Positions 1 to 64,000 of a stretch of DNA of 64,000 nucleotides are shown here, piece after piece. The notes beneath the pieces are model-generated. The model was not told the origin of the DNA, did no database searches, and saw only the letters and a program-made list of their open reading frames with translations. Position 1 is the first letter of the stretch, and each line of letters opens with the position of its first letter. The translations under genes and the position numbers were made by a program. The stretch lies in the NCBI GenBank assembly GCA_903813345.2, contig CAIIXF020000008.1, forward strand, positions 15,794,822 through 15,858,821. Reading direction: 5' to 3'. Origin of the DNA: Owenia fusiformis. Its lineage: Eukaryota > Annelida > Polychaeta > Sabellida > Oweniidae.

Positions 1-1338
1 TATTTCTATTCTAGTTCAGCACCTAGAGTAGATAGGTTTAGTACATTTAGGTTACATATGACTTCTACTTGGTATCATATTGTGTATTTCTATTCTAGTT
101 CAGCACCTAGATTAGATAGGTTAAGTACATTTAGGTTACATATGACTTCTACTTGGTATCATATTGTGTATTTCTATTCTAGTTCAACACCTAGATTAGA
201 TAGGTTAAGTACATTTAGGTTACATATGACTTCTACTTGGTATCACATTGTGTATTTCTATTCTAGTTCAACACCTAGATTAGATAGGTTAAGTACATTT
301 AGGTTACATATGACTTCTACTTGGTATCATATTGTGTATTTCTATTCTAGTTCAGCACCTAGAGTAGATAGGTTTAGTACATTTAGGTTACATATGACTT
401 CTACTTGGTATCATATTGTGTATTTCTATTCTAGTTCAACACCTAGAGTAGATAGGTTAAGTACATTTAGGTTACATATGACTTCTACTTGGTATCATAT
501 TGTGTATTTCTATTCTAGTTCAACACCTAGATAGGTTAAGTACATTTAGGTTACATATGACTTCTACTTGGTATCATATTGTGTATTTCTATTCTAGTTC
601 AACACCTAGATAGGTTAAGTACATTTAGGTTACATATGACTTCTACTTGGTATCATATTGTGTATTTCTATTCTAGTTCAACACCTAGAGTAGATAGGTT
701 AAGTACATTTAGGTTACATATGACTTCTACTTGGTATCATATTGTGTATTTCTATTCTAGTTCAACACCTAGATAGGTTCAGTACATTTAGGTTACATAT
801 GACTTCTACTTGGTATCATATTGTGTATTTCTATTCTAGTTCAACACCTAGATAGGTTAAGTACATTTAGGTTACATATGACTTCTACTTGGTATCATAT
901 TGTGTATTTCTATTCTAGGTCAACACCTAGATAGGTTAAGTACATTTAGGTTACATATGACTTCTACTTGGTATCATATTGTGTATTTCTATTCTAGTTC
1001 AACACCTAGATAGGTTTAGTACATTTAGGTTACATATGACTTTTACTTGGTATCACATTGTGTATTTCTATTCTAGTTCAACACCTAGAGTGGATAGGTT
1101 TAGTACATTTAGGTTACATATGACTTCTACTTGGTATCATATTGTGTATTTCTATTCTAGGTCAACACCTAGAGTAGATAGGTTAAGTACATTTAGGTTA
1201 CATATGACTTCTACTTGGTATCATATTGTGTATTTTTATTCTAGTTCAACACCTAGAGTAGATAGGTTAAGTACATTTAGGTTACATATGACTTCTACTT
1301 GGTATCATATTATGTATTTCTATTCTAGGTCAACACCT
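1..1338 (+). repeat. 84/79-bp minisatellite ending in a BIRC6 splice acceptor
   Basis: Seventeen copies of the same start motif (TATTTCTATTCTAG) occur at 1, 85, 169, 253, 337, 421, 505, 584, 663, 747, 826, 905, 984, 1063, 1147, 1231 and 1315. Ten periods are 84 bp and six are 79 bp; the short units lack 5 nt after CACCTAG. Units are nearly identical, so the array is young or homogenised. The last copy supplies the AG (1327-1328) in front of the first BIRC6 exon, and about 10 nt of that exon's start (GTCAACACCT) are also present in the units. The array is open to the left edge, so its full size is unknown. Because 84 is a multiple of three, long open frames run through it; they are repeat artefacts, not a protein. 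Confidence 0.95.
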
Positions 1339-1466
1339 GCCTTCTGATCTTACCCTAGCCCAGTTGCTCACCCTTCTACACAACAAGGGTCACCCACAAG
1401 GCTCCATGTGCCTTGACTTTGCACTCAAATTGAAATCAAAGCGTGGAAAATCTTCCTTAGATCCTG
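1329..1466 (+). CDS. BIRC6: BIRC6 exon a (first seen in window)
   Basis: Encodes spliced residues 1-45 plus the first base of codon 46. The peptide runs from [14 protein letters not shown] through [13 protein letters not shown] to [11 protein letters not shown], a scaffold segment. The acceptor is TATTCTAG at 1321-1328, which is itself the last unit of the 84-bp array. The donor is CCTG|GTGAGT. The frame is fixed by the next exon: G|AA joins to give Glu. The upstream exon is outside the window, so the first two bases complete an unseen codon. Confidence 0.85.
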
Positions 1467-4400
1467 GTGAGTAGAACTATATGTATTGATGTATTTTTCA
1501 GAATATTTCAGTTCAAGAATCAGAAATTGAACCTACAACCTCTTTTGAAATGTTGAATTTGAAAGTAACGACAGAGTTCTATGAGAAATATGTCAAAATC
1601 TAAAACATCTTGAAAAGAAAAAATGTAACTTAAAAAATGATCATTACTTAACATTGAAATTCAAGAGAAATCTAGGATTTGTGGTTGACGGGGAAGTTAA
1701 TGATGAAATATCATGGATATATTCAGAATGGCAATAAAGTAAAATTAATTATCCCACCGAACGAAGTTCGAGGGGGATATAGAAAAGCCGTCCGTCCGTC
1801 CGTTCGTCCGTCCGTCCGTTCCTCCGTCCGTCCGTTCGTGTGTCCGGGCAATAACTCAAATACCGGTTGACAGATTTTATTCAAATTTTATAGGCTTATG
1901 CCTTATGGGTGTAGGACCTCTGCTCGAGAAGGAATTTTCAATATGGCCACCAAATTCAAAATGGCGGCCATTTTTCCGAAAAAATATAATCTTTGATAAC
2001 TCAAATACTAGTGGATGGATTTGGTTCAAATTTTATATGCTGTTGCCTGAGTACAAAGGAGCCTTGCTCAAGAAGACATTTTCAAGATGGCCACCATGTT
2101 TAAAAATGGCGGCCATTTTTCGGAAAAAATACTATCTTTGATAACTCAATTACGAGTGGATGGATTTGGTTCAAATTTTATATGCCGTTGCTTGGGTACA
2201 AAGGAGCCTTGCTCAAGAAGACATTTTCAAGATGGCCACCATATTTCAAAATGGCGGCCATTTTTTTTGTAAAAAACGTTATGTTTGATAACTCAAATAC
2301 CATCAAATGGATTTGGTTCAAATTTTACATGCTGATGCCTAGGGACATAGGAGCTCTGCTCGAGAAGGGATTTTCAAGATGGCAGCTAAATTTCAAAATG
2401 GCCACCATTTTTCATAAAAGAACGTAACCTTTGATAACTCAAATACCAGTTGATGGGTTTAGTTCAAGTTCTATATGCTGATGCCTAGAGACAAAGAAGT
2501 TCTACTCAAGAAAATATTTTCAAGATGGCCACTGAATTTCAAAATGGCCGCCATTTTTCGTAAAAAAAACACGTAATCATTAATAACTCAAATACCAGTG
2601 GATGGATTTGATTCCAATAACATGCTGATATTTAGGGAAAAAGGAGATCTGCTTTAGAAGAAATTTCAAAGGAATCAGCTGAATTTCAAAATGGCTGGCA
2701 TTTTTCATAGAAAAAGTTAATCTTTGATAACTCAAATACCATTGGACGGATTTACTTCAAATTTTATATTCTGATGCCTAGAGATAAAGGAGTTCTGCTT
2801 GAGAAGAAATTTTCAAGGTGGCTGCTATTTATCGAAATCTCCGCCATTTTTCATTAAACATGTAATCATTATCCTTGATAACCCAAGTACCAGTTGACGG
2901 ATTTGGATTAAATTGAATATGATGATGCCTTGGGACATAGGAGCTCTGCTAAGGAAGAAATTTAAATATGACAGCTGAATTTCAAAATGGCAACCATGAT
3001 TAATTTTGATAATTCAAATACCAGTATTTATCAAAACATGTTTTGTTCGGTGGGATTTGCTACTCCGTGGAGTTGCTGTTTTTCTAGTTGTATATCATTT
3101 AAGTAACACCCTCGACATAGACGGGTATGCTATCTAGGATTGGTTGTTATTTAGAGAAGGTCATTGCGAGACACCCTGTATATGATCAGAATACCAATAA
3201 AGCGCTATATATAATTGTGTGTTATTTCAGAAACACCTTCAAGCAGTGATTCAAGTGAATTGAGTGACTCTGATCAGGAACCTATACCAGACTCAGTCCT
3301 GTTAGACACCACACCCTTTGCCTCTCCCCTACAGGTGTTTGCCAGTCTAGGGGGCCTTGCCCTCTTAGCAGAGCATCTTCCTTTACTTTACCCTGAGATT
3401 ACCCGCCAGGTCAGCCCGCCTAACTCCAGCAAGGAAGTAGGTGGCAGCACTGTACCTGGGAGCGACTGGGTCACCGTGGAATCATCAGATGACATCTATG
3501 AGGAGATTTATGAACCCATACCTACGAGCACTCATGCTAAAACAACGAGGCACGCTACACCGACACTGCCAACGATTCCACCTCACAGCTTGGTGGCGTT
3601 TGGTCTGTTCCTGAGGCTCCCTGGCTATGCTGATGTGCTTCTTAAGGAACGGAAGAAGGCACAGTGTTTACTTAGACTAGTTCTGGGAGTCACAGATGAT
3701 GGGGATGGAGGTGAGATAATAGCTTCAATGTTATTTCAAGAAATAAAGGTTACCTACAGAGTGTGGGTGTGTGACATCACATATTTACTGGCCTAAAAGC
3801 CTAGAGCCAAAAAAATACCATGGCAATTTGGTCAAAAATCAGTTTTTGCAGTCATTCTGAAGTCCTGTAAGACACAGCCTGTTTAAAAGGACTTTAATAT
3901 GCAGCGTGTTGAAAAACAGTGCAGGGATGTGTCATTCAACTTCTTTGGTTTACCACATATTGTTTTTTCATCAACAAGAAACATCTTGAACTGTCAGTGT
4001 CCTATCTATTTCAGGCCACATACTGAGCTCTCCCATAGCTACTTCCTTACCAACGTTACCATTCCACGTCCTTAAGACTTTGTTTGACACGTCTCCATTG
4101 ACAACGGATGACGGGGTGCTGCTGAGGCGTATGGCACTGGACATAGGGGCTCTTCATCTAATCCTAGCTTGCCTGTCAGTCCTTAGTCACCAGGGACCCA
4201 GGACTCCTATACCTGGATTCCATCAAGAGGTTAGTGAAGTCTTGTATCAAGCCCTTGTGTATGTATTGAACTTTGATTAACATTGTAGAAATTCTGTTAT
4301 GTCCACTAAAGTTTCATATCCATTGGTTCAGAGATTCATACAATGTAATGCTAAATAGCAACGCCTGGACATTGGAAAAGATTTCCCTCTGAATTTAAAT

Positions 4401-7400
4401 CTAGCATCATATTGTAGTAAATGTATGTTATCTGGAGATAGATTCTCAAGTCCCATTGGGTTAAAGAGACCTATTCCCACCGCCCTAGCGCAGGGTTTAA
4501 TCTTAACAATTCTACTGTATACATATCTTTTATTGACTCTTAAACATGTCAGTCTATGTAACATGGAAATTTGTTTGATTACATAGATTATCCTCGCTGC
4601 TACACAAGCTGCAATGACTGTATCTAATAATAATGGAGCTCCTACCAACAAGCCAGAGCTGGAGAAGGGACAGCATTACTGGGCCAAGGGGACAGGGTTC
4701 GGCACTGGTTCTACTAGCTCCAGCTGGGACGCCGAACAAGCCTTGTTGAGACAGCGCAGCGAAGAGGAACATGTTACATGTCTTTTACAGGTAAGTGTGC
4801 TGTTTATTTCATATGAGATGATATTTTTTGTTGAACATTGTTGAGTCTATCTTGTCAGGTTTTGCTTTGAGATTAACACTGGGTGCCTATTTATTGAGAT
4901 TTATAAAGCCAGTTAAAATCAATTGAGGGGATCAAGAGTTTTCGGGAAAGGAGCTGTTGGATATAAGATGCAGAACTAACAGCACTAACACACGGGAAAA
5001 ATAATGGAGTTTGCAAAATTCTATGATTTTAGTGGTACTCATCCCGTACACAAGCCCCTCAATTCACCCATATTTCTAGTATCTTTTATGATATTTGTTA
5101 TGTTTCGCTTGCAGGTTTTTGCTAGTTATGTGTGGCCCCAAACAGATGAGACAAAGTCTGCGGAGGTAGGACGAGAACCTGTGGGTCACTCTGAGAACTC
5201 TGGTATCCCTGACAACCTACCAGAGTTGCTATCTCAATCGTGCCTGGTGCCAGCCATATCCTCATACCTCAGGAATGACTCTGGTGAGACTAAAAATTGA
5301 TTGTAATTTACACAAATCAATGAATGTGTTTATTTGTATGGCAGTTTGAGCTTGCAATAAACACAGACTTTTAACTTTTACCTTTTGGATTTAGTTAATA
5401 TTCATAAGAGGCTCACTGTTTTGCACTAGAATTTAGACATACTTTTGTGGAGAACAATGTATAGAAAATTTGAACTTGTATTTGTAGTGTTAGACATGGC
5501 CCGCCATGTTCCCCTGTACCGAGCCTTACTAGAGTTGCTAAGAGCGATATCATCTTGCACAGTCCTTGTGCCCCTCCTCCTTCCCCTGGATGATGTTGCT
5601 AGTGACAACTCGACATCTATTGCCAGTCTGCTGATGAAAATGAAGGGATGTGTGGATACATATGCAAGCAGGCTCAAGTAAGAGGCAACACATATAAAAT
5701 ATTACATTGATGTTCAAATGTTGTTAACTATTATGTAGTTAAAAACTGTGATACAAACACTGCCAACATCAGAAGATTAAAATTGAAGCACATTTTCTAA
5801 ACATGAGAATTGACTACAAAAACTATTAAGTGAATTATTTGTGCATTTCTGTTTAATGTTGAATTAACATTTTTTCAGGGGTGGTAATAGTAAGAAAGGA
5901 AAAGATGGGAAAGAAGAGGATGATGAGAATGAAGGGCTAGCTCTGCTGATTCCTGATATTCAGCAGACGGCAAATATTGTTTATGCTTCTTCCGAGAAAT
6001 GTCGCAAAAAGTCTGAGTCGGACATGGATGATTCAGATGAGTCAGATGCCAAGGGAGCATCGAGTGCTGATGTTTCACTTGATCAAAGATATCTGACTAC
6101 AATCAAAGAACTACAGTTTGGTAAATGAATTATTCTGTACTTATATTTTACAGCTGGATTTTAACCTTTGATCTAAGTATGTAAGATGTTGCTCTATTTT
6201 AATTGACCAAAAGTTTAATTGAATTTTTGTCTGCAAGTAATACGCTTCCAGTTATACCCGCAGTCACCACCAGTTCAGCCCACTATTAATCATAACTGAC
6301 CTTAACCTAACTTCAACCTTATTGGTCGAACCAAATGTGCTGTCTTGCCGACGCCAGCCACTATACAATTTAAAAAACAAATGTTACTGTTTAACTCCAG
6401 ATACGTGTGAGATGGTGACAGATGATGACAGTGGGGCGCTTAAATTTGTCACACCCCACCATTACCAGCCAAATGTTAAAGCAGCAGGTACTGTAAATAA
6501 CGCAGCACGGTCACGTCGTCTTGCCCAGGAGGCCGTCACACTCTCTACGTCGCTTCCTCTCTCCTACAGCAGTAGTGTCTTCGTCAGATGTGACGAGGAG
6601 AGACTGGACATTATGAAAGTAAGTACTGTATAACATGCCTAGTATCACATGATTATTGATTACAGTATTATTACTTAGTGTTTCCATGAAATTCCTTTTA
6701 GGATAAAATTTCTTCTATTTCATACATGAACACAATTTTTTATCAGAACTTAAAGTTATGTTGTTTACTTATTTTCCTGTGTTCAGTTTCTCTTGATATC
6801 AATAGTTGATGATAAATCTCCATTGACACAGTGTTTAAAAATCGTTAAAAGTTGATTTACTCTTTTAAGGGGCACATTTTAATTTTGATATATTCCAGCT
6901 ACAGGCCAATATAATTTTACTTTAATTAAATTGGACGATGAATCAAGAAATGTGATTTTTCTTACTATTAATATTATTATTTAGTCTGAGCAAAGCCACT
7001 AATGTCATCCATTTATCCATCTACGAGGCAAATCATTCGTTTTGTAAAATTATCTTCTTTGAAACAATTATCCACATCACCCAGTGCCTCGATTATTTGA
7101 TTCTGTGGTTACATTCTGCATCTTTCCTTCCTGTTTCATATTAGGACATGAATTATCATGTATAGACATAATTTCGTGACATGATTTCATTTTTTCAAAA
7201 GTATATGTAAGTACATGTGTTGCCATTTATAGACATAATTTCATAGCATGATTTCATTTCATGTTTTAAAAGTACATCTAAGCACATGTATAATCCCAAC
7301 GAACTAAGTACAGTAGGGATATAGGGAAGCCATCAGTCAGTCCGTCCGGATTTTTTTCATATTTGTATAATATGTGAAGTTTTACGCAAAATAATTTTTT

Positions 7401-10400
7401 CAAGATGGTCGTCACTTTAAAAGTGGCTGGAATTTTTCCCAATAATAAATATTATTGTTTGAAATTTTGATAGTATTTTCACAAAATCTATCTTTTCCAC
7501 ATTTATTCTGTGTTTGGCAGCCTGACCACCAGGAGCCATGAATCAGGAAAACAGGAATTTTTGTTAATTTTGAGATCTTTCTGAAGTATAGCTTTATTAT
7601 ACTCAAATGAAAGGTAATTTAGAGTTGATTGCAAATATTGTATAATTTTTCTGATTTGGGCCTCTTAAATTTAAAATGGCTGCCGAATGTGTGATTATGC
7701 AATAATTTCCAGATCTATTCAAAATATGGCTACATTGTACTCAAATTGAATGAAATTTAGAGTAGATCACAAGTATGGTATTGTTTTTCTGATTCATGAC
7801 TCAGAAAATTCAAAATGGCTGCCAAGTGCTATTATTACTTCAAGGCCTCATCAAAGTATGGTTACATCATACTATATTAGATCTCAAATATTGTACCTTT
7901 GACTGAATGGTCACCCAAATGCTTAAATGGGTGGAAATTCTGATACAGTGTGTCTTTTAATACCTGCCAATTTAACCAAGGGTAGAGTAAATGGTAAATA
8001 TTACATTGTGACATTTACAGATTCATGAATATAGTGTTCATTGGGATTTGCTACTCTGTGGAGTTGCTAATTTATAGTTTCATTTCATGTTTCAAAACTA
8101 CATATACAGTACAAAGAAGTGATAAATGATTCAAATGTGAAACTTCATCCACATTGTTAATCATTAAGGCGCCAGGCCTAATTTTCACTTTGGAAATACG
8201 ATCCTGAATACATATGAATTCTCTTTTATTCACAAGGCCATTAAAGATAAATTAAATGTTTTTCATTCCTTCGCACATTTTGCAATTCTTTATGAAAAAT
8301 AATAATGTTTCATCACATTTTATCACATCATATCAAGGTAGATCATTCAGAATTAGTGATTTGTTAACATCATAATTTAGCATAGCGTTGAAGCGGCCAC
8401 AGTATTGGGTATTTTGATTAACCTTGTTCCGAATAGAAAAATAACCTCTTTGAGTAATGAAAAATATTTTTGGTGCATCAAATCTGGAAAGTAGAAATAA
8501 ATTTTCCCAGTCATGGCATTTTCCCGTAGAAAAATTGTTTTGTTCAGCTTATAGATGAAACTATTTATCGAGTTGGCAGCACTCACGTAATTGTCTGTAG
8601 AGTGCATTTGTGTAACCACAACACCGACAACAAGTGCTGGGAAATAATAGATATTAAATAATCTTTCTCGTCCCTATATTGCAGGTGTTAATCACAGGTC
8701 CAGTAGATACCCCATATGCCAATGGATGCTTTGAGTTTGATGTATTCTTTCCCCAAGACTACCCCAACTCACCTCCTCTCATCAACTTGGAGACCACAGG
8801 CAACCATTCAATACGGTTCAACCCTAATCTATACAATGATGGCAAGGTATGTGTGACCATTTATCTATACAATGATGACAAGGTATGTGTTACCATTTAT
8901 CTATACAATGATGGCAAGGTATGTGTTACTATTTATCTATACAATGATGGTAAGGTATATGTTACCATTTATCTATAGTATAATGGCAATGTATGTGTTA
9001 CCATTTATCTATACACTGATGGCAAGGTATGTGTTACTATTTATCTATACAATGTCGAAGGTATGTGTTACCATTTATCTATACAATGATGGCAAGGTAT
9101 GTGTTACCATTTATCTATACAATGATGGCAAGGTATGTGTTACCATTTATCTATACAATGATGGCAAGGTATGTGTTACCATTTATCTATACAATGATTT
9201 CAAGGTATGTGTTACCATTTATCTATACAATGATGGCAAGGTATGTGTTACCATTTATCTATACAATGATGGCAAGGTATGTGTTACCATTTAAAGCAGT
9301 GCCCTTCATATTGATATACAACATATGTCAAAATATCAAATTTTGACTAATCAATTGCTTGGTAGAGAAGGAGTAAAAAGGAAGGTTTGGTTTCATCATA
9401 GAAAAACATTGAACTTGAGTTTGTACTAGTTTCACATCAATGTTCAAGAGAGATGAGTGTCTTGTTATATTAGCTTATTAAAGATCATGTAAACTTAATC
9501 TGACTATTAGTTCTGTAGAAATGTAATCTGATGCATGTCTGTGCGTGTTATAACGTCATGGTAGCTAAGGTGTCATGTGTCGTTCAGTATTCATTAAATT
9601 CATTTTATATTGTATATAACATGAATACATTGGATGTCCCTAAAATTAGCAGTTTTTTCCAAGCAGAAATGCTTTTGTGTATTTATTCCAATTATATCGC
9701 CATCACTACTTAATAAACCTTTCCTTTAATGCATGTTTAGTTGAATGTAGTGCATTTTGTTCATAAGTCAATTTACAGTTACATGACTCCAACTCTGCAT
9801 ATGTGGTCCGAGATATTTTGATTATCCCCAAGGCCAATATAACTGCCCAAGGGCAGTAGGTTCTTAGGGTAGATATATTATATTGACCAAGGGATTATCC
9901 CTATAATCTGAACCGACTATTAGGAAGGTCTGTTTATCTCATATACCCTTGTTGTATCTATTCATCTGGTTCACATTGTTCATTCCTGAGTTCAGAAAAT
10001 TTCACCTTTAGAAACACTTAAAATATTTATTTTCAGTTTTTATGTCACTGCCAGAAGTGGAGTTTGTAGCAAATGGCAGGTGGTGACATTTTGCATGTAA
10101 ATGCCATGCGTTTTCTTGGCTGTGACCAGAAAAAAAATTCCAGGGGGGCTCACTTGTGACAATTTTGGTCCAAAAATGGCCAAAATCTCTTAAAAAGTGC
10201 TCAGAATGGTTAATAACTGCATGATTTTGCTCAAACACATCGAACCCCCCTGGCTACGGGCCTGCCTGTTATATTCACAGGGGCTTGTCTGGAGGCGTCG
10301 GGCAAGCCCTCCGATGAGTCTACTGCTTATTAATAGTAAAAAGGGTGGTCGGTTCTGATGCTACCTGAAATTTGTAGAAAATGATTGTTTATAAGTTGTT

Positions 10401-13400
10401 AGATATATCAAGTAAAAATATATGGAATCCTTTCAATAATCGACATGCTGATTCAAACAACACTACAGAGTAAACTTACCTAAAATGGTAGCAATCAATC
10501 AACTAGTTGCTGAGATGTGTGAAGAACATGTAAGGAAGTGATTAAATTTAATTGAAAATGCAAAACACGACAATTTTCACCCTCAAATTGTTAGCTCCAG
10601 AGTCGATTTCTTCCCAAAGACACGTCCACTGTTAAAAAATGGTAGTTCCTAGAGTTGTTTGTTTCCTTAGGTTTATTCCCGTATATTATTTTTAACGAAG
10701 GACAGCCTATAACGACTGCTATATGCAAAAAGATGCATGAAATTAAGTTTCGAAACTGAAAGTTGAAAAATGGCGACTTTCCCGTGTTCTATGCGCATGC
10801 GCAGCGCATGCGCAGCGCATGCGCAAAAATGAAAGTATTTCATTCCCACAATTCAGAAGGATTCGAATTACTTTTCGGCGGTTGGTTCGGTTATACTTAG
10901 ATACCAAATGAAAGATTATTGCCAATGAGGAATGGAAAACGTATTTCGAAGATGAGAGTTATTTGTTTTATCACTTAATGAAAATATTTCTGCAATATTA
11001 GGTGCATCATGGAAAGGGACTGCTGTGAAATAATGAACGCAAGTGACATCTATCTAAAAATATATGTGTAGTTATTGCGCATGCGTTCATATAATATGAA
11101 CTAATCAAATTGCTGGATTGAACGCACCTGCGCATAGAACACGGGAAAGTCGCCATTTTTTATATTGGGTCAGAGTTATGGCCCTTTTACATTCACATGT
11201 GATATCTAGTGTCCATAAGTTGAAACAAAAATGGGAGTGGATCTAATATGTAGGTCATTTACAGCCTTTGAATGGAATTTGCTCAGGAGAGCATTGATTA
11301 GTTGCCCCCTAGCAGTTTAGAAGCATACTTTACTTAATCTCGAGATTATTTATGTCACAGCACATTAGAATTGAAGTGACTTCTAGGAAACAGAAAGTGC
11401 ATTGTAATCAAAAAAGTAATGTGCATATTATGGGCACATTAAGACCAATTTAGGTTATCTTTTCTTGGTTAAACTAGGTCTAAGATACTCTTATATCACC
11501 ATCAAAAGTGCTGACCTTCTTGTAGATGTTGTTCAGCATTCAGTGGTCGGCATTTGTGACAAATGGCAGGTGGTGACATTTTGAATGTTAATGCCTTATA
11601 TATATATATGTTATATATATAAGTTCATTGGTGCACATGTGAGGCATTGTGACCAGTGATGTCATCCTCTCATGTTGTATAAGGCTAATATGTAATGTGT
11701 GACATAATTTGAGATATAGGATATAGTTCTGATTAGTTTATGAAATTGTCTTGATGAAATTGATTATTCTCCTTAATCTAATACTTTCCTGGATCATATA
11801 AGCCATATTTGTAAACTTTCCATATAATGAAGAGAGTAGGCATCAAGCAATGGAGTCTTTGAGTTAATTCTGCGGTGTTGCGGTGAAAATATTATGAAAT
11901 GAAACAGTTATGAAATATGAAAAACAGTTTCAACCAGAAAGTTCTGATGAATGGGCATCACTTGAACTATGAATTTCAATCTCAATAATATATCATATCA
12001 CATAAAATATCAATATCACATTAAATATCAATATCACATAAAATATCAATATCACATCTAGCCTGATTTTTACCACTAGACTGTTATTACATGAACTAAT
12101 AGTTTTGAGCTTGAGGTATGGTGCTTTGGTAGACCGTGGACCAGTGATAGATAGAGGGAAACTTTCCAAAGAAAAACATTAATTGATACACTGAAATAAA
12201 GTCATATGGAAAAAAATTCCAAAAAGTCTTATAAAGTATACCTTTATCTCATAGTAATCAAATATTTCTTTATGAAAATAAATGTATAATACCCACATTA
12301 TTATTTTAGCTTATTGTGTTACCACTAAAAGAAGTGACATATTGTTTTTGTGACGGTGGTTTGCGTTTGAGGTTCAGAGTTTGGTGTCTGTAACAAATGG
12401 CAGGTGGTGACATTTTGCATGTTAATGCCTTGTGGTCTACTATACAGTAACCAATTAGATGTCATACTCAGATAAATTAAATATTAAAAATCTACTTCAA
12501 GATAATATTCTTCATTTACTCGCCATTTAGTAATAATCTTATATTTTTAACCATAAAGGCATTCTGGGTTGAACATTCTAAAACTTGCTTAGAACCCTCA
12601 TACTTCCAAACAAATGTTCGTTCTTAGTTTGGAGCATGCTAGATGTTGATACAATTATTTTGGATCCTAGGCTACTTTTTTGCAGGAGTGTAAATGTTGT
12701 AATGATTCATAGTAGATTCATCCTTGAGAAAAATTTGATCTTGTTGTCTTTGATCTTGTTGACATCTTTTTATTTGTCACTAATCGCTATTTACATTTGA
12801 GATTGCTCTCTAGTTTTTGATAGCCTTAAAACTACCAATTTTTATGACCTGCATTTAGAATTTGACATTTTGTGTTTGTTTCAGGTTTTTTTGTTGTAGA
12901 TTTTACGTAACTTGGTTTTAATTTCAAGAGAAATAAATATAGGACATAGAACTTTTGTACTTTTAAGAGGTCTTCTAGATTACATATCATTCATATTATC
13001 AAGCTGTGTCACCATCTAGTAATATATTAATGGAAATTGAAAATTGCAGATTGTTTTCATACCACTAATGGTTACTTGAGTGATGAAATTATAGGGTATG
13101 ATTATCTTTAATAACTGAGTTTATCATTGTTGTTGTCGATTTATTGCAAAACATGTTATTACCAAATGACTAGTTTTTCATCTTAGAAGGAAGGCTAATA
13201 TAAGGAAATAGGCTGAGGACAAGTCAGATTCTTGGAATTTCTCAATTTCAGAGTTGGGTGGTTAGAAATAGGGATGAAGTTATTCGACTTTGTAACAAGT
13301 AATTGTTTTGTGAGTGAGATAATGGTCTTTTTTATGCAAAACAACAATGTTCCACAATATTGAAGAAGCTTGAGGCTATGTGTGTCTTTATCACACTTTT

Positions 13401-16400
13401 CAGACTTGCTTTATTGTCCTTGTCATCATTGAGTGATGCCTGGTGATTTGGCAAATGCTTCTTAAATCTTGTCATCAAAATTCTAGCTGTCCAACTTCAA
13501 ATTTTGACATGTGTAAGAGTGATGACTAGTGCCAAGATCTGATTAGGTTTTGGGCATGTTGGCTAAATTACATGGTGTGTAAGAGTGATGACTAGTGCCA
13601 AGATCTGATTAGGTTTTGGGCATGTTGGCTAAATTACATGGTGTGTAGGTGTGATGACTAGTGCCAGGATCTGGTTAGGTTTGGGGCATGTTGGCTAAAT
13701 TACATGGTGGCCATTTTGCTCTTTAAAGTGTGATTTTATCAATGTTTGTCTTGTTCAAAACTGTTGATATTATGACATTGCACCAAGTTCTTCAAATGTT
13801 TTTATATGCTAATGCTATATTATTATTTAATTTGTTTATTTTTATTGCTATTTTGTTTGTTTTTATATAGGTTTGCCTGAGTGTTCTCAATACATGGCAT
13901 GGTCGCCCAGAAGAGAAGTGGAACTCTCAAACATCCAGCTTTCTACAGGTATATAACATTTAGATATGTTTTCATTTTCAAATATATAACTTTCTACATC
14001 AATGTTTCAACACATGAATTCACAAACATTGAGCTTTCTATAGGAATATAGCATATAAACACACATACTCTAGAATATCTTCCTACAATCATTCAAGTCT
14101 ACAGTACATGTATTTAACATTTAGAAACATTACATTGATGTTCAGTATATTACGTTGTATGACTATAACATTGCTCAGGGATGAAAACGAAGAAAAATGT
14201 GGAGTAAAACTTGAACCGAGAGGATAATTAATCTAATTTATTAAAAAAAATTGAATGACATCATTGCTAGGTATCTATTCTCCGCTTTCCTTTGCCTCCG
14301 TAGTCCATATATGTAACTGCCATACATATATTTCCCTATTGACCTGCCCACATCAATGAATAAAAATAGTATGAGGTTGAAATATGAAACCTGACAATAT
14401 GTACAAGTCCTCCTAGTCATAAATTGTTGATCATTTTACTGATGCGACTATGTCAATATTTGATGTTCCAAAAATGTTTTTTATTACTACAGATTAACCC
14501 CCTCACTCCTCAATTGATGTAATAATAGAAGATCTCTACTGTACATAGATATACACATGTACAAGGTTTCCAAGTCGTAAATTGTTGATCATTTACTCAT
14601 TGGACCATGTCAATATTAGATGTTTCAAATTGTCATTTATTACAGCGCAGATTAACCCCCTCACTCCTTCAATAGATGTAATAATAGAACATTTTTCGTC
14701 ATTTATATAAAGATTGATGAATACTAATCAAATATTATGAACTTCAACTTCAACCTCCTCCCTAAATTATAATATTTAAGTGGGCATACATAGATATATT
14801 GACAGATTTTGTCTCTTAGCTAATATTATTTTCACTAAGTATATCTGTATCTTTTATGTCTTCACCACCAGAAGTGCTGACCTAATTGACCAACTTCTTT
14901 GTGAAAGGTGTTTGGCAGTTTGCATTTGGTGTCTGTATTAAATGGCAGGTGGTGACATTTTGCATGTTAATGCCCTGTGAAATTTTAATGTTTAACTCCT
15001 ATCCTCATAGGTACTTGTGTCCATACAATCACTGATCCTTGTGTCTGAGCCTTACTTCAACGAGCCTGGGTATGAGAGGTCACGAGGCACCCCCACAGGA
15101 AATGCAAGTTCACGGGAATATGACGCTAATATACGCCAGGCTACAGTCAAGTGGGCCATGCTAGAACAAATCAAAAATACTAAATCATGTTTCAAGGAGG
15201 TAGGAATAATGTTTATTTATTTTATATACAGATTGCCCTAAAAACCAGACCAACTAGTCTTGCAATTCAATATGCAACACCCGCTATGGCTCAGTGGCAG
15301 AGTCAAGGTTACCAATATCGCTTGGCCCCGGGTTCGATTCCCAGTTCAGACAAGTTTGTTTGTGCGTTATGTAATTCTGGGTGTTTGACTGAGTGGTTCA
15401 CGACTCATATAAAAGGCCGTGGTGTGTACCTGTATGTCTGTGTACCTGTGCACACAAAAGAACACAGGGCTCCTCCAAGGAGGAGTCTCTGGCTCTGTCT
15501 TCGAGTGTAAAATACGTAAAAATACGGAATATTCCAATGAGGTATTGCTCGCCAAATATGGTGGTAACCAAGATATAATAATAATAAATAACAGGTATAA
15601 ACATAGAATGAAATATTTGTTTTATTCTTATATCAGTTAATATACGTTGCCAATTGTATAATTCACAAGTAGGGCAGGGCGTACATCTTTTATCAATTTT
15701 AAAATTTGAGTTTGAAAATAATAGTTTTTAGGAAAATCAGATTGATATTTTTCTTTGAAGATAACATATGTTTTTGTATTAATGAAAATATTTCAAAATA
15801 AGTCTTGGTCAAAGATATGACTGCCTTTTAATGTTTTCATTTCATTTGTGAAATTTCCTACGTGAAATAATCATTTTGATATTCAACAAATGAGAAAATA
15901 TTTTCATTATTTTAAGCTATGTTACACCGAGTAGAACATATTGTATTACCATTAATATTTATATTTGATGAAAGATATAAACTTACATGATACAAACTAA
16001 TATGACATGTCGAGAGTAATAAATAGTAGCATGATGATTAATTATCTAGTGTTATATTTACAGGGGGTATATCAGTGCAAATTATCCCAAAATTATCAAA
16101 ACCATAAAAGTGTACCAAAAATTCATTTCCGTCTCTAAATAGGCACTGCTGGCTCGAGGAGACAACATTGATAGTCATTTATATTTTTTACATCGTGAGA
16201 TGAGTCCGGTTTATATGTCTGTTATATCAACTGCCGCATTGTGACTCTTAATATATATCAGTAAAATTTACAAGATGGAAAATATTAGATCCAACAGTTT
16301 GGCTTCCTTTAAAAAATATATCATGTAAAATAAATCATTAAGAGCAATATTTTTAATAAACCACACATCCCATTTTCCTGCTTGAAACACTGTAATCCTC

Positions 16401-19400
16401 AGCTCATCTTATAGATCCCTTGTTGGCTCCTTCAAATTCTATTGCAAGGTTTCCCAAGTGTCCATAAACAAAGGCCACAGAACTAATGTTCAATTTTGAC
16501 ATTTGAAATAGTTGCCTTCCTTTTCATTTTTATTTTTCATAGAAATTGTTCCTGTCATCCTAGAAAATCATTAGAACTGAGAAGAAAAATTGATTTTTGG
16601 ATGTAGATCAACTTTTAGGCCTCATAACTTAGTTTTGTTTCACATGCTTACTGTAGTGAATATTATATTTGAAAATATGAGGGAAATACTATTGATTTTA
16701 AGATGTCACTCTGAAGGTAATGACATCTCAAAAACTAGATTTTCCTAAAATCCCATATCAGATCCCATTTCAGAACTATTCCAGGGAATTTCTCCCGATT
16801 TTTAAATTTAATTGTATCATTTTACATCACCACCATATGTTAGAGATGGTCATGGTGGAATATTAATTTTGCTTTGAGAACATTTGATATTGTCCTTGGA
16901 AAATATCAAATTGATACTCGGGCTATTGCCCTCTGTCAATACAATATTTTCCTTGGCCAATATCATATTTTACTTCCCATTAAATAACCTCTATTTAAAA
17001 ATGAAACAAAACTAAAAATGCTGAAGAATCTTGATCCATTGATTGCCTATCAGCCATCACAGAAATCATTAAGAAATATGATATTTAAGTTATTAAAACA
17101 CCATTCTATATCCCAAATAAGGAATGTCATCTTGAATTTGAGATACATAACCTCGAAGGTTAAGGATCTAGTCTAATCCGGCTATTTTGGTAAAAATAAA
17201 TGAAAATTAAAAATATGTATCATCTAATGCTGTGAATCACTTGCTATCATTAGCCGCACTTCTCTATGTATAGTCCACTCCTCTTAGTACTTTGATTTCA
17301 TTGGTTGTCGAACTGACCTTAATCCACTCCTCTGAGTACTTTAATTTGATTGGTTGTCAAACTGACCTTCGACAGGAAATCTGTCGGAGAAAACATATTT
17401 TCCAAATTACCACTAGTTCCTTGCGCTTCAAAATCAGGTAATCTTGGTTTTCAACTTCAAATACATTGGTTATGTACGAGTTTGTTTGATGTTACTGTTT
17501 GTTGTGATTGATTCATTTTTTCCCCATCTCCAACTGGGTCGTACTGTTTTGTTGTGGGAGAGTACATGGGGTGAAAATGATTAATTGCGAAAATCACCAC
17601 TTCATTCTTAGATTAGAAGCAAGATAACGGGCCAGAAAGGGATCATATGATTAGGTTCATTTGTATGATAGCTAGAAATCATATCTGATTTGGTACACCC
17701 AAGGTTATATAGTGTTCATATAGTGTTCAGATTTGTCATTCTTCATGTTCATATTTCAACTAATTGTTTTTTCAACTTGAAATAACAATTATTGACTCAA
17801 TTCAGAATTGATGGAATTCCATGTTCTTTATCAGTTTGTCTCGGAAAGGAAAATATTGCTAGACTCCATACATTCTTTCCAACTTCAGTCATGTCATAAT
17901 GACCTTTGCTTGCTATTGATTTTTCTTATCTTCAATTTCTAATGTAGAAATCCATTCATATGTAAATCATGGACTCCTATTGTATTTTCTCATTTTAATA
18001 CGTGCAATTAATATTGTTAACATTGTTGAGATCTGATTAAGATAAACAACTTAACACATTTTTTTTATTATGTCACCGCCACACGTGGTGACAGATTGTT
18101 ACTTTTTTATGGATGGTGTTCGGTAGTTGGTGTTTGGCAGTTAGTGTTTGGCATTTGTAACAAGTGGCAGGTTTGGCAGTTGGTGTTTGGCATTTGACTG
18201 TTGGTGTCTGTAACAAATGGCGGGTGGTGACATTTTGCATGATAATGCATTGTAATCATATTTACGTCTCCTCAAATATAGGAAGAGGAATGTAGGGCAT
18301 CTAGGTTAGACTCTTAAATACTAAAGCATTCAGGAAATCTTTGGCAGTTTTTAGAAGAATGCGGTAGTAAGCTGTTTCTGTAACCATGGCAATGTCTCTG
18401 TTGATTGCTGTTGATTGAGTAAATATTGACAATAATAGAACAGTTTTCTTTGTTACTCTCGATAGAGTTTACGGGATATGTTATTTACGACTGAAATGCC
18501 TTTAGATCGTAGAGTATCCCATGTTATAGATTTTTTAACTGTTAATGCTTCATTTACATACTTAAATAATCGATTTGTACTTTTGATGTGATATATTAGA
18601 TTAAAAATCATTTGTATTGAATGATTATTAAATCATCACAGAAAATATTCATTTAAAATTTGCATTCAATGTTTGTAGTGGTATTAATGATAGACCACAG
18701 AAGTTGTGCCATTTGCATATAAAATGTACTAATAGTATCACACGGTGCCAACTATGACTGTTAATTTGAATTTTAGACCTACCAGGTGTTTGAAAATCAA
18801 GGATTGTGAGTCTCAAACTGCACAGCTGGAGCTTGAGACTCAAATGCTGCTAAAATGTGCAGTATGAGACTCACAATCCTTGATTTTCAAACATCTGGTA
18901 CGTCTAAAATTCAAATTAACGGTTGCCTTTGTGTATAGTTGGACCCTGTGAGTATTATAGAATGTAAACATGACATATTTCTACAACGGTTGTTGACTGA
19001 CCTACTTCTATGGAAAGAAATGAATAACAACTTGTGGGACATCGAACATTAAAGAAAATGATAATTAAAGCATTCTAGGGATAAACCAATATATCGTATA
19101 CATTTACTACCACAATTTATCTTTTCCATGCCTTGTTTCTTTTCACTATTTTGGTGAAGGAATGCAGCAATGCTTAAAACTCAGGGATGACTCATTGCCA
19201 ATTTATAGTAATCTTTTTACACATGGCAATGGACATTAGAAAATATAGAAATTATTAATATGACGATGAACTTTTTGCAAGCTTATGTTTGTCAGCCATG
19301 GTTTTAACTTAAGCATAGATCCCTGAATTTAAGACTCATCTCTCTCTCCTTAGGGTGAACTCATCAAGGTCAACGGCTAAAGGGTTACCTCCTTAAGAAC

Positions 19401-22400
19401 TCCCGATGGTCATTTTTCAGGGTAACCTCCCCAAGGTAACCTCCTCAGGCTGAACTCTTCAAGATACTAGTAACCTCCTCAGGGTTACTTCCTTAGGGTC
19501 AACTCTAAGTGTTACTTTCATCAACTCCTTAGGTTCAACTCTAAGTGTTACCTTCATCAACTCCTTAGGGTCAACTCTAAGTGTTACCTTCATCAACTCC
19601 TTAGGGCCAACTCTAAGTGTTACCTGCCTCAACTCCTTAGGGTCAACTCTAAGTGTTACCTGCATCAACTCCTTAGGGTCAACTCTAAGTGTTACCTGCA
19701 TCAACTCCTTAGGGTCAACTCTAAGTATTACCTTCATCAACTCTTTAGGGTCAACTCTAAGTGTTACCTTCATCAACTCTTTAGGGTCAACTCTAAGTGT
19801 TACCTGCATCAACTCCTTAGGGTCAACTCTAAGTGTTACCTGCATCAACTCCTTAGGGTCAACTCTAAGTGTTACCTGCATCAACTCCTTAGGGTCAACT
19901 CTCCTCATATCTTTCATTATGTATTGCAGGTTATCCACCGACACTTCTGGTACAAACGCGAAGAGGTATGTCAACAGATAGATGAGTGGATAGAAGACTT
20001 AGAGGCCAACACCAGTGACAAGAGAACGGGACGGGCAGTCGCTCATAGCTTGGTGGCTCTCAGAGTAAGTACAAACTACCTCAGAGACCAGACTAGGGTA
20101 AAAGTGGCTCAGTATGAGCAATTAGAGCACAATGGACCAGGACTGTTTTTTGGGGAGACACTCATTAGGTGTTGGGTTACCAAGTTCTTTTTTGAGAAAT
20201 ATAATCTAAGTATGTGTAAGGAAGTGAAGAAGAATTTTGGCCCAGATTTTTCAGAAAGATGTTTTGTTATTGAATAAAAATGTAATAGGTTAGTAAAAGA
20301 TCTAATGGTCAAACACTGTATACAAAATATAACTGGTTTTGGTGCTGTTATTAATCAATAAATATTTGAAATACAGATTTTAAATTGAGTAAGATACTCA
20401 AGGAAGCATTGGTCAAGAGACACCTATAATGCCACTGAGGATTTGGTCCCTCGTGTTTGATCTGTACTTGACTGATTTGTGGCAGTAAAATTTAATGATG
20501 AAAAAATGGTCAATATGGTAGCTCAGCATTTGCATGGGTCTACATACGTATAAAGCAAGCTATTTATTCAAGCAAAAAATATATCAAAACAGTATGACTT
20601 TTTTCAAACCATGACTGACCATTCACACTCACAGGCAATAAGACCTTGATGGAATCATGCACATTCTAGGGCATTATAGACGTAATTTGAAAACTATATT
20701 TATCCTCGGTCGCTCTATCAGTAGAAACACTATGAGTCAGTAATTGCTAACATATAGAATAGAACACCTCCATCCCTGTGCAATAACACCGCTCTTTATT
20801 TGCACATTCTTCAACTCCCTAAGGGCAATTCCTGTATTTATTAGATAAAATATCAATTAACATTTTGTAAGGTAATGTTACCTTATAAGGCAATATTAAC
20901 CTTCCTTCTCAAGGCCCTTAGGGACCAGGTTAAATATCATAGTGTCATTTTAGCTAATTCAATTTCATTAATTGGCTAAGGGGAAGTCAGACTTCATTAA
21001 AAACATCGAAATTGAATAAGTGATAGTGTTATTTCAATGTTTGATAAGGTCTAATGAATGTTGGGAGGGGGTTTGGATTTTCCTTGAAGTGGTTCTTTTT
21101 AGACCAGGACCTTATGGGTCTCAGCTAGAGTTTATTTTGATGTAAAGACACAATCCAAGTCAGACTACAGTGTGCCTTGACATTTGTAACTTGAGCACTT
21201 TAGGGAAAATTATATATACTACAGGATGATGGTAATACTTAGAAATCATCATGATATTGTCCTTAGACACTACAGCATTTCATAGAATAGCAAAACATTG
21301 AAGGAAGGAGCATCTCGATAATGGAGAATACATGGGGTTTCAAGAGATGCCCATGCATTTTTTAGAAGGCCCTCATTATCCCACCAAACTATGTTTGAAT
21401 AAAGAGAAGCTGTTTGTCCATCTGTTCATGTGTCTAGATGATAACTCAAATACCAGTTGACAGATTTTTTTCAAATTTTATAGGGGTATGTCTTATGGTT
21501 GTAGGACCTCTGCTCAAGAATGAATTTTCAATATGGCCACTCAATTTAAAATGGTTGCCAAGGTGTAATCTTTGATAACTCAAATTTTATGTGCTGATGC
21601 CTAGGAACATAGGAGCTTTGCTCAAGAAGATTTTCAAGATGTCCACTGAATTTCAAAATGACCATCTTTTTTCATAAAAATGCAATCTTTGACAACTCAA
21701 GTACCAGTTAATGGATTCAGTTTTGATTTTATATGCTGGTGCGTAGGGACAAGCAAGCCTACCCAAGAATTTTTTCAGTGGGATTTACTACTCTGCAAAG
21801 TTGCCGTTTTCTAATTTAAAAAAAATTTACATCTTGGCTCAGAGCTGGACTTTATCTTGAAGAAAAAGGTGAGAATGATGCGCCCCCATTCATTATTGCC
21901 AGCAGCTGTTTATGATACTGAATCATTGGTGTCAGTCTTAATCGGTTAACCATCGATAGTGCATTGACCAGTTTGTATTTTCATTACTGTTAATTAGTCA
22001 ACTGTGTATAATTCTGTTATTTCCCACGCAAAAATTGCAAAGTAGTCTGTTAGTTTTTAAGTCACCTCCAGTTGTGGACAGTGTTTGGTGGTTGGTGTTC
22101 ATTGTGTGGTGATTGGTGTTTGGTGTTTGGCAAATTCTTCCAAGAACTGAACAAGCACTGTTTCAACACATATCTGCCAATATCTGTTACCATAGCAACA
22201 TATTGAAGGTCAAAAAGTTATTTTTTCAGCCTGATTCAATTTGATCTATCAAAATCATCTACAAGTTCTCAGAAGTTCAAATCTTACTTCAGATCATCTG
22301 AGATTTGACCTTTGGTTGACCTTCAATGACCTTCGAAAGGTAAAAAAGTAAAATCCTGTGTTTTTCAACTTTCAAGATCTCTTTTGAAGTCAAGTTAAAC

Positions 22401-24753
22401 TTCTTGTCAGTTAACCAACTTTAAAAAATCTTGGTTAACTGGTCAATGCTCAAGCGGTGAATTAACACCACTATACTGAATCATCTAATGGTACACCCCT
22501 ATTCATTATTGCCAGCAGCTGTTCGTGGTACGGAATTATACAAAAAGGTCTTTATTGAAATAATATCTGGATTATTTGCTCATCCTTTCCATTTGACATG
22601 TATTGTTCTATTTTATGCTATGGCTTTTCTCATTTGTTATTTCATGAAACTAATTTAGTATTTTTCATTTTATATATTGACTTTTCATGACTTGGATGTT
22701 TTTCTTCCATTTAGAGCTGATAAGAGAAGATAGGCGAATGTCAAGTTCGTGTTATTGTTAGAATTATTAACTTATTTATTTTCATCTATTTAAATTGTGC
22801 TGTACTTCATATGTTTTATTAACTAAATGCTTCTGACCTTGTATTATAATTTAATGATTCATATCATCTTCAATATTGCATTTATTCTAAGACCTGTCGT
22901 AGCTGGCAATGGGGGGGGGGGGCAGGGAAATGAAAACTAACTGCGCTGAGTATTTTACCTAAGAGAGATAATTTGTGATATTTTTTTCCTTTCGGCAGAT
23001 CTGTTCCTTCTGGGCCTCTGTACATACATGAATTGCTCATGCATTGCAAACAACTTTGGGAGTTGACTATAGCATTAATTAATTAGTATTCTTCATATAT
23101 CTACCGTAACCTTATGAAAATAAGATATTCATACTATATTAATCATAGAGAGGTTATGTTTCCATCTTACTGATTACAGGGTGTCAAATAAATAAATTAT
23201 TTTTGAGATATGAACAAAATCCCAGCTGGTGTGTATGTATGTATTCCTCTAATACCTTAATGAAAAAGGTGAAGCATTGAATAGTTCATATTAGATTGTG
23301 ATATGTTTAACATTTAAATAACTTTTACGCATATGGTGTCATATACCAAATAAACCTTGTTCTCTTGTTTGAGTACCCACATATTATAAATGAGGAATTA
23401 TTTTCAGAATTATAGATATTTAGCATCCTAATTATCTTACTGAACAAAATTCTGAATAATAACAAATTTCGAATAATTGATTAAAGTGTCACCCAATCAT
23501 TGGATATTAGGCACAATTACAATACAATAACAATTTTACACAATGAAATATTTACAATTTCTTCCACATCATTATCAGAAGTAAACAATTTGACAACGTG
23601 ATATTTACTTTCTAAATTGTCTTGATTACTTTAACCTTTTGATGACCCAAAGCGACAAAAAAAACTCCCAGAATTTTTTCTCTAATTTTGACACGTGTAA
23701 TGGTTACCGCTTTTACCAAGATAAACCTCACGTGTTGTCTTTAAGATGTCAAGAACTTTCTACAGGATTATGCCAATACAAAGTTATTTTAAACTATGTT
23801 ATACAACAGGATATAGGATTAGTGTCAAGGTCACTTAGACATCAGAATCCCCAAAATAGCAGTCATACGTAACAGAATGTTGCTTGTCATGCCACTTCTG
23901 CATTACTCTTGTCTTAGCTGTCTTTTATAATCTATTTTTATCACAGATAGCATTTCTTCAATGAAACTTTTTTGAATGAAGACATGAATAAGGATGTAGT
24001 CTTAGTTTATCAATGTCATGATTTTCATCTTATCTTCTGTCATACCATCCACTAAAGGTATACTATATTATCTCCATTGTACTAAGATATAAAAGATTAT
24101 TCATTTTTTCCTTCATATTTCAGCGCCATTACAGCCAGCTAAAGGAAGAATTTGCCAAAATGAAAATCCCAAGTGATATCGAGGATGAAGTTGATGATTC
24201 AAGTAATGATGATGTCATAGATCACATGACCAAAGATAAACCTGTTGCCAAGGAGACTGCACCAAGTGACAGTAAGAAATCTGTATCTGAACTAACTGTG
24301 ACTTTAAGTAGTGCACCAATGATCCCTATCTCTGTAGAAGAGACTAGTAATGTGTCTGTCAGTAATGGGCCTGTTGAACAGAAAGAGGAGGCTACTGATT
24401 CACCCATTCCACTTACTGTGTCAACTCATACGACAGACATTAAACCATTGCAAAATGGGCCAGTTGAACCAAATGACTTTACTGACTCAAACAAGGTGAC
24501 AAATCCATCAATCAATGTTAAAAAATTAAGTGAAGTTAAAGTATTAACTATGAAAACAGATAAAAGTGACCCACCCCCGGTTCCCGACACCACTTTGCCA
24601 AACACACAGAGTGTATCCACCAGTACGGAGGAGGCGGAGTCTAGTCTAACACCAGTAGCCAATCACGTTGGAGAAGAGGAGCAAATAGAGGAAGCTATTG
24701 ACGAGATTGATGGCCCATTAGACTATGATGACAATGGAATATATTATTACTGA
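1329..24753 (+). CDS. BIRC6: BIRC6 (BRUCE/Apollon), C-terminal 1,015 residues, 13 exons
   Basis: BIRC6 is a very large (about 4,800-residue in vertebrates) cytoplasmic/trans-Golgi inhibitor-of-apoptosis protein. It combines an N-terminal BIR domain with a C-terminal UBC (E2) domain and ubiquitinates caspases, IAP antagonists and LC3. Only the C-terminal part is here; the BIR domain and most of the scaffold lie upstream. Exons: 1329-1466, 3231-3710, 4015-4229, 4587-4790, 5115-5283, 5488-5677, 5879-6120, 6401-6618, 8685-8846, 13871-13948, 15011-15199, 19930-20064, 24124-24753. All introns are GT-AG and phases match at every junction (1,1,0,0,1,2,1,0,0,0,0,0). Spliced residues 1-546 are the helical scaffold before the UBC; about 575-760 are the UBC domain with an NPN motif and catalytic Cys at residue 674; 762-806 a conserved helical segment; 807-1015 an acidic Ser/Thr-rich tail. 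Recognition rests on remembered conserved blocks such as the [23 protein letters not shown] and [11 protein letters not shown] motifs. Confidence 0.95.
1751..3056 (+). mobile_element. Dispersed TIR element with ~145-bp internal modules, copy 1
   Basis: The boundaries ATCCCACCGAAC (1751-1762) and GTTCGGTGGGAT (3045-3056) are exact 12-bp inverted repeats. A GTCC-rich microsatellite (about 1788-1847) follows the left end. Then come eight to nine diverged ~145-bp modules, each opening with a TAACTCAAATACC-like motif (1851, ~1996, ~2140, ~2286, ~2431, ~2581, ~2726, ~2876, ~3008). Most also carry paired AAATGGC/GGCCATTTTT blocks. Related, shorter copies lie at 7293-8047 and 21378-21784. It has no coding capacity. 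A non-autonomous DNA transposon is the best guess; class unknown. Confidence 0.7.
1788..1847 (+). repeat. (GTCC)n-like microsatellite
   Basis: Imperfect repeats of GTCC/GTTC just inside the left end of the TIR element. The related copy at 7293 retains a short remnant (CAGTCAGTCCGTCCGG), which supports this being part of the element. Confidence 0.8.
3231..3710 (+). CDS. BIRC6: BIRC6 exon b
   Basis: Spliced residues 47-205, with split codons at both ends. It opens with an acidic Ser-rich linker ([16 protein letters not shown]) followed by the conserved block [21 protein letters not shown] variable stretch with further acidic residues follows, then a hydrophobic helix-rich part ([20 protein letters not shown]). 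Acceptor GTTATTTCAG, donor GGAG|GTGAGA, phase 1 at both ends. The reading frame stays open past the donor into the intron until 3796, but the conserved sequence stops at the donor and the next exon joins in phase. Confidence 0.93.
3711..4014 (+). other. BIRC6 intron b-c
   Basis: 304 bp, GTGAGA...TATTTCAG. No element or RNA is recognisable in it. Confidence 0.85.
4015..4229 (+). CDS. BIRC6: BIRC6 exon c
   Basis: Residues 207-277. This is one of the most recognisable BIRC6 blocks: [20 protein letters not shown], then [20 protein letters not shown], then a Pro-rich end. The acceptor is CTATTTCAG at 4006-4014 and the donor CAAGAG|GTTAGT. It begins in phase 1 (G|GC gives Gly) and ends in phase 0. 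Confidence 0.95.
4230..4586 (+). other. BIRC6 intron c-d
   Basis: 357 bp, GTTAGT...GATTACATAG. No repeat, RNA or further exon recognised. Confidence 0.8.
4587..4790 (+). CDS. BIRC6: BIRC6 exon d
   Basis: Residues 278-345, phase 0 at both ends. It starts [12 protein letters not shown], has a variable Asn/Pro-rich stretch, then the family hallmark [19 protein letters not shown] and [12 protein letters not shown]. The acceptor ATAG at 4583-4586 was chosen because the alternative AG at ...ACACAAG (about 4608) would put a stop in frame immediately. Confidence 0.93.
4791..5114 (+). other. BIRC6 intron d-e
   Basis: 324 bp, GTAAGTGT...CGCTTGCAG. Nothing else recognised. Confidence 0.85.
5115..5283 (+). 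CDS. BIRC6: BIRC6 exon e
   Basis: Residues 346-401 plus one base. [10 protein letters not shown] starts it, a variable acidic linker follows, and it ends in the conserved [20 protein letters not shown]. The acceptor is TTTCGCTTGCAG and the donor TCTG|GTGAGA. Confidence 0.93.
5284..5487 (+). other. BIRC6 intron e-f
   Basis: 204 bp, GTGAGACT...TATTTGTAG. No internal feature seen. Confidence 0.85.
5488..5677 (+). CDS. BIRC6: BIRC6 exon f
   Basis: Residues 402-464 plus two bases. It carries the strongly conserved [20 protein letters not shown] block, then VPLLLPL and a helix [18 protein letters not shown]. The donor is weak on the exon side (CTCAA|GTAAGA) but has a perfect intron side. Phase 1 at entry, phase 2 at exit. 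Confidence 0.93.
5678..5878 (+). other. BIRC6 intron f-g
   Basis: 201 bp, GTAAGAGG...TTTTTTCAG. No internal feature seen. Confidence 0.85.
5879..6120 (+). CDS. BIRC6: BIRC6 exon g
   Basis: Residues 465-545 plus one base. It begins with a Lys/Gly/Glu-rich low-complexity stretch ([19 protein letters not shown]) and continues into the conserved [16 protein letters not shown] charged, Ser/Asp-rich linker follows, then [11 protein letters not shown]. It joins the scaffold to the UBC domain. The charged linkers are expected to be disordered. Confidence 0.92.
6121..6400 (+). other. BIRC6 intron g-h
   Basis: 280 bp, GTAAATGA...AACTCCAG. No internal feature seen. Confidence 0.85.
6401..6618 (+). CDS. 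BIRC6: BIRC6 exon h (start of UBC domain)
   Basis: Residues 546-618. An acidic DDDSG strand region leads to the start of the E2 fold: [20 protein letters not shown] then [17 protein letters not shown]. The MK at the exon end and the VLITGP of the next exon form the usual E2 beta-sheet entry. Acceptor AACTCCAG, donor ATGAAA|GTAAGT, phase 1 to phase 0. Confidence 0.95.
6619..8684 (+). other. BIRC6 intron h-i
   Basis: 2,066 bp, GTAAGTAC...ATATTGCAG. It contains one copy of the ATCCCACCGAAC TIR element (7293-8047). The stretches 6619-7292 and 8048-8684 are AT-rich with no recognised element, RNA or exon. Confidence 0.8.
7293..8047 (+). mobile_element. Dispersed TIR element, copy 2
   Basis: Bounded by ATCCCAACGAAC (7293-7304) and GTTCATTGGGAT (8036-8047), degenerate versions of the ends of the 1751-3056 element. 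After the right end both copies share TTGCTACTC(C/T)GTGGAGTTGCT, so the true border may lie ~20-30 bp further right. The interior has eroded AAAATGGCTGCC modules and a GTCCGTCCGG remnant. Confidence 0.6.
8685..8846 (+). CDS. BIRC6: BIRC6 exon i (UBC core up to catalytic cysteine)
   Basis: Residues 619-672, phase 0 at both ends. It encodes [20 protein letters not shown], then [18 protein letters not shown], then [13 protein letters not shown]. These are the central sheet of the E2 fold, the PxxP loop and the NPN motif that replaces HPN of canonical E2s. The catalytic Cys is two residues into the next exon. The acceptor is CTATATTGCAG. The donor AAG|GTATGT is the first of a long row of nearly identical donors, because the last ~20 nt of this exon and its donor are the seed of the 36-bp array that follows. 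Confidence 0.95.
8827..9293 (+). repeat. 36-bp minisatellite built from a BIRC6 exon end plus its 5' splice site
   Basis: Units begin with GTATGTGTTACCATTT and end with ATCTATACAATGATGGCAAG. The latter is the last 20 nt of the UBC exon. Donor-like GTATGT (or GTATAT) starts lie at 8847, 8883, 8919, 8955, 8991, 9027, 9061, 9097, 9133, 9169, 9205, 9241 and 9277 (partial). One unit is 34 bp; the rest are 36 bp. Most units repeat AAG|GTATGT exactly. The first three units read in frame as 12-residue repeats ([12 protein letters not shown], with GK as DK in the first); unit four carries an in-frame TAG at 8976-8978. Confidence 0.95.
10041..10105 (+). mobile_element. Short dispersed element ending GGTGGTGACATT, copy 1
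   Basis: Starts TATGTCACTGCCAGAAGTGG and ends TGGCAGGTGGTGACATT TTGCATGTAAATGCC. The ATGTCAC and GTGACAT ends are inverted. This is the shortest member (about 65 bp) of a family with copies at 11491, 12313, 14855, 18069 and 38600. Confidence 0.6.
10118..10266 (-). mobile_element. CCCGTAGCCAGGGG repeat, minus-oriented copy
   Basis: Read on the minus strand it starts GGCCCGTAGCCAGGGGGG, continues with AAAATCATGCAGTTATTAACC and GAGCACTTTTTAAGAGATTTT, and ends near GAGCCCCCCTGGAA. A plus-oriented relative is at 55856-56034. The ends resemble hAT-type MITE termini (CAGGGG). No coding sequence. Confidence 0.6.
10766..11160 (+). mobile_element. 395-bp MITE with 32-bp TIRs
   Basis: The left end 10766-10797 (AAAAATGGCGACTTTCCCGT...TATGCGCA) is the exact reverse complement of 11129-11160. 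Between them are GCGCATGCGC repeats (about 10791-10826) and an AT-rich core. A diverged relative of its right half, in inverse orientation, is at about 55015-55078. No transposase. The 5' or 3' TSD could not be identified with confidence. Confidence 0.75.
11491..11595 (+). mobile_element. GGTGGTGACATT element, copy 2
   Basis: Ends GACAAATGGCAGGTGGTGAC then ATTTTGAATGTTAATGCC; starts TTATATCACCATCAAAAGTG. Same orientation as the other copies. Confidence 0.6.
12313..12430 (+). mobile_element. GGTGGTGACATT element, copy 3
   Basis: Starts about TGTGTTACCACTAAAAGAAG, includes GTTTGGTGTCTGTAACAAAT and ends GGCAGGTGGTGACATT TTGCATGTTAATGCC. Confidence 0.6.
13511..13708 (+). repeat. 66-bp tandem triplication
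   Basis: Three copies at 13511, 13577 and 13643 of a unit starting GTGTAAGAGTGATGACTAGT. The first two are essentially identical; the third has a few substitutions. Confidence 0.9.
13871..13948 (+). CDS. BIRC6: BIRC6 exon j (UBC catalytic cysteine)
   Basis: Residues 673-698, phase 0 at both ends: [18 protein letters not shown], then SQTSSFLQ. The Cys (codon TGC, 13874-13876) matches the active-site cysteine of the BIRC6 UBC domain, which accepts ubiquitin from E1 as a thioester. The acceptor is TTTTTATATAG, preceded by a T-rich tract. The donor CTACAG|GTATAT is weaker than average. Confidence 0.95.
14399..14695 (+). repeat. Diverged ~165-bp tandem duplication
   Basis: Two copies share AAATTGTTGATCATTT, ATGTCAATATT and CAGATTAACCCCCTCACTCC (first copy about 14401-14535, second about 14560-14695), with many substitutions between them. 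Confidence 0.75.
14855..14975 (+). mobile_element. GGTGGTGACATT element, copy 4
   Basis: Starts TATGTCTTCACCACCAGAAG and ends AAATGGCAGGTGGTGACATT then TTGCATGTTAATGCC; ends 35 bp before the next BIRC6 exon. Confidence 0.6.
15011..15199 (+). CDS. BIRC6: BIRC6 exon k (UBC C-terminal helices)
   Basis: Residues 699-761, phase 0 at both ends. [20 protein letters not shown] is followed by [28 protein letters not shown] and SCFKE. These are the conserved helices after the active site of the BIRC6 E2 domain. Acceptor ATCCTCATAG, donor AAGGAG|GTAGGA. Confidence 0.95.
15278..15594 (+). mobile_element. tRNA-derived SINE
   Basis: The head carries an RNA polymerase III box A (TGGCTCAGTGG, 15287-15297) and box B (GGTTCGATTCC, 15331-15341) spaced as in tRNA genes. 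A non-tRNA body follows and the element ends in an ATAATAATAATAA tail at about 15576-15590. It lies in the BIRC6 intron in the sense direction. The tRNA-like part lacks a proper acceptor stem, so it is not called as a tRNA gene. Confidence 0.75.
17272..17370 (+). repeat. ~55-bp tandem duplication
   Basis: Two adjacent copies of TCCACTCCTC(T)TAGTACTTT...CTGACCTT with a few substitutions. Confidence 0.85.
18069..18250 (+). mobile_element. GGTGGTGACATT element, copy 5 (longest)
   Basis: Starts TTATGTCACCGCCACACGTG and ends ACAAATGGCGGGTGGTGACA then TTTTGCATGATAATGCATTG. Internally it has short GTTTGGCAGTTGGTGTTTGG repeats. The ATGTCACC and GGTGACAT ends are inverted. Confidence 0.65.
18760..18920 (+). 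mobile_element. Fold-back element with 64-bp arms
   Basis: The left arm 18760-18823 (GTTAATTTGAATTTTAGACC... to AAACTGCAC) is nearly the reverse complement of 18857-18920, with a 33-bp loop. Expected to form a strong RNA hairpin in the intron. Probably a MITE remnant; no coding sequence. Confidence 0.8.
19341..19905 (+). repeat. 36-bp minisatellite just upstream of a BIRC6 exon
   Basis: Twelve regular units start CCTTAGGGTCAACTCTAAGT at 19491, 19527, 19563 and so on to 19887, each 36 bp. A degenerate fringe of the same vocabulary (GGTAACCTCC, CCTTAGGGTGAACT) reaches back to about 19341. Each unit contains CAACTCCTTAG|GG, which resembles a 3' splice site. The array stops 25 nt before the exon at 19930. 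It is unrelated in sequence to the 8847 array. Open frames on both strands are artefacts of the 36-bp period. Confidence 0.95.
19930..20064 (+). CDS. BIRC6: BIRC6 exon l
   Basis: Residues 762-806, phase 0 at both ends: [20 protein letters not shown], then [17 protein letters not shown]. It matches the segment after the UBC fold in BIRC6 orthologs. The acceptor is TGTATTGCAG, which has a short pyrimidine tract lying against the minisatellite. The donor is CTCAGA|GTAAGT. The open frame continues past the donor to 20277, but that part is intron. Confidence 0.93.
20065..24123 (+). other. BIRC6 last intron
   Basis: About 4.06 kb, GTAAGTAC...CATATTTCAG. Contains a third copy of the ATCCCACC element (21378-21784), a fragment of the GGTGACAT family (about 22061-22132) and a G14 tract (about 22909-22922). 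Other parts are AT-rich, with nothing recognised. Confidence 0.85.
21378..21784 (+). mobile_element. Dispersed TIR element, copy 3 (short)
   Basis: Left end ATCCCACCAAAC (21378-21389). The right end is eroded: TTTTTCAGTGGGAT (21771-21784), followed by TTACTACTCTGCAAAGTTGC as in the other copies. The interior has three ~140-bp modules with ATAACTCAAATACC and TTTCAAAATGACC. Confidence 0.6.
24124..24753 (+). CDS. BIRC6: BIRC6 last coding exon (C-terminal tail)
   Basis: Residues 807-1015 and the stop TGA (24751-24753). It begins [13 protein letters not shown], matching the conserved post-UBC helix. The rest is low-complexity: acidic ([15 protein letters not shown]), then Ser/Thr/Val/Pro-rich with two NGPVE-like repeats (NGPVEQKEE and NGPVEPND), ending acidic ([26 protein letters not shown]). 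From memory the vertebrate tail after the same helix is only around 50-60 residues, so this tail seems expanded. No domain is recognisable; it is probably disordered. Confidence 0.9.
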   Translation, partial: RHYSQLKEEFAKMKIPSDIEDEVDDSSNDDVIDHMTKDKPVAKETAPSDSKKSVSELTVTLSSAPMIPISVEETSNVSVSNGPVEQKEEATDSPIPLTVSTHTTDIKPLQNGPVEPNDFTDSNKVTNPSINVKKLSEVKVLTMKTDKSDPPPVPDTTLPNTQSVSTSTEEAESSLTPVANHVGEEEQIEEAIDEIDGPLDYDDNGIYYY

Positions 24754-25084
24754 CCTTCAGTATACACCTGGTCATGTAAAGCGCAGTGTGATACAAGGTT
24801 ATCATTGATTTTGATTTAACAGTCCCATTTTGCAGTAAACGTTGTAAGGTACTTGTACATGTATGGATTATAGTGTACAGCTTATATAAATTGATAACCT
24901 GTTATAGGTGGATGATATACATCTTCAATACCTGCATGTATTTAATGGCAAATTAAAAAGTTGCATTTGTAGTGATCTGTAGCTTTCTACTACCAATATG
25001 TAGTAGATAAATGTACTATTATAAGAAAGATTTATCATTTCTTGGATAAAATACTACCTTATATCAAAAGTTTCACAAAGACAG
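24754..25084 (+). other. BIRC6 3' UTR / flank
   Basis: Follows the stop codon. A candidate poly(A) signal ATTAAA lies at 24952-24957, with a GT-rich stretch (TTGCATTTGTAGTGATCTG) just downstream. No other signal is obvious; longer 3' UTRs using AATAAA at about 26274 cannot be excluded. Confidence 0.4.
24952..24957 (+). promoter_or_regulatory. BIRC6: Candidate BIRC6 polyadenylation signal (ATTAAA)
   Basis: ATTAAA is the commonest variant of AATAAA. It lies about 200 nt after the stop and is followed by GT-rich DNA. Support is only positional. Confidence 0.35.
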
Positions 25085-25187
25085 TTGAATACTGAAGATG
25101 ACTTCTTATGTTGTATATTATTTAAAGCCATTAATATTGTGGTTGATTATTGGCCTATCTGGCCTATTTTGTTTGGATATTGCTGCA

Positions 25188-25452
25188 CTGAAACTGAATA
25201 TTTGCCTACTATGGTTGAATATTTGCCTACTGTGGTTGAATATTTGTCCACTGTGGTTGAATATTTGTCCACTGTGGTTGAATATTTGTCCACTGTGGTT
25301 GAATATTTGTCCACTATGGTTGAATATTTGTCCACTGTGGTTGAATATTTGTCCACTATGGTTGAATATTTGCCCACTATGGTTGAATATTTGCCCATTA
25401 TGGTTGAATATTTGCATACTATGGTTGAATATTTGCCAACAGTGGTTTAATA
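25188..25452 (+). repeat. 21-bp minisatellite downstream of BIRC6
   Basis: About twelve units of TTGAATATTTGTCCACTGTG G, varying at GCC/TCC and TGTGG/TATGG. Since 21 is a multiple of three, several frames on both strands stay open; none is a credible protein. Confidence 0.95.
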
Positions 25453-26984
25453 CTGGACTATTGTGTTTAAATATTAGCTTAGAAATGTAGTAAAATCTAT
25501 GGGCCTATTATAATTAAATATAGGAGTATTATAGTTAGATATAGTCCATTTGTGATTAAATGTGAGCCCATTAAGGCCTACTAGTATCATAAAATGTATG
25601 TATGTACACAGGGATGAGGGGGGACATGTTGTGTTACACTTATTTATGAAATGAATGTTAGCATCATATGCCAATATACATAGCATTGTAAATACAGTAC
25701 ATATAAACAGATGTAAAATTTTGTATAGTCTACTATGATTATTATTATATTCTGTTAATATACATGTTATTAACTACAATAATGTAATCATGATCTTCAG
25801 TTTAACATGAGTATTGTAAAGAGTACCATTGAATTCTTTAATTGATATGTGAGAGTTGTTTTCAACATGATATTTATCAGAGCAGTTTCTTTGAATGTCA
25901 TTTCTTTCTCTCTGCAGACTGTTAATTCAATTCCCCTGAGAACCATGGGATATGACGAAATTAAGAGATAATATTTCCATTTTGCTTGAATTCACAGGAA
26001 TCAAGTGTCTGCAGAGGGAAGACGGCACAATCACATTGATTGAAATGCTTGGAGATGCACGACAGAATTGACCAGGTTTTAAGGTGGTTTTTTGCCAAGC
26101 AAAGTCGATCCCCAGTCCCCAGGTCTAAAGCAATATTGGGTCAAAATGTTGATGACAGACAAAATTTTCTCGAAAAATCACAAATGCTGAAAAATTTACT
26201 CCTCAGATTTAATAGAGAGAAAAGTTCTGACATAAACACCTAAAAACCCAAGGGCATATCTTCCTCAACTGGAAATAAAGTGTCCTGTAGGCCCCTACAT
26301 GTATTAAATATGTCTAGCAGAAACTTTTTGGGATGGAGAGAATTATCACATGACCATAAATCTAGAAAATATGTACAGTTGACTTTTTGCTGTGATTCTT
26401 TGTCTTTCTGTGACCCTTTTAAAAAGTACGACGCGAACCTCTATACCAAATATGCCTCTTTACTACCAAATATGCCTCTATACTACCAAATATGCAACAA
26501 GATCTAGAGCGAATGAAACACAGAATGAGCCATGTACATAAATTCACTGTTTTACTCTCACATTTTGTTGTCTTCAAGTTCATTTATCTCAAAATGTTGG
26601 TGGACGCAGCGGAAGGACGTCCCATGGTGATATTGTAACAGTGACTTAGATATGACTCTGGAACACAGCTTGATACTAGTCATTATTGAATTTTGAGTTG
26701 CTGAAACGTAATAATGGGAATTTCTTCCCGGCTCTCCAACCACATGTAGCTTTGTTCAGTATCTATACCCAGCTATCATATACTCCTGTTGTGTAGCTGT
26801 AATCACTTTCCTCCATGAATGATTACACTAAAGGCAATATTGTGTAATAACTATTAATCCAAATATTGATTGTATTTCTCAGTTGCATCCTTAAAGTTCA
26901 ACATTTACATCATCTTGTTCAAATACAATTTGATAAAATTGGAAGACCTTTTTTGGGGGAGGGGATGATAGAATAAAAAAATGT
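25453..26984 (+). other. Intergenic DNA
   Basis: AT-rich, no gene, RNA or clear transposon recognised. A TCTCTCTGCAG acceptor-like site occurs at about 25908-25918 but nothing exon-like follows it. Confidence 0.6.
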
Positions 26985-27228
26985 AGACATTTTAGACCCT
27001 ATTTAGACATGTTAGACCCTATTTAGACATTTAAGGCCCTATTTAGGCATGGTAGACCGTATTTAGACATTTTAGATCCTATTTAGACATGTTAGACCCT
27101 ATTAAGACACGTTAGACCCTATTTAGACATGTGAGGCCCTATTTAGACATTTTAGACCCGTATTTACATGTTAGACCGCATTTAGACATTTTAGACCCTA
27201 TGTAGACATGTTAGACCCTATTTACGTT
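26985..27228 (+). repeat. ~20-bp imperfect minisatellite
   Basis: About eleven imperfect copies of TTAGACCCTATTTAGACATG, with some AGGCCC variants. Confidence 0.9.
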
Positions 27229-30140
27229 ATGAGGCATTTTACATAGCACACAATTTTATGACATATGTTTATCAATATCATTACTATTCGCAACAGAACA
27301 GCAATCCTGTTGATAATTTGGAGGAAGATTCTTGTGTTCCATTTTGGCCGATACTTGTATTATAGCAGATGATTTTGCAAGTATGATAACATTATCACCA
27401 TATCCTAAAAAAAACAACATATCCTATGAGATTAAAACATTCAACAATTAAAAGATGAGTCATTTTATCCATTCCAGCTTATAAGTACAATCCATGATGT
27501 ATACAGTCAGTATGTACAACAGAACACTTATATGAATCGGTCATGATATGACAGGACAGTGAAATGCTTCATTAAAATAAATTATTTAACAGCTGGCAAC
27601 ATAAAACCTAACAGAAAAGTCTTTGCTACTGATCAGCATCCTCCGGACACAGGCCTCCAGAATTCGAACATCGTTCTGAAGGAACTTTGTTGATGATGTC
27701 TGGTGCCTTGGATTCCGAGAACGCTGAACAGTGAATAACCAGTTATAGTATAACGACAGTCAAATGAACACCTCTAAATTGAACACCCCTCCCCTATTTG
27801 AACACCTAAGGGTGCCAAATGTTTTCCATTTACACAGGTTTGACTGTGACATTGATTTTTATATTTTCTGAACACAAAAGTATGTCTGGTCTAGATACAA
27901 ATATTGAGGGTCAAATCTAAATGTGCAGTATGTCTTTTTTTTTTTTTATCTAGGTCAAGGTCAAATTCTTATTTTGAATAATGCATAGTTTATATGCATT
28001 AGAAGTAGATTACAGGTATATTTTCTGGTGTTATCAGACGGGGTTATCCTAGGAGAGCACCGCTAAACAAAATTATAAACTCTCCAGTCTCTATTGTGAA
28101 AGCCATATGTGTTCTGGAAAGCTCAGAAGCTAAAATTAGAGGTGAACGACCTGAAAATGAGGTAAACATTAATTCTCACCGCCACTCTAACCATAAAAAG
28201 CTTTCCAATCGATGTGAAAATTAATTTCCTTCCCATCATGTATATGTAGTAAATAGTTTCACCGAGGTGAATGCCATTTTGATGGAGCTGAATATTTAAA
28301 ATCCAAATTATGAAGCTCCAACCCTGGATTCAACTTTCTATGATTAGCTGCAGTTGTTCCATTTCAATCATACATCGCCATAGTGACACATTCATCTTCA
28401 TGCATTACCATAGTGACGGAGTCATTCACATTTTAAGCACTGTTATACCTGGATTATGAACTTTATTATTATGAGAGAGATTCCTCCTCTATTCTATCAC
28501 AGTGATAGAAAAATAGGCGATACGTAGAGTTCTGTCGTAAAACTATGAGACCACCCGTCTTTGAGTTTTAATTATGTCAACACCAGAACTTACAGGATGG
28601 TGCATGACATCTTGTCATGTTAATGCCTTCATTTATGTTGCATGAATTATCTTACACACAGACACATTGTTCCTCTGAATGACGTTAACATGAAGAATCA
28701 CAATTCTGGGATATTTGGGATTTGTTTTCCTTGTGACTGGAAGTGCTTCCCTTTCAACCTGCGTAATAGTTCAATTCACCATTAAGGCATAGTCCAGGGC
28801 CAGCCGGAACTCAACTAATTGGTTTGGTAGTTCCTTACCATTACCTAAGTATGTATTGTCATAGTTCCTGTACAATTACACCTTGACCGATCAGCTAATT
28901 GGTTTAAATATTGAGAACCATATAGGTGCCAAAACAAGCAGCCCTTGGAGACGATGCTGGTAACGAGTTTAAGTCTTATAACCCAACCGGGGATGGATGG
29001 ATAGAAATTACAAGTAGGCAACGTCTGTATGATTGTTTCCTTATCGAAGTAGACATTTTCACACAGTCAGACGACCATCTTCAAGAAATGAACATTATGG
29101 ACAAATGAATTGAAGCACCGCCTCAATCTGCAGCCTTTCCCAGGCCTGTGCGTAACATTTCAAGCTTCACTTGCTTTGTGCAATTGTTCAATTGTCAAAA
29201 AATGAAAGTGGAATAAAAATGCTAGTATCCTTACATAGTTGATTATCATCTTCATCTAATACATAACCCGTTGATTTATTCGATTAGGAGGTCTTCAATC
29301 CTGTCAATAAATCACGGCAATGTTTGCGAACCTTCATATGAAAGTATTTATTAATAACCGTTTCTCTTGATCGTCATGACCCAATTTCCCCTAGAGACGT
29401 CTCGAATTTATTAAGGTCTAATTCAATAAATGAAAGTTGTCCTTTCCGGGCTTTACCAAGCGTTATCGATATAATGTTTGAACTATCTTATACATTTAGT
29501 ATTCGTGGATTTTTGAATTGGAATTATTTTTGGAACTGACAAAGCGAGCTTTATTGTTTACTTTGTATGTACAAGGTGGTAAAAAACTGGAACCGTTGCA
29601 CCGTTTTCCTAATATCTTTGTCATTTTAAGAAATAACTTAACACATTTGTACATCATTCGATTTCCTACCTGCCTACCTTATTTCATGACAATCAGATTG
29701 ATAGTCACATTGTTACAGCACTTTAAAGAACATTTGGTTTGTCCTTGCATCTCGCATATGTGTATGTCTGTCTCTGAGCTATGAATATATAGAGATTATT
29801 TACTGGGAGGGATTTGACATGGGTTTTATTCCTCGTGACAATATTTAGTCTACAAATTATGAAAATATGACATTTTAAAGCACATAGATGTATTGTATAA
29901 CATAAACACATTAACATGACAAAGTTCAACAATACGAAATAGAAAACTTTGTTTGGGATAAATCCGAGGAGGTGAATACCTTTTTCGTGAGCGGGATTAC
30001 GGGGTGAATACGATTTTCGTGAGCGGGATTGGGCGGGACGATACGATTTTTTTCGATATCTTAAATATCCCCAAGTGTTATTCACCGGGAAAGAGTAGTA
30101 TCATGGGATAAAAAGCTTTGCCCGATGTTGGAAATACAAC
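27229..30140 (+). other. Intergenic DNA
   Basis: No credible gene. A possible degenerate GGTGACAT-family fragment lies at 28571-28629 (ATTATGTCAACACCAG ... CATGTTAATGCCTT). The open frames seen here are short and lack recognisable motifs or matching splice sites. Confidence 0.55.
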
Positions 30141-30459
30141 ATTTAACAAAACTGCTTCATTGATCCCAGACACGTTCAGATATGGGATATCATGGATATC
30201 AATATCTTCACTCACTCGCTGCGCTCACTCGTGTAGATATCGATATCCACTCATGGATATAAATGATATGTTTGAAAAACCATAGGATTGTCCGTTAGCG
30301 AAACAAATTGAAAAATATACTTAAAAAATTGAAATTGAATTTTTTTTTAGATTTTGTTTTTTATAGAAATTAAAATATCGAATTTTTTTTTTTCTAATTT
30401 TTAAATTTTTTTTTATTTTCTTGAAGAAATTTTGAAAAAATGAAAAAAATCGAAACCAT

Positions 30460-30565
30460 CGAATATCGCTTTTGAAACCATTGTATATCACCTTTTAAAA
30501 AGTGATATTCGATGGTTTCAAAATGATATTCGATGGTTTCAAAAGTGATATTCGATGGTTTGGGG
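30460..30565 (+). repeat. GATATTCGATGGTTTCAAAA direct/inverted repeats
   Basis: Three direct copies of GATATTCGATGGTTT (about 30503-30560) face an inverted copy, AAACCATCGAATATCGC (about 30463-30472 onwards), giving a local hairpin next to an A/T homopolymer region (about 30300-30440). Confidence 0.75.
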
Positions 30566-30609
30566 ATTTTTTGCTGAAGTATGATATCTTGATCCACATA
30601 TCACATATA

Positions 30610-31677
30610 CCAGGTCGTTCAATAAGTTCACGGAAAAATTCTCTCATTTCAAAGATTCTTGATATTTTCCCATAAAATTTCCACACAATGTGCAAAAAAT
30701 GCTTTCTGAATGATTCCTAAAATATCAGCATCTCAAATTTGATTGGTCAAAAATAAGGGTTACTATGGTAACTTGACTTTTGGGTAGGCGAGGCACTTTT
30801 TACGTCACACAATTTACCATTACAGATATCTATCAATATGTGCAAATGAAGGATCCCTATTTTTTATTTGTTCTTATTTATATTACAAGTGTTCTGAGGG
30901 AAAATTGATGTTCATTGTTATCACGAACATTTCTGAAATCGTGCTAGTCAATGCTGTACCAGTGGACCAGAAAATCAACAAAGAGTATATGATATGCTAT
31001 GGAAAGTTGATTAAAACTTAACCACCAGCCAAACTCTAAATTTTTCCATAGTAATAATGCAGCCGATCACACTGCTAATATTGTGCAAGAAATCATCTCA
31101 ATTAATTGGCAAAATAGATGGCAAAGCTGCCCCAAGTTACATAATCTCCAGATGAGACAGTCCTTGATTTTGCTGTTTTCACTAGGATGAAGGATCAGCA
31201 AAGAGGTGCACTTTATGGAACAATGAAACAACTTTCGACTGCAGTCAAGATTGCCTTTTAAACAAGTTTTCCAGATGGCTTCAGAGCACTGTATCGTCAA
31301 TGGGCTGAATGCAAGCGACTGTGCATTAAACATGAGGGAGAATATTTCTGAAACCTTATGGGACAATAGTTGTAACTATTGCATTAAGTAATTTCATGTA
31401 CAAGTAGAAAGCGGAGAAGAAATTCATGTGATATACTCATAAACTGCCTACTATTCTGTTGTTTTTCTAATGAATAATGTGACGTAAAAAGTGCCCCGCA
31501 TACCCAAAAGTCAAGTTACCATAGTAACCCTTATTTTTGACCAATCAAATAAGAGATGCTGATATTTTAATATTCAATCAGAAAGTATTTTTTATTCATT
31601 GTGTGAAAATTTCATGAGAAAATATCAAAAATCTTTGAAATGAGAGCATTTTTCCGTGAACTTATTGAACGACCTGG
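30610..31677 (+). mobile_element. Degenerate mariner-family element with ~200-bp TIRs
   Basis: Ends CCAGGTCGTTCAATAAGTTC (30610) and its reverse complement finishing at 31677, flanked by TA on both sides, the TSD expected for Tc1/mariner. The inverted arms extend for about 200 bp (30610-30809 and 31479-31677) with moderate divergence. The interior holds the decayed C-terminal part of a transposase on the + strand. Length 1,068 bp; not autonomous. Confidence 0.85.
31053..31351 (+). pseudogene. Mariner transposase relic
   Basis: Two pieces in shifted frames resemble the C-terminal half of mariner transposases. The first, from 31053, reads NNAADHTANIVQEII, similar to the (H)DNAxxHTA block. The second, from about 31148, reads SPDETVLDFAVFTRMKDQQR and later FRALYRQWAECKRL, ending HEGEYF and a stop. 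It has at least one frameshift and an internal stop (TAA at about 31258-31260), and no N-terminal half, so it is dead. Confidence 0.75.
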
Positions 31678-31679
31678 TA

Positions 31680-33014
31680 TCTTCACGTGATATTCGATCT
31701 ATATCCTTCTAACCATGGGATAAATGCATATCTTCTCTTAATATAAAAGTACAATATGACAATTGGACGTATTCCCATGAAAGCCAAGATATATTCATGA
31801 TCTCTGTTAATATCATGGCTCAAAGACAAGGATTATCTCTTGATCACCTCGTAGGTTAGTTACCTTTAGATCGATTTCCAGGCCCGTAAAGATATTTCTG
31901 AATCTAACTTTGGATTTTATTTTTTCATTTCACAACAGGCTATAATGTTATATTGTAAAAAATAGTATCCGACATAATTGTAAGTATTTAGAATACAATA
32001 ACTCACATGTCTAGATGACAAGCGACAGTCGTAGCAAAATGACGCAACATCCGTGCTGGAATTATGGTAAGATTTCTCTTTTTATTAGCTCATATGGTGA
32101 GCTATTGCAATCACTCAAATTTCCGTCTGTCTGTCCGTCCAAAATATTTGACTTTTGTGGCATTTCCTCCTCTTATACCCTTAAAAGTGAAGCGCTTGAA
32201 CGCGGAATGTTTGCTCCATATGTACGCTAAAAGTGAGAATCGTAAATTCTTCAAGTTGCCTTCCTCTAAAAAGTCTGTCAGTTCGGCCATTATGGTTGTG
32301 CGGTTGATGAAATATAAATTATCGCTAATGAAGATCACTTGGCACCATTGAACCTTATGCTGTTGGACTTATTTACACCTTTGCGTGAACAATGGCATTG
32401 GTTTTGGTTTCTTCAAGGGTTTCTTCACACGACTCCGTAAACTTAAGTCTATTGATGGTATTTCATCTGCTCTTTGCCACATTCAGCCGACTTTTGAACT
32501 TAATCGTGATAATGTCAGACCAAGATGTTGGGCATATGGCCTGGCTGGTGCTTTCATGGGACGGTCATCACTTTCCTATGAGACCTCTCTGTCGTACGCC
32601 ATTTTCACACAATGTGATTAATTGCCACTTCATATTATTATCTAGGCTCCATATTTTCTAATTTTGCCTGACCATTTACACGTTTTAAAAAAAGCTGTCA
32701 TGCCAAAATTTTTGGAGGGAGTGTATGAGTGTAAATTGTATATATAAATAAAAAAAGGCTTTTATGTGAGGAACCCTAATGAAAGGAGGGGGTGGGTTTG
32801 TAAATAACATAAAAAAATAGAACCCCTGTTCACCATAGGGCTAGGGAATGATGAGCTTTTGCCGTATTCAGGGTTATTTTTTATATGTAAGGCATTAGAA
32901 CATTACATGTCACCTTACTTCCAAATCCATGTAAACCGATAACCGCCTTGTTTTTATAAACTTTCTTTGACTATGAATATGCATGGAATGATTAATGATC
33001 AGTATTACATTATC
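31680..33014 (+). other. Intergenic DNA with a possible TGGTGAGCTA repeat
   Basis: Around 32087-32140 TTAGCTCATATGGTGAGCTA is followed by GTCTGTCTGTCCGTCC, which resembles the start of another dispersed repeat. Its right end was not found. No gene recognised. Confidence 0.45.
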
Positions 33015-33585
33015 AAAGGAGTGGTATCGATATGGAGAACTGAATTCAACAATGTTTTTCTCTTAAACCAATCATTGAAAACATTCTGTAAAAAACACGG
33101 TATTTTATGTAATGTTGACTGATTGACAACAATTTAATGCGAAAATTATTTAGAAATATTTTATATTTATAAGTGTTTTTGTTAACATTTTTTGTTTTTA
33201 GTGCAATTGTTTTTGCTCCTTTCTACCAATTCTTGAGAATGAAATAAAATGTCTTTCCGAACCTTGTTGGAACAAAATAGTATATACACCATGTTTTTAG
33301 ACCTCTCAATATTATAGTTATACAAAGGAATTTTTGGTTGGTTTTAAAAAAGTATTCAAAAAATTAAAACAAAATCCCCCAAAATAGATAAAAATCAAGA
33401 TAAACCTTTTATTTCATTAACAAGAAACTTTTTTAAAACCAACCAAAAATTCCTTTGTACAATTACAATATTGAGATACCTAAGCATGTTGTGTTTATGT
33501 CGTTTTGTTCCAATGAGGTTCGGAAAGATGTTTCATTTCACTCTGGAAACACGAAACATGTTTCCCATATCGATACCACTCCTTT
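33015..33585 (+). mobile_element. Fold-back element of ~570 bp
   Basis: AAAGGAGTGGTATCGATATG at the left is answered by CATATCGATACCACTCCTTT at about 33566-33585. Inner arms also match: TTTCCGAACCTTGTTGGAAC with GTTCCAATGAGGTTCGGAAA, and CAAAGGAATTTTTGGTTGGT with ACCAACCAAAAATTCCTTTG. The central part is A/T-rich. No coding sequence. Confidence 0.8.
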
Positions 33586-35339
33586 CTTTTGGATATTTTA
33601 GGGGGTGTCTTTTGGAGAACCCTTTTGGATTTTAGAAGAAAGTCTCTGTAAGAACATCTTCACAAAGTGACATCTTAATCAAGAAGGTACCGTATGCATT
33701 GGATTCGAAAGGGCTGTAACTTTTGAACGTTAGCTTTGTCCGAGTTCGATCTTGAAATCATTTTAAATATTATTAAGTCACCGCATTTTAACATTAATAA
33801 ATTCAAAGGAAACTGTATATTTTAGAGTATGATTCGCTAATACCTTTCTCTTAAAACGTTAGTTAATCAAATATGTACTAGATGCTCACGCTGTAGATAC
33901 ATCACATACAATAAATACAATTTAAAATACAATATATGCACTAACATTTAGTAATGATGAAACCAACAGCCCAGACGGCACCGGATCACGAAAGACTTTT
34001 TACATTCCATAGCCTTTTGAAAGAGTAGTTTTTAATGATAAGAGTTCTATTTGTCATCATGTTACCAATACCCAAAGCTGGCTACGTCCCTGAAGATATT
34101 TTGAAAATGATAGCGGTTGCTAAGTATAATGATGCAGATTAACAGAACGATATCCAGTGAATCTGTCATTTGTAACTAATATACATGTACTAGTACCAGT
34201 ACTTTGTAGTTTGGTGTCTTGTAATTAATACGCCGTTTCTCATTCCCTGCCCCAGCACAGTGTCATGTGGTGTAAGATAAATAAATTTAGGCTCACTATT
34301 TATCAGGTAGGTCCGAATTTATCTGAAACAATTGAGTTGAGCTGGAAATCTGATTTAAATTATATTATCGTATGTTATCATACAACCGAAGGGATACACA
34401 GCTATATGGTTGTCTGTAGAACTAGAATTCAATCGCCATTTCATTCATCGAAATAAACTTTCATATTATCGATGTTACGCGAGGCTGTGGCTTTCTTTAA
34501 GCATTCGTGAGTGGCCTCATGTTATTCCCGTAATAATGAAATTGTTTCATTGTTCACCTGCCGCATCTACAACCGCAATTGGCATGCTATTACCGTCAGA
34601 TGGCGCAACTGACGTTCGCATGGATATTGCGGCAATTATTGCGAGACGCTCTAATTCAAGTCCGGGAAACAATTCTATAGCAACAGAAAAACAGCGGATA
34701 AATCTTACAGGATTAAGCTATGTTAAAATATAATTCTAAAGAACAGGCCAAGCAACAAACGATAAGATCCCTTGAAATCATCGTGGTTAATTAAGAAATA
34801 ACCACCACTGAGGTATTTTTGTTGGCCATCGTATGACAGATTTCACCACATAAAGAAGTATCGTTGGGCTTCGGCTATACATCTGGGAAAACAAAACAGT
34901 TATTTATTAAAATTGGATGATAAATCATACGGATTTACATATTTATAAAATGGAGAACTGTGATGAATATAACGATTTGTACGGTCAAGATGGAATTAAA
35001 AATCGAAGAAGATGATAATTGGAAGTGTTTAACCTGGGATTCTTTCAGACCACGATATCGACGTTAAAATGTTGCATAAAGGTAGATTGGATTAACAGTC
35101 ATAACCGTGTTGTTGTATATTGGAATTATCATACATTACTGAGCAAATATAAATGGCGTTAACTGCAACGTTTTATAAAGAGAAGCAGCTGTTAAAACAA
35201 TGGACGTTATAGTTAACATTAAGGTATTATAAGCAGCTAAAATGACATATCATAAATATGATTTTACGAAACTATTTGTTCGTGCATTATTCCAAACCCC
35301 AAAAACGTGAAAGGTCACGTGGTCAAGGGTAGTGTTCCC
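33586..35339 (+). other. Region upstream of the K2P channel exon
   Basis: Should hold the promoter and 5' UTR of the channel gene. No TATA box or initiator can be singled out. Open frames here (for example 34410-34733) lack recognisable motifs. Confidence 0.5.
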
Positions 35340-35679
35340 ATGGTGATGGCCCGAGGGAGCGGGTGTTGTGTGATTTTACACCTACGTGAAGACAATGCCA
35401 GATTCATACTGCTTGCCCTAGTAATGGTCATCTATATGCTCTCAGGGGCAGCCCTGTTTATGTTCTTGGAGAGGGACAACGAAACAAGGGAACGCAAAGA
35501 GTACTATGACCAATACAAGCTCTTCCTTTCCCTCCACCCAAACATATCAAAAGAGTCTTTTGACAAGATGCTTAAGCTTCACGCGGACGCCTATACTGCT
35601 GGGTTGCTAGAGGACCGGAGGCAGAGATGGGACTTTTCTGGTTCCTTTTACTTCGTCGGCACCGTTGTCTCAACCATAG
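35340..35679 (+). CDS. KCNK13-like: K2P potassium channel, THIK-like (KCNK12/13), first coding exon
   Basis: Two-pore-domain K+ channels are dimeric plasma-membrane leak channels. Residues 16-23 (REDNARFI) match the N-terminus of THIK channels. M1 is about residues 22-44. The extracellular cap follows, with N-glycosylation motifs NET (47-49) and NIS (68-70). WDFSGSFYFVGTVVSTIG (97-114) is the first pore helix and the start of the selectivity filter. The donor ATAG|GTAAGA splits the first Gly codon of the pore signature, the classical conserved K2P intron position. ATG 35340 is the first in frame; the one at 35346 (GTGATGGCC) has better Kozak context and would drop two residues. No cysteine occurs in the cap. 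The second pore, M2-M4 and C-terminus are not in the window. THIK assignment comes from remembered human sequences and is probable rather than certain. Confidence 0.88.
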
Positions 35680-36667
35680 GTAAGACCGCCGGGTGTAAGC
35701 TTACTGTCGGGCGTACTGCCCCTGTTTGTTTTAGGATGGAGTCAACATCGACCCTGTCTTTGGGTCACAGTCAATACCCCCGCTGTTCGTGTAAGAGTCA
35801 CATGCAAATGGCAATTTGATAAATGTTACAGTCATAAAATCCATAGGTTGTTTGTCATTAGGCTTTCAAAGTCGCATTTATTCATCTCTGAGATCGTGCC
35901 GGGGGGGGGGGGGTCAACGTGCAAAAGTCTTTGGTTATGAGGGTTATAAGGTGAGGTATTGTGGTTTAAGTGGTATGATTATTGAGTATCGTCAAAACAT
36001 CAGCTTTAAAATACTAGTAATACTGGGTCCAATGCCCATTCATTTTTCAAAACTAGGATTAACCATACCGATCGACGTCCGACATTCAGTTGAAATTGTA
36101 TGAAGAATGAGATGCGAGATTAATGAAGGATAGAACACATGATTCATGTCTTTGTTATTCTTGGTTAGTAAACTTATTATCCAAACGATTACTTCTTGGA
36201 TTAAAACAAGATAAAAATATGTTTCATGTGGAAATAAGACATCACATCAATTACCTCATTTGCACGCTCATCGCATAAGGATGTGTTAAACAATACTTGA
36301 AGTTGTGTGTCTAAATGTCCGGGATTTCTAAAACTGCATAGCAACTAATTAATTAATAAATGTTTTACAAGTATGTTCGCCATATGCAGGAAGATAAAAG
36401 TAGAAACTATTTTGACTTTTTGTCGCTAAGTATTTTGCCAACGTAATTTACCAGCTCCGACTTGACTTCACGGGAGAAAAAGAATTTCAGTGAATTTTTA
36501 GAAAAAAATGTTACGGACGCGTTCCTTTTCTCAACGTGATCTCTCTTCTTATTAAAGTAGAAGTACTTTAAAGTGGTTTAAATGGATAAAATCTTGTCGA
36601 TGTTTTATTCACATCTTTTCAAATAAATACATTAAATGTACCATTATATGGAGAAACATTTAGGCTG

Positions 36668-37266
36668 GGTTAATATACCTTATCATGTGGGAGCGTTCAA
36701 GCTGGGTAAATTCGAATGTACATAATGAGGAAATATTCGAGCAGGGTAAATTCGAATGTACGTAATGTACGTTACCTTGATAGGTAATATCAAGCTGGGA
36801 AAATTCTAATGTACATAGGGTGACATCCAAGCTGGGTGAATTCGAATGTACATAGGAGGACATCCAAGCTGGGTGAATTCGAATGTACATAGGGTGACAT
36901 CCAAGCTGGGTGAATTCGAATGTACATAATGAGGAAATATTCGAGCTGGGTAAATTCGAATGTACATGTACGTAATGAGGTAATATTCAAGCTGGGAAAA
37001 TTCTAATGAACATAGGGTGACATCCAAGCTGGGTGAATTCGAATGTACGTAATGAGGAAATATTCAAGCTGGGTGAATTCGAATGTGCGTTTTGATTGAA
37101 TATTCAAGCTGGGTGAATTCAAATGTACTTAATGAATTAACTTTCAAGCTGGGTGAATTCGAATGTACCTTTTTGATTGAATATTCAAGCTGGGTGAATT
37201 CGAATGTACCTTTTTGATTGAATATTCAAGCTGGGTGAATTCGAATGTACACAATGAGGATACATT
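36668..37266 (+). repeat. ~40-bp satellite in K2P intron
   Basis: About fifteen units of 36-42 bp with the core CAAGCTGGGTGAATTCGAAT followed by GTACATAATGAGGAAATATT or GTACATAGGGTGACATC variants. Each good unit carries an EcoRI-type GAATTC. Three classes of spacer (ATGAGG, AGGGTGACAT, TTTTGATTGA) are interspersed. Confidence 0.93.
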
Positions 37267-38599
37267 CAAAGTGGATTATTCATTCTTATAATTAATTCAT
37301 TGAACACATCGTGGGTAAAACAAATGAGATGAAATTGATGGCTCGATATTAAGAGCAATAACTCAACAATGGTAACTTTTTTTGTAAACAGATTGAGTTA
37401 CCTAGGTGACTTATTATTCATGTTTATAAGATTAAAAAGAATTCTAAGGCTAACTACGACAAACTTGTAGATCAGAACATGGGCTTTCAACGCCCATGGT
37501 CAGAAGAATCCAATGGCATTTTGATCCGCTAATGTATTTCATATGACATGTGGGAATGCAAAAAATAATCATATTTATGTTTTATATGTCTCTGATTCAG
37601 TCAACTTGACGTTTCCTTCGTAAAGTTCTTTCAACAGTGTTGACTTTTCCCTTGATTGTTCGTGAAACGGGCAGTCCGTCTCGACCATTTGTTTAAGAAC
37701 ATACAGTATCAAGAGGCGGAACACCAACTGACCCGCTATTTGCTCAAGTAAGGTGGGATTTTAAAGATGGAATCTTCACCTAACAAAAGGGAGTTTAAGC
37801 TTGCATATAAAATCGAAACGCCAACATATACATATGACCAATCACCCATGCAAATGCATCGCTTAAATATTCTCCGTTCACGTTTAGGTTGTAAAAAACA
37901 TAACAAGCTTAAACTCCCTAATGATTCCCACATAACGTGACTTCTACGGACAAGGTTTTCTGAGTATTTGCCTACGAGTTCACGCAGGTTTTGCAAAAAT
38001 ATTTGATTGGAATCTTTTTGTTTATTGTATGTAAATAATATGTATTATCATCATGTAGCAGCAATTCTGTAGTATAGAGCAGAATAGACAATGATTAATA
38101 TTTGTATAAAAATAGATGAAACATGATATTCACTGAATGATGACGACATAAAGTGATATACCATGTACAGGTCATAGATAATATTCCTAATGGATTATAG
38201 AAATGTAGACTGACTTTATTCACAGCCCTTTTACAGTGCCTGATAGTGTAATGCTGCAAAGTCGTGATTCCTCATTTATTAATAGTTACCATTAAAATTG
38301 ATAATATATTTGCATCTACCTCAGTACTCAGTACTCTGATTATCACCTTTTCATAAATTGTCAGTTTTATCCTTGTGTGATTATTTGGAAAGTGCCATAG
38401 TAGCATGTTTGCCTTGTATGTCCTAAAGCTACCAAATATGCTCCAGGGAATAAAGGTTAGATGGATGATGCTTGTAGTTACATAATACGTCCCAGGGCAG
38501 ATTTAGAATCCTAGAAACACATATACATTCATAATTTTACACCTTTCTTTGCTTTATATGTCACCATATCATACATATCATCATATATATCATCATAAT

Positions 38600-38718
38600 G
38601 TTATATTCTCCGAGTTTTTTATGGACGGTGTTCGGCGGTTGATGTACGGCGTTTAGTGATTGATGTTTGGCGTCTGTAACAAATGGCAGGTGATGACATA
38701 TTGCATGTTAATGCATTG
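38600..38718 (+). mobile_element. GGTGGTGACATT element, copy 6
   Basis: Ends GTCTGTAACAAATGGCAGGT then GATGACATATTGCATGTTAATGC; starts near TTATATTCTCCGAG. Same orientation as the five BIRC6-intron copies. Confidence 0.6.
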
Positions 38719-40235
38719 TTTACATGACAGTGAGCTTCTGGTTCTACCCATCCTTCACTTCGTTGTTACCATATAAATCATAATACAAGATTAAACAGAA
38801 ATGATCTGTAAGCAAGAACCAAAACCCTTTGAAAACATTACAAATGATACGCAAATGATCACATTTGTAAATCGTGAATCTACACTTCATTTCGATAAAA
38901 CATTTGCAGTAGTAACTGTTAATTGCTCACATCAAAGACTAACGATGTATAAATATTCAGCAAACTATGAATTGCTATATTTGCACATCCATAAGTGACC
39001 TGAGAAATGTGGATTGTACTATCAATATTTGATAGAGATTGAGTATTTGCATTCAATTTGAGTAATTACAGAGGCCATCTAAAGTATCTTTCTTAATTGC
39101 ACTATATAGAACCTATGTATTCCCAATCGTAATGGAGTTCAGGGCCTCCACAGTCCACACTTCTAATTTTCCCCGAAACTAAGCTCATGTAGATGTTAGG
39201 TTCACTGCAATTGGATTCATTTTGAAATTCGTAAAAATCAAATTGAAATTGTTTAGTTTTATTTGATACATAATTCCAGGGTAAGTCATAAAATTTTCAA
39301 TCAAAAACACGTAATAACAAGCGTTTTTTGCAACGCGTGGTCTAAAGCGAGGACACACGCGACTTTACATCTCGTGCTTTATTTGCAAAACCAAACAACA
39401 CTAGTGTATACTATGAATAAAATGCGGACAACTACGAAGTAAGTAACGCCGATACAATATATTAAATTGAAAATTTGCCCTTATTAATCGGTGCGTTTGC
39501 ATTAATCACCCTCGCATAACAAATACTGTTATACTGAATGTAGTGTCCGCTTCTATGGTACATCAACAACAAGAAATGACACATTTATTTGCTCAATAAA
39601 GGCCCTTACCAAGTACATTAAACAGTAGAGTCTGTTCGATAGATGACGAGCCCAATTTTATCACCAATAAAACGCATTCCAATTGTAATTTGCTTTTCAC
39701 AATTAATGACATACCCCGTATTGTCTGTAAAATGAGTACAAAATTTCAAAATGGCCGTCACTTTTTGTTTAGTAATCACTTTATTAACATTGCATATATT
39801 GGAATACTTATTGAGTGTCGACAATGTTATTAAAAGGGCTATTTATAAGTTTGACTTGGAAATGAAATAACCGTTTACACATGTATATGATAAAGGGAGT
39901 GATAATCATCCGAAGTATTTATAAGGACTGATAACAAAGTGTTTATTACATTATCATATATATTATCTTATACCATAGAAAATTAATAATACGACATCCT
40001 ATATCCATTTACGAACGTGCATCCAACGTTTGTTTTCGTCCGTTGCTAAATTAACTTCATGCAATATCTTGGTAATCTATTCAGAATACTTTGGTATAAA
40101 GATAAATGCGATGGAACTGGAAACAGTGAAAGCAATAAGGTCGGACAACAATAGAAAAACCTTGGAGAGATGATGAATTCGAATTTTATGTAGAGATACT
40201 GTACATTGTTTATCCGTGTGCAATGTGCATACGAA

Positions 40236-41600
40236 TCTTATGTCTACATACATGTCCGTGTGGACATCGATCCCGAAGGTTATGAAACCTACATTCCGAG
40301 ATGCGATACGAACCGAAACAGCATCCTTCTTCAAAGGACTTCATTTTATTATGCCTAAATTATATACTTGTAAAATACCCTTGCAGCAAGGATGCGAAAC
40401 AGTTCAAAAATCAGTTTTATCTGAGATTTCAATACGATATGTTGATATAGAAAAGGTTAATGTTCAGCCTATATCTAGTAGTAGGCATCTAGCTGCATTA
40501 CCCTACTATCACACCAAACTAGTTCTCACTACGTTCTCCAAAACGGGCTTCAACTGTGTACGAACGGACTGGACGTACTAAGAACCGTTTGGGATCTATT
40601 TACAAACTTCATCGAACGTACTCGAACGGGTAGGTCCTCTAGAACTAAGACAATGCTCAAAATGTTTTCGTGGTCGTCACGTTCTACAATTAGAACGAGT
40701 GACAACGTACTAACGACGAGCTGGACGTACTACGAACGGAACCGTCGTACTTCAATCCTACTAGGGACGTTTTAACAACGAGTGGAACTGTCTGAGGACG
40801 TGTTGAGAACGAGGTAGAACTCATTGCAAACGGGTTTAAACTGATTAAGAACGTATTTAACACTGCTTATGAACGAGTTAGCAAAAATATAGCTATCACA
40901 CCAAACAAGTTGCCACTGCGTTCTTCAAAACTGTGTGCGAACGGAATGAACGTAGCTGCAACTTTCTAAGGTCTATTTAAGAACTTTATGAACGTTCTCA
41001 GACGGGAATGTGATTTTAGAATTTTGAATCGATTCAAAATTCGATTGCGACCATACCGTTCTGTTATCAGGTCATGATGACCTTCTAGACTAAGGGACGC
41101 GTTCTACGGCGTTGCACACCGATGTGGTGCGACCTGAACGAACTGCGAACGAGATGAACGTATTGAAGACTGTTTAAGAACGAAGAAGCTAATTATTTCA
41201 GACATATTTCCCGACCACAGCCAGTTTGAGCCCGTTTTACGACGTTTTCGTAGGACTGGCAAGAACGGGTAAGAACGAGTTTGGTGTGATAGGGGGGTTA
41301 TATCATCCACACCAAAAATGGTTAAATGTGAGCGCAAACTTTAGTGGGCATATGAATCCTATGTTTCATGTGTACATGGATCCCGAAGATCCGATATTAG
41401 TTAGAACTTATGAAACCTACATTCCGAGATTGTATTAATGCGAACCGAAAAGTTTTATCAGAGATTTTAGTATTATTACTTTTACTCCATGTTTATGTTG
41501 TTGTCGTATATCTAGTAGACATTCATCTACAGTATATCATCCGCACCAGAAATGGTTAATACGAGCGCAAAATTCATCAACATTAAATGGGCAGAAATCC
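40236..41600 (+). repeat. Diverged segmental duplication split by a TIR element
   Basis: Blocks before the element (ATCGATCCCGAAGGTTATGA, ACCTACATTCCGAGA, TATATCTAGTAGT, about 40265-40500) recur after it (GATCCCGAAGATC, ACCTACATTCCGAGA, TATATCTAGTAGA, about 41379-41530). TATATCATCC(A/G)CACCA also occurs at 41300 and about 41532. The later copy lacks the insertion and so shows the empty site. Confidence 0.7.
40501..41297 (+). mobile_element. 797-bp non-autonomous DNA transposon, TTA target duplication
   Basis: The left TIR CCCTACTATCACACCAAACT continues AGTTCTCAC; the right TIR read inward is CCCCCCTATCACACCAAACT CGTTCTTAC. TTA flanks both ends (40498-40500 and 41298-41300). The neighbouring duplicate copy lacks the insertion. 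A 3-bp TWA target site is typical of PIF/Harbinger, so that class is suggested. The interior is full of GAACG/ACGT motifs and has a second internal TATCACACCAAACAAGTT at about 40891. No transposase. Confidence 0.8.
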
Positions 41601-44600
41601 TAATAATAAACTAAGACATGTCAATTTGTCTCAGCCACGAGAAATAGAAAAATGCGATGAGCATCAGAATGGACAAAAATGGCGACAGGTCATCTGCGTG
41701 CAGAGTATAGTTATAAACTACGAAGACGACGCTCCTTTTCACGCGAGGCCAAAACCAAAACCAAAACGCCCCTTAAAACCATTGATTAGAATTTCAAACC
41801 TACCCTGTCTGATAAATCAATGATTGTGAGTCTCACACTACGGCTTTTCTTCAAACTTGTTCCATTAAAGGCTTCACATAGAAATACCTTTCAGTCAGTG
41901 CATTGCTTTAGCGTACAGAGTAGTGCAAAGAGTCCCTCGTTTTAGCGGCGTTTTGGTCCCTAATATATGAGAAAATGTAAATTTTCAGAGATTTCAACCA
42001 AACGCATAGATCTCGCCAGTTCTTTAAAATTCAAATTAATGGTTTTACCCATCGTGAGATATCACAGCCTTCTCTCAGTTTCCTTTCTAGAACTTCTTGT
42101 GCATTGCAGAGATGGTCTGAGTATCAGAATGGGTTTTACCGGGCATTTTGGTTTCGATTCGCCCCGGGGAGTTGGCCTTACGTGTCTTTAAGAAGCGAGG
42201 TCGAATGAATGCAAATGATAGGCCACAGGTGTATATGTATATATTTAAGCACAAATGGAAAGGGAGAATGACCGGGGAACGACCTAAGATGACCTTCCCA
42301 TCATCCTAGGGAAAAAACAGAGAAAAATAAAGCAAGAAAACATCAACGTGGACAAGACGTCATATGGGAAACAAACCTCATATGTCCCACAGTGTTATCT
42401 AACGTGCAAGAAAACAGAAAGCAGAAAGCAAAGCCATAAAACCATGGTCAGTTTTTGTTAAATTGTTTTTTAATACATTTTGGTTATAGGCTTCCTTCCA
42501 ACACTTCGCCAAGTGCAGAGGTTACATGGGTTCGGTCTAACGTAACGAAGCTTTCTTTTAAGAGACAAAGTCAAACATATGGGAGGGCTATTCCAACACC
42601 CAGCAATCTGTGCACTTCCATCAAATACTCACTCCTCTCATTATATATTTGATCATTCGTCGAATTCCTCATTCAATTCATCTAAGTCAGAAATCTCCAG
42701 GGTATGGGGAGTTTCAAACAATATAATACATCGTTGTCTAAATATATATTTTGACAGCTATCTCAAGTGCGCTTGCGTGCAAGGATTAACTGATCAACTA
42801 ATTTGCTTATCAAGGTTTTATTCCCTTGTCAAACGAGACCGATTAGGGCCAGTAATAAATACTTATTTCTTGACGTTAATCTATAAAAGGAAGTTCTCCC
42901 GCTGAGAAATATAGAGCCTACAGTAATGTCCTCAACTCCCAGATAAGGCCTATTCTGAGAGATACCATGGTCCAAGCTGTACCTTGTGTTTGTTCTCACG
43001 TGAGAAATTTTATGCTAGAATTTAACAAAATTAGCCAAACTTAAAATATATGATGTTAAATGTTGAATGTATAAATGTTAAATGTAGGACTGTGTTCTAC
43101 ATGCCTAGGGAAGTGTATGAATGAAATATAAACCCATTACCCACATCACGACTCATTCTCAAGTTCATGACATGTGCGACAGCATGTACAATACTCGGGG
43201 ATTCACTAACAAACATGTCCATAAATTCTACATTAAATGCTCACATTATAGCCTCCACAAAACCACAACATCCAGAATGTCATCACCTGCTCATCTTACT
43301 GCCAATGAACGAATAACAAATCAAATGCTACCATGCTATATCCAGATAAATTGATGACATCTATACTATTCATTATGACATCACGATAACTAGCTTTCAA
43401 AAAACCAATATAACTGGCAATAAAATAACCGAATTCGAGATACAGTATACGTCCGGAAAGGCCAAAGCATAGTATCTCCATATCTACCCAGATGAATTTC
43501 TGAAGAAATTGATATTTCCCTATATACGGTAAAATGAAGTTATTAATTACCATTGCCATTTTACAGAGATACACCAATCGTTCTGGATTTTTTTATGTTA
43601 ACCTTCAACAATATTCAAACATAGTTCGATTGATCCCACTTTTGACAAAGCATCTTCAACAAAGCCATCCTCTACCATCCAATCAATCAATGTCACTGTC
43701 AACTTTGTGAAAAGTAACTGTATTCAAACAAATAAGAATGAAACGTTATTTACAATGAAACATTGATTTAATTTTAAATGATATTTTTACATCGAGTACA
43801 TGTACTCCATTCTCAAAAACATGTTTTTTTGCTGACACAGCTGGGAAAATGCAAAAATTAACAATGTAAAAATACCAAAAACAATGTATTATTTACGTTT
43901 GTAGATATTGGTACAACATGCAGTATCACGGCCCCATAAGTTTATAAAATACCAATTAATGCCATCTTGCGTCGTGTTAATGCAGCCATATTTAAATTAA
44001 GTTGAGTTTTAAGAAAGATTGCATCTTTCGTTTCACACGTTTTATATTTTTTAATCATCACTAAAGTGCTATTTTTGTCGACTGTGCGGTTATGCAAGGG
44101 AAGTGTTTATTGTTCTTCATTCCAAGACACGCGAGTTATATCAGGAGCGCTTATACCATCTCAGATTTCATTAAATCAAACTTTGGAAACCCTTATTGAA
44201 GCACAAGCTTTATTGTCGATTAAATTAAGAGAAATCATTCTGTTTTTAAGGTTTTCAGTGACTTTATGCTTTACTTATCTAGAATTAGAAATCGTGAATG
44301 GAACGGAAGTTCAGTTGCCGGGTAAAGCCAAACATCCTCAAGCTAAGGCTGGAACTTTAGCAAATGCTAACAATACCGAAATGCGATCATCCAAACAATG
44401 GTTTACACAATATAACTTTCTAAAATGAAATGAAACTATTATCGATAATCACAATATCCCGAATCTCAAAGCTTTGCAGTGGCAGCATGCGAACCTTAAA
44501 AAAACACTCTCAAATATCTCGGTAAAGGGGAAAACACAAAGGACTTGTTTTTTCTTAGACAAACTTTAACTAAACGGGCATTGCATGTACAACTGTTGAT

Positions 44601-45487
44601 TTAATAATGCCCTCACTTTAGATCAGATCCTTCAAAGGTATTTACCACCAAGTTGCAGTTCAAGCTAAGTTAAACATGAATCAATACTAAACACTAGTTA
44701 TGTAAATGAATTGTTAATGGGGCTTTGTGTCTCATATGACAGACATTGTCACATCCAATTTGTTTTTTGAATTGTGTGTTTTATTATTCAAGCACTTTTC
44801 CTTAGCTGTGACATGTTTAGACATTAATAGCCAAATTCTTATATAGTGCAATAGGCAATTAACTAATCGATTAACATTTTTGCTTTTTGTGTGACGCTCC
44901 CAAGTGTATAAGCGTTTGTTGTATTTTCTCAGTCGAACAAACACTATATATGGAATAATCGAGGACAATCCTATTCGCGAATGTACGTACAGCGGTAATA
45001 TGAAAGGGAATGTTTACCAGGTATATCACTCGATACTATTGTAATTTTCCTCACGTTTCCATGGCAACAAATTATTGCTACAATACTTTACCATAAGCCA
45101 GTAATACGAGTATGACAATTGCTTATGTAGATATATACCATGATACTATTACATACCGGTGAATAACATCAGGAAATATAATTGATATTGAACAAATCTC
45201 ATCTCCAAATTGGTATTTATCCGAAGATTCCCGTTTCGAAATCGTATCCACCTGGCAGTCCCCGTATTTTCGTTTCTGTTTTTTCAATGTATTTGCATTG
45301 TTCAAAAAGATTAAAACATCTATTGAATCATTATCAGTTAAAGTAAGATATGGCGATTTTAATAATAGGGCGCTCAACTTGGTTATTAAACTTGATGTGT
45401 AATGGTAATGTACCAACTTTTTTGTTTAATTTGATAAAATATGACCTTGCTAGTCATATAGACACACTGTGACAGTGAACTTAGCCT

Positions 45488-45885
45488 TATATCATATGGT
45501 GATGTTAGTTATATAATGTGCTCAGTCTGGTTACTGAGGCTGATGTTATATGGCGATGTTAGTTATACAATGTGCTCAACCTGGCCATTGAGCCTGATGT
45601 GATATGGCGGTGTTAATTATACAATGTGCTCAATGTGGCCATTGAGCTTGATGTGATATGGTGATGGTAGTTATAACGTACTGAACTTGGCCGTTGAACA
45701 TGGTGAGGTACGGTGGTGTTAGATATAATGCATTCAACTTGTCCATTGCACTTGGTGAGATATGGCAATGTTAGTTATAATCCCCCACCTTGGCCGTTGA
45801 ACTTAATGTGGTATGGTGATGTTTGATATAATCCACTCAACATGACCATTGAACTTGATGTGATATGGCGATGCTAGTCAATTCT
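45488..45885 (+). repeat. ~60-bp degenerate tandem repeat
   Basis: About seven diverged copies sharing GATATGGCGATGTTAGTTAT and CTCAAC(T)TGGCCATTGA. Confidence 0.8.
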
Positions 45886-47149
45886 ATATACTAATATATG
45901 CAGCTTATACATTTTTAAAACGGAACTATTTAATAATCAATGAACTAAAGGCACTGATAAGCGACTATCTAATAATTCTAACCGTATAATCATGAAAAGA
46001 TGTATACATATGTATGCTGTAGCTACCTGAAAATAACGGTGTTAATAAGAATATTGGCGTAGATCTTCTCCAGGGTACTTCCAAATGGAAATCTGATTCA
46101 ACTCAATTATTTGTTTAAGCAGATAATCAAATACTTGCCCTGTTTATCAAAGATTTACATAATGGGAACTGCTAGACACCACGAAGAGGATGTTTTGATT
46201 ACATTTTCCTGAAAAATCATATTATGTAAAGTTTATTCATAAACACCATTCCACCAGAAAAAAGTTACTGTACATGTCCTGTATTCTACAAATTGTTTTT
46301 AGCATTGTTAAGCATATTCTATGTTCATGTATCTTGTGTGAACAATTCATTCGCGAGCTCTTGAAACTAAAGGATTTTATAGCTATTCTTAACTTCGACT
46401 CAATTTATTTTCTTACTCAACCAACCAACAACGCCTACATTACTTTATACTTTACTTTATGCTGCTATAATTCTAGCTGAGGTGACATTAATCGAAAACC
46501 CTGAAAAAATCTAGGCAAGTTTCTTTTGTTTTACAGTGCCATGTATAATTGAACATAAGAATGAATTAACAAAGATTAATAGACTACTTTAGGTTAACTT
46601 GATCTCGCATATCTGACTCTTGATCATATTTCTATTATAATATTACTCGTCAAACAATGTTCACTAATAGGCTCTGTTGACGAATGCAGAATGACTATTG
46701 GAATCATAACACTGATATCCGTTGTTTTGAACATAACAGGTTTGTTCTCCAGCCAATAATAGAGACAATTATTTCTATATTAACTCTCATCAACAGGAGG
46801 TTTTACTTTACATATACATGTATTGTACTAACGTGGCAATTCATTAACAATGTCAATGAAGACTATTCACCGAGAATCCTACACCTCTCATTGTTGGCAC
46901 TATACACGATGAAGTGATATTTTTCAACAGTTGGTGAAAATTGCATGATTTAACTATGTTGTTAAACACACTACAATTTTCTCTTTAAATTTTTCATGTA
47001 AATATCTGAGTTTGGCTTTACAAGATAAACACCCTGGACCCTGGTATGATTTAGCTAACAGATTTGGAATTGGACTAACAAATTACATGATATGTGATTT
47101 ATAGATTGAACCAGCTATTAAAGAGAGAATCAGATATAGCAAGCAGGCT

Positions 47150-47480
47150 AAACAAGAAATTGTTTCAATTTTAGAATATTTTTGGCTCATATCATTCTTT
47201 GTCATGTCTATTTTCTAAACATCACAAAAGTGCATACTTTATTCCAGGAAAACTAAAGATTTTTACAATAATGGATTATTTTTCTATAAGAATGGTTACC
47301 ATTCTTATTATTTAAGAGAATTTAAACATTTTTCACTCATTTTTGCACTTTCAATCATTAATAACTTCACCAATTTATAACATATTGTGAATCTTTTGTG
47401 AGATATTGTATTTGATATTGTAAGGAATAGATTGGTAGGTCAATTATACACGTTGTAATTTTGTCACCCCCTATAGATCA
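47150..47480 (+). mobile_element. Diverged relative of the large inverted-repeat arm
   Basis: Around 47230-47460 the blocks TTTATTCCAGGAAAACTAAA, CACTTTCAATCATTAATAAC and TATTGTATTTGATATTGTAA match 57020-57240 in order and orientation with perhaps a quarter of positions changed. Suggests that the arm contains an older dispersed element. Confidence 0.6.
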
Positions 47481-50036
47481 GATTCTGCCTTTAAGTATTA
47501 GTATATGGATATATTGCTTTGAAACTTGAATTATATGGTATGTAATTTGGCCATTGGTAAACCTTAAAATGGTACGCTCGCTAACTCTTGGCTTATGAGG
47601 TGATAGCTGCGAAACTAAAACTTCTGATTCCCTCTTTCTCTTGGTACATTATGACGTTTATCTTGGAACTAGACAAATACATTATGTACTATATTACACG
47701 ATTGGTCAGTTAGCGTTAGCTTAGGTGCATGGATTACCTTGATACGGATTCAGATATAAAGGTTGATGGATTAGATCAATTACTATAACAGAACAAAGAT
47801 AACGTAATGTGCGCGCCATATCAGAACTATAGATTTTTATAAATGTCCCAATCACTCACTTTTGTTCGTCAGGTGAATGGAGCTCCGGTGAAAATGATGG
47901 AATGATCTTGAACTGTGAACAATTTGACAATGGTGTCTCCTGATTGTCACAAAGCATGTGTTTCTAGCTATTAAGGTCATAATTTGTACCTTGCACCTGG
48001 TAGAATTCAATAAAGTAACATTTTTTCAAAAATTGTTTCGATTTCAGAATCTAAGGTCTATGAATAATTTTCAAATCCCCAGATTATACATCAATAACTG
48101 CATCAATTTCCACACTTCGTTTATCTTTTTGAGATATTGTATTTGGCACGGAATTGAATTCATTGATTGGGTGATTCGAATTGCTTACAATTTCGTCACA
48201 CTCGGCATGGCTGATTCTTACTTTTAAAACGACTGTGTCATACTACCATACCTAGACCATTCTAGACCATATGGCAGCCCTCATAATTCAGCCTCTTTCA
48301 GTTTGAGTACCGACTTAGATGGCTTGAGCAATAAAGAATTAATAATAGCATGGGGAGTTATCACACGGTTACCTTTATACTGATTATATTCAGCGCATGT
48401 CTCCCGAGGAAAAATGTTCTTCAATTTTGCTTAGTGAGGCTCATATTTCTCATAGACAGTTCACGGTAGACATTCAAATTCGTCCAGCCTTAAATCTGAT
48501 AGACTAAAATGATGTAAATTTGTGTTTGAGCTGCAAAGAGCGATATCTCTAGATCTCCTCAAATGACGTTCATTGAATAATATAATTTTATGCTACGGTT
48601 GGCATTGAAGCTTAATGAGTATTTCTTGTAAATGTTAAGTGCCTTTAGAAAACAATGTCTTATTTGTCTGCATCTAACAACTAAATCTAACAAAACCTTT
48701 AAAATTATTGTCCGAGTGCATTATTACATATATTACAAAGGCAGTATTATATAGTATACACTATTTGTATACATACTGGTTACCAAGGTTACATACACCA
48801 TGGGATTATACATCTAGGATATAGTTATTCTCTACGTGACTAAATGGCAACTTTTACATGGCGTACATAGGATGAAAACATTAATGAGCGAACTAATAAT
48901 GGAATGGAAACAAAAATGTCGCCAACACTTTCGAATCATTAATGAAGATTTAATGTCATATTGGCATGCATAATTGATACTTTTTCCTAAATTGTGTTCG
49001 TTTTACTTTTAAAGTCAATTCGTTCCTTGTCATTTCTTTTGCATGTTCTCAAAGTGTAAGTCTATATTTCAACTAATATTGATAAATCATTCACAATTAG
49101 CGAAATCTATAATGTTGAATGTTTATATTTGAAATAAAACGATAACAAGAGAAGGAAATAATCTGACATACATATGCGGGCATATATTATGTAGATATAC
49201 GTATTGCCCATGACGTATTTAATGTTTATTACCCAGAGAAATCACACTTTTTACATAGTTGTGGAAATAAGAAGTCCCAACTGCAATGAGGTCAAACGCT
49301 TGATGAAGTGCCTCTCTGACGAAACAATAGATTGGAAATTTATGATATTGCATCTTGATTCACAAGGTTTCAGTTGCTTCATATAATAGAAGTCGAATAT
49401 GTGATTTTGTTGAATTTGTCAGCATTGCCAAACAGACAAGCTCTCTCAAGTGATCTGAAAGGGATTTTTTGTTGCCAAACTTTTAAAGGGCTCCCTTTGA
49501 AATGTTATCTTTTTATTACATTGCTTGCAACAGTGTCACCACGTCTATTTCAGGTTCTACCTTTTAATGATACACCTCTTTTAGCTCGTCCCTAAAGCCT
49601 TGCAGTGCAATTTCTTCGTGTATCTACAAACAATTCTAATATACTGTAGTATTGCTCTTGACATATTGAATGTATGTATGCATACAAAGTTTGCCAATGT
49701 GGCGATAAGCTGATAAACTGCCGTAAATCGTAAGAATGTAATTAGTTTCACGGTCATCTGATCATGTCGCCCCTCAATCTCCAGTGTTTCATTCCAGGCA
49801 CTTAGAAAACAAGCAATTTATGTCATTCCTGAAATATAAAGGAGACTCCATTGTCGATGAGCTAGTACTTAGATATGACGTGTCCGTTCATTTGTTCCCA
49901 ATTAATATACGAGTTAAATATGAGAGCCAAATTAAGATTCCTCAATTCAACTAATAAACTAAAAGCCAATAAAGGAAAGCATTTTTATCAAAACAGGAAT
50001 GTAAAACACTAGAAATTGGAATAATTTCAGAATCCA

Positions 50037-50164
50037 AAATTTTTATGACAAACGGGACAGGTAGACCGGACAGACAGGCTCCGGACAGACAGGCTGGACA
50101 GACAGGCCGGACAGACAGACAGGCCGGACAGACAGACGGGCTGGACAGACAGACCGGACAGAGC
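50037..50164 (+). repeat. GGACAGACAGGCC microsatellite
   Basis: Irregular repetition of GGACAGACAG with GGCC/GGCT interruptions, adjacent to the following ~450-850-bp repeat block. Confidence 0.85.
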
Positions 50165-51607
50165 GATCGAAATTTGATTTGCTGATTCGGATTCCTGAGA
50201 AAATTCTACGGTTCTACCATTATTTAATAACTCACACGTTAAAACCTTTCTAACCTACTTTCTGGACACAATATCTCAAAATCGGTTCAGACACCATATC
50301 TCAAAAGTAGGTCAAAATTCCCTTTGACGGCAAAAAGCTAACACTATTAGCATACTATTTTCTATCTGTATACCAAATTTCGAGGAATATCATTAAAGTG
50401 TAGTGTCAGAATCATAAAAATAAGGAAAAACTACAGATTTCACCTAGATTTTGACCTAGGCCTTTTAGTGTCCAGATTTTGAAGCAAAGCAGATTTTCAG
50501 GTCCACTTCTATTGTAGGCTTTCATTAAGTTTGAAGCAAAGTAGATTTTGAGGTCCACTTCTATTGTAGGCTTTCATTAAGTTAACTGTGTCCAGGCTTT
50601 ATCTCGTATGTTTACAATTCATAATAATCTTCGGTCCCATATATTTAACATGGGAAACCTAATACCGATTTCACTGGCGGATTAGGGGGGGGGGGCTGGG
50701 GGCCCGCCCCCCCCCTTGGGTGGGCCCAGAAAAAAAAAATTGGGCCCAAAAAAAATTGTGGGCCAAAAAAGGCCTTCAGGCCCCAAAAAGTGGGCCTTTT
50801 TGGTCATTACTGGGCCTTTGAAGGCCTTATTTTATAATTATAGGCCAAATTTTGAAGAAAATGGGCCTCAAATTTCAAAATTTGGGCCCACTTTTGGGTT
50901 TTAGGGGCCCAAAATTTTTTTCCGCGCATGCGCGGACGTTTTTTTCTCTGACTTGAAATTTGGGCCCCCCCCCTTGTTGATTCCCAGATCCGCCCCTGGA
51001 TTTTTGTGATTTCGAAACCCCTTAACTTCTGAACCGTAAGTCGGATCAAAATTTGGTTTGCAAATTCGGATTCCTGAAAATGCTACCCTTATTTCAAACT
51101 CAAACTTTAAATTTGGAGAACTTTTTGTTTTGACCTACTTTCCGGACACCATATCTCAAAAATGGGTCAAAATACTTTGTTATGGCAAAAGGCTAACACT
51201 ATTAGCATACTCTTCGCTATATGTATACCAAATTTTGAAGAAAATTATTAAAGTGTAATGTCAGAATTGCAAAATAAGGAAAAACTATTTTGATCTAGAT
51301 TTTGACCTAGGCCATTTAGTGTCAAAATTTTGAAGCAAAGTAGATTTTGAGGCTAGCTTCTATTGTAAGCTCTTATTAAGTTGGTTGCATCGATGCTGTA
51401 TCTCGTGTTGTTACAATTTTCTCAAGTCCCATTGACTTAACATGGGATACAAAATAGCAATTTTTGAGATTTCAAAACGCCATAACTTCCGAACCGGAAG
51501 TCGGATCTGAATTTGGTTTGCAGATTCGGATTTCTGAAGAAATTTTACACAACTCATACGTTTAATTTGGAGAACTTTTTTGTTGTTACCTACTTTTCGG
51601 ACGCCAT
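50165..51607 (+). repeat. Three diverged copies of a dispersed repeat in tandem
   Basis: The blocks GATTCGGATTCCTGA, ACCTACTTTC(T/C)GGACAC, GGCTAACACTATTAGCATAC and TTTTGACCTAGGCC recur at about 50180, 51060 and 51520 (third copy truncated by the array at 51609). A 53-bp tandem duplication (GAAGCAAAG(C/T)AGATTTT...) lies at about 50480-50583. Confidence 0.8.
50671..50998 (+). mobile_element. hAT-like MITE with C/G-homopolymer ends
   Basis: Left end CACTGGCGGATTAGGGGG, right end CCCAGATCCGCCCCTG, i.e. inverted CAGGGGCGGAT-type termini. Flanked by GATTT on both sides. The related repeat copy at about 51455 shows the uninterrupted target (GATTTCAAAACGCC context). The interior is made of GGGCC(A/T)-rich short repeats. 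Confidence 0.7.
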
Positions 51608-51608
51608 A

Positions 51609-53170
51609 CCCAGCTAACAGTGACGTCCATGTAACGTCACTCATATGTAGTATATAAGTTCACTGGAGACGTTGTATATTTCCGTTATATAAACGTCAAA
51701 GCAACGTAAAATTGTGACATTCAGCAAAACGTCGGTGGATGGTTAAAAAATGACGTTGTAGTAATGTGTTAGTAAAGTTCGAAATTTGTGCTGGTGTGAA
51801 AAACGTAACAATGACGTTGAATTTTTACCAGTTTGGTTCATTTGCAACGTAATATAAACGGCAAAATTTAACGTTGTCGTAACGTTTTTTAAATGTGTAA
51901 AATATTTGTAAGTGCAGGAAACATTACAAAGACGTTGCAGTTCTCACCAAATTGTTTCATTTGCTACGTAATATAAACGGTAAAATTTGACGTTGTCGTA
52001 ACGTGTTTTAAATGTGAAAGATATTTGTAAGTGTAGAAAACGTTACAAAGACGTTGTGTTCTCACCAAATTTGGTACATTTGCTACGTAATGCAAACGGT
52101 AAAATTTGACGTTGTCGTAACGTGTTTTGAACGTGAAAGATATTTGTAAGTGTAGAAAACGTTACAAAGACGTTGCACTTCTCACCAAATTGTTTCATTT
52201 GCTACGTAATATAAACGGTAAAATTTGATGTTGTCGTAACGTGTTCTAAATGTGAAAGATATTTGTAAGTGTAAAAACGTTACAAAGACGTTGTGTTCTC
52301 ACCAAATTTGGTACATTTGCTACGTAATGTAAACGGTAAAATTTGACGTTGTCGTAACGTGTTTTAAATGTGAAAGATATTTGTAAGTGTAGAAAACGTT
52401 ACAAAGACGTTGCACTTCTCACCAAATTGTTTCATTTGCTACGTAATATAAACGGTAAAATTTGATGTCGTCGTAACGTGTTCTAAATGTGAAAGATATT
52501 TGTAAGTGTAAAAAAAACGTTACAAAGACGTTGCGTTCTCACCAAATTTGGTACATTTGCTACGTAATGTAAACGGTAAAATTTGACGTTGTCGTAACGT
52601 ACGTGTTTTAAATGTGAAAGATATTTGTAAGTGTAGAAAACGTTACAAAGACGTTGCAGTTCTCACCAAATTGTTTCATTTGCTACGTAATATAAACAGT
52701 AAAATTTGACGTTGTCGTAACGTGTTTTAAATGTGAAAGATAATTGTAAGTCTAGGAAACGTTACAAAGTCCTTGTTTTCCCACCAAATTGGTTCATTTG
52801 CAACGTAGTGAAAATGGCTAATTGTAACGTTGTCAAAACATGGTTTGAATGTGAAAAATATTTGTAATTGTAAAACACGTTACAAAGACGTCATTTTCTG
52901 ACCAAAATGGTTCATTTTCAACGTAGTGCAAACGGCAAACGTGTTTTCAATTGAAATGTAAAAAAATAATTGTAAGTGCAGGAAACGTTACAAAAAGACG
53001 CTATGTCCTCACGAAATTGGTTTATTTGCAACGTTGTCGAAACAGTTAATTTTGACGTTGACGAAACGGGTTTTAAACGTGAAAAATACATATAAGTGTA
53101 TGTGAAAAAGAACGTGACAAAGACGTTGTGGTCTCAACAAATTCGTTTAATTTGTGACGTGAAGTAAATG
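51609..53170 (+). repeat. ~118-bp AACGTT-rich satellite with A/B dimer structure
   Basis: It begins CCCAGCTAACA at 51609. Core units (marked by CTCACCAAA at 51943, 52061, 52181, 52298, 52418, 52538 and 52662) alternate between type A (CTCACCAAATTGTTTCATTT, TAATATAAACGG) and type B (CTCACCAAATTTGGTACATT, TAATGTAAACGG), giving a ~238-bp higher-order unit. Units decay towards both ends. Each has several ACGT motifs (AAACGTTACAAAGACGTTG, GACGTTGTCGTAACGTG). No coding. Confidence 0.9.
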
Positions 53171-53971
53171 TTAAATATATAACGAATATACATTTATGCC
53201 TCGAGTTGTGGTAACTTTAAATACTGATCGGTGGAGGCACAGGCATATGTTGGCTCACACAGATGAACTTAACGTGGTTTTAGTCCCTTTCAACAAGGGC
53301 GAGCGTTACAAACGGAAAGTACATCGTTCGCAAATTTGACGTATTTCTCGTTCGGCTTTTTATCGTATTCTGTTCTATCAACCAATAGAAATAGAGGAAT
53401 TCCCGCGTCGAAATCAACATGGAGGACAGTTCCAAGTTCCAAGATATTGCTGCTTAAAAGCAACTTGGGAGCCGTACTGCCAGCTTTCGAAGGTAAGAAT
53501 GATGCATGCATGTTACACAATCACCAAAGGTTAAAATGAAAGCATTCCATGGCCGGTACTTGCAGCGAGAACACAAATAATCTCATGTGAAAGTTGGGAT
53601 CGTTTCAATTTTCATAATTTTTGAAATGAACTTTTGAATATTCTAATATTTGAATCGATGTTATTGATTTTCAATTTCATCACGATTTTCAATCATAATT
53701 CCCGGTTCATAATTTTCGTTAGGTCAATTACAAGGGGTCCAGGGGTCAGTTAACCATCAGCGACTTTCAAGTCAGATCCGGTCCCTGGGATCTGGCGCAG
53801 AGGTGTTGATTGGATGGTGAAGTGTTTATGGCAAATGGTTTATGCAGTTATCTTAATCTTGATGGTGATCTCTGTTAGATCTACCTCTTTCAAAGAATAG
53901 ACATTGCACGGGAGCCAGTGATTGCCATCTTTAGCCTGATAGATAATCATGATGGCAGAAATACAGAAATA
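53171..53971 (+). other. CpG-richer single-copy-looking segment
   Basis: About 53290-53495 has more CpG than its surroundings and ends TTTCGAAG|GTAAGAATG, a good donor on the + strand. A 76-codon open frame runs on the minus strand across the same bases (53290-53520). Neither reading matches a family I recognise. Confidence 0.35.
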
Positions 53972-54240
53972 CACAAACATGGATCAGTTTCATATGCTTT
54001 AGAAAATGTACATGTTTGCGAACAAATAGTTCAGAAGACAATAGAATCGTCGATTTAATTCCTCACTTAAGTTACATAAACGGTTTTTCGAAAAACAGTT
54101 AAGATCTGCACTTTTAACCCGAACCGTTTGTGTAACTTAAGTGAGGAATTAAATCGATGATTCTGTTGTCTTCTGAGCTATGCCTATCTTTCGCAAACAT
54201 GTTCATTTTCTAAAACATATGATGCTGATACATGTTTGTG
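53972..54240 (+). mobile_element. Fold-back element with ~120-bp arms
   Basis: CACAAACATGGATCAG..., AGAAGACAATAGAATCGTCG, TTAATTCCTCACTTAAGTTA and AACGGTTTT are all mirrored in reverse-complement order to about 54240, with a ~30-bp spacer near 54093-54120. Confidence 0.8.
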
Positions 54241-54390
54241 AGAAAAAATGTTGTGGGGATTCTGCCTACAATGCATGAAATAAGGAAAAAAGAAAAATCG
54301 TACCTTCGACGTTCCGACATTTTGTTACCAAAACGAACCGTTTCGGTAACCAGTGTAATCGAGCAGATCACCAGTGAATAGATAGCATTT

Positions 54391-55641
54391 ACCCTCTAAA
54401 TATTGGGTGCGGAGGAGCTCCATAAACGTACCTCCGCACCCAATATTTAGAGGGGGCTCATATCTGAAGAACATTTCCGAATTTTTATAAAATCACACAG
54501 ATACTGCCTGGCTTCCAAGATGCAAAAATAATTTGCATGGGTAGTGTATCTTGAACACCATTTTTATGAATGCTGGGGACGCAGTATTAAAAGTATAGTC
54601 TCAAAATATATAGGTCTGGGAAATGTTTAAGGCATACTCAGTGCTTTCAGTAGGCTTGTCCAAAAGTGCTTCCCTGGGACGGATTGATTTTACAAAATCG
54701 CGTCCCCCCTCAAAAAAGTGCGTCCCCATGAAAAAAGGTTCCCGGGAATTCAAAGTCACATTTTTGCAATGAACGAAAAAAATTGATGAAAAGTTTGCAT
54801 CAGTTTTGTTATTTTTTGGCCCAGATCAGTGTACTACACACGTCTAGTAGGTCATTAAATGATGCAGATACGTTCATTAGAAAGAGATAACTAATTTTCA
54901 ACCATTAAATACAATTTTTCTTCGCGTATTTCAAAGCAATATGCTATTGATTTTGATCGCTCAGAAAGTTTCACTAGGAGCAATCTCCGTGAGGTTCCAT
55001 TTTTTGGTTCAGTTTTTTGCGCATGCGCAGCAAATCCAGCAATTTGATTAGTTAGAATTATTAAGACGCATGCGCGATTAATAATCTCGGCCAATCATAG
55101 GACTCGTACCGATTACCGCTCGGAAATCAACTACTAGTGATTGTCCAATCACGTACCTCATACTATTTTGATCGGAAATCAACTTCCGGGAAAGAAACTC
55201 CGAAAGAAAATTCTATTTCTTTTAGAAATAGAATATCCTTCGTTTATTTAGCGGATTTTGACCAAATAAAAGACCGAAGGTAAGATCTTTATCAATACAT
55301 TCATCCAGAGTTAATTTTTTTGATATGACCTGCACTGCGTCCAAGTGACCCCTCATTTTCATTGTTTGGGGTCCCTATAGTAAAAACCGGGTCCTCTCCA
55401 TTATGGGACGGCGTTAATGAAAGCACAGCATACTGCGTCGCTATAAAATGAATTGCACTACTATTTTCACAATTTTATTGATATTTGGTGTCAAATACAC
55501 ATATCTTGGTATATTTGAGGTCCCAAAATGGCTTAGTTTCAGAAATATCCCAATTTTAAATTCAAAAATGACCGTTAGCTCCGCATCCTCCGCTCATTTG
55601 CGCCGCACCCAATATTTCCCACAGGCTCTGTCTGCATAGGG
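54391..55641 (+). mobile_element. Truncated GCGGAG-family element, split by an insertion
   Basis: The parts 54391-54638 and 55433-55641 match 57720-58194 in the left palindrome arm, ending in GGCTCTGTCTGCATAGGGTG. The left TIR is missing. It starts instead with a 24-bp palindrome pair (54392-54415 and 54431-54454, CCCTCTAAATATTGGGTGCG...). It is interrupted by a hAT-like element between CATACT repeats. Confidence 0.8.
54639..55432 (+). mobile_element. hAT-like insertion of ~790 bp
   Basis: Left end CAGTGCTTTCAGTAGG; right end ...TTAATGAAAGCACAG, i.e. inverted CAGTGCTTTCA with one mismatch. GCATACT occurs on both sides, while the intact copies at 57985 and 62700 have it once. Within the insert, GGGACGG and GTCCC blocks near both ends add to the inverted symmetry, and a GCGCATGCGC block (about 55018-55078) is related to the MITE at 10766. 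No transposase. Confidence 0.75.
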
Positions 55642-55855
55642 TGAAATTTATTTAGGCTAGTATTAATATGTATATAACATATGCCTGGCAAAATTTTGTG
55701 AATTTAATTTAAAATCAAACATTATCCATTATGATTTAGGTTCGCCTTTGACAGTTTTTGATGTGGAAATGTGTCTGTTATTAAGCATACACCCTTTACC
55801 AATTTACGGAGACTGAAAGGTGAACTTCAACCTTCCTTGAAACTGTATGATTATC

Positions 55856-56034
55856 AGACCCGTAGTCAGGGGTGGGGTTCGCAGGGTTCGGGCGAACCCC
55901 CCCCCCCCCCCTGGCCAAAATTTCTTTCAAAATCATGCAGTTTTCACCATTTTGAGCACTTCCCAAGTGATTTTGTCCATATTTGGGCCAAAATTGTCAA
56001 ATGTGAACCCCCCCTGGAAATTTTGAGATACTGT
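55856..56034 (+). mobile_element. CCCGTAGTCAGGGG repeat, plus-oriented copy
   Basis: Starts CCCGTAGTCAGGGGTGGGGT, has a C15 tract (about 55896-55910), AAAATCATGCAGTTTTCACC and GTGAACCCCCCCTGGAAATT. Relative of the minus-oriented copy at 10118-10266. Confidence 0.7.
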
Positions 56035-56684
56035 AAATTGCTATAATTTGGTGCTATTTAATTTGGCGCCCTGTGCAAATTTTAAAAGTATGACTGCTAT
56101 ATAATTAAGTTCTTTTAAAAGGTTTGAACTTAATCCTGATTGACACAATGTTAAAACATCTCAGTAGATTTACTCATCATATTCACAATTTAAAGGTCTT
56201 ATCTTAATCAATACAATTTGAAATAAAAGTATAAAATAAAGTAACAGTCTTTTAAAGTACTACTATTGTCCTCTATTTTCCCATCTACCTATTCTGTTTT
56301 CAGGATTGTTGTAGCCTTTAACCCATGATAACCCTGAGATGATTTTGGCTGTGTTGAGATGAGTGGTGTCATGCTAATCAGGTAGGCCTATATTATTTCT
56401 AGAGGTGTCACACTGACCCGAAGTTGACCTGCCATATTTTATCTCAGAAAGTTAAGAGTCATTCTCAGGTATATACTTTCCTACCGTTCCAACATTTCAA
56501 AGTATTATCCAATAGAATATTTTAATAAATAGATCTCTAGTTAGATCATTGGATGAAGATTATGAGAGTTAACGAAGGAATGTTTTGGCTATATGATTCT
56601 ACTGTAGAAATACAAAAGGATAGTACAAAAAGCTACTAGGGATCTATAAACAGATGAGCATAGGGATTGTTTTACCCCAGAGTA
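56035..56684 (+). other. Intronic DNA left of the large inverted repeat
   Basis: AT-rich, nothing recognised. It may already be part of the left arm, since the matching right-arm sequence would lie beyond base 64000. Confidence 0.5.
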
Positions 56685-58553
56685 GTCCCAAAAAGTCTCC
56701 TGAGACAAAGATCAGATCTGGTGGAAGAAAGATTACACCTTCAGGTGCATTTTCAGATAACCAACTAATAAAATGTTTATACTACAAGTCTCTAAAATAT
56801 TTCAGACAAACTAGCAGTACAAGCAGAATGGAACATTTGACGGTTTGGAAGTTAGGCAGTCTAGAGTCCTCTGAGCTTGGGGAGTTGCGAGGAAAGTGAC
56901 TTCGGTAAGTCCAGGTTAATCTATTATTCATTATAGAAGTATTTTATATATATTAAGTTTACAGCAGAATCAAATCTAGCAAGATCCTTGTCATTCTATT
57001 CTAAAAATATAAAGTGCAGACTTTACTTCAGGAATACTAGAGTATTTTACCAAAGAATTTTACAATTATGTATTTTAATTTATATATATGGCTTCCATAT
57101 TTATATTTGGAAGAATTTAAAAATTTTCCCGATTTTCGCACTTTTAATCCTCAATAACTTACTGATTTACAACACATTGTAGACCTTTGAGACATATTGT
57201 ATCTGAGATTGTAAAGAATAGATCGCTAGCTCAATTTTGGTTGAAAATGACACTGCAAAATATACAGAGTGGGTATGGGTATACAGGTTACATTTCATAC
57301 TTTTCAATAGATTGATTTTTTCCAGGAAAATGTCCAAAAACAAGCAGAAATGGCAATGTGTTAAACATGCAACCAGGGAAACAACGACTGAGCTGTACAA
57401 GTCATTTGAAAAAACATTTGGAAAGTGATGAGGACCAATGAGAGCTCATGCTTTCAAGGAAAAATGAACACTTAGCATAAACAATATCTGTTCCGAGAAG
57501 CAAGCCAGTTCACCCTATGCAGACAGAGCCTGTGGGAAATATTGGGTGCGGAGCAAATGAGCGGAGGGTGCGGAGCTAACGGTTATTTTTGAATTTAAAT
57601 TTTGGATATTTCTGAAACTAAGCCGTTTTGGGACTTCAAATATACCAAGATATGTGTATTTGACACCAAATATCAATACAATTGTGAAAATAGTAGCGCA
57701 ATTCATTCTATAGCGACGAAGTGTGCCTTAAACCTTTCCCAGACCTATATATTTTGAAATTATCCTTTTAATACTGAGTCCCCAGCATTCATAAAAAATG
57801 GTGTTCAAGGTGCACTATCTATACAAATTATTTTTGCATCTTGGAAGCCAGGCAGTATCTGTGTGATTTTATAAAAATTCGGAAATTTTTTCAGATATGA
57901 GCCCCCTCTAAATATTGGGTGCGGAGCAGCTCCATAAAAGGATAGTCTCAAAATATATAGGTCTGGGAAATGTTTAAGGCATACTGCGTCGCTATAAAAT
58001 GAATTGCACTACTATTTTCACAATTTTATTGATATTTGGTGTCAAATACACATATCTTGGTATATTTGAAGTCCCAAAATGGCTTAGTTTCAGAAATATC
58101 CCAATTTTAAATTCAAAAATGACCGTTAGCTCCGCACCCTCCGCTCATTTGCGCCGCACCATATATTTCCCACCGGCTCTGTCTGCATAGGGTGCAGTTT
58201 GAATTAAATTTTTATCTCTATAACAAGTAAAGGGACAGTACTTTTAAGATTGCATAGATATAATGGCTTCATATCTGAAACATGCAATTTTTCTAGATTT
58301 ATTCCCAACTTAAAATGGTCATTATTGCTTTTTGAAAATCAATACCATGTTAACTAATATAGCATTTGTTCGAGCTCAAATTAGAATATTTATTCATTCC
58401 CGTTCAGAAAAATAACAATATAACCCCTAAACAGTTAGGCTATAGATAATTACATTCATAGTAAAGGGGGTGAATAGATCTGCCGAGATCTGGGCACAAT
58501 CTCGGAAATGAAATATCGAAATATCATCAAAGGTTAATCCCATACTTAGTATA
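56685..58553 (+). repeat. Left arm of a giant inverted repeat (at least 1.87 kb)
   Basis: Each position x pairs with 120685 minus x in the right arm. In every stretch that I compared by eye the two arms are identical or nearly so, including all open frames. The inner border is 58553 (next to TATA); the outer border is beyond the window. The arm contains a complete 684-bp GCGGAG-family element and an older AT-rich repeat. Confidence 0.95.
57511..58194 (+). mobile_element. 684-bp GCGGAG-family element with ~200-bp TIRs (left arm copy)
   Basis: Ends CACCCTATGCAGACAGAGCC and GGCTCTGTCTGCATAGGGTG; the inverted arms extend about 200 bp (57511-57710 with 57995-58194). CAGTT flanks both sides and may be a 5-bp TSD. 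No transposase. The mirror copy is at 62491-63174. Confidence 0.85.
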
Positions 58554-61170
58554 CCCAGCTAACAATTTTACGTTGTGATAACGTCGTCAGAATATATGTC
58601 TCAAGTTGTAGCAACGTTAAATATGGAACGTTGTAGGTACAGGAAGGTGTGGACTCGCACAGATGTTTAAAGAACGTTACATTTGACTTAAATATCACGT
58701 GTCAGGAACGTAGTAGCGACCTTAACAATTACGTCGCCAAAATAACGAAACTGTAACGTACTTACATTACGTCATAAATACGTGGCCAATCTAAATTTCT
58801 GGTAACGTTGATATGGAACGTTGTAGGTACAGGAAGGTGTGGACTCGCACAGATGTTTAAAGAACGTTACATTTGACTTAAATATCACGTGTCAGGAACG
58901 TAGTAGCGACCTTAACAATAACGTCGCCAAAATAACGAAACTGTAACGTACTTACATTACGTCATGTATACGTGGCCAATCTAACTTTCTGGTAACGTTG
59001 ATATGGAACGTTGTAGGTACAGGAAGGTGTGGACTCGCATAGATGTTTAAAGAACGTTACATTTGACTTAAATATCACGTGTCAGGAACGTAGTAGCGAC
59101 CTTAACAATTACGTCACCAAAATAACGAAAATGTAACGTACTTACATTACGTCATAAATACGTGGCCAATCTAAATTTCTGGTAACGTTGATATGGAACG
59201 TTGTAGGTACAGGAAGGTGTGGACTCGCACAGATGTTTAAAGAACGTTACATTTGACTTAAATATCACGTGTCAGGAACGTAGTAGCGACCTTAACAATA
59301 ACGTCGCCAAAATAACGAAACTGTAACGTACTTACATTACGTCATATATACGTGGCCAATCTAAATTTCTGGTAACGTTGATATGGAACGTTGTAGGTAC
59401 AGGAAGGTGTGGACTCGCATAGATGTTTAAAGAACGTTACATTTGACTTAAATATCACGTGTCAGGAACGTAGTAGCGACCTTAACAATTACGTCACCAA
59501 AATAACGAAAATGTAACGTACTTACATTACGTCATAAATACGTGGCCAATCTAAATTTCTGGTAACGTTGATATGGAACGTTGTAGGTACAGGAAGGTGT
59601 GGACTCGCACAGATGTTTAAAGAACGTTACATTTGACTTAAATATCACGTGTCAGGAACGTAGTAGCGACCTTAACAATAACGTCGCCAAAATAACGAAA
59701 CTGTAACGTACTTACATTACGTCATATATACGTGGCCAATCTAAATTTCTGGTAACGTTGATATGGAACGTTGTAGGTACAGGAAGGTGTGGACTCGCAT
59801 AGATGTTTAAAGAACGTTACATTTGACTTAAATATCACGTGTCAGGAACGTAGTAGCGACCTTAACAATTACGTCACCAAAATAACGAAAATGTAACGTA
59901 CTTACATTACGTCATAAATACGTGGCCAATCTAAATTTCTCGTAACGTTGATATGGAACGTTGTAGGTACAGGAAGGTGTGGACTCGCATAGATGTTTAA
60001 AGAACGTTACATTTGACTTAAATATCACGTGTCAGGAACGTAGTAGCGACCTTAACAATTACGTCACCAAAATAACGAAAATGTAACGTACTTACATTAC
60101 GTCATATATACGTGGCCAATCTAAATTTCTGGTAACGTTGATATCGAACGTTGTAGGTACAGGAAGGTGTGGACTCGCACAGATGTTTAAAGAACGTTAC
60201 ATTTGACTTAAAATTTCACGTGCCAGGAACGTGGAACCAACCTAAACGATGACTTCGCCAAAATAACGAAAATGTAACGTACTTACATTACGTCATAAAT
60301 ACGTGGCCAATCTAAATTTCTGATACGTTAATTATGGAACGTTGTAGGTACAGGAAGTTGTGGACTCGCACAGATGTTCAAAGAACGTTACATTTGACTT
60401 AAATATCACGTGCCAGGAACGTAGAACCAACCTAAACGATAACTTCGCAAAAATAACGAGACTGTAATGTGCTTATGCAACGTCACATATACGTGGCCAG
60501 TTTTAAGTTCTGGTATGTTATTTATGGAATGTTGTAGGTACAGGAAGGTGTGGACTCGCACAGATGTTTAAAGAACGTTACATTTGACTTAAATATCACG
60601 TGCCAGGAATGTAGAACCAACCTTAACAATGACTTCGCAAAAATAGTGAGACTGTAATGTGCTTATGCAACGTAACATATACCTGGCCAGTTTAAAGTTC
60701 TGGTAACATTTGTCTTGGACCGATGTAGGCACAGGAAGGTCTGGACTCGCACAGATGTTTATACAACGTTACATTTTACTTAAATATCATGTGCTAGGAA
60801 TGTAGTAGCAACCTTAACAATGACTGCAAAAATAAAATAACAGACTGTAACGTGCTAATGCAACGTCACATATACGTGGCCAAGTTAAAGTTCTGGTAAC
60901 ATTAACTATAGAACGTTGTAGGCAAAGGAAAGTGTGGACACGCATAAATGAGTATACAAGTTACGTTCGACTTAGATATCACGAGCCAGGAATGTAGTAT
61001 CAACCTTAACAACGACTTTGCCAAAATAAAGAGACTGTAACGTGCTTGTCACATACATGGCAAATTCATAACTTCTGGTTACATCAAGTTAGGACAACAC
61101 ATGCAAGGAATGTTCTAGTAACCTTAACTATGCCATCAACAAGATATAGTGATAGTAATGACTAACGTCC
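58554..61170 (+). repeat. 190-bp AACGTT-rich satellite with 380-bp higher-order units
   Basis: It begins CCCAGCTAACA at 58554, like the 51609 array. Units start ATATGGAACGTTGTAGGTAC at 58621, 58811, 59001, 59191, 59381, 59571, 59761, 59951 and 60141, then about every 190 bp in increasingly degenerate form to about 61100. Two unit types alternate from 58811 to 59950: CACAGATG + AACGTCGCC + AAACTG and CATAGATG + TACGTCACC + AAAATG. Confidence 0.95.
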
Positions 61171-62131
61171 AGTTAAATGAATCATTACATGAACATAATT
61201 TAAAGTTCCTGTACAGGAAGATGTAGACACCGATGTTCAGTAAAATTATATATAACACACTAAGCCTAACATTTTCACATGTGAAGGTAAAACACAACTA
61301 ACTTATGCTTTGACTTATTAACAAATGTATATTGTTTTTCCAATAATTAATGAGTTAATACACAAGAACTTTTTTGAGCATCCAAATAGAGAATATTGAC
61401 GCACAGAATTGAACTTAAATATAATTACAGTCTCGTATGTCATCTATCAAAAATCTATCCTATCGTTAATAAGTTTTATTAAGTATTTTATTAACCCCTA
61501 AACGGTTAAGGGGGTGGGGAGATTTGCCGTTCTGGCTTGTCTTAAAATTGAATTAGGCATATTTTAACTAATAAATCGTGACTATATTGTATTTACTGAG
61601 GGATATAGACTGTATCAAAAATCGAGCATTCAATAACTGATTTATCCTATACTTAGTAGATTATGAGAATTAATATGCATTGAAATTTCCCATTTTTCCC
61701 CAAATTTTTTTTCACATTTTAAAAAAAAAGATTTTCACATTTTTTTCAAATTTTTTTTTCAAATTTTATTTTTCAAAATATGAGTTAGGCTATATGAGTT
61801 TGATAATCTCAGAAACTTAAAAAACCACTTTAAAACACCAAGAAAATGTGTATCTTAAGTATATTTTTGAATTTTGGAACTTTATAAGGTATATGACGTA
61901 CCAAGAACATCAGTAGGTATGAAATACATCTGTTATGAACGGTCGGTTTTGGATACAGGGTTTATCCCTCGGGAAATATGTGTATATCCCTTGGTCCCTG
62001 GGGTCCCTCGGGATATACACATATTTCCCTTGGGATAAAACCTGTATCCAAAACCTCCCAGTACATAACCCTTATATATCTCCCGCTCAACTCAGATATC
62101 AATTATATTCCCGCATGTTATTTACCTATAA
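61171..62131 (+). other. Non-repetitive part of the palindrome spacer
   Basis: AT-rich DNA between the satellite and the right arm. ACCCCTAAACGGTTAAGGGG at about 61495 resembles a motif in the arms (58424 onwards). T/A homopolymer tracts at 61700-61770. Contains the hairpin listed next. Confidence 0.6.
61945..62055 (+). repeat. 46-bp-arm hairpin
   Basis: 61945-61990 (GGTTTTGGATACAGGGTTTA...TATATCCC) pairs with 62010-62055 with about three mismatches and a 19-bp loop. Confidence 0.9.
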
Positions 62132-64000
62132 TATACTAAGTATGGGATTAACCTTTGATGATATTTCGATATTTCATTTCCGAGATTGTGCCCAGATCTC
62201 GGCAGATCTATTCACCCCCTTTACTATGAATGTAATTATCTATAGCCTAACTGTTTAGGGGTTATATTGTTATTTTTCTGAACGGGAATGAATAAATATT
62301 CTAATTTGAGCTCGAACAAATGCTATATTAGTTAACATGGTATTGATTTTCAAAAAGCAATAATGACCATTTTAAGTTGGGAATAAATCTAGAAAAATTG
62401 CATGTTTCAGATATGAAGCCATTATATCTATGCAATCTTAAAAGTACTGTCCCTTTACTTGTTATAGAGATAAAAATTTAATTCAAACTGCACCCTATGC
62501 AGACAGAGCCGGTGGGAAATATATGGTGCGGCGCAAATGAGCGGAGGGTGCGGAGCTAACGGTCATTTTTGAATTTAAAATTGGGATATTTCTGAAACTA
62601 AGCCATTTTGGGACTTCAAATATACCAAGATATGTGTATTTGACACCAAATATCAATAAAATTGTGAAAATAGTAGTGCAATTCATTTTATAGCGACGCA
62701 GTATGCCTTAAACATTTCCCAGACCTATATATTTTGAGACTATCCTTTTATGGAGCTGCTCCGCACCCAATATTTAGAGGGGGCTCATATCTGAAAAAAT
62801 TTCCGAATTTTTATAAAATCACACAGATACTGCCTGGCTTCCAAGATGCAAAAATAATTTGTATAGATAGTGCACCTTGAACACCATTTTTTATGAATGC
62901 TGGGGACTCAGTATTAAAAGGATAATTTCAAAATATATAGGTCTGGGAAAGGTTTAAGGCACACTTCGTCGCTATAGAATGAATTGCGCTACTATTTTCA
63001 CAATTGTATTGATATTTGGTGTCAAATACACATATCTTGGTATATTTGAAGTCCCAAAACGGCTTAGTTTCAGAAATATCCAAAATTTAAATTCAAAAAT
63101 AACCGTTAGCTCCGCACCCTCCGCTCATTTGCTCCGCACCCAATATTTCCCACAGGCTCTGTCTGCATAGGGTGAACTGGCTTGCTTCTCGGAACAGATA
63201 TTGTTTATGCTAAGTGTTCATTTTTCCTTGAAAGCATGAGCTCTCATTGGTCCTCATCACTTTCCAAATGTTTTTTCAAATGACTTGTACAGCTCAGTCG
63301 TTGTTTCCCTGGTTGCATGTTTAACACATTGCCATTTCTGCTTGTTTTTGGACATTTTCCTGGAAAAAATCAATCTATTGAAAAGTATGAAATGTAACCT
63401 GTATACCCATACCCACTCTGTATATTTTGCAGTGTCATTTTCAACCAAAATTGAGCTAGCGATCTATTCTTTACAATCTCAGATACAATATGTCTCAAAG
63501 GTCTACAATGTGTTGTAAATCAGTAAGTTATTGAGGATTAAAAGTGCGAAAATCGGGAAAATTTTTAAATTCTTCCAAATATAAATATGGAAGCCATATA
63601 TATAAATTAAAATACATAATTGTAAAATTCTTTGGTAAAATACTCTAGTATTCCTGAAGTAAAGTCTGCACTTTATATTTTTAGAATAGAATGACAAGGA
63701 TCTTGCTAGATTTGATTCTGCTGTAAACTTAATATATATAAAATACTTCTATAATGAATAATAGATTAACCTGGACTTACCGAAGTCACTTTCCTCGCAA
63801 CTCCCCAAGCTCAGAGGACTCTAGACTGCCTAACTTCCAAACCGTCAAATGTTCCATTCTGCTTGTACTGCTAGTTTGTCTGAAATATTTTAGAGACTTG
63901 TAGTATAAACATTTTATTAGTTGGTTATCTGAAAATGCACCTGAAGGTGTAATCTTTCTTCCACCAGATCTGATCTTTGTCTCAGGAGACTTTTTGGGAC
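62132..64000 (-). repeat. Right arm of the giant inverted repeat (runs off window)
   Basis: Reverse complement of 56685-58553. Because it continues to the last base of the window, the full length of the arm is not known. Contains the mirror copy of the 684-bp element. Confidence 0.95.
62491..63174 (-). mobile_element. 684-bp GCGGAG-family element (right arm copy)
   Basis: Mirror of 57511-58194. Also flanked by AACTG, the complement of CAGTT. Confidence 0.85.

Follow-up and report, generated by a model that had tools for sequence, protein, structure and literature searches.

A minisatellite across an exon-intron boundary multiplies the 5' splice site before the catalytic-cysteine exon of BIRC6

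Results

BIRC6 exons and the array between them

The window, by which we mean the whole 64,000-nucleotide stretch of DNA analysed here, is part of contig C8 in a 498-Mb assembly and carries exons of BIRC6, two of which flank an intron of about 5 kb (Table 1). The upstream exon ends on Lys, and the exon at 13871 opens with the catalytic Val-Cys. When joined, the two align in a phmmer search of PDB without gaps over 80 of 80 residues to 3ceg and 8atm (BIRC6), which we take to be the human protein, and to 9qgg, whose chain is named BIR repeat containing ubiquitin-conjugating enzyme and is presumably from Drosophila. Because this alignment of the joined exons is free of gaps, homologous proteins have no insert at the junction. 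Further open frames matching BIRC6 are found at 3215-3793, 3990-4277, 5430-5678, 5868-6125, and 15011-15238.

The intron begins inside a tandem array, for which TRF reports a period of 36, 13.0 copies, 92% matches, and a score of 822 at 8827-9293. Each unit consists of 20 nt of exon end and 16 nt of intron start from the same BIRC6 boundary. A sequence-only reading of this DNA had described a row of about 13 repeated 5' splice sites before the catalytic-Cys exon, formed by amplification of the last ~20 nt of the UBC exon together with its donor into a 36-bp array; TRF and the unit alignment agree on both points, the row consisting of the authentic donor at 8847 and 12 copies. Since the exon part of the unit encodes NLYNDGK, a conserved stretch that the BIRC6 chains of PDB and 9qgg have without a change, the exon is the seed of the array and not the reverse. 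In the unit alignment, five of the last six units are identical to the consensus and none of the first seven, and this greater uniformity of the late units suggests that the distal end has turned over recently. A DNA search of the assembly with 8660-9330, by a method that skips simple repeats and withheld stretches, returned one place only, the window itself, and a second copy or haplotig of the array was rejected on this single match. On the assembled sequence, it is very unlikely that the array is an assembly error: distinct substitutions mark its units, one of which also has an indel, and similar arrays are present at other loci.

Table 1. Features of the BIRC6 junction in the window (a slash marks the splice position)
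Feature	Position	Strand	Basis
BIRC6 UBC-domain exon, VLITG...NPNLYNDGK, phase 0; last 20 nt seed the array	8685..8846	+	PDB phmmer; acceptor TTGCAG/ before 8685
36-bp x 13 tandem array across the exon/intron boundary (mirage-type minisatellite)	8827..9293	+	TRF and unit alignment
Authentic 5' splice site AAG/GTATGT	8847..8852	+	protein homology stops here and resumes at 13871
Duplicated donors 8883, 8919, 8955; inserts of 12, 24, 36 residues if used; 8955 weakened (GTATAT)	8883..8960	+	translation, U1 duplex energies
In-frame TAG; the frame is no longer open for donors from 8991 on	8976..8978	+	translation
Duplicated donors 8991 (weak), 9027, 9061 (34-nt spacing), 9097, 9133, 9169, 9205, 9241, 9277	8991..9282	+	
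Next BIRC6 exon, catalytic-site codons at its start	13871..13948	+	PDB phmmer; donor CTACAG/GTATAT at 13949

The window holds other arrays as well. A 36-bp x 11.5 array at 19490-19902 ends 27 nt 5' of the apparent acceptor of a BIRC6 C-terminal exon (19930, placed by eye) and does not cross the exon edge, and satellite-like arrays are found at 58613-61047 (190-bp x 12.8) and 51800-53100 (119-bp x about 11).

Strength, accessibility, and constraint of the duplicated donors

GT is retained at all 13 array donors and AAG/GT at 12 of them. The sequence AAG/GTATGTG, with an equal computed U1 duplex energy of -8.7, occurs at 11 of the 13, and 10 of the 12 downstream copies match the authentic donor in U1 complementarity; the weaker sites are 8955 (GTATAT, -5.9) and 8991 (AAT/GTATGT, -3.5). 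Six other BIRC6 donors were sought, placed by eye from the alignments, and the script missed one of them (after the 3215-3793 frame); as the other five score from -4.5 to -9.3, the energy common to the array donors is within the range of the gene. Predicted local accessibility is low at 13/13 donors (0.001-0.08 in the shortest window of the calculation, 0.018 at the first donor), and masking of the spare donors by hairpins was rejected, accessibility being low throughout and its ranking not clear. The authentic first donor has a clear advantage neither in sequence nor in predicted structure.

Read-through past 8847 stays open over three inserted 12-residue units. By translation, the arithmetic proposed earlier for the inserts is right, and the stop said to end the frame for later donors is indeed there (Table 1); the 34-nt spacing between 9027 and 9061 shifts the frame of the later units. 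Constraint on the copies was assessed from changes relative to the consensus, counted by eye, with unit 7, which contains the indel, omitted. The donor 9-mer holds two of the 13 substitutions, where 3.25 would be expected (P 0.33), so selection on the spare donors is undetected either way. Neither coding nor donor constraint on the array copies was detected, and the unit changes look neutral, with the little power that 13 substitutions outside unit 7 allow.

The sequence-only reading had gone further, suggesting that array length could tune the amount of active BIRC6, or else be buffered by preference for the first donor. In the tuning version, a share of transcripts would use the later donors, yielding active-site inserts of 12-36 residues or truncations, and array length would set the dose of active BIRC6. 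The amplified donor, the site of the array, and the predicted alternative products on which it drew all stand; the sequence itself shows neither downstream-donor use nor BIRC6 tuning. In favor of tuning are the three in-frame units followed by a stop, and the U1 pairing of 10/12 spare donors, which equals that of the authentic one; against it, donor changes are neither in excess nor in deficit (2/13) and the frame is unconstrained, since units carry a stop, a frameshift, C>Y, or G>D. We consider this control of BIRC6 by splicing unlikely.

The spare donors might instead offer U1 additional places to bind, and so aid exon definition or block premature polyadenylation in the 5-kb intron. U1 pairing is equal at 11/13 sites, and the intron contains 10 AATAAA/ATTAAA hexamers, a count that comes from an AT-rich intron and carries no chance expectation. 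However, there is no sign that the intron needs help, and similar arrays at unrelated genes fit neutral growth, so that we hold a role of this kind to be very unlikely.

Finally, the array might be a relic of the birth of the intron under the Rogers model, in which an exon segment with AGGT is duplicated in tandem. The start of the intron, when read through, encodes VCVTI, resembling the VCLSV of the next exon, but the P value for similarity at this level in the three codons after GTATGT, given that start, is 0.05, and the sequence before the acceptor is, by eye, unlike the array unit. With this resemblance weak only, we rejected birth by duplication as highly improbable.

Ubiquitin-conjugating-family loci in the same genome

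Matches to the ubiquitin-conjugating family lie on C1-C12 only, about twelve large contigs. Eleven of these, all but C8, have recorded lengths of 31.9-62.2 Mb, and the pattern points to about twelve chromosomes. For comparison, all 48 other places with such matches (35 loci) were scanned by TRF, and none gave a clear case of a donor-crossing array; BIRC6 is thus the one clear case among 49 family places, and such arrays are infrequent at exon edges. One match, C11:13249237, was split between loci L004 and L029, so a repeat spanning its start could escape. TRF rows touch two of the 48 places. At L018, a 19-bp x 2.4 repeat (783-829) touches one end of the family match. At L016, a 26-bp x 22.7 array (766-1361) starts ~15 nt into an intron of a UBE2W-like gene, so named by eye; this array belongs to the same repeat class and genome as that of BIRC6 but does not copy a donor.

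TRF rows account for 10,127 of the window's 64,000 bases and, in the family loci, for 2,378 out of 57,684; minisatellites are common in this genome. A search of the assembly for the GFP family gave 0 matches, and no control genome matched either; a search for COX1 also had no match. Amphioxus has 19-20 chromosomes and possesses GFP genes, so the chromosome number, with the uncontrolled GFP result, speaks rather against amphioxus.

Donor arrays at other genes

The genome was scanned for three AGGTRWGT at short spacing, with the same pattern reversed as the control. The pattern matched 571 + 690 times and its reverse 541 + 390 times, so that the excess of donor-bearing arrays over the control is only mild. 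The matches listed come from the first 19.4 Mb of contig C1, where they form nine positional clusters, and the upstream side of each was inspected. Among the matches listed, homology supports an exon at two of the nine clusters, a Rieske exon (L039) and, with weaker support, a TauD-family exon (L037/L045). At L039 (C1:6975500-6977100), the Rieske exon ending in ...TGESVYQ/ is followed by a 38-bp array that repeats the donor CAG/GTGAGT; the exon matches Pfam PF22543 (E 3.4e-8, over the cut-off) and PDB 3d89 (E 1.1e-8).

In the second case (L045, C1:3276800-3286700, - strand), the TauD-family exon ending in ...YSHK/, at 5268 of the reverse complement, is followed by a 25-bp donor array, and the next exon begins /WEPGD. 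By itself, the exon before the array matched no Pfam family, and the exon after it gave a weak TauD match (Pfam E 0.055); when joined, the two match TauD in Pfam with 27.3 bits, the cut-off being 27 (E 4.3e-6), and PDB 5j92 (E 0.0016), with the latter aligned over the junction. Beginning at the end of the exon, a script counted 26 donor-like sites, including the authentic one, and the intron also contains a second, 95.6% identical copy of 114 nt of the upstream exon.

At three further clusters (L038/L046, L043, and L044), an open frame that resembles an exon starts at what looks like an acceptor and ends at the first donor; these are exon-like candidates without convincing homology. No Pfam match was obtained for pieces of L038, L043, L046, and L047, one L044/L048 piece gave DUF4904 below the cut-off (Pfam E 0.017), and two of these candidates had no match in NCBIfam. 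The 33-bp array at 5183-5881 of L046 (unit VSPNAHSFDTE) may be either a mirage or a coding repeat, the latter because the reading frame across the array has no stop for 233 codons. At the donors of L036 and L041, no frame resembles an exon convincingly. L040 and L042, both on C1, share a common flank before AGGTGAGT repeats and look like one dispersed repeat.

Discussion

The BIRC6 array is real and belongs to a described class of boundary-crossing minisatellites. Tandem repeats over exon/intron boundaries were named "mirages" in amphioxus, where two reports describe them in Adh3, the globins BflGb6 and BflGb9, and TnC, with similar repeats in PGBD5 (PMC3087553, PMC3902484). According to the same reports, the length of these arrays varies, AG/GT signals are present in many but not all copies, and regular splicing, as reported or inferred by the authors, is seemingly undisturbed (PMC3087553, PMC3902484). 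The array described here shares this anatomy: its unit crosses the boundary, with 20 nt of exon and 16 nt of intron in each; its outermost copy is the authentic, conserved exon end; and its copies carry the splice signals (GT in 13/13, AG/GT in 12/13). It differs in that a 5' splice site of BIRC6, beside the catalytic Cys codon, has been multiplied in 13 copies of a 36-bp unit, in a genome that is probably not amphioxus, and in that it is known from DNA alone. Because the host genome is probably not amphioxus, the amphioxus results transfer by analogy alone.

Minisatellites over exon-intron boundaries have also been described in human segmental duplications, where units average 30 bp in 4 copies and can span the boundary, and some of them reportedly lead to alternative splicing or to new introns (PMC2812944). 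Those repeats lie in recently duplicated paralogues, whereas the BIRC6 array was found once in its assembly and its splicing is predicted from genomic sequence. Introns attributed to the Rogers model, in which an AGGT segment is duplicated in tandem, include examples in ATP2A1, a potato RdRp, and 24-bp arrays of fission yeast (PMC4974935, PMC3443670). Both they and the BIRC6 array consist of tandem copies of an AG/GT segment; here, however, the donor before a 5-kb intron has been multiplied, and no convincing indication was seen that the intron arose from the array. In the accessible parts of the C. elegans and earthworm minisatellite literature, a duplicated splice site is not reported, and a literature search for duplicated or tandem 5' splice sites found none, its wording having lacked the prime sign so that some may be missed.

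With a probability of about 0.8, we favor the explanation that the array is a mirage-type minisatellite whose first donor is used nearly always and whose copies are removed as intron. A 36-bp segment over the exon/intron boundary of BIRC6 would have been duplicated in tandem, and the array then expanded, probably by slippage or unequal exchange, leaving 12 spare donors at the beginning of the 5-kb intron. The first copy would retain the ancestral exon end and donor, and presumably be used nearly always, while the remaining copies would leave with the intron; polymorphism in array length would be expected. The location of the array at the active site is incidental, as Lys-Val-Cys happens to straddle the intron.

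The two literatures bear in opposite directions on the proposal that array length sets the dose of BIRC6. Comparable amphioxus arrays are said not to disturb splicing (PMC3087553, PMC3902484), but the human survey reports that most of the introns modified by repeats of this kind (66% of the modifications) have an alternative transcript as well (PMC2812944). Silent splicing of the BIRC6 array would therefore be likely rather than certain, since human exon-intron-boundary minisatellites are reported to give alternative splicing in some cases, and with these in view, BIRC6 tuning through array length would seem a less distant prospect than from the amphioxus arrays. In the boldest form of this idea, to which we give an outside chance somewhat slimmer than that of the dose proposal itself, some transcripts would use donors 2-4 and encode BIRC6 with a duplicated LYNDGK-VC active-site segment, activity would vary among individuals with array length, and the lineage would have many genes with multiplied donors, most of them silenced by a first-donor rule.

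Near-identical donors beside one true exon end amount to a natural experiment on the choice of the spliceosome among equal 5' splice sites. Several arrays in one probably non-amphioxus genome, including the BIRC6 array that immediately precedes the codon for the catalytic Cys, offer clear cases for tests on RNA, and could explain why the amphioxus arrays have been called silent while the human ones have been reported to alter splicing.
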